Origin: a virus
Strand: one strand, 5' to 3'
Virus record (IMG/VR): IMGVR_UViG_3300050139_000051
Coordinates: 1-26,509 of that record
DNA length: 26,509 nt
Under the pieces are notes generated by a model that was not told the origin of the DNA, did no database searches, and saw only the letters and a list, made by a program, of their open reading frames with translations. The position numbers were made by a program, and so were the translations under genes. Positions 1 through 26,509 of this stretch are shown here, piece by piece; the first letter of the stretch is position 1; each line of letters begins with the position of its first letter.

Positions 1-2
1 TT

Positions 3-347
3 GTAGAGAACTACGACAATCTAGCCTATGATCTTAGCGCGATCTATCAGATTAAGACCTATGAAGAACTTCAAGAAGTCTTGAACGCCAACATGGAAGC
101 TCTTATCGAGCTATGCCCTGAGGCTGATCTAGCTGATGAACAGTTTCATGAGGCTCTGAAATCAGAGTTGACCAAGCCCTCGGTTGAACCCGAAGCGGTG
201 TCGAAGAAGGCTACTAAGCCTATTACTACACGCTTTGATGATGCTGATGACGACGCTCCACCCGTTAATAGCAAACCTCGCGCAACAGGAACTGCTACTG
301 TTACCGATGATTTTATGGACGAAGCAGACGCAATCTTAAACTCGTAA
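3..347 (+). CDS. gp32-like single-stranded DNA-binding protein, C-terminal part (5' partial)
   Basis: The reading frame is open from base 3, so the gene begins upstream of the window. The TTG at 81 is only an internal codon. The visible 115 codons have a helical stretch (VENYDNLAYDLSAIYQIKTY, then EELQEVLNAN). From memory this aligns well with the part of T4 gp32 reading [20 protein letters not shown] followed by EELNTKFGQV. A flexible, Asp-rich linker follows, and the end is an acidic tail (DDFMDEADAILNS), which is where gp32/SSB proteins recruit partners. The gene lies just upstream of a UvsY-sized protein and a UvsX recombinase, the expected partners of gp32. The role would be coating ssDNA during replication and recombination. 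The DNA-binding OB fold is not visible here, so the call rests on the C terminus and context. Confidence 0.6.
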   Translation, partial: VENYDNLAYDLSAIYQIKTYEELQEVLNANMEALIELCPEADLADEQFHEALKSELTKPSVEPEAVSKKATKPITTRFDDADDDAPPVNSKPRATGTATVTDDFMDEADAILNS

Positions 348-359
348 GAGGAGCAAGTG

Positions 360-803
360 ATGAGTGACCCGCAAAATGCGGATGTTGCGAAACTTGCTGT
401 ATACCTCGGTAAAGTAAAGGAAATTGCCTCCGTCAACAAGGTGATGGGGGCAGTTTACTTAAGAGACTTTATCGAAGGGCAAGATGTCGCAGGGCAGCTA
501 GTATCTAAGGCGATACACGCTGATCTCCGTGCAAAAGCAAAAGTTGACTATGCTAAATCAGTTGCCTATCTAGATAGAGCTGCTGATTACCTAGCAGCCC
601 ATAAAGTAAAAGATACAGCGGAGGCTCGTAAGATGTATGTGGACTTAGATCCTGACGTACAGATTGCTTTAGAGAATAAGGCAAAGACCGAAGCATTGAC
701 CCATCTGATGAAGAATAAACTGTCTATCTTGCGCCAAGCGCATGATGACCTTAAAAAGATTTTGTACGGTGATCAGCACTTAACGTCTTTTGAGGGTATG
801 TAG
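360..803 (+). CDS. Small protein in UvsY position (possible recombination mediator)
   Basis: This encodes 147 residues from ATG 360. A GTG three bases upstream is in frame, but the AGGAG at 349-353 is better spaced (6 nt) for the ATG. The protein is mostly helical and Lys/Ala/Asp rich, with no membrane segment. T4 UvsY (137 residues) loads UvsX onto gp32-coated ssDNA. This protein has similar length, lies between gp32-like and uvsX-like genes, and shares a general pattern: a basic 'LRAKAKVDY' segment like UvsY 'ALKARLDYY', then a 'DPDV' segment and a long terminal helix. The similarity is weak and judged by eye, so UvsY-like function is inferred mainly from position. Its stop overlaps the next start by 1 nt. 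Confidence 0.45.
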   Translation: MSDPQNADVAKLAVYLGKVKEIASVNKVMGAVYLRDFIEGQDVAGQLVSKAIHADLRAKAKVDYAKSVAYLDRAADYLAAHKVKDTAEARKMYVDLDPDVQIALENKAKTEALTHLMKNKLSILRQAHDDLKKILYGDQHLTSFEGM

Positions 804-1321
804 TGAAAACGTGCACTAAGTGTCTTTTATCAAAAGATATAGATCAATTTTATAAGCGTAAAGCCTATAAGGATGGTCACAGCACTTGGTGTATGTCTTG
901 TGCTTTAACCTATGGTAAAGCATATAAAAAACCCAGATTACAGGAAAGATTAGAAAAGCAAAGAACCTGGAGAAAGACTACTAATTATTGTAGGGATTAT
1001 CTTTCTAATCCTTCTAATAAACTTGCCCATACACTTAGGGTTCGAATCAACGATATCCTTAAAGAAAGGATTAAGGTTGGATCTGCAGTTAATGACTTAG
1101 GTTGTTCCATCGATATGCTTAAACAACATCTTGAGTCTAAATTTCAACTGGGTATGACATGGGAAAATCATAGTGTCGATGGTTGGCATGTAGATCATAT
1201 TGTTCCACTTTCTAAGTTTGATTTAACCATTAAAGAAGAATTTCAAAAAGCATGTCACTATACTAATCTTCAGCCATTGTGGGCTAAAGATAATTTAGTA
1301 AAATACAATAACGTGAGGTAA
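803..1321 (+). CDS. Free-standing HNH homing endonuclease
   Basis: This 172-residue protein has an N-terminal zinc-ribbon (C4, C7, C30, C33) and a C-terminal HNH nuclease domain. The nuclease motif is WHVDHIVPL (H129, D131, H132), with N155 in TNLQPLW and N164 in the last part, as in phage HNH enzymes. It starts with GTG overlapping the previous stop by 1 nt. It would make a double-strand cut in an HNH-less relative and spread by recombination. The gene is visibly richer in A+T than its neighbours, with long runs of AAA/TTT codons, fitting a mobile gene acquired separately. It sits between the UvsY-position gene and the uvsX region and does not appear to interrupt another gene. Confidence 0.85.
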   Translation: MKTCTKCLLSKDIDQFYKRKAYKDGHSTWCMSCALTYGKAYKKPRLQERLEKQRTWRKTTNYCRDYLSNPSNKLAHTLRVRINDILKERIKVGSAVNDLGCSIDMLKQHLESKFQLGMTWENHSVDGWHVDHIVPLSKFDLTIKEEFQKACHYTNLQPLWAKDNLVKYNNVR

Positions 1322-1323
1322 TT

Positions 1324-1542
1324 ATGTCAAAAGAAGAAGCAAAAGCGCTATACGAAGGTAAATACTTCTATGAGGTAGTTAAAGATGCAGATCATATTAA
1401 GTTACTAGGTCCATTCGATAACATCTACTTTACTAACCCCTGTCCCAATGAAGATGGATATAAGTACTTACAGGTTGTGGATGGTATTCCTAAACAAGCC
1501 TTCAAAGATGAAGAAATCTTAGTAACTGATAGGAAATTATAA
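1324..1542 (+). CDS. Hypothetical protein, 72 aa
   Basis: I do not recognise this gene. It encodes a short, soluble-looking protein with many Lys, Asp and aromatic residues (EGKYFYEVV, KYLQVVDG). It has no Cys pair motif, signal peptide or membrane segment. A GAGGT sequence lies just upstream of the ATG. It lies 2 nt after the HNH gene and 1 nt before the recombinase gene, so it is probably translated with them. It could be an accessory protein for recombination, but nothing in the sequence proves this. Confidence 0.6.
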   Translation: MSKEEAKALYEGKYFYEVVKDADHIKLLGPFDNIYFTNPCPNEDGYKYLQVVDGIPKQAFKDEEILVTDRKL

Positions 1543-1543
1543 T

Positions 1544-2656
1544 ATGTCTAAATGGATGACGCAGCTAACATCAGAGTTTGGAATACTGGCCTCTCAGTTG
1601 AAGAGAGATGAGCCAGCACCCATTCCAGCATGGAGTCCTAGTCTAAACTGGGCAGTCACAAAACGTGGCTTTATTCCTGGCAAGATGAATATTGTCTATG
1701 GACCAGAGTCCTGTGGTAAGTCAATGCTAGCTATGATGGCCATCATTGAGCTACAGCGCAGAGACAAGGAAGCTATTGCTATCTGGTTTGATGCTGAGTT
1801 CTCGTTCAACCCTAGCTTCTTTGAGAAGCTTGGTGGTGATCTAGATAGACTTGTCGTTCGCCAGTCTAATGATCCTTTGAAGATCTTTGATTATGTTGGC
1901 ATAGAACTATTAGAGATGTTACAGAATGGCGCACCTGTTAAGGCTATAGTCTTAGATTCTGTAAGGTCCATTCGTTTCCCTAAGGACATGAAGAAACAGA
2001 CCACAGACATGATTATGGGTGGAACAGGAGCTAACTATCTCCCTTCGGCCTTTAAGCTTGTTATTCCAGTTATTGCAGAGTTCAAGCTTCTTACCTTCTT
2101 GATCCAACAGGTAAGTATTCAGATTGACCCAATGAAGGCCATGCGGAACCCATATGTTCTTCCTGATGGTCAAGCCCTGAAGCACTATGGGGATTTGATG
2201 TTAGAGATGATTAAGTTAGATACAAAGGCAGGAGTGATTGAAAGTGGAGAGACGATTGCAGGTGGAGCGGCACAAAAAGGACACAAAGTCCGAATCAAGG
2301 TCAAAAAGAATCGCCTTGGTATCCCGGCTCGTGTGGCTCAGTTTACCTTTGATTATAACCATGGTGTAGTGGATACATCCAATGAAATCTTTGACTTAGC
2401 TAAGTCCCTTGGCATTATCTTTCATCCTGTCAGTGCTGCTACAGGTAAAGAAAACAATCAGATGTGGCAGTTTGCCAGCTGCGAGCCAATTCGTGGTGAA
2501 GACAATATGAGGACCTTTGTTAAAGGCTCTAAGAAGCTTCAAGATGAGATCATGGAGGCATGCTACAAGCACCAGGATGAACAGGTTGAGCTGGATGCTG
2601 ATGGAATGGTTATTGATACCCTTGCAGATGAGCACGATCTGAACGTGGAGCTGTAA
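1544..2656 (+). CDS. uvsX: UvsX/RecA-type recombinase
   Basis: This 370-residue ATPase carries out strand exchange in phage recombination and recombination-dependent replication. The Walker A motif is GPESCGKS at residues 53-60. The catalytic-glutamate segment is FDAEF at 82-86 (E85, matching the DAE of RecA). The Walker B strand is AIVLD at 134-138. A LIQQVS segment near 187 resembles the motif that senses nucleotide and contacts DNA in RecA. The N-terminal part lacks a long extra domain, and the acidic C terminus (EVELDADG, NVEL) resembles RecA/UvsX tails. The length is close to T4 UvsX (about 390 aa). Its neighbours, gp32-like, UvsY-position and gp47-like genes, support a T4-type recombination module. 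The stop overlaps the next start (TAATG). Confidence 0.9.
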   Translation: MSKWMTQLTSEFGILASQLKRDEPAPIPAWSPSLNWAVTKRGFIPGKMNIVYGPESCGKSMLAMMAIIELQRRDKEAIAIWFDAEFSFNPSFFEKLGGDLDRLVVRQSNDPLKIFDYVGIELLEMLQNGAPVKAIVLDSVRSIRFPKDMKKQTTDMIMGGTGANYLPSAFKLVIPVIAEFKLLTFLIQQVSIQIDPMKAMRNPYVLPDGQALKHYGDLMLEMIKLDTKAGVIESGETIAGGAAQKGHKVRIKVKKNRLGIPARVAQFTFDYNHGVVDTSNEIFDLAKSLGIIFHPVSAATGKENNQMWQFASCEPIRGEDNMRTFVKGSKKLQDEIMEACYKHQDEQVELDADGMVIDTLADEHDLNVEL

Positions 2657-3273
2657 TGCTTACCTCTATCGGCGACGTAATGCGAAAGTGCTACGATAAT
2701 GGCTGGATTACCACAAGAGATGGTAATGTCAGCCTTCGCCGTGAGGATAGTTCATACATCTATGTAACCCCTAGTGGAGTTAGAAAGAATAAAATTGAGG
2801 TCGAGTCGATCATCAAGATGAGGATGTCAAATGGTGAACTTATTATCCCAGAAGGGCAAAAACCTTCTGGCGAAATTTACATGCACTACTTTTTACAGCG
2901 ATTTCATAATGAAACAAGAGCTGTACTCCACGTGCATCCTACTCACGTTATTGCTGCTATATATGCTGGTCTCGAACTAGACAAGATTGCAGCGGAGTTC
3001 CCTGAGATCTCTAGATATACTAGAGTAGCCCCAAATGTGCCTATCCTTCCAGCTACATCAAAAGAACTTGCAGACGCAACGGCATATGCGCTACTGAAGC
3101 AAAACGTCTCATCTAACCCCAAAGACTGCGGTATATTGGCATATGACATTGTAGGTCAAGCTAACCACGGCGTCTGTGCTGTTGGTGGAAATGTATGGGA
3201 AGCATACGAGCACTGTGAACGTTTAGACCACATATGCGAGATAGTGTTAGCATCTGGGGTTAGACCGAAGTGA
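2656..3273 (+). CDS. Class II aldolase/adducin family protein
   Basis: This 205-residue protein matches zinc-dependent class II aldolases (FucA, AraD, MtnB type). The phosphate-binding motifs GNVS (23-26) and TPSG (38-41) are present. So are the usual zinc and catalytic residues: E73 in PSGE, H92 and H94 in HVHP, and H171 in NHG. All key residues are kept, so an active enzyme is likely. The family cleaves or dehydrates phosphorylated sugars such as fuculose-1-phosphate or methylthioribulose-1-phosphate, but the substrate cannot be read from the sequence. The location is odd: it starts within the uvsX stop codon, in a recombination cluster, and not with sugar genes. It may alter host metabolism or supply a DNA/nucleotide modification precursor; both are guesses. 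Confidence 0.82.
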   Translation: MLTSIGDVMRKCYDNGWITTRDGNVSLRREDSSYIYVTPSGVRKNKIEVESIIKMRMSNGELIIPEGQKPSGEIYMHYFLQRFHNETRAVLHVHPTHVIAAIYAGLELDKIAAEFPEISRYTRVAPNVPILPATSKELADATAYALLKQNVSSNPKDCGILAYDIVGQANHGVCAVGGNVWEAYEHCERLDHICEIVLASGVRPK

Positions 3274-3839
3274 AATATTATATCTATGTGCACAGAAAAT
3301 TAGATGATAAATCTATTTTTTACGTAGGTAAAGGCACCGGAAAGCGGGTTAATTCAAAAAATAGTCGCAGCAAGTGGTGGCATAATGTAGTTAATAAACA
3401 TGGTTTTTATTATGAAATTGTTCAGTATTTTAATAATGAACAATCAGCTTATATTGGTGAATCAGCTTTGATTGATAATTTAATTTCTAAGGGGATTAAG
3501 TTAATAAACTTAAAAAGTGGTGGACTTGGTGGGATTGGTTTTAGACACACAGAGGAGTCTAAAAGAAAAATTGCAAACCACAATAAAGGTAAAAAGTTTT
3601 CTAATAGTAGAAAGAGCAATATCTCAAAGTCTTTAATAGGTAATAATTTTGCGCGTAAACGAAAATCTAAGTTCCCTTCTAATAATCGTAAAGCTGTTCT
3701 TTGTATAGACACTGGTAAAGTTTTTAATAGTACACACGAAGCTGCACAAACCTTAAAACTAAATTACTCTAATATTGCCTCTGTTTGTAGAGGTGAAAGA
3801 TCTCGCTGTGGCGGGTATACATTTCAGTATGTCAAATAG
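3270..3839 (+). CDS. GIY-YIG homing endonuclease with NUMOD/IENR-type DNA-binding repeats
   Basis: This 189-residue protein begins with a GIY-YIG variant: YIYVH at 4-8 and FYVG at 17-20, followed by GKGTGKR with catalytic R26, and E64 in the metal-binding helix. A linker of the NUMOD3 type follows (GFRHTEESKRKIA, 90-102, then KGKKFS). The C-terminal part (about 142-188) resembles the IENR1/NUMOD1 helix-turn-helix repeat (KVFNSTHEAA, IASVCRGE, GGYTFQYV). This layout is that of I-TevI/I-BmoI-like enzymes that cut at intron or gene-junction sites. The GTG start lies in the aldolase stop (4-nt overlap). The gene is very A+T-rich beside its neighbours, a sign of separate origin. It stands alone; I see no intron around it. 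Confidence 0.87.
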   Translation: MKYYIYVHRKLDDKSIFYVGKGTGKRVNSKNSRSKWWHNVVNKHGFYYEIVQYFNNEQSAYIGESALIDNLISKGIKLINLKSGGLGGIGFRHTEESKRKIANHNKGKKFSNSRKSNISKSLIGNNFARKRKSKFPSNNRKAVLCIDTGKVFNSTHEAAQTLKLNYSNIASVCRGERSRCGGYTFQYVK

Positions 3840-4296
3840 TTTTGCTGGGTATGGCGAGCAATCGAACTGGCCGCTAAATCCTTGGTGCGAAGAGATCTCT
3901 TTAAATGAGATAGAGCAGCGCGCCTCAATATGCTCTGAAAATTTCCAGTGTCCAGATAAGGTTTATTTAAGTAATGATCTATATGCAGATCTTCTTAAGC
4001 AGATGGCTCATAGTTATGGATCATCTGGTTACAAGGCCGGTATGCACATAATGAAGATTAATACCTGTGCTGGTCCATTAGATGTCATTCCAGTTCCAAG
4101 TCTACATAACTTCTGCCTCATAGGTACAGAGGACGATTACAATTTGGTAGAAAAGGCTAAGATAGATAAGGCATTCGAGGAAATAGTATTCGATGGCAAA
4201 GATAATGTTTATTGGGGATCCACACCTGAAGATAACGAATTTTCAGACAGCACTGAAGTTCCTGCAGTGGATAAACCAACTAATAACCGAGGTTAG
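3829..4296 (+). CDS. Hypothetical protein, 155 aa, overlapping both neighbours
   Basis: I do not recognise this gene. ATG 3829 is preferred over upstream in-frame codons because the extra residues from 3775 would be coded inside the GIY-YIG gene's conserved C terminus. Even so, it overlaps that gene by 11 nt. The protein is soluble-looking, with Trp/Asn-rich N-terminal residues (SNWPLNPWCEE), a central segment (GPLDVIPVPSLHNFCLIG) that looks like beta strands, and an acidic Ser/Thr/Pro-rich tail. The tail is encoded in a 104-nt overlap with the following gp47-like gene, read in another frame. The overlap is unusually long for this genome. The tail may be a late extension after loss of an earlier stop. 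Confidence 0.6.
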   Translation: MSNSFAGYGEQSNWPLNPWCEEISLNEIEQRASICSENFQCPDKVYLSNDLYADLLKQMAHSYGSSGYKAGMHIMKINTCAGPLDVIPVPSLHNFCLIGTEDDYNLVEKAKIDKAFEEIVFDGKDNVYWGSTPEDNEFSDSTEVPAVDKPTNNRG

Positions 4297-5221
4297 ACCA
4301 GACGCGGTCATCAATCTTGGTGATATGTTCGATACACATGCAGTATTGCGCTCAGAGATTATGACTGAGGCTATCTCTCATGTAGACTATGTTCGTAGTC
4401 TAGACATACCGTATGCTTATCTCCTTGGTAATCATGACTTCTATAAACCTAAATCTGATAAGTATCATGCGCTCAAGCATATGAAGGGTAAAGTACCTGG
4501 TTTCTATATAGTCGATGAGGAGATGGATTGGATGGGAATGACACTAGTCCCGCATAAACCTAATCCTGCAGATTTTCCCACGAAGAGTCTTCCCATATGC
4601 GTTTCTCACCAGACCTTTAAAGGAGCTGATTATGGCGATATCACCACGAAGGATGGCGTTTGCCAAGAGAGCATTCACAATGCCGAGCTCATCATCTCGG
4701 GTCATATACATAAACGACAAAAACTTGATAGCGGCACAAGCGGAGGACCAAGCGTGCTATATGTCGGCTCACCATTTGCGCAAAGTGCTTCTGATATCAA
4801 CCAGGTTAAAGGCATTACTGTCCTAGATACAGAGACATACAAAGAAACATTTTACGAATGTTCACTTCCTAAATGGCGTGGAGATAAGTTCACTATTGAA
4901 GCTGGGTTTACAACTACAGATATGCATGAGTACATTTCTAATAATCTTGCAAATTCACGGGATCACTGGCGCTTAGAAATGATTGGTCCTAAGGCAGAAA
5001 TTACTGGATATCTTAATTCTGCTGAGTATAAAAAGACGATAGAAGGCATCGATGTCAAGATAAAGACATCATTCACAGATCGAGAGAAGAGACTGATTCG
5101 CATTGAATCTCTTAAGGTTGGAGACATTATAACACAGTATGTCGCTAAGATATACTCTGGATCACTCGACAAGACACTTCTGACAGAGAAAGCATTAGAG
5201 ATACTAAGAGCAACCAAGTAA
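4193..5221 (+). CDS. SbcD/Mre11-type recombination nuclease subunit (T4 gp47-like)
   Basis: This 342-residue metallophosphoesterase processes DNA ends as the nuclease subunit of an SbcCD/gp46-gp47 complex. The metal-binding motifs run in order: GDPH (D9, H11), NLGDMFD (D44), GNHD (80-82), SH139, and SGHIH (169-173). Its length is nearly equal to T4 gp47 (339 aa). The start at 4193 is fixed because D9/H11 are essential and lie in the region that overlaps the previous gene. A GAGG sequence lies 12 nt upstream. A gp46-like ATPase partner is not in this window and is expected elsewhere in the genome. Together with gp32-like and UvsX-like proteins it completes a recombination-dependent replication set. 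Confidence 0.88.
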   Translation: MAKIMFIGDPHLKITNFQTALKFLQWINQLITEVRPDAVINLGDMFDTHAVLRSEIMTEAISHVDYVRSLDIPYAYLLGNHDFYKPKSDKYHALKHMKGKVPGFYIVDEEMDWMGMTLVPHKPNPADFPTKSLPICVSHQTFKGADYGDITTKDGVCQESIHNAELIISGHIHKRQKLDSGTSGGPSVLYVGSPFAQSASDINQVKGITVLDTETYKETFYECSLPKWRGDKFTIEAGFTTTDMHEYISNNLANSRDHWRLEMIGPKAEITGYLNSAEYKKTIEGIDVKIKTSFTDREKRLIRIESLKVGDIITQYVAKIYSGSLDKTLLTEKALEILRATK

Positions 5222-5236
5222 TTGACGTTCTTCGCC

Positions 5237-5245
5237 TGGTATAAT
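5237..5245 (+). promoter_or_regulatory. Extended -10 promoter (TGGTATAAT)
   Basis: TGG-TATAAT lies in the 56-nt gap after the gp47-like gene, the first sizeable gap in the window. It matches an extended -10 (TGnTATAAT). A TTGACG at 5222-5227 looks like a -35 but is only 12 nt away, too close for a normal sigma-70 promoter. Transcription would start near 5252. The leader would open with a short hairpin (AGGTG 5253-5257 paired with CACCT 5263-5267) and then an AGGAG ribosome site at 5268-5272. It would drive the packaging block. Confidence 0.6.
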
Positions 5246-5277
5246 AAATGTAAGGTGGAGAGCACCTAGGAGATTAG

Positions 5278-5727
5278 ATGGATAACAGAGAATTAGCTGA
5301 ATACGTAGATCAGCAGAGATGGTTGTTGAATAACGGCCTTATTTCTGACGACGTTAAGAATCAGTTGTTTTTCTGTGGTTCTATCGTCCATAAGGATGTA
5401 CAAGCAGTTGAAGTTGATATCGTTCCTGATGATCGAATAATCAAATATCTGCTTTACTTTGACAAGAAGACCCTTAATAAGGTCGATAAGTATCACCGGC
5501 TCTCCAAGTCTACAAGCCTATTCGGCATGTGGCAATTTAAACGTTTCCTTAAAAAGGAAGGAACTTTGGATTTTCGCAATATGTTGAATAAGTTCGTAAG
5601 GGACTACTGCGGACCAAAATGGTCAACAGAAGTTACTATTAAAGACTTCGATACCTACTTAGAGGAACTCGGAGCACAAGGTGAAAACCACGGCGGAAGT
5701 CAGCCACCTAATCAATTGCCTGACTAA
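5278..5727 (+). CDS. Hypothetical protein, 149 aa, first gene of packaging operon
   Basis: I do not recognise this gene. The ATG is well placed 5 nt after AGGAG and downstream of a promoter-like box. The protein is helical and charged, with a basic central stretch (KKTLNKVDKYHRL, WQFKRFLKKEG) that could bind nucleic acid. The tail is Gly/Asn/Gln/Pro-rich. There is no signal peptide or membrane segment. The last 47 nt overlap the start of the sigma/HTH-like gene in another frame, and that overlap encodes the low-complexity tail, so the tail is probably free to vary. Position suggests a regulator or packaging accessory, but no family assignment is possible. Confidence 0.65.
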   Translation: MDNRELAEYVDQQRWLLNNGLISDDVKNQLFFCGSIVHKDVQAVEVDIVPDDRIIKYLLYFDKKTLNKVDKYHRLSKSTSLFGMWQFKRFLKKEGTLDFRNMLNKFVRDYCGPKWSTEVTIKDFDTYLEELGAQGENHGGSQPPNQLPD

Positions 5728-6082
5728 TGATGATGATTTGCGGCAAGAGCTGTGGGTTTACTACCTTGACGGGAATCCCGTTGAGTCCTTTGCTAGCCAT
5801 CTAGAGAAGATGGCTGTTACGTTCGAAGACGATGCAGTTGTTAGACGATCACTATGGGAACTTCTAAAGAACCCACCCAATGCAGAATTTCAAGATTTCT
5901 TAGAGGACTTCACAGACTTTGAAAGAAGTCTGATTATAGTCCTCATGCTTGGACTCACAGTAGAGAAAATTTCCCAATATAAAGGTATCAGTCAGGTGCG
6001 TATTAGGCAAGCTATTGCTGCCATAAGGTATAATAAAGCATGGGAAGTACACTATGGCTTTAAAGAAGAATCTGACAGATGA
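5681..6082 (+). CDS. Small sigma-factor-like / helix-turn-helix protein
   Basis: This 133-residue protein starts with GTG 5681, six bases after a GGAG. Residues 17-28 (DDDLRQELWVYY) resemble the core-binding helix of sigma region 2. Residues 80-118 (FERSLIIVLMLGLTVEKISQ, then VRIRQAIAAIR) have the length and pattern of a region 4 helix-turn-helix: a conserved Gly before 'TVEKIS', and an Arg-rich second helix. The protein is shorter than an ECF sigma factor (about 170-200 aa) and the middle part is not recognisable, so it may be a reduced sigma, an anti-sigma-type partner, or simply a DNA-binding regulator. It overlaps the terminase small subunit gene by 29 nt and is probably co-translated with it. 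Confidence 0.5.
   Translation: MKTTAEVSHLINCLTNDDDLRQELWVYYLDGNPVESFASHLEKMAVTFEDDAVVRRSLWELLKNPPNAEFQDFLEDFTDFERSLIIVLMLGLTVEKISQYKGISQVRIRQAIAAIRYNKAWEVHYGFKEESDR
6027..6034 (+). promoter_or_regulatory. Possible -10 box (GGTATAAT) before terminase small subunit
   Basis: GGTATAAT lies inside the end of the preceding gene, 19 nt upstream of ATG 6054. The predicted start of transcription (about 6041) would leave a very short leader with GGGAAG as a weak ribosome site. It fits the same (G)GTATAAT pattern seen in the gaps, but being within coding sequence it could be chance. Confidence 0.3.
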
Positions 6083-6677
6083 TGAGAAGTACGGTCTTAG
6101 CGAAGACGAGATCAAACTAGCCACTAAGTGGCTTAGAAAGAACAAGACAGCTGGGGCGCTAAAGGATCTTGATGCAGCAAAGCTGTTTGAGATGTACCTT
6201 TTAGGCGATTCTCTATCTCGCATAGGCCAACAGTTTCCACAATATACCCCTGGGCAGATAGCACTAACCTGTTCACTACGTGGATGGGCCAAGGACCGTG
6301 AAAAGATGATGCACACCCTTCAAGATAGGGTCCGTGCTAAGGTTGTTAAGTCTGTTCTTGAGCAGGTTGACTTCCTTACGTCTATGATGGCTGTTACTAA
6401 TGCAGAACATCTAGAATCCATGATTAGATATGTAAACGATCCCATGAACAATCCCAAGCCTCTAATGCGCATCGAGACCATTAAAGAATACAAAGATGTT
6501 GCAGAGACCCTTTATAAGATCGTTGCCGGTGCAACTCCCAGCGGAAGCAAGGAGAAGCCTAGATCCCCAATGTTCGACGCCTTAACTCCTGGTAAAAAGC
6601 AGATAGAAGAGCGTGAAGAAGAAGAAATCACTATAGATAATGTTATGGACATTGAGCCCATTAAGAAAGATGTTTAA
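6054..6677 (+). CDS. Terminase small subunit-like protein
   Basis: This 207-residue protein lies directly upstream of the large terminase, with the stop overlapping the next start by 1 nt. Residues 41-80 form a helix-turn-helix typical of phage small terminases (AAKLFEMYLLGDSLSRIGQQ, then IALTCSLRGWAK). This domain recognises phage DNA for packaging. Long helices (about 85-165) would form the oligomerisation core. The tail is acidic (EEREEEEITIDN) and may contact the large subunit. The combination of HTH, helical core, charged tail and position makes the call fairly secure, although small terminases diverge strongly in sequence. Confidence 0.72.
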   Translation: MALKKNLTDDEKYGLSEDEIKLATKWLRKNKTAGALKDLDAAKLFEMYLLGDSLSRIGQQFPQYTPGQIALTCSLRGWAKDREKMMHTLQDRVRAKVVKSVLEQVDFLTSMMAVTNAEHLESMIRYVNDPMNNPKPLMRIETIKEYKDVAETLYKIVAGATPSGSKEKPRSPMFDALTPGKKQIEEREEEEITIDNVMDIEPIKKDV

Positions 6678-8608
6678 TGGCTAAGCCAAAACAAAAACTT
6701 ACTCTCGAACAGGAGAGAAAGTTACTTTTAACACCATGTAAGAACCGCAATGAGCTTAAGAAGTGGATTAAGTACTTTCTTAATATGCATTTGCCAGACG
6801 TAACGGTATCTCGTTACTCAGATACTAATCCTCTTGACGTTATTTGGGAAGTTTACGATATCTGCGTGCTGAAGCACAATCCACAGGACATCAAGGATTT
6901 ACTGTTTGTTGCTGGTCGAGGCTCTGGAAAGACTCTCGGTATGGCCATTGCAGAACTAATGATTCTATTGCATGACCAACGAGAAGTCGTTCATGTTGGA
7001 GCCATTCAGAACCAAGCTGATCGTTGCTACGCGTATCAGAAGAATTTTCTATACAATCGAAAGCTGAAACCACTGGTCATGCCCTCTGATATTCCAGAGG
7101 AACAACGGATTCTTGAGAAAGCCAACATGTCTAAGTCTCTGTTCAATGTGAGCGGAGAGAAACTAACACTTGAGGTTATTCCTTGCACGCTTAAGGCCTG
7201 TAACGGACCGCACGTTCCTCTAGTTGTTGTCGATGAGATCGATACAGTCAGCGGTGAGGGCTTGAAAGCTTTTAAAGAGATATCTGGAATGCTAGATTCT
7301 CGTCCAGGCAAGAAGGCTCTTCGCGTAGGTATTTCTACACGAAAGACTCGATATGGTCTAATGAACAGACAGATTGAGAATGCTGAGGTTGAAGGCAGAA
7401 CGGTTCGCCGTTGGACTGCATTTGAGTTCATGGAGCGTTGCTCAGACGAGCGCTCTGGTACTGCGAAGATTCCTCTGTGGGTAAACCAAGACCGCATGGA
7501 AACTTTAACTGAAGTCGAGTTCAATCAAAAGGAACGAAATAAACAGAAAGAGTACGTTCAGTACGAGGGATACACAGGATGCGCTAAGTGCCCTATATTC
7601 TCTATATGCCTTACTGATGCCAAGAAGCAGACCTCTACATCTCCTATGTTAAAGAACCTTGACGTGGACATGATTCAGAAGGTCAAGGCTGAGGGTGCTG
7701 ACTGGGCTCTTGCACAACTTATGAACCTAAAACCCTCAGTTGAGGGGATCATCTTCAGGGAGTTCGAGGAACGCCTACATGTTAAAGAATGGAACGAGAT
7801 GTGGTTCATGCTAACAGGCATGGAGTTCCCAGGTGAATGCACTCATGATATGTTCGTTAAGAAGTGCCATGAGCTTAAACTTCCTTGCTACGGTGGCATC
7901 GATTGGGGATTCACATCTCCCAATACTGTTGTATACTTCTTTGTGGACAAGCGAGACAATATCTATATAGTTAGATGTGCTGGTATGACTAATGTCAGTG
8001 AGTCTATGTGGATTGAGCACCTTAAGACCAAGTATCACTCCTTATATAGATGCCAACTCTATGCTCCTGACCAAGCTGCACAAGGTGCTGTGTTAGAGAT
8101 GCAGAAGGCAGGATTGCCCGTAGCTAATGTCAAAGATAAAGGCGACATCATGACTGGCATCCAGGTAATCAAGAAGTTCTTGAAGATCCCTGGTACTAAT
8201 GAACCTAAGATGTTTCTAGCTAAAGAGACCACTCAACATATAGTCAACGAATTCACCTTATATCACTATAAGATGGATGCTGCTGGTCTTGTGACGGATG
8301 ATCCTGAGGATGCCCACGATCACTGGCTGGATGCTCTTAGATATCCAATGACGTTGTTGTTTGGCAAGGCTGCAATCATTCTAGGCGGCGGTCTAGATAT
8401 AAGTTCTAGTGCTGATATAGTTGACAATCGTGGAAATTACAGCAGAACACCGACAGCCGAAGAGTTTGCTGACATTAATGGTTTAAGAATCAACCATAAT
8501 GAACAGGACACTTCGAAACTGGGTAAGATCGGTACAAAAGACAAACTAGATGAAGAAAGTGATGATGAAGGCAACGGAAGCCAGGGTGGTTTCTTGTGGT
8601 CCTTCTAG
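6677..8608 (+). CDS. Terminase large subunit
   Basis: This 643-residue DNA-packaging motor has an N-terminal ATPase and a C-terminal nuclease. Walker A is AGRGSGKT (79-86), Walker B with catalytic Glu is LVVVDE (182-187), and motif III is GIST (218-221). The RNase H-like nuclease has D409 in GGIDWGF, D465 in APDQA and D552 in DHWLDALRY. All three are in the expected order. A Cys cluster (GCAKCPIFSIC, 301-311) lies between the two domains and may bind zinc or iron-sulfur; this insertion is uncommon in T4 gp17 but occurs in other large phages. The acidic C-terminal tail (DEESDDEG) could contact the portal. The protein docks at the portal and pumps DNA into the head. Confidence 0.93.
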   Translation: MAKPKQKLTLEQERKLLLTPCKNRNELKKWIKYFLNMHLPDVTVSRYSDTNPLDVIWEVYDICVLKHNPQDIKDLLFVAGRGSGKTLGMAIAELMILLHDQREVVHVGAIQNQADRCYAYQKNFLYNRKLKPLVMPSDIPEEQRILEKANMSKSLFNVSGEKLTLEVIPCTLKACNGPHVPLVVVDEIDTVSGEGLKAFKEISGMLDSRPGKKALRVGISTRKTRYGLMNRQIENAEVEGRTVRRWTAFEFMERCSDERSGTAKIPLWVNQDRMETLTEVEFNQKERNKQKEYVQYEGYTGCAKCPIFSICLTDAKKQTSTSPMLKNLDVDMIQKVKAEGADWALAQLMNLKPSVEGIIFREFEERLHVKEWNEMWFMLTGMEFPGECTHDMFVKKCHELKLPCYGGIDWGFTSPNTVVYFFVDKRDNIYIVRCAGMTNVSESMWIEHLKTKYHSLYRCQLYAPDQAAQGAVLEMQKAGLPVANVKDKGDIMTGIQVIKKFLKIPGTNEPKMFLAKETTQHIVNEFTLYHYKMDAAGLVTDDPEDAHDHWLDALRYPMTLLFGKAAIILGGGLDISSSADIVDNRGNYSRTPTAEEFADINGLRINHNEQDTSKLGKIGTKDKLDEESDDEGNGSQGGFLWSF

Positions 8609-8617
8609 TAACTTAGG

Positions 8618-8626
8618 TGGTATAAT
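8618..8626 (+). promoter_or_regulatory. Extended -10 promoter for portal gene; predicts leaderless mRNA
   Basis: TGGTATAAT ends 6 nt before ATG 8633 in the 24-nt gap after the terminase gene. A sigma-dependent start about 7 nt past the box would fall on the A of the ATG, giving mRNA without a leader. The AGGTGG at 8615-8620 is 12 nt from the ATG, too far to be a good ribosome site. No -35 is visible at the usual distance. Confidence 0.6.
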
Positions 8627-8632
8627 CAGCGT

Positions 8633-10651
8633 ATGGCATGGAATGATTGGATTAAGGGTAGATTACAGGGCGATATCTCAGAGCTTCTGAAGGCCGATGG
8701 CATTGATAGTGATATCACTGACAGTCCTCAGAGTCCAGCCCAACAGCCCTCACAGAACCCTATAAGAGGTCAATACTCTGCAGATTCTCTGCCAGATCAG
8801 CCTGAGACAGGCATAGACCCCAAGGATCAGATCGGTCGCAAGGCCATCGTTGATGATCCTTATTTTGATAACTTTGGTCAGCAGTATCACTACAAGCTGA
8901 GAATGTCTCGGCTTACAAATCGCACATTGAAAGAAGTCTCGATGAGGGACTGGTTGATATCCTCTATCATCCAGTGCCGCGTTGATACTCTACTTAAGTA
9001 CTCAAGACCTAACTTTGATAGACATAAAGAAGGCTTTTGTATTTCTAAGCGCAATGAGATGGAAGCATATACAGATGAAGACCGCAAGGAGATTGCTGCC
9101 TTAGAGGACTTCATGTATAACTGTGGTCGTAAAGAGAATACACCTCATGATGACCGCATGCTGTTTGGGGAATTTTTAAAACTCGCGGGTCGAGACGCTC
9201 TTACATTTGGCCACGTTGCTATTGAAAAAGTTAAAACTCGTGGTGGCGGCTTACACCGCTTCAGACTACTTCCTGCTGAATCTGTATATCGCGTGAACCG
9301 TATGGTTCCCAAGAAACAGATCGAATCCGAAGCAGCCTCAGCAGCTAAGGTTTATGGCGTTCCTAAGTCTGATAACGACCCTCGCCAAGATCAGACTGTT
9401 ACTGATGTACCGATCGACTATTACAAGTTTGTTCAGGTCTCGTACGATAACCGTCCTATTGCTAACTTCGGCGATGAGGATATGATCTTTAGACTCTTTA
9501 ACCCTCAGAACTTTGCTGATTCTAATGGTTATTGCTACTCTCCCCTGGAGATGGCGATCATTAATATTACAAATCACTTGAATGTTGAGAACTACAACTC
9601 AAACTTCTTTACTCAAGGTTATGCTGCTCGTGGCGTACTTCACCTTAAGGGTACAGTAACTCAGAGCCAATTGTCGAACTTCCGTCGTCAGTTCTATAAC
9701 TCTATTTCTGGTGCTCAGCACGCATGGAGAACGCCAATTGTTGCTGGTCTTGATGAAGTTCAGTGGGTACCAATGTCTGCATCTGCTAAAGAGATGGAGT
9801 ACATTAACTTTAACAACCACCTTATGCGTATTCTATGCGCTCAGTTCCAGATTGACCCTGTTGAGATTGGTTTAGACTATCTCGTAAGTGCAACTGGACG
9901 TTCGCCTATGCAACAGGCCAACAATGAATATAAGATTGCCTATTCTCGTGAGCGTGGTTTTCAACCTATGCTTTTGTACTTTGAGGACCTTATCAATGGT
10001 GAGATCATTCCTGCTATCGATAAGAATTTAGCTCAAAAGTATAAGTTCAAGTTCACGGGCTATACAGACGATACCCCTCAGACCGAGATAGCGCAGATGC
10101 AGGCTGAGATGACCGTTTATAAGACAATGAACGATCTACTGACACAAGCACAGAAGACCAAGATAAACAGTCCTGGTGCTGATCTACCCATGAACCAGGC
10201 GTTCTGGATGATCGTTGAAAAGAACTACACCAAAGGTGAGATTCGTGAGCTCTTTTTTGGAGATAAGGGCGCTTCTAAGCGTCGTGAGTTGCAGTACTTC
10301 CCTGCTGATCCTGCGTTTATGCAATGGCAGCAGAACCTGCTCGCTATCGATAATGCTAAGGTTCAGCGCGAACAGATGCAAGACCAGGCCTCTCAGGAAG
10401 CTCAAGCTCAACAACATGAAGTTGAACAACAGAAGCTTGAGAATCATCACGCAGAAGAAGCTCACGGTCGTGACGGTGAGAAGCATAAGATGGAGATGGA
10501 GAAACTTCATGCTGAAGCTGCAGCTAACGCAGTTCATGCTGGACATAATCCACTTAAGGACTCTGCTAAGCAGTTCGGCGCCTCTAAGGCATCTAATATT
10601 GGCGGGCAAGTTGTTGCCAATCCGTTGAACAAATTAGATAACCAAGAATAA
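8633..10651 (+). CDS. Portal protein
   Basis: This 672-residue protein follows the large terminase. It has the layout of myovirus portals: a disordered Pro/Gln-rich N terminus (about 25-65), a conserved core with RDALTFGHVAIEKV (187-200) and RLLPAESVYRVN, and the segment ATGRSPMQQANNEY near 425. The C-terminal 90 or so residues are rich in Gln, Glu, Lys and His and probably form a coiled coil inside the capsid (residues about 575-650). It would form the dodecameric ring where head assembly starts and terminase docks. The start at ATG 8633 follows a -10 box by only 6 nt. The length and context fit well; direct family motifs are weak in portals in general. Confidence 0.85.
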   Translation: MAWNDWIKGRLQGDISELLKADGIDSDITDSPQSPAQQPSQNPIRGQYSADSLPDQPETGIDPKDQIGRKAIVDDPYFDNFGQQYHYKLRMSRLTNRTLKEVSMRDWLISSIIQCRVDTLLKYSRPNFDRHKEGFCISKRNEMEAYTDEDRKEIAALEDFMYNCGRKENTPHDDRMLFGEFLKLAGRDALTFGHVAIEKVKTRGGGLHRFRLLPAESVYRVNRMVPKKQIESEAASAAKVYGVPKSDNDPRQDQTVTDVPIDYYKFVQVSYDNRPIANFGDEDMIFRLFNPQNFADSNGYCYSPLEMAIINITNHLNVENYNSNFFTQGYAARGVLHLKGTVTQSQLSNFRRQFYNSISGAQHAWRTPIVAGLDEVQWVPMSASAKEMEYINFNNHLMRILCAQFQIDPVEIGLDYLVSATGRSPMQQANNEYKIAYSRERGFQPMLLYFEDLINGEIIPAIDKNLAQKYKFKFTGYTDDTPQTEIAQMQAEMTVYKTMNDLLTQAQKTKINSPGADLPMNQAFWMIVEKNYTKGEIRELFFGDKGASKRRELQYFPADPAFMQWQQNLLAIDNAKVQREQMQDQASQEAQAQQHEVEQQKLENHHAEEAHGRDGEKHKMEMEKLHAEAAANAVHAGHNPLKDSAKQFGASKASNIGGQVVANPLNKLDNQE

Positions 10652-10659
10652 TAATCTAG

Positions 10660-10665
10660 TATAAT
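10660..10665 (+). promoter_or_regulatory. -10 promoter box (TATAAT) before kinase gene
   Basis: TAGTATAAT lies in the 36-nt gap after the portal gene. The predicted transcription start is about 10672, leaving a short leader with GAGAGGG as ribosome site 6-7 nt before ATG 10688. The box overlaps the left arm of a perfect hairpin described in the next entry. No -35 is visible. Confidence 0.55.
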
Positions 10666-10684
10666 TCCCTCATCGAGAGGGAAT
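10664..10684 (+). promoter_or_regulatory. Hairpin hiding the ribosome-binding site of the kinase gene
   Basis: ATTCCCTC (10664-10671) and GAGGGAAT (10677-10684) are perfect inverted repeats with a 5-nt loop. The right arm contains the GAGGG ribosome site for ATG 10688. Transcripts reading through from upstream would fold and hide the site. Transcripts begun at the TATAAT box (start about 10672) would lack the left arm and be free for translation. The same arrangement is known for T4 genes e, soc and I-TevI. Confidence 0.6.
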
Positions 10685-10687
10685 AAA

Positions 10688-11494
10688 ATGGCTTTAGTAT
10701 TACTTGAGGGACTAGATAGAACCGGTAAAACTACCGTTGCTGAGTTCTTTGAGAGCAAAGGATACGAGGTTGTCCACCTTAAAGCTCCTGGAAAAGAGTT
10801 TCATGCTGGTAATACATACTTAGATGCTATGGTCGATCTACTTCAACGTGGCGCCAGTCGTGACTTAGTCATAGACAGAACTCACTATGGTGAGTTGGTT
10901 TGGCCGCAGGTCTACGGACGCAAACCTCTTCTTGGTGATGACGATTATGAAATACTACGTGAGATCGAAGAGTCTATTGGCGTTAAGCGGATTCTGATGC
11001 ATGATCCTAATGCTGAAGCTCATTGGCAGCGTTGTGTAGACAACAAAGAACCACTAACTAAGGCTCAGTTTGCTCGTGCACGATCGATATATGCTACTAT
11101 GGGGCAACAATACGGCTTTGAGAGTGTTACTTTGCCTGCTTTTTGTAAGGAGTTTGGAATAGATGAATCTACATTGGCCAAACAAGAACCATTATCGCCT
11201 GCTGCATCTAATGAGACTGTTAGTCAAACTAAGTCCGTTGCAGGAAAAAATAGTAAACCAGTGGATCAACGTCAACTCCTTGAAAAAGCTAACGCCATAA
11301 ACGATATTTTAGAAAAGCGTATCCTCAAGAAGGGTGGAACGCTGTATGATGAGCTTGAGATTGACGTTAGAACGTATTTAAACGGTAAACTTGCTGCCAT
11401 CTTCGGCAATACTGAAGATAAACCATTATTATCTGCCGATGAGATAGCATTTTTTAAGGCAATGTATAAAAGAGTAACGGAAAAGGAGAATTAG
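10688..11494 (+). CDS. P-loop (d)NMP kinase-like protein with extra C-terminal domain
   Basis: This 268-residue protein has an N-terminal nucleotide kinase domain: P-loop EGLDRTGKTT (7-16), very like thymidylate kinase, and a VIDRTHYGE motif (61-69) resembling the DR-Y segment that binds the nucleotide. The kinase part ends near residue 160. A Ser/Lys-rich linker leads to a separate domain (about 195-268; QLLEKANAINDILEKRILKK, then DELEIDVRTYLNGKL) that I do not recognise. The fusion may link nucleotide supply or a phosphotransfer to virion assembly, since the gene lies between portal and head genes. Substrate is uncertain, because the second kinase (18218) is the more typical thymidylate kinase. 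Confidence 0.7.
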   Translation: MALVLLEGLDRTGKTTVAEFFESKGYEVVHLKAPGKEFHAGNTYLDAMVDLLQRGASRDLVIDRTHYGELVWPQVYGRKPLLGDDDYEILREIEESIGVKRILMHDPNAEAHWQRCVDNKEPLTKAQFARARSIYATMGQQYGFESVTLPAFCKEFGIDESTLAKQEPLSPAASNETVSQTKSVAGKNSKPVDQRQLLEKANAINDILEKRILKKGGTLYDELEIDVRTYLNGKLAAIFGNTEDKPLLSADEIAFFKAMYKRVTEKEN

Positions 11495-11495
11495 G

Positions 11496-12113
11496 ATGAA
11501 GGGTTTTAGACAACCAGCAGAGACATCGAAGAAAGAACAGCTTCGCAGTCTAAAAACAGAATTAGCCAACTTACAGATGGCAGGTCGCATCTCTCAGATG
11601 ATGACTCAACAGATCATGAACAACAATAAGTCAATGTCTGAGGATCTTGGTCGTGCCCTTGGCTTGATCAATGAGCTTCAATATAAGCTTTTGGCAGTTC
11701 AGAAGGTATCTAACCTTAACATTGACGACCTAAGTAAGGTGGCTGATGAATTACGTGTCAAAGATTTTAATGAAGCTTCGGACAATGAAGACACCAAAGA
11801 AGGTTTTACCGTGGCAGAAACCGTGTCCCCAGACAGCACTGTTATTCTTTCTTCTGAAGCTCCAGATGGGAAGGGAATCTTCCGGTCACGTATCGAACTC
11901 AGTTCTTGCGGCGTGCCTGCGCTCATTACAGAGCTCGCTGGCAAAACTGTAGGTGATAAAGTCACAGTGGCACTGAACGGTGTAGATCATACAGTTCAAC
12001 TCCTTGGCGTTCGCAATCCCAAACCCGAAGATCGTCCCGTAGATGTTGTTCCTCCAGTTCTTCCGCCATTTCCGCCAACGCCTGTACCAGCACCTGAGAC
12101 TCAGCTTCAGTAA
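11496..12113 (+). CDS. Hypothetical coiled-coil protein with Pro-rich tail
   Basis: I cannot assign a family. The 205-residue protein has an N-terminal helical hairpin-like region (residues 10-75; ELANLQMAGRISQMMTQQIM), an acidic linker, a small beta-rich domain (about 118-180) and a Pro-rich tail (VPPVLPPFPPTPVPAPE). The beta domain contains LAGKTVGDKVTV, which resembles the GKKVGDEV turn of the FKBP-like domain in transcript-cleavage factors such as GreA. Coiled coil plus FKBP-like domain is the GreA layout, but the acidic residues at the coiled-coil tip are not evident, so this is only a suggestion. It lies 1 nt after the kinase gene and overlaps the HTH gene by 1 nt, suggesting shared translation. 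Confidence 0.6.
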   Translation: MKGFRQPAETSKKEQLRSLKTELANLQMAGRISQMMTQQIMNNNKSMSEDLGRALGLINELQYKLLAVQKVSNLNIDDLSKVADELRVKDFNEASDNEDTKEGFTVAETVSPDSTVILSSEAPDGKGIFRSRIELSSCGVPALITELAGKTVGDKVTVALNGVDHTVQLLGVRNPKPEDRPVDVVPPVLPPFPPTPVPAPETQLQ

Positions 12114-12514
12114 TGACTAAGCCACAGTCCAAAATGGACAACAGGTGTCCGCGACAATTAGAAGAAGTCCCGGACACTTGGTGCCCTCTGGCTGTGATGC
12201 GTTTAAAAGCCATAAGAAATGCAGGTCAAGAACTCTCGGAAGAAGAGGAAGCTAAACTTCCTGGATGTCCCTGGGCTGTTGACCATCAGCTTGCTAACTA
12301 TTGCTTCTTCAAGTACATTCTTGAATATACCGGCGATAAAGCCCCCTCTGACATGGAGATTGCTTCTCTTCTTAATGTCTCTACTGAGACTGTGAAAAAG
12401 ATAGAGAAAACAGCCCTTGGTAGAATGAGGGAAGATGCAGCATTCTCAAACATGTCCTCAAAAGATGAACCCGTTGTTAAAGACGGTTCGGATGATTATA
12501 AAGTCCATCGTTAA
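12113..12514 (+). CDS. Protein with sigma region 4-like helix-turn-helix and four cysteines
   Basis: This 133-residue protein has a C-terminal half (about 78-108) that closely follows the pattern of sigma-70 region 4.2: PSDMEIASLLNVSTETVKKI then EKTALGRMRE, compared with the usual 'EIG..LGVTRERVRQIE.KALRKLR'. The N-terminal half has four Cys (C12, C24, C52, C64) in 'CP' contexts (RCPRQ, WCPLA, GCPW, NYCF), which could bind a metal. It has no sigma region 2. It could bind the -35 region, or the RNA polymerase flap as T4 gp33 does, or act as an ordinary DNA-binding regulator. Neighbours are late head genes, so a role in late transcription is plausible. The acidic tail overlaps the next gene by 23 nt. 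Confidence 0.62.
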   Translation: MTKPQSKMDNRCPRQLEEVPDTWCPLAVMRLKAIRNAGQELSEEEEAKLPGCPWAVDHQLANYCFFKYILEYTGDKAPSDMEIASLLNVSTETVKKIEKTALGRMREDAAFSNMSSKDEPVVKDGSDDYKVHR

Positions 12515-12833
12515 ATTTGAGGACGAGATCCAATGGACAGCTTTATTCGGTAGAGCAGAACATAAGCACAACAAGTTTAATAGTTTCTTTTGGTTCTGGA
12601 CCATGCATGTTCCCTATCTATCTATAGCCTTTATTCACTGTTTCTACCGTCCACTACATAAGAACATCATGTATAACCATAAGGTCTGGGATGGTCAGAC
12701 TCCAAATGACTTCAGAAGAGGCAATCTCATTGAGTTTGTCTATAAGTTAGGTGGCATAAAGCAGCTCAGTTGGCACGACGAAGACGATGGCCGTGGCTAC
12801 TTCATAGGTTATAGCGACGAGGATGAGATCTGA
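12492..12833 (+). CDS. Hypothetical aromatic-rich protein, 114 aa
   Basis: I do not recognise this gene. The ATG at 12492 is preferred; an upstream in-frame ATG at 12435 would overlap the HTH gene by 80 nt and has no ribosome site. The protein has a strongly aromatic, hydrophobic stretch (FNSFFWFWTMHVPYLSIAFI, about residues 29-48), possibly one membrane segment, followed by a basic His-rich part and an acidic C terminus (HDEDDGRGY, SDEDEI). It could be a small membrane protein or a compact soluble protein with a buried core. It is the last gene before the protease promoter. Confidence 0.5.
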   Translation: MIIKSIVKFEDEIQWTALFGRAEHKHNKFNSFFWFWTMHVPYLSIAFIHCFYRPLHKNIMYNHKVWDGQTPNDFRRGNLIEFVYKLGGIKQLSWHDEDDGRGYFIGYSDEDEI

Positions 12834-12846
12834 CTTAGAACCGTAG

Positions 12847-12852
12847 TATAAT
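12847..12852 (+). promoter_or_regulatory. -10 promoter for protease gene; predicts leaderless mRNA
   Basis: TAGTATAAT ends 7 nt before ATG 12860 in a 26-nt gap. No Shine-Dalgarno sequence lies between the box and the ATG (CTCTAGT), or just upstream. Transcription would start at or one base before the ATG. It matches the arrangement before the portal gene. No -35 is seen at 17 nt. Confidence 0.6.
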
Positions 12853-12859
12853 CTCTAGT

Positions 12860-14524
12860 ATGGCAAAGAAACCACTAGAGATTGACATGATCGCCGGGTC
12901 TCAACTCAGAGATACCCAAGGCGAGATGCTCTCCGTTGAGGGGGCAGACATATCCGACCTTGCTTCCGGCAAGGGGCGTTTCAATGACAATCACGGCAAG
13001 GGCTTCTTCAATTCTATAGGTAGAGTTACGTTTGCTAAGAAGATCTTTAAGTCCGAGGATTGTGAGAACGATCGTCAAACATACTACTGGGATAAGGTAA
13101 AAGCTCCTTTTATCTATGTTGCTGGTCAGCTATATGATGACGAAGATCATCCCAATGCTAAGGCCGCAGCGGCTATCTTAAGAAACATTCACAAGACAGA
13201 TTGCCCATTGCAGCTCAAAGCTTCAGTTGAGGGTGGTGTAGTTTCTCGTGGGATTTCAGATCCTTCTCTGTTAGCAAGAACAAAAATTCACTCAGTTGCC
13301 TTGACATTCACTCCTGCTAATAACAATACGCTTGTAGAGCCTATTAGCTTAGATAAATCTCAGATAGACGAAGCTGCCGATATGGCACTCATTAAATCCG
13401 TTTTACACTTGGCACAGACCAACGTCCCCTCATTCAGACATATCACTCGCGATGCGTCAGCCGGTAAGATTCAAGAGAATCTAAACAAGATAGCTGAACT
13501 ACTGAATCGTCATGGTTTGGAAGTTGAGATCATCATGCCCTCTCGCGAAGAGATCATAGATCACGCGCTAGAACATAAGATACACGACAATGTAGAGAGA
13601 ATTAATGCTCTAGTTACTCAACTGAAAGATGAAGAGCTAGCAAAGAATTGGAAGAATGCTGCTGCTGGAGCTGCAATGGTTGGTGCAATGGCTGTACCAC
13701 AAACGGCACAAGCACCAAAGCCAACTGCTAAACCTCCAGTACAAGAAGCTCAAGCAATTGATCTAGGCAACATGCCTAAGAATCACCAGGACATCTACAA
13801 TCAGATCGCAGCGAAGAATCCAATGCTCGGTGCTATAGGCTTGAAAGAGTCTGGTGGTGCAAAGAACTACCAGCATCGTACGATTGCATCTAAGGGATCT
13901 CAACATGCAGGACAGACTGCTGGCGGAATGTTCGGTATGATGCCAAATTCGGCCCAGTACGTTCTAAAGAATGATTCTGAGTTGGCTAAGAAGTATCCTA
14001 AGCTTGTCGAAGCATCTAAGGATATGAAGAAGAATCATAAGTTATTCACTGACACACTAAATCAAGATCCTCAGGCTGCGGCTGACTTCGCTGTAGCTCT
14101 ATATAATAGGAACAAGTCTAAGACCAAAAGTCCTGAGCAATTGGCCTATTCCTGGTTGAATGGTCTCAAGGGAAGCTGGAATAAAGTGAAATCTGGTGGT
14201 GATGGAGCAATAAAAGAGCATCCATACGTTAAAGAAATCATGCAGTATTATAATGCCCATAAAGCTAAGTCAAACCAGCAGGTTAAGAAAGCCCTTACTG
14301 CTGGATATGGTGGTGCTGGAGCACCAACTAGTCGAGTACAAGGCGCAGTATTGCAAACAGAGTCTTTTGGAAGCGGTATAATGGGCTTTAAGTACATAAC
14401 GTGTGACAAGTGCGGCAAAGAGCAAATCTATGCCAAACATCAAGTAAAGTGCCGAGAGTGTAACAACCCTTGGAGCCTTGATAAGTTGTATCGTTCTGTG
14501 TTCGGTTCTGAAGGTAAGAAGTAA
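12860..14524 (+). CDS. Prohead protease fused to lytic transglycosylase-like domain and zinc ribbon
   Basis: This 554-residue protein has several parts. Residues 1-165 resemble T4 gp21/SPO1-type prohead proteases: GADISDLASGKGRFNDNHG with likely catalytic H45, and LKASVEGG with likely catalytic S122. A charged helical part follows. Residues 267-285 are Ala-rich and hydrophobic, ending in QTAQA, and look like an internal signal peptide. Residues about 310-465 resemble an SLT-type lytic transglycosylase: LKESGG with candidate catalytic E330, then GGMFGMMPNSA. Residues 478-502 copy a capsid N-terminal peptide, and the tail has a CxxC-x12-CxxC zinc ribbon (C515, C518, C531, C534). The protease would cut scaffold and capsid proteins; the wall-cutting domain may travel in the head. 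Roles beyond protease are inferred. Confidence 0.8.
   Translation: MAKKPLEIDMIAGSQLRDTQGEMLSVEGADISDLASGKGRFNDNHGKGFFNSIGRVTFAKKIFKSEDCENDRQTYYWDKVKAPFIYVAGQLYDDEDHPNAKAAAAILRNIHKTDCPLQLKASVEGGVVSRGISDPSLLARTKIHSVALTFTPANNNTLVEPISLDKSQIDEAADMALIKSVLHLAQTNVPSFRHITRDASAGKIQENLNKIAELLNRHGLEVEIIMPSREEIIDHALEHKIHDNVERINALVTQLKDEELAKNWKNAAAGAAMVGAMAVPQTAQAPKPTAKPPVQEAQAIDLGNMPKNHQDIYNQIAAKNPMLGAIGLKESGGAKNYQHRTIASKGSQHAGQTAGGMFGMMPNSAQYVLKNDSELAKKYPKLVEASKDMKKNHKLFTDTLNQDPQAAADFAVALYNRNKSKTKSPEQLAYSWLNGLKGSWNKVKSGGDGAIKEHPYVKEIMQYYNAHKAKSNQQVKKALTAGYGGAGAPTSRVQGAVLQTESFGSGIMGFKYITCDKCGKEQIYAKHQVKCRECNNPWSLDKLYRSVFGSEGKK
14291..14365 (+). other. Capsid-like peptide in the protease tail (copy 1 of shared motif)
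   Basis: These codons (protease residues 478-502) encode a 25-residue peptide with about 16 identical positions to capsid residues 29-53 (15925-15999). Shared parts are TAGYGG, a PT pair, and a hydrophobic-Gln-x-Glu-Ser ending (LQTES here). The ending resembles the sites cut by T4-type prohead proteases, which cleave after Glu. It may be a self-processing or docking site. Confidence 0.65.
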
Positions 14525-14555
14525 GTACGGCTCAAGTAGTTTAACTCTGGGGCCA

Positions 14556-14564
14556 TGGTATAGT
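14556..14564 (+). promoter_or_regulatory. Extended -10 promoter (TGGTATAGT) with leader hairpin
   Basis: TGGTATAGT lies in the 89-nt gap after the protease gene. Transcription would start near 14571. The leader would open with a hairpin (TGAGTC 14575-14580 with GGCTCA 14586-14591, one G-U pair, loop TATCA), and an AAGGAG ribosome site precedes ATG 14614. Leader hairpins can stabilise phage mRNA. This promoter would serve the small protein, scaffold and capsid genes, which end at the 17319 terminator. Confidence 0.55.
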
Positions 14565-14613
14565 AAATATTAACTGAGTCTATCAGGCTCAATTGACATA
14601 AGGAGAAGACGAA

Positions 14614-15015
14614 ATGTCTAAAGTAGGACCTGCAATATTATTCAAAATGGCGCGTGATGCGCAAATGCTGGGACTAGTTGTAGTCTCTCAATCACAGAGC
14701 GCTCTCGTGATCAGCAATGGATCAAATAACTTAACCGTTAGCTATGTTCAACCTGTTTTCTCGCCCCCACAAGTTGGCGGTGTTGATGACACCATCTCTC
14801 CGTTTCTTGGAATTGGCCCCGGCAATCCTGGACAACTTGCACTTCAAGGCGCAACTGGAACTACTATCGGAACCTTGATTGACAGCGCTGTTGCTGCTCA
14901 ATTGTTTGCTATGATGGCTGGTTACGCTAATGACATCAATTTGATGCATGATGATGGCGTTACTGTTTTGGCAAAAATTCGCGGTGATGTTAACCTTCTT
15001 GGTATGGGTCAGTAA
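14614..15015 (+). CDS. Hypothetical small head-region protein, 133 aa
   Basis: I do not recognise this gene. The protein is rich in Gly, Ala, Val, Ser and Asn. A beta-rich N-terminal half (LGLVVVSQSQSALVISNGS) is followed by Pro/Gly loops (FSPPQVGG, GIGPGNPGQ) and a helical Ala-rich part (LIDSAVAAQLFAMMAGY). It has no charged tail or Cys motif. It has a good AAGGAG ribosome site and lies between protease and scaffold genes under its own promoter, so it is probably made in quantity. A decoration or minor head protein is possible but unproven. Confidence 0.65.
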   Translation: MSKVGPAILFKMARDAQMLGLVVVSQSQSALVISNGSNNLTVSYVQPVFSPPQVGGVDDTISPFLGIGPGNPGQLALQGATGTTIGTLIDSAVAAQLFAMMAGYANDINLMHDDGVTVLAKIRGDVNLLGMGQ

Positions 15016-15039
15016 TCGGTCACAGCTGAGGAGCGCAAT

Positions 15040-15822
15040 ATGGATAAAGAACTTACAAAAAGCCTCAATGACCTGATCGACGAAACTCTTTCTGAACTGG
15101 AAGAGCTTCGCAAGTCACGTTTTTCGGCTTCGGAAATTAAGATCGAAGGCCCTGGCGAAGGTATCGCTGGCAAACCGTCTGATGGCGATCTTCATGCTAA
15201 GAAAGCAGAAGACGACAAAGACGAAGATGAAGATGACAAAGATAAGAAAGAAGTTGAAAAAGCTGCTAATCGCGAAGCTGACCCTAATGGTGGTCACCAC
15301 AAGATGGATAAAGGCGACGTAGAGAAAGCTGCTAATCGTGAAGCTGATCCCAACGGCGGACATCACAAGATGGACAAAGCTGAGGATAAGAAAGACGATA
15401 AGAAAGATGATAAGGAACCCCACAAGGATGATCCTGATCATGAAAAGAAAGAAAAGGACATGGCTAAGAAACTCTTAGACATGCACAAAGCTGAGATGAA
15501 AAAATCGGCTGATGAGCATGAGTCCTTGATGAAATCGTATGTCGAAGAAAAGATTCAGCCGCTAGAAGCCAAGCTGAGCACAATCCTCGACTTAGTGAAT
15601 AAGTTATCTGAACAGCCTGTCGCTTCGCGCGGCGCTACTGCACGTGTTCAACCTCTGTTTAAATCAGATGCTGAGACTGGCGAAGCACTAAGCAAAGCAC
15701 AAATTGCAGATAAATTGTTCGAATTGAAGAAATCAGGAACATATGTTGATTCGATGGATGTGGCCAAAGCTGAAATGGGCACAGACTTAGAGTCGATAGT
15801 TAGAAAGTATAAAATTTCGTAA
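15040..15822 (+). CDS. Putative scaffold / prohead core protein
   Basis: This 260-residue protein lies just before the capsid gene, the usual scaffold position in SPO1/T4-like modules. It is extremely charged (Lys, Asp, Glu), with a helical N terminus (TKSLNDLIDETLSELEELRK), a low-complexity middle and a long coiled-coil helix (about 137-190). The C-terminal end is a conserved-looking helical segment (KAQIADKLFELKKSG, LESIVRKYKIS) that could bind capsid protein. Residues 72-115 are two copies of a 22-residue unit. No recognised family signature was seen; composition, coiled coil and position support the call. It would form the inner core around which capsid proteins assemble and then be degraded by the protease. 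Confidence 0.7.
   Translation: MDKELTKSLNDLIDETLSELEELRKSRFSASEIKIEGPGEGIAGKPSDGDLHAKKAEDDKDEDEDDKDKKEVEKAANREADPNGGHHKMDKGDVEKAANREADPNGGHHKMDKAEDKKDDKKDDKEPHKDDPDHEKKEKDMAKKLLDMHKAEMKKSADEHESLMKSYVEEKIQPLEAKLSTILDLVNKLSEQPVASRGATARVQPLFKSDAETGEALSKAQIADKLFELKKSGTYVDSMDVAKAEMGTDLESIVRKYKIS
15253..15384 (+). repeat. Tandem 66-bp repeat inside the scaffold-like gene
   Basis: Two adjacent 66-nt units (15253-15318, 15319-15384) encode a 22-residue unit, AANREADPNGGHHKMDK plus flanking residues, with the first 20 residues identical. The DNA copies differ at third codon positions (e.g. CGC/CGT, GGTGGT/GGCGGA), so the protein has been kept while the DNA drifted. The HH and Asp/Glu residues suggest metal or pH sensitivity, but this is unproven. 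Confidence 0.85.
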
Positions 15823-15840
15823 TCAAAGGAGAGCACGAAA

Positions 15841-17295
15841 ATGCAGAACGACGCAGTTAACCAAATTCTACAGGGAATGGACCAGGGCCTAGTGTCCGCA
15901 GCCGACCTTGAAGCCTTGAATAAGGCTATCACCGCTGGTTACGGTGGTTCAGGTAAGCCTACCGACCTCGTATACGGTGGCGTAATTCAAGCAGAATCAT
16001 TGGAAGCTACTCTAAAGAGTGTGACTTTTGATATGAAGAATATGAAGCTTTGGCCGGCAATTGCCGTCGATAAGGCTTATAACTTGTTCGAACAGTACAA
16101 TCGTTTGATCAGTTATGGTTCTGATTCTGCTCCGTACATCGGCGAAGGTGGAGCTCCTATTGAGGAAGATTCGACCTACGTACGTGACGGGCAAAAGATC
16201 GTGTTCTTCGGTACACGTCGTAAGGTTTCGCACCAAATGACGCTCGTCCGTGTGACTGTTGGTGACGTTGTCGCTCAACAAGCAAAAGAAGGAACGATGC
16301 ATCTTTTGAAGAACGTTGAGCGTGAACTCTACTGGGGTAACTCTCACTTCCTAAATCGTAGCTCTGGCGCAAACGATGGTGCTGATTCAAACATCAACAC
16401 TAACTCGATCGCAATGGCTGGCGTTTTGAAGCAACTTAAAAAAGGTGACACAGATGTTCTTCAACAATCTGGTGACTTTGCAGGATATGGAGATGTTCGC
16501 TCGATCATCACTAACCTCGCAGGTGCTGTAATCGCCCAAGACGATATCGAACAGTTGGCCGTGATCGCGTTGGAAAACTTCGGTGCTCCAAGCTCGCTTC
16601 ACATTGAACCGGCTGCTCTATCTGCTTTCGTGAAGCAGTTCTATCCACAATTCCGTTCTGCTCCTGGTCTCGCTAACCAAACCGTTGGTTATGATGTGTC
16701 GAAAGTCACAACAACTGCCGGCGTTATCGACTTGAAGCCGAACTTGTTCTTGCGTCCTCGCTCACAAGCGCGTCCGCAGGCAACTGGAACTCTTGCTCCT
16801 CAGCTTGGTGGCTTCGCAGTCACTGCTGCTGGTTCAGGTTCTGGTTCAGCTCTTGCAGCTGGCGTGTACAACATCAAGGTAACCTTGGTGAACGACGCTG
16901 GTGAATCTAGCCCATTCCAAGTTGTTTCCGCTCCTACTCTTACTCTTGGTCAGAACCTTGTTCTGTCCGCTTCTGGCATCCCTTCTGGCGTTAAGTACAT
17001 TAAAGCGTACATTTCTGCTCCAGGCGGCGCTGTTGGAACTGAGAAGTTCTGCGGTAACTTCGCAAATGCAGGTGCTACTACCTACACATTGGCTGGCGCA
17101 ATGCAGCCTGGTCTTGGTGAGGCCTTCTTGCTTGACATGAGTGCTGAAAATATGCGCTTCAAGCAATTAGCTCCTTTGAGCAAGATCAACTTTGCTATCG
17201 TTACGACTGCGCTTGAATTCGCGATCGTGCTGTACGGAGCTCTCTTCGTATACACTCCTCGCTTCAACTGCTTGTTCGAAAACACTGGCAAGTAA
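15841..17295 (+). CDS. Major capsid protein (SPO1/Twort-type, HK97 fold with Ig-like insert)
   Basis: This 484-residue protein resembles phage K/SPO1 capsid proteins. The C-terminal segment INFAIVTTALEFAIVLYGAL (449-468) followed by YTPRF matches the 'INASITFAVLWYGALALRAP' region of phage K. Residues about 325-425 look like an inserted Ig/FN3-like domain (GVYNIKVTLVNDAGESSP, GVKYIKAYIS), as in that group. Conserved core segments include RRKVSHQMTLV and RELYWGNS. Residues 1-52 may be a removable delta peptide ending in VIQAE. A strong AAGGAG-type ribosome site (AAAGGAGAG) precedes the ATG, and a terminator follows, fitting very high expression. It would form the icosahedral shell. Confidence 0.92.
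   Translation: MQNDAVNQILQGMDQGLVSAADLEALNKAITAGYGGSGKPTDLVYGGVIQAESLEATLKSVTFDMKNMKLWPAIAVDKAYNLFEQYNRLISYGSDSAPYIGEGGAPIEEDSTYVRDGQKIVFFGTRRKVSHQMTLVRVTVGDVVAQQAKEGTMHLLKNVERELYWGNSHFLNRSSGANDGADSNINTNSIAMAGVLKQLKKGDTDVLQQSGDFAGYGDVRSIITNLAGAVIAQDDIEQLAVIALENFGAPSSLHIEPAALSAFVKQFYPQFRSAPGLANQTVGYDVSKVTTTAGVIDLKPNLFLRPRSQARPQATGTLAPQLGGFAVTAAGSGSGSALAAGVYNIKVTLVNDAGESSPFQVVSAPTLTLGQNLVLSASGIPSGVKYIKAYISAPGGAVGTEKFCGNFANAGATTYTLAGAMQPGLGEAFLLDMSAENMRFKQLAPLSKINFAIVTTALEFAIVLYGALFVYTPRFNCLFENTGK
15925..15999 (+). other. N-terminal capsid peptide (copy 2 of shared motif; likely protease site)
   Basis: Capsid residues 29-53 match the peptide in the tail of the prohead protease (14291-14365) at about 16 of 25 positions. 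The ending VIQAES suggests cutting between E52 and S53, which would remove a 52-residue N-terminal piece, similar in size to the 65 residues removed from T4 gp23. This is inferred from sequence only. Confidence 0.6.
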
Positions 17296-17318
17296 TCGTT
17301 AGTTAAAATTAGACTCTT

Positions 17319-17349
17319 AAAAAGGCTGCTTATGCGGCCTTTTTTATTT
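17319..17349 (+). terminator. Rho-independent terminator after the capsid gene
   Basis: AAAAAGGCTGC (17319-17329) pairs with GCGGCCTTTTT (17334-17344) across a TTAT loop, with one G-U pair, giving an 11-bp stem. A T tract (17340-17345, then ATTT) follows the G+C part. It lies 24 nt after the capsid stop and is the only clear terminator in the window. Confidence 0.9.
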
Positions 17350-17361
17350 GTACTACACGTC

Positions 17362-17370
17362 TGGTAGAAT
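17362..17370 (+). promoter_or_regulatory. Extended -10 promoter (TGGTAGAAT); predicts leaderless mRNA
   Basis: TGGTAGAAT ends 6 nt before ATG 17377, directly after the terminator. The bases between are AGAGAT, with no good Shine-Dalgarno. It differs at one position from TATAAT but keeps the TGG and the spacing seen at the portal gene. It would restart transcription after the capsid terminator. Confidence 0.5.
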
Positions 17371-17376
17371 AGAGAT

Positions 17377-18201
17377 ATGGATATTATCGAAGCTTTAGTC
17401 AAAAGACTAATAGAAGACGAAGACTTGCTTAAAGGTGTGACGCCTCGCAAGGTCCAAAAGATGCTAGATCATCTAGCAGTTGCTAAGAATCCCAAGCTTT
17501 CCCCACAGCAGAGACAGATGGCCCTAGAGCAGGTAAATAGCCTTGCTAATGAGGGAAAAGAGAAGAGATCTGCGCAGAGCAGAATGTCTCACTTAGATAA
17601 GCTTCTAGCTGGAGCTAAAAGTAAGACAGCCACTGCAGCTGATCAGAAGCTCGCAGAGATCGCCGCACGTGCCGGCATAAAACTACCTAAAGAGAAAGTA
17701 AGAGACGCTCCTGCCACTCCAGGCAGTGACTCAACACTCAAAGAATTAGAGACCTCCGCTAGAAGAGCCAAAAGAGATCCTAATGCTATGCCAGATGACT
17801 ACTACAATATCCCTACCTCTGAAGAGGCAACAACACAGCTTCTTGATGCTGGCAAGCCAGAAAAAGCTAAACGCATGGTACAGAGCAAACTTGCATCTCA
17901 AACCAAAGAAGCCTTAGAGCATGTAAACAAGCTGCACAGCATGGGCGATACCGACAGTGCCCACGAGCTCTACAGCGCGATCCCTAAGAATCTTTTGCCC
18001 AAAGACATGCACGGTTACAATCCTGATTATATGCACTATGGCGTTGCTCCTGCGCACTGGGGAGCACTACCAGTCGACGCTCATCAGCACATGCATAACA
18101 CTCATAAACAATTGTTAAGTGGTGAACTCGATAATCACCCTGATTACCAGCATATCGTTCCAAAGGTGAAGGCCTTAAAGGTTCCAAAGCCTTCTGCGTA
18201 A
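17377..18201 (+). CDS. Hypothetical helical protein, 274 aa
   Basis: I do not recognise this gene. The N terminus (MDIIEALVKRLIEDEDLLKG, then VTPRKVQKMLDHL) is helical, followed by basic helical stretches, a Pro/Ser linker and a His/Tyr-rich C terminus (about residues 205-255; HGYNPDYMHYG, DAHQHMHNTHKQ). It has no membrane segment or signal peptide. The C-terminal composition resembles that of the 20688-21884 protein, so both may be virion proteins with a related His-rich part. It begins 6 nt after a -10 box and is followed by the kinase with its own box. A structural role is inferred only from position. Confidence 0.65.
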   Translation: MDIIEALVKRLIEDEDLLKGVTPRKVQKMLDHLAVAKNPKLSPQQRQMALEQVNSLANEGKEKRSAQSRMSHLDKLLAGAKSKTATAADQKLAEIAARAGIKLPKEKVRDAPATPGSDSTLKELETSARRAKRDPNAMPDDYYNIPTSEEATTQLLDAGKPEKAKRMVQSKLASQTKEALEHVNKLHSMGDTDSAHELYSAIPKNLLPKDMHGYNPDYMHYGVAPAHWGALPVDAHQHMHNTHKQLLSGELDNHPDYQHIVPKVKALKVPKPSA

Positions 18202-18205
18202 TTTG

Positions 18206-18211
18206 TATAAT
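18206..18211 (+). promoter_or_regulatory. -10 promoter for thymidylate kinase; predicts leaderless mRNA
   Basis: TTGTATAAT ends 6 nt before ATG 18218; the bases between are TACAGC, with no ribosome site. The spacing decides the start: the in-frame TTG at 18203 would lie at or upstream of the -10 box and could not be in the mRNA from this promoter. Spacing is the same as for the portal gene and the 17377 gene. Confidence 0.58.
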
Positions 18212-18217
18212 TACAGC

Positions 18218-18895
18218 ATGAGAAAAGCCAAATATATATGTCTAGAAGGTACTGAGGGCGTTGGAAAGACCACACAAACTCAGAAGTTGTACGATTACTT
18301 ACATTCCAAGGGTTACAGCGTCTTGCTGACAAAAGAACCCGGAACAGCACATCTTCCACTCACAATGAAGCTACGCGAGATCATGCTTAGCAATGAGTAC
18401 AATGATCAACTCACTGTTGCTTCTCGAGAGTATCTGGCTCAAGCAATCCGCTCCATTCACTTGGAACATCTCATTGTTCCCGCTCATCAGAAGTATGACT
18501 ATATAGTTCAGGACAGGGGTATACTGTCAAGCTACTCGTACGGAGATGCATGTGGAAATGAATTTTCATTCTTGAAGACTATGGCAGAGGCTACTGTTCA
18601 GGGTGCTAACTTATCCAACCGTGCTTTTCCTTATTGTCCAGAGAATATCTACAACAAGGTAGTATACCTGCGAGGCAACTCAAAGAAGAATCTTAGAAGA
18701 GCTACGGATTCGAAACAGGAGTATACTGCAGGTGACGCCATTGAGGCTAAAGGTGATACGTTCATGGAGAAGTGCTCCAGCAATATGGATGAATACTCGT
18801 CTTACTTTAATGCGTGTAGAATAGAAGTAGATGGCAAGTCAATTGAAGAAGTGCACCAAGAGATACTTGCCGCACTCGAACTAAAGGATGCGTAA
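18218..18895 (+). CDS. tmk: Thymidylate kinase
   Basis: This 225-residue enzyme phosphorylates dTMP to dTDP for phage DNA synthesis. The P-loop is EGTEGVGKTT near the N terminus. The next motif, KEPGTAHLPLTMKLREIML, matches the 'REPGGT...IR.ILL' segment of Tmk. VQDRGILSSYSYGDACG matches the DR(Y/F)..S..AYQG signature. Length fits the family (about 205-225 aa). ATG 18218 is chosen because it removes five unconserved residues and sits 6 nt after a -10 box. It heads a three-gene nucleotide/nucleic acid group, overlapping the exonuclease gene by 1 nt. It is a more typical Tmk than the kinase at 10688. Confidence 0.87.
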   Translation: MRKAKYICLEGTEGVGKTTQTQKLYDYLHSKGYSVLLTKEPGTAHLPLTMKLREIMLSNEYNDQLTVASREYLAQAIRSIHLEHLIVPAHQKYDYIVQDRGILSSYSYGDACGNEFSFLKTMAEATVQGANLSNRAFPYCPENIYNKVVYLRGNSKKNLRRATDSKQEYTAGDAIEAKGDTFMEKCSSNMDEYSSYFNACRIEVDGKSIEEVHQEILAALELKDA

Positions 18896-19725
18896 TGTCT
18901 AAGAAAGCCAAAGCCAAGAGTCCTCCCAAGCTGAATCGTCCAAAGGTACTGATATTTGACATCGAGACTGCTCCTATCATAGGACACGTTTGGAGTCTGT
19001 GGGAGAACAATGTGTCTCTCAACCAGATAGTCGCTGATTGGCATGTTTTGAGCTGGAGTGCAAAATGGCTTGACGATCCGCCAACAAAGATCATGTACGA
19101 GGATCAGAGCAAAGCAAAGATCATCTCAGACGACGCAAAACTCCTTGAAGGCATCTGGAAACTCCTAGATGAGGCTGATGTTGTTATTACGCAGAATGGC
19201 AAGCACTTCGATCAGAAGAAACTTAACGCTAGATTTATTCTAAACAAGATGCAACCGCCAAGCAGCTACAAACACATCGACACAAAAGTTATTGCATCAA
19301 AACACTTCGGTTTTACAAGCAATAAGCTTGAGTACATGACCGATAAACTGTGTGTTAAATACAAGAAGCTAAAACACAAGGAATTTCCCGGCCATGAGAT
19401 GTGGGTCGAATGTTTAGCAGGCAATCAGAAGGCTTGGGCTGCAATGGAAAAATACAATAAGTATGACGTTTTAGCTCTAGAAGAGCTATACCACATCCTT
19501 ATTCCGTGGGACAACAGCATTAACTTCAATCTGTATCATGATGAAACAGACCACGTGTGCAAGTGTGGAAGTACGTCGTTTGCTAAGAACGGCTTCTATT
19601 ATACAAGCGCTGGTAAGTATCAGAAACACAAATGTAAACAATGTGGTGCAGAGATCCGGGATAAGCAAAATCTCTTTTCGAAAGAAAAGCGCGATTCCCT
19701 GAAGGTTAGCCCGCCACGAAACTAA
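18895..19725 (+). CDS. DEDD-family 3'-5' exonuclease with C-terminal zinc ribbon
   Basis: This 276-residue protein has a DnaQ/RNase H-like exonuclease fold resembling the YprB-type group. Exo I is FDIET (D22, E24), Exo II is NGKHFDQKKLN (D106), and Exo III is EKYNKYDVLAL with Y187 and D191, suggesting a DEDDy enzyme. The C terminus (about 220-260) is a zinc ribbon with C222, C224, C247 and C250; it resembles zinc fingers found in some transposases (HKCKQCG). The basic N-terminal 15 residues (KKAKAKSPPK) may help bind nucleic acid. It could trim DNA or RNA ends in replication, recombination or host DNA breakdown. The exact substrate is unknown. Confidence 0.78.
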   Translation: MSKKAKAKSPPKLNRPKVLIFDIETAPIIGHVWSLWENNVSLNQIVADWHVLSWSAKWLDDPPTKIMYEDQSKAKIISDDAKLLEGIWKLLDEADVVITQNGKHFDQKKLNARFILNKMQPPSSYKHIDTKVIASKHFGFTSNKLEYMTDKLCVKYKKLKHKEFPGHEMWVECLAGNQKAWAAMEKYNKYDVLALEELYHILIPWDNSINFNLYHDETDHVCKCGSTSFAKNGFYYTSAGKYQKHKCKQCGAEIRDKQNLFSKEKRDSLKVSPPRN

Positions 19726-19732
19726 GGTAGTT

Positions 19733-20296
19733 ATGGTCTTCAAAGAGATAGAATCAAAGTACGATGCAAAAGATATCTCCATGAACAAGTTCATGGAGCT
19801 TATCACAACGAAGTACAAGATCAACAAAAAGATGTTGGTCAGTTCGTTTGACGACTACTTTATTGATAATGATAGTAACTTCATCAGGTATCGCTATACG
19901 GATGACAGGGGTGAGCTCACTATCAAACGTAAGACCAGTGACAAGAATAACAATGATCGTATCGAAGTCAATGTTCCTACAGCTGGAGATAACCTTAAAG
20001 CCATTGAGGCATTCGTTGATCTCCTGGGCTATAAGCATAATTTTGGTATCTATAAGACCTGCCAGATCTATTGGGTCGATAAAGTCGTTATGGTCTACTA
20101 CGTAGTCTATGACAAAGAGATGAAAGAGCTTAGACGTTTTGTCGAGATTGAAGCCAATGAGGACTTAGTTTGGACCTCAGAGCAAGAGGCCTGGGACGAA
20201 GTGACCAAATATGAGAAAGAGCTAGAGCCCCTAGGTATTAATCCAAGTCGTCGACTTAAAAAGTCACTCTACGAGATCTTTCGCAGAGCTTCCTGA
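19733..20296 (+). CDS. CYTH-domain (triphosphate tunnel) protein
   Basis: This 187-residue protein has the hallmarks of the CYTH family. ExExK is EIESK at residues 5-9. It is followed by DDYFID, IRYR, ELTIKRK, an R-x-E-x-N strand (RIEVNV), KTCQIYW and FVEIEAN, the alternating charged strands that line a triphosphate-binding tunnel. Known members include class IV adenylate cyclase, thiamine triphosphatase, inorganic triphosphatase and RNA triphosphatase. All tunnel charges seem kept, so it is probably active on a triphosphate compound with Mg2+. The C-terminal helix (PSRRLKKSLYEIFRR) is basic. It lies 7 nt after the exonuclease gene, suggesting nucleotide-related work. The substrate cannot be told from sequence. 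Confidence 0.8.
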   Translation: MVFKEIESKYDAKDISMNKFMELITTKYKINKKMLVSSFDDYFIDNDSNFIRYRYTDDRGELTIKRKTSDKNNNDRIEVNVPTAGDNLKAIEAFVDLLGYKHNFGIYKTCQIYWVDKVVMVYYVVYDKEMKELRRFVEIEANEDLVWTSEQEAWDEVTKYEKELEPLGINPSRRLKKSLYEIFRRAS

Positions 20297-20317
20297 GATT
20301 TTTAAGTCGGGAAATGC

Positions 20318-20325
20318 GGTATAAT
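20318..20325 (+). promoter_or_regulatory. -10 promoter (GGTATAAT) before small virion-type gene
   Basis: CGGTATAAT lies in the 52-nt gap after the CYTH gene. Transcription would start near 20332, leaving a short leader with AAGGAG at 20337-20342 before ATG 20349. A weak inverted repeat (GTCCCT 20326-20331 against AGGAGAC 20338-20344, one mismatch) resembles the hairpin at 10664 but is much less convincing. It would restart the head-tail gene block. Confidence 0.58.
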
Positions 20326-20348
20326 GTCCCTATAGCAAGGAGACATAA

Positions 20349-20678
20349 ATGCGCGCAGCAAATTTAGCAAATGAAGCAGTAAGACAGGCCGAAGTTGGCC
20401 AGGTATGGGAAGAACAGCTCTCTGGAGCTGCTGGTACGCTTTCATTGCGTCCTTATACGACCTTTAGAGTTAGAGCCGGTGGTGCTGTTACAGTGACCAT
20501 TGATGGCACATTAGCCATGACAATGATAACTGGTGAAATCGCTATCTTCAATGCGGGAAGTGGTCAACCTGGCATTTCTGGTCCTACTCCTGCAGATACA
20601 AGAGCAATAACAGCAGTTGTTATTGTTGCCGGAACTGCTTTCGTACAGACTGCAAGAGATAACGTCCGTAAGGCTTAA
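20349..20678 (+). CDS. Small beta-rich protein, possible decoration/virion protein
   Basis: I cannot assign a family. The 109-residue protein has a helical N terminus (about 1-25; LANEAVRQAEVGQVWEEQL) and then a Gly/Thr/Val/Ala-rich beta region (TFRVRAGGAVTVTIDGT, AVVIVAGTAFVQTAR). There are no Cys or membrane segments. The composition resembles small capsid decoration or fibre-like proteins, and the gene has its own promoter and a good AAGGAG site, as expected for an abundant product. The role is inferred from composition and position. Confidence 0.62.
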   Translation: MRAANLANEAVRQAEVGQVWEEQLSGAAGTLSLRPYTTFRVRAGGAVTVTIDGTLAMTMITGEIAIFNAGSGQPGISGPTPADTRAITAVVIVAGTAFVQTARDNVRKA

Positions 20679-20687
20679 GGAGATATC

Positions 20688-21884
20688 ATGGAACTCAAAG
20701 GTTTCAGGGAGATCTTGCTTAAGAAGGCTGAAGGCAATACGACCCTGCAAACGCTTATAGCGTATGCCAAAGATGACATTTTAATAGATAAAGTGATTGA
20801 AGCTCTTGAGAAGATGGCTCGTCCTAATGCATCTATGGGCCGTGGTGCAAACGCTGCTGTTATGGCTTTTGCCAATCAACTGAAGAATAAAGATGTGTCT
20901 ATGATGCACGATGCACTTGGACATCACGTCTCTCATTACAAGAGCGCTTTGAAAGCTGCTCAAGATCCTGGCACTGACCCAAGCAAGATTGCAAACCACA
21001 GGAAGGTTGCAGATCAACATCTTAATAAGATAATTCCTCTTATGCACTTAGCTGGTCGCGCTGCGCCGCACTCTGGTGGGTCGTTAGCATTAGACTATGT
21101 ACCAACTGAAGGTTGGGAAACTAACTATACGCGTCTCGACAGAAATCCCATGAACGGTAAGCTGCAAGAAGGAACTAAGGGTCTTGGTCGTCGTCCGAAG
21201 TCTACAAAACGGAATCCATTTCATGAATCAGATCCACAGCATGCTGATTTAAACGCCAAGGGGCACAATCCTTATGGCGTTCCTGATTACAGATATCTGG
21301 AGATGGCTCCTCATCCTGGACATCCAGATTATAAATCCACCGCTCACGAAGGTGGATATCCCTTTGAAGAGACACAACTTGGTAACCCTGCTAAGGTCGA
21401 TGCTAAAGAAGCACATATCCACGATCGCGACGTAGAGTCTTCAGATAAGTATACTCCGCACCCATTTGATTCTCATCCTGTTCACGCGTTGGCTGATGTG
21501 AAGCAAGGTAGTTTTATTGATGAGAATGACCCTAGGCTTTCAAAGTTTGCTAAAGACATGGAGCAATGGCATGATTCGGACCATAGTAAAAAGTGGACAG
21601 AAAAACTTAAAGAAGACTACGCTAAAGACCCAGAAGCCTTTAAAGCCCGCGGGAAGACAAAACCAAGTCATGCCTACGAAGGGATCAACCTGCAAGAACC
21701 GGAACATCACGTTAAGCACCACACAGAGACTTATGGTAAGCCTGAGAAGATCGGAGCAAAAAAGGAAACTACTAAGAAAGAAGCGCCATCTAGCGCTGGC
21801 AAAACTGCAGATATCTCTGAGGCTGATCTAGCTAAGATGCCTCCTGCTATTCGTGCTATATATATGAAGTCGAGGAATAAGTAA
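20688..21884 (+). CDS. Hypothetical virion-type protein with His/Pro-rich middle, 398 aa
   Basis: I do not recognise a domain. The protein has a helical N-terminal part (1-130), then a long His/Asp/Pro/Gly-rich region with few hydrophobic residues (e.g. HPGHPDYKSTAHEGGYPFEE), probably disordered or metal-binding. The C terminus (ISEADLAKMPPAIRAIYMKS, 376-395) closely matches a segment in the next protein (residues 158-177: ISEKDLAAMPKAVRDIYAKA). The shared peptide may be a docking site for the same partner, such as capsid or portal. A good AAGGAG site precedes the ATG. The stop overlaps the next start by 1 nt. A packaged inner-head protein is one reading. Confidence 0.65.
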   Translation: MELKGFREILLKKAEGNTTLQTLIAYAKDDILIDKVIEALEKMARPNASMGRGANAAVMAFANQLKNKDVSMMHDALGHHVSHYKSALKAAQDPGTDPSKIANHRKVADQHLNKIIPLMHLAGRAAPHSGGSLALDYVPTEGWETNYTRLDRNPMNGKLQEGTKGLGRRPKSTKRNPFHESDPQHADLNAKGHNPYGVPDYRYLEMAPHPGHPDYKSTAHEGGYPFEETQLGNPAKVDAKEAHIHDRDVESSDKYTPHPFDSHPVHALADVKQGSFIDENDPRLSKFAKDMEQWHDSDHSKKWTEKLKEDYAKDPEAFKARGKTKPSHAYEGINLQEPEHHVKHHTETYGKPEKIGAKKETTKKEAPSSAGKTADISEADLAKMPPAIRAIYMKSRNK

Positions 21885-23581
21885 TGCCAGCCTTCATTAA
21901 AACTCCTGGAGATGAAAAACGTTGGTCAAAGGCTAAAGAAGCAGCTGATAAGTCTCATTCAGCATCTGAAGGCGATAGCTATTGGGCCGTTGTGAACTCT
22001 ATATACCAGAAGATGACTAAAACTATTGATGTGGCATTAGAGTTGGGAGATGAAGAAGCTCTAGCTAAAGCCATTGAAATGCTCGATAAGGCTCGCGATT
22101 GGACCAATGATCCAGATGACGACGATAATGAGCTTGGAGAAGGGTTCAGTGAGATTGACCCAGACGACGAGGAGTCTGCTGGCGATGATTGGCTTAAAGA
22201 AAACGATCCCAAACAAGGAGATGAGTATGAAGAATATGATGATGGCGAAGATGAGGATGCTCATCGAAAGAACATCGAAGATGATGAAAGCGCTGAAGAA
22301 GCAGCTCCAGAAGCTGCAGAAGCAGGCAGTGAAGAGTCAGCGGATGTGCCAAAAATCTCTGAAAAAGACCTGGCAGCAATGCCTAAAGCAGTTAGGGACA
22401 TTTATGCCAAAGCACAATCCAAAGGTGGTAAACCTCAAGAAGTGGAAGAAGCACAACCGCAAGGACAAGTAAGATCTAGTCGCTTCAGACAACCAACTCC
22501 TGAAGAGATTACATCTATGCGTGGATACACTCGTCCTTGGGAACAACGTGCTCGCGAGACAGTTAAGCTTAATGCTGATCCTTCTAAGAATCCAGTATTG
22601 CACCATCAGGGTCAAGTTATTGAGGCTCGTGAGAAAGCTCACGGCGGTCGCAAGGCTGAGTACCAGAAGCTTATAAACTCTGATGACTACAAGAACGCAG
22701 ATCCTATGCAACAGATGGAGATGGATGATGGTTTTGAGCGTGATTGGAAGAAGAATAACCCTGAGCATATGAAGAATGCTTTTGCTGAGCATCATGCTGC
22801 AGATAAGAAAGGCAAGCTAGCTGGTGCACAGCACGCAGCAGCTAAAGATGCTGATATTCGCAATATTATCATGGGTGGATCTAATTCTGGAGAGGGAATG
22901 TCTACTGAGGCTGCTCTGCAGAACGTAGGCGGTGTTAAAGGTGAAGAAGGTACTACTGGGCGCATTATGCAAGACCCAGCTGCTTCTTTTGCTCATAGCA
23001 ACCCTGACTTCATCAAGCAATACGCTCAGGACTATGAAAAGAAAGCCAAAAAGGTTGGCGATATTGACGATATGCAGAACTATGACGACGCCTCTAGAAA
23101 GGATGTTGCCCGTATTTTGGGAGCAGCTCCTGCAAAAGACCCTCGCGTAGAGCAGTTCTTTGCTCATTATCATCCTCTTATTGGCATGAGTGCTTCTAAG
23201 GTTATGAAGAAGCTTGGTCTAGACTCTAAGTCAGGCGACATGGATATGAGCATGCTGCACGAAGCAGGAATGCATGGTTTGATGCAGTCTATCAATGATT
23301 ATGACCATAATCACCCCAGCAAAGCATCATTCGCAACACATGCTGGCAACAAGATACGCGGTCTTATGCAGACTGCACTTAGAGATCAAGATAAGATCCC
23401 CACTGAGATGCGTAGAGCACAGAAGAGCTATATGAAGACTAAAGCGCCTGCGGTCAAGACAATCTCAAGTAAAGAGCTGTTAGGATCTCATACTAGAGCA
23501 CCAGAGATAAAAGAGAGACTAGGACATGCTGATGCTCAGAGAGCCAGGTATGTTCCTAAGAAGCCGGGAGGGCAAGAATAA
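21884..23581 (+). CDS. Virion-type protein with sigma factor region 2-like domain
   Basis: This 565-residue protein has three parts. Residues 1-44 (MPAFIKTPGDEKRWSKAKEA, then YWAVVNSIYQKM) match an N-terminal motif I recall from phage structural proteins. Residues 70-160 are very acidic and disordered, with the ISEKDLAAMP peptide shared with the previous protein. Residues about 421-515 resemble sigma-70 region 2: HYHPLIGMSASKVMKKLG, then SMLHEAGMHGLMQSINDYD like 'DLiQeG.iGLm.Ai..fD', then FATHAGNKIRGLMQTALRDQ like 'FstYA...IRg.i...lRd'. The paired Trp of sigma-70 is replaced by N489-K490, as in alternative sigma types. No region 4 is present. It may be a packaged or late sigma factor, or a DNA-binding structural protein using this fold. 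Confidence 0.68.
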   Translation: MPAFIKTPGDEKRWSKAKEAADKSHSASEGDSYWAVVNSIYQKMTKTIDVALELGDEEALAKAIEMLDKARDWTNDPDDDDNELGEGFSEIDPDDEESAGDDWLKENDPKQGDEYEEYDDGEDEDAHRKNIEDDESAEEAAPEAAEAGSEESADVPKISEKDLAAMPKAVRDIYAKAQSKGGKPQEVEEAQPQGQVRSSRFRQPTPEEITSMRGYTRPWEQRARETVKLNADPSKNPVLHHQGQVIEAREKAHGGRKAEYQKLINSDDYKNADPMQQMEMDDGFERDWKKNNPEHMKNAFAEHHAADKKGKLAGAQHAAAKDADIRNIIMGGSNSGEGMSTEAALQNVGGVKGEEGTTGRIMQDPAASFAHSNPDFIKQYAQDYEKKAKKVGDIDDMQNYDDASRKDVARILGAAPAKDPRVEQFFAHYHPLIGMSASKVMKKLGLDSKSGDMDMSMLHEAGMHGLMQSINDYDHNHPSKASFATHAGNKIRGLMQTALRDQDKIPTEMRRAQKSYMKTKAPAVKTISSKELLGSHTRAPEIKERLGHADAQRARYVPKKPGGQE

Positions 23582-24411
23582 TGGGTATTACTAAGACAAC
23601 TACAAACGCTGTATTTCCAGCATGGAATGTGGATCAAGAGGATAGTCCCTCGAGATATGCTCCTATTCCTACGCCAAAATCCTTAAAGGAAACAGTGTTG
23701 TTCGGTATTCCTCTTGTATCTTATTTGACTGGCCAAGCAGTGTCGGACGAAGCTCTTCAGAATTTTATCAATCAGTCTATCTCAGAGATAGAGCATGAGT
23801 TTGATATCTATATCACTCCTTGTACATTCACTGAGAATCAAGATTACAGCAGAGCTATGAATTTTTGGAGCTTTGGGTATGTGAAGTTGAATCACTCTCC
23901 TATATTGAATGTTACTAAGTTTGAACTTACATTCAATAACGGTATCAATGGTCTTCCACCATTGGTCGACATTCCTCTTGAGTATGTCTATGTGCAACCT
24001 CAGGAAGGTACAGTTCAACTAGTTCCTGCTCAGGGTATCAGTATCTCTGGTCTTATCGTTAGCATCTATTCTGGTTTGGGCTTTCATGCCTTCAACAGTC
24101 AGATGTTGAACGCTTGGCCTGGAGCTGTGCGCATTACATATAACTCTGGTTTTGAGTTGAATAAGGTTCCTGCTATGATAGTGGGACTTATTGAGAATTT
24201 AGCGGCTTTTAAGCTTTTGTCAGTTATGGGACCTATTTTGTTTCCGCATAACTCTGTGAGCATCGGTATTGACGGTACTAGTCAGAGTGTTGGTACTTTA
24301 GGACCTGCATTCTTGCAGAATCGTTTGGCAGATCTTGAGAAGATCATTGCTCAACAGAAAGATGCCATGAAAGGTTACTACCAAAAACGCTTCTTGGTAG
24401 ACTACATATAA
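23581..24411 (+). CDS. Head-tail connector-like structural protein
   Basis: This 276-residue protein resembles head-completion/adaptor proteins of large myoviruses. The N-terminal part has 'FGIPL...' then VSDEALQNFINQSISEIEHE, then FDIYITPCTFTENQDYSRAM, a pattern I recall from virion proteins of SPO1-like and jumbo phages. Beta-rich central parts follow (LEYVYVQPQEGTVQLVPAQG) and a helical tail (NRLADLEKIIAQQKDAMKGY). It has no enzyme motif. It would form part of the neck that joins portal to tail. The gene overlaps the previous stop by 1 nt and uses GGGAGGG as ribosome site. The family recall is from memory without an alignment. Confidence 0.7.
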   Translation: MGITKTTTNAVFPAWNVDQEDSPSRYAPIPTPKSLKETVLFGIPLVSYLTGQAVSDEALQNFINQSISEIEHEFDIYITPCTFTENQDYSRAMNFWSFGYVKLNHSPILNVTKFELTFNNGINGLPPLVDIPLEYVYVQPQEGTVQLVPAQGISISGLIVSIYSGLGFHAFNSQMLNAWPGAVRITYNSGFELNKVPAMIVGLIENLAAFKLLSVMGPILFPHNSVSIGIDGTSQSVGTLGPAFLQNRLADLEKIIAQQKDAMKGYYQKRFLVDYI

Positions 24412-24420
24412 GGAGATAGC

Positions 24421-25611
24421 GTGGATAAGATTATTGAAGTCACAGCAGACGGAAAGCAAGAACCAGTTCCAGGTAAGGAACCACTTAAGAAAGACCCTAG
24501 AAAAAAGGTCAAGTCTCTTAAGGAGCGCTGGGCTTTAATTAAAGCTAGACTTAATAACGAAGATGCTATTATGGACATTAAAGAAGAAGGTGGCTTCGAT
24601 GAGCCACAGCCCGGACAAGAACAGATGGACCCCGAGGCTGCTCAACAACCAGAAGAAGGTCAAGAAGAAGCGCCAGACGAAGAAGGTGATTCTGGATCTT
24701 CCCCGGAAATTGATCCTGCCCAACCTGAAGGTGAAGAATTAGAAGAGGAATCTCCTGACGAGCAGCCCGTTGAAATGAACGAGGATGATTCAGATCCGTC
24801 ATCCGAGCAAGAATCGGAAGATGACGAGGATTCCGGAAATGAAGATGGGTCGGATGAAGATGACAAGTTAAAAGAAGCATTAGAGGCTGAGGGCTATAGT
24901 GCTCCTGAGATTGAGTATATCGTTCATGGTCGTCACTCTATGCCACCAGATCTTACAGCAGAAGCTAAAGCTACTGCTACACAGGATATGTCGCAGGTTG
25001 ACGTTGAAAATGCTAAGTCACAGAATGAAGTTGAACTTGAGACGAAGAAGCGCCAAGCTGAGATTGATTCTAAACATCAAGAGCGTCAGGGTGATGTTGA
25101 GCATGAGCACACTAAGCGAATGAAGGACTTAGAGTTCGAGCATGCCAAGATGCAGACTCCAGATCCTGAGACAGAGAAAGAACACAAGAAGAGAATGCTT
25201 GATCTAGAGTATGAGAATGCCAAGGGTGCATCGCCAGATGGTTCCGACAAGGAACACCAGAAGCGCATGATGGATCTAGAATTTGATAACGCCAAGGCTC
25301 AATCTCCTGATGGTTCTGAAAAAGAAGTACAGAAGAAGATGGCAGATATGGATCTTGAGGAACGTAAGTTAAAACTTGAGCTACATAAGAAGCAGACTGA
25401 GATGGAACTTGACTTTAAGAAGAAAGAACAAGCTCTTAAACTTAAGATGATGGAAGTTCAGTTAAAGCAACAGATGAAGCAGAAGACTCAGCTTGCAGAT
25501 GAGAAGCATAAGCATAAGTTGGCAGATGCTAAGAAGCCGCCGCCTAAATTAAAGAAGTCAGATGATATATACGAAGAAGAGGAGATAGAGTATGAGCCAG
25601 ATCAAGATTAA
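24421..25611 (+). CDS. Acidic coiled-coil virion-type protein with repeats, 396 aa
   Basis: The protein starts with GTG after a strong AAGGAGA site. Residues 1-50 are basic and helical. Residues 60-150 are almost entirely Asp/Glu/Ser/Pro/Gln and disordered. A short segment (YSAPEIEYIVHGRHSMPPD, 159-177) resembles a motif (EIxxIxHGHxxPxxD) seen in proteins of other large phages. Residues 195-370 form a long charged coiled coil with near-perfect 24-residue repeats. Its tail is KPPPKLKK followed by an acidic end. Such proteins could act as internal head or neck scaffolds or bundle DNA; I cannot choose. The helical part is similar in composition to the portal C terminus. The last 20 nt overlap the next gene. 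Confidence 0.68.
   Translation: MDKIIEVTADGKQEPVPGKEPLKKDPRKKVKSLKERWALIKARLNNEDAIMDIKEEGGFDEPQPGQEQMDPEAAQQPEEGQEEAPDEEGDSGSSPEIDPAQPEGEELEEESPDEQPVEMNEDDSDPSSEQESEDDEDSGNEDGSDEDDKLKEALEAEGYSAPEIEYIVHGRHSMPPDLTAEAKATATQDMSQVDVENAKSQNEVELETKKRQAEIDSKHQERQGDVEHEHTKRMKDLEFEHAKMQTPDPETEKEHKKRMLDLEYENAKGASPDGSDKEHQKRMMDLEFDNAKAQSPDGSEKEVQKKMADMDLEERKLKLELHKKQTEMELDFKKKEQALKLKMMEVQLKQQMKQKTQLADEKHKHKLADAKKPPPKLKKSDDIYEEEEIEYEPDQD
25105..25323 (+). repeat. Tandem 24-25-residue coiled-coil repeats
   Basis: Three units (residues 229-253, 254-277, 278-301), with a partial fourth after them, share the pattern EHxKRMxDLExxxAK followed by SPDGS-x-K in the last two. At DNA level they are 72-75 bp units that differ at many third codon positions. 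They would extend one continuous helix and may act as a length or binding module. Confidence 0.8.
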
Positions 25612-26509
25612 GCAGGTAGACGATAATAACCTTATTGTCTCAATTCCACCAGAGACCCCTATTGTCACTGTGAATGGAATATGTGACGGGTTTGTAGAAC
25701 GCGGGCTCGTAGAGGATCTTATGAAGAGTACATCTTCAAATAGATATTTCTTCCTGCCTAAGGATAAGGCAAATGATCTTGCTGATGAACTCATTAAGTC
25801 CTTGTCGGGTCTTACTGGTCTGAGCAAGATGCGTAGTCCAGAAAATGTTGCGCGTGATTTTGCTCATCAAGCAGCAAAGAGAAAGATGAAGCAGGATCAG
25901 GGCAAGCGATCAGCAGGTCCTGCACCGTTAATTTCTCCCGCACCTCGTCCAAGTATACCTAATACTGCTGGAGCAGCTACTCTACCGAGTGTGCCTAATC
26001 ATCTAGTTGGTGAGATTGGCACCAATGCTAAGAAATCAGACTATGGACCTAGGGGTGCTGGTCAGTACAGTGTAACTGATAATATTAGACGTAAGCTGAA
26101 CAATACCTCTGAGCAAAGCGGTGTCGGACCCAACGTTAATGCTAAGACATATAACACTAGAACTCAAGCTGGAGTTCAGACTGATCCTAAACTTAAGAGA
26201 AAGCAACCTGTAAAGAAGTGGACTCCAGCGGAGATCGCTGAAGAGAACAAGAAGCGTGGCCTTAAGAAGACCTGGTCTAATCATCCTGACTTCCCCAATG
26301 GCGACGAGATGGTTCAGAGATACGACGTAGACTATGAGAGCGGTGATGATGCATCGGCTCGCCAACTTGCCAACATGATGAACAGCAAAGCTATGTTGCG
26401 ACCCGATCATAGATCTCCTTCTACAGAGGATATGATTATGGCAGGTCAGCGCATGGGTCTTGGAGAGTCCAGGGAAGTAATGAAATCTCAAGATGAAAAT
26501 TGGGGTAAC
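25592..26509 (+). CDS. Hypothetical virion-type protein (3' partial)
   Basis: The reading frame is open from ATG 25592 to the end of the window (306 codons, no stop). An AGAGGAGA ribosome site lies upstream, and the start overlaps the previous gene by 20 nt. The N-terminal 70 residues form a small compact domain (IKIKQVDDNNLIVSIPPETP, then CDGFVERGLVEDLMKSTSS). A basic helix and a long Pro/Ser/Asn-rich, probably disordered part follow, then a charged segment (KKWTPAEIAEENKKRGLKKT). I do not recognise the family. It continues the head-tail gene block and may be a structural or accessory protein. Confidence 0.75.
   Translation, partial: MSQIKIKQVDDNNLIVSIPPETPIVTVNGICDGFVERGLVEDLMKSTSSNRYFFLPKDKANDLADELIKSLSGLTGLSKMRSPENVARDFAHQAAKRKMKQDQGKRSAGPAPLISPAPRPSIPNTAGAATLPSVPNHLVGEIGTNAKKSDYGPRGAGQYSVTDNIRRKLNNTSEQSGVGPNVNAKTYNTRTQAGVQTDPKLKRKQPVKKWTPAEIAEENKKRGLKKTWSNHPDFPNGDEMVQRYDVDYESGDDASARQLANMMNSKAMLRPDHRSPSTEDMIMAGQRMGLGESREVMKSQDENWGN

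Follow-up and report, generated by a model that had tools for sequence, protein, structure and literature searches.

A FliA-like sigma region 2 domain on a phage head-module protein, accompanied by a separate region 4-like protein and -10-only GTATAAT promoter-like sites

The division of a sigma factor between two polypeptides has a precedent in SigO-RsoA of Bacillus subtilis, although these are cellular, stand-alone proteins, whereas the domain considered here lies on a phage head-module protein. Phage SPO1 has its late sigma genes, 33 and 34, outside the head module, within which no sigma region 2 protein is seen. Phage T4 uses a split sigma, gp55 plus gp33, on late promoters that lack a -35 element (PMC2988020), and region 4-only mini sigmas are known in jumbo phages along with gp33 (PMC7824862). 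Other phages encode transcription proteins as components of the virion, as is the case for the virion RNA polymerases of N4 and phiKZ/AR9 (PMC5312081). In addition, a sigma factor has been detected in particle preparations of a staphylococcal Twort-like phage, but it was regarded as probably non-structural (PMC5618024). In the open-access papers searched, no phage head protein is described as bearing a sigma domain. To our knowledge, every transcription protein known to be delivered by virions is either a whole polymerase or a modifying enzyme. If a phage captured the host polymerase through a sigma domain within a head-module protein, the strategy would be new, and it would connect head assembly with late or first transcription.

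The stretch of DNA analysed here, hereafter the window, comes from an uncultivated bacterial virus and comprises positions 1 to 26,509 of IMG/VR record IMGVR_UViG_3300050139_000051 (26,509 nt, or 26.5 kb). Its genes encode, in order, a UvsX-like recombinase, an SbcD-like nuclease, terminase, portal, and head protease, followed by a scaffold-like protein, the major capsid protein, thymidylate kinase, an exonuclease, the 565-residue protein that is the subject of this study, and a phrog_772 connector-like protein. Relatives of 147-177 kb have the same gene order, and the synteny of the gene of interest, set between the capsid and connector genes, is conserved in them. A sequence-only reading of the window had placed this gene among head-tail genes, and portal, protease, capsid, and connector genes do indeed surround it; its coordinates are also as that reading had given them. 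The arrangement is like that of the SPO1-like phages (Herelleviridae), in which the portal-protease-scaffold-capsid-connector order is similar. The window capsid protein is likewise closest to those of SPO1-like phages (~32% identity, to SPO1 gp6.1), with more remote matches in the Bacteroides DAC and Myxococcus Mx1 phages. Other features of the window are a homing-endonuclease-like ORF (3270-3839) inserted in its early part and a lytic-transglycosylase-like segment that is also carried by the head maturation protease ORF (12860-14524). Near the C terminus of this protease ORF, the peptide KALTAGYGGAGAPTSRVQGAVLQTES is similar to the N-terminal sequence of the major capsid protein, KAITAGYGGSGKPTDLVYGGVIQAES, a likeness that could possibly reflect a cleavage or assembly signal.

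Relatives of the 565-residue protein were collected by scanning IMG/VR and GTDB contigs, and a full-length alignment of 13 sequences was made, consisting of the window protein and 12 homologs from other viral contigs that are 46-80% identical. Because these homologs align and the reading frame and synteny are preserved in the near-complete relatives examined, the ORF is a real gene. A tblastn search with the protein against annotated phages gave no homolog, and nothing significant was obtained when the full window protein was searched against Pfam and PHROGs. The family, none of whose members is annotated, thus far spans more than 12 distinct IMG/VR contigs, and several of these are genomes of 147-177 kb. 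The parts of the protein and the other features discussed below are collected in Table 1.

Table 1. Coordinates of the head-module protein, its parts, the region 4-like proteins, and the promoter-like sites in the window
Feature	Position	Strand	Basis or remark
Head-module protein with C-terminal sigma region 2 domain, 565 aa	21884..23581	+	ATG start, TAA stop
N-terminal KTP-type module, aa 1-46, MPAFIKTPGDEKRW...	21884..22021	+	Alignment, occurrence on unrelated proteins
Acidic low-complexity linker, aa 47-196	22022..22471	+	
Phage-specific conserved middle domain, aa 197-392, MRxYTRPWEQRARE...QMEMD	22472..23059	+	
Sigma region 2-like domain (2.1-2.4), aa 421-507	23144..23404	+	
Variable C-terminal tail, aa 508-565	23405..23578	+	
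Sigma region 4-like mini-protein, 133 aa	12113..12514	+	Pfam Sigma70_r4 25.5 bits, cut-off 24.1
Second, weaker region 4-like helix-turn-helix protein, 133 aa	5681..6082	+	Profile match
GTATAAT upstream of ORF 5278	5239..5245	+	TATAAT conserved in 6/6 genomes, GTATAAT in 5
Leaderless-type GTATAAT, exactly 6 nt ahead of the portal start codon	8620..8626	+	
GTATAAT upstream of ORF 10688	10659..10665	+	Conserved in 6/6 genomes
GTATAAT 7 nt before prohead protease start codon	12846..12852	+	
GTATAAT upstream of ORF 20349	20319..20325	+	Same-type site before G003 homolog

The KTP-type N terminus, the acidic low-complexity segment, and a peptide shared with the neighbouring ORF had all been pointed out previously, and all are present. 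The shared peptide, within aa 158-178 of the 565-residue protein, reads ISEKDLAAMPKAVRDIY there (aa 158-174) and ISEADLAKMPPAIRAIY close to the C terminus of the neighbour. Since only the two closest relatives retain this peptide, and since the KTP module is absent from 4 of the 13 homologs, in which the sigma domain is nevertheless retained, neither is essential. The N-terminal module, with the pattern MPAFIKTxxDExxW, is also found on otherwise unrelated proteins (L008-L012), and three such proteins, on three other contigs, adjoin portal, terminase, scaffold, or capsid genes, which indirectly suggests that the module may be a head-linked tag. The middle domain has no relative in the PDB, and it co-occurs with the sigma domain in every relative that spans both. 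Among the 13 homologs, mean pairwise identity reaches 72% in the sigma segment, where 35 of 87 positions are invariant; it is 60% for the middle domain and 41-54% in the other segments, so that conservation is highest in the sigma segment. This conservation, together with the co-occurrence with the middle domain, argues against a view of the sigma domain as a decaying remnant. In the C-terminal tail, a weak echo of sigma region 3.0/3.1 (QDKIPTEMRR; PEIKERLG) is seen in some members and is eroded in others.

A sigma region 2 pattern had been proposed at residues ~421-515, and profile searches agree. When the full window protein was scanned against NCBIfam, it matched FliA (E 8e-11) and, over residues 423-520, TIGR02479 FliA_WhiG (E 1.1e-10), and the FliA_WhiG model was matched by all five members of a first domain alignment. 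A phmmer search of the PDB with the window protein gave FliA at E 1.4e-4 (residues 413-514), while the 13-member profile matched sigma factors at E 1.8e-7 to 5e-7. The assignment of residues 423-520 as a genuine FliA/WhiG-type sigma region 2 domain is thus strongly supported by homology. Regions 2.1-2.4 align with FliA/WhiG (sigma-28) over ~90 residues, the FxTxAxxxIRG motif included. Furthermore, FliA and the phage family both lack the tryptophan pair of sigma-70, which stands where the window protein has Asn-Lys. Conservation extends to likely surface positions of regions 2.2 and 2.3, namely E460, Q468, H486, N489, K490, and R492.

However, the phage family departs from FliA/WhiG in several ways. 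In the alignment with FliA, the conserved aromatic residue of region 2.3 (a Tyr position) is His, and an invariant His in region 2.2 occurs where FliA has a hydrophobic residue (Ile); these substitutions may alter DNA reading or core binding. There are phage-specific insertions before region 2.2 and between 2.2 and 2.3, the extra loops being GLDxKxxDxD and HPSK. In addition, the window protein bears a 400-aa phage-specific N-terminal part, and it is without regions 3 and 4: no more than a trace of region 3 survives, and no region 4 match was found within the protein, which ends ~45 residues after the aa 423-520 stretch. AlphaFold, given a shallow alignment, placed helices where region 2 would have them, at aa 431-443, 455-472, and 483-503 with block-mean pLDDT values of ~70-88, but overall confidence was low (mean pLDDT 56 for the full-length model and 53 for a poor domain-only model). 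The best PDB match of the model in Foldseek, to a sigma-A chain, was not significant (E 0.39). It should be noted that the predicted structure is too weak to be used, and no conclusion is built on it.

Sequences resembling region 4 are found elsewhere in the window. The mini-protein at 12113-12514, which has several cysteines, has a homolog (57-68% identity) in 10 of the 11 records that hold the sigma region 2 protein, and the sole record without one is a 59.8-kb fragment. This pairing of genes is newly found, and from its profile match and co-occurrence the mini-protein is a candidate region 4 partner of the sigma region 2 protein. The protein at 5681-6082 lies just upstream of the terminase genes and is conserved in relatives. 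In five large genomes, the FliA_WhiG model matched only the homolog of the 565-residue ORF. A model of the ECF superfamily gave sub-threshold partial matches in two of five large relatives; in G004, these fell on region 2 of the sigma region 2 ORF and on region 4 of two small ORFs, which are homologs of the window 12113-12514 protein and, by position and profile stretch, of the 5681-6082 protein. Neither a complete sigma factor nor a multisubunit polymerase gene (RNA polymerase beta-subunit domain) was found in profile searches of the five large genomes. Since no complete sigma factor was found there, the family would fill a gap in the transcription control of these large genomes.

The promoter-like sites provide a further line of evidence. 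In noncoding DNA of the late strand, within 100 bp upstream of genes, GTATAAT occurs 5, 13, 13, 10, and 11 times versus 0.14-0.72 expected, an enrichment of ~17-36 fold (p 4e-7 to 1e-14). This figure, like those given below for the early strand and for the spacing, is based on simple ORF calling and on strands called late or early solely from the position of the structural genes. The early strand of four large genomes has 4-6 occurrences versus 0.3-0.8 expected, a lesser enrichment than that of the late strand. Among 55 late sites, no -35 element or other conserved position stands out from -45 to +25. The distance from GTATAAT to the start codon is exactly 6 nt in 30 of 67 sites having an open start at spacings of 3-25 (p 3e-23), while each of the other spacings is represented by 0-7 sites. 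With a spacing of 6 nt, transcription is predicted to begin at the A of the ATG, which would yield a leaderless messenger. Sites of this type precede many late-strand genes in the window and in relatives G001-G004, and GGTATAAT precedes the portal gene in the window, G001, G002, and G005. A conserved -10-only GTATAAT promoter on late-strand genes, often leaderless, is also newly found. Two-hexamer sigma-70 sites are present in the window at chance level (31 found versus 32 expected).

The comparison with T4 gp55, made in the sequence-only reading, has gained support from these findings: region 4 is absent from the protein, a separate region 4-like protein is co-conserved, and the late-strand promoters consist of a single element. 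As with gp55/gp33, region 2 occurs without region 4 in one protein, and there is a separate candidate for a region 4-like partner. T4 late promoters also lack a -35 element (PMC2988020), as do the GTATAAT sites. However, the T4 sites differ from those of the window, which read GTATAAT and are often leaderless. Unlike gp55, the window protein has a FliA-like region 2 (its best profile matches are FliA/WhiG) carried on a 565-aa head-module protein, and unlike gp33, the partner candidate is a clear Sigma70_r4 match.

Taken together, these results have led us to a working hypothesis, which we hold tentatively and to which we give somewhat less than an even chance: the protein would be the sigma region 2 half of a split, gp55/gp33-like late specificity factor for the host polymerase, situated on a head-module protein. 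A late role with the host polymerase is favored because the division into region 2 and region 4-like proteins, the -35-less late promoters, and the finding of no phage polymerase match the late pattern of T4. In this model, the C-terminal domain would bind the beta' clamp helices of host RNA polymerase and read GTATAAT as a -10-type element at phage late promoters, while the 12113-12514 protein would supply the flap-binding half in trans, so that the two together would constitute a split sigma like gp55 plus gp33. The N-terminal 400 residues tie the domain to the head module, so that virions may in addition package the factor and take it into the next cell. Counting against this hypothesis, the early strand also has some GTATAAT sites, regions 2.2 and 2.3 bear the His substitutions described above, and the late sigmas of phages known to us are all much smaller than 565 aa. 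The reader of GTATAAT could also be the host's own sigma.

Several of these observations can be read differently. The protein might be an internal head protein that enters the cell with the DNA, its sigma domain then recruiting host RNA polymerase to the incoming genome for the first transcription; injection of a virion protein with a sigma domain had been raised in the sequence-only reading. The position of its gene between the capsid and connector genes, with conserved synteny, and the presence of the KTP module on unrelated proteins that adjoin portal, terminase, scaffold, and capsid genes are consistent with location in the virion and injection, and its acidic, charged composition appears to be like that of internal head proteins. 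It would then resemble the N4 and phiKZ/AR9 proteins in being a transcription protein encoded, here only possibly, as a virion component, but those are complete polymerases, whereas the window protein has a sigma domain only and its packaging is putative. We consider delivery by the virion unlikely, given that the KTP module is gone in homologs that keep the sigma domain and that GTATAAT is densest on the late, not the early, strand. Furthermore, since the sigma in the staphylococcal phage preparations was taken to be probably non-structural (PMC5618024), packaging is not to be assumed. Still more doubtful is a combined version, in which a packaged head protein and the region 4-like protein would form a split sigma that is injected with the genome, acts late as well, and targets leaderless, -10-only GTATAAT promoters.

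It has also been considered that the sigma fold was exapted and no longer selects promoters. The domain would instead bind DNA or polymerase as part of the head, anchoring packaged DNA, for example, or keeping RNA polymerase off it. Fusion to a large head-module protein, the loss of regions 3 and 4, the unusual invariant histidines, and the small insertions relative to FliA would all fit such a role. Nevertheless, we regard it as unlikely: positions in regions 2.2 and 2.3 are invariant across divergent homologs, a region 4-like protein is co-conserved, the promoters are -10-only, and the distant relative L093 is still more sigma-like. As for the idea that the resemblance to sigma region 2 is due to chance or composition, the window protein does score below the Pfam Sigma70_r2 cut-off (11.6 versus 24 bits), which only the divergent L093 passes (27.3 bits, E 3.2e-6). 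However, the window protein matches curated FliA models at E ~1e-10, every family member tested does so at 8e-8 or better, and all significant PDB profile matches are sigma factors. Chance similarity is refuted by these profile results, and we assign it almost no probability.

If the domain does act on transcription, it may give the virus a means of steering the host RNA polymerase, and the leaderless GTATAAT promoters provide a direct test system. One relative was binned in a Cytophagales MAG, which had prompted the argument that TATAAT would be foreign to a Bacteroidota host. This argument was dropped given the use of Shine-Dalgarno-like sequences, which occur at 20-35% of starts in phages of this family versus 0 of 23 in a Bacteroides phage and which suggest that the host is not a typical Bacteroidota. 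In addition, tRNAs with a CTA anticodon (called as Pyl by ARAGORN) are present in relatives (L044:13386-13460 and L050:6344-6499, both on the - strand). Recoding of TAG, which these tRNAs had brought to mind, was rejected for the window, in which 5 of 31 ORFs end in TAG; in the relatives, the tRNAs represent possible amber suppression, although TAG serves as a stop in the window.
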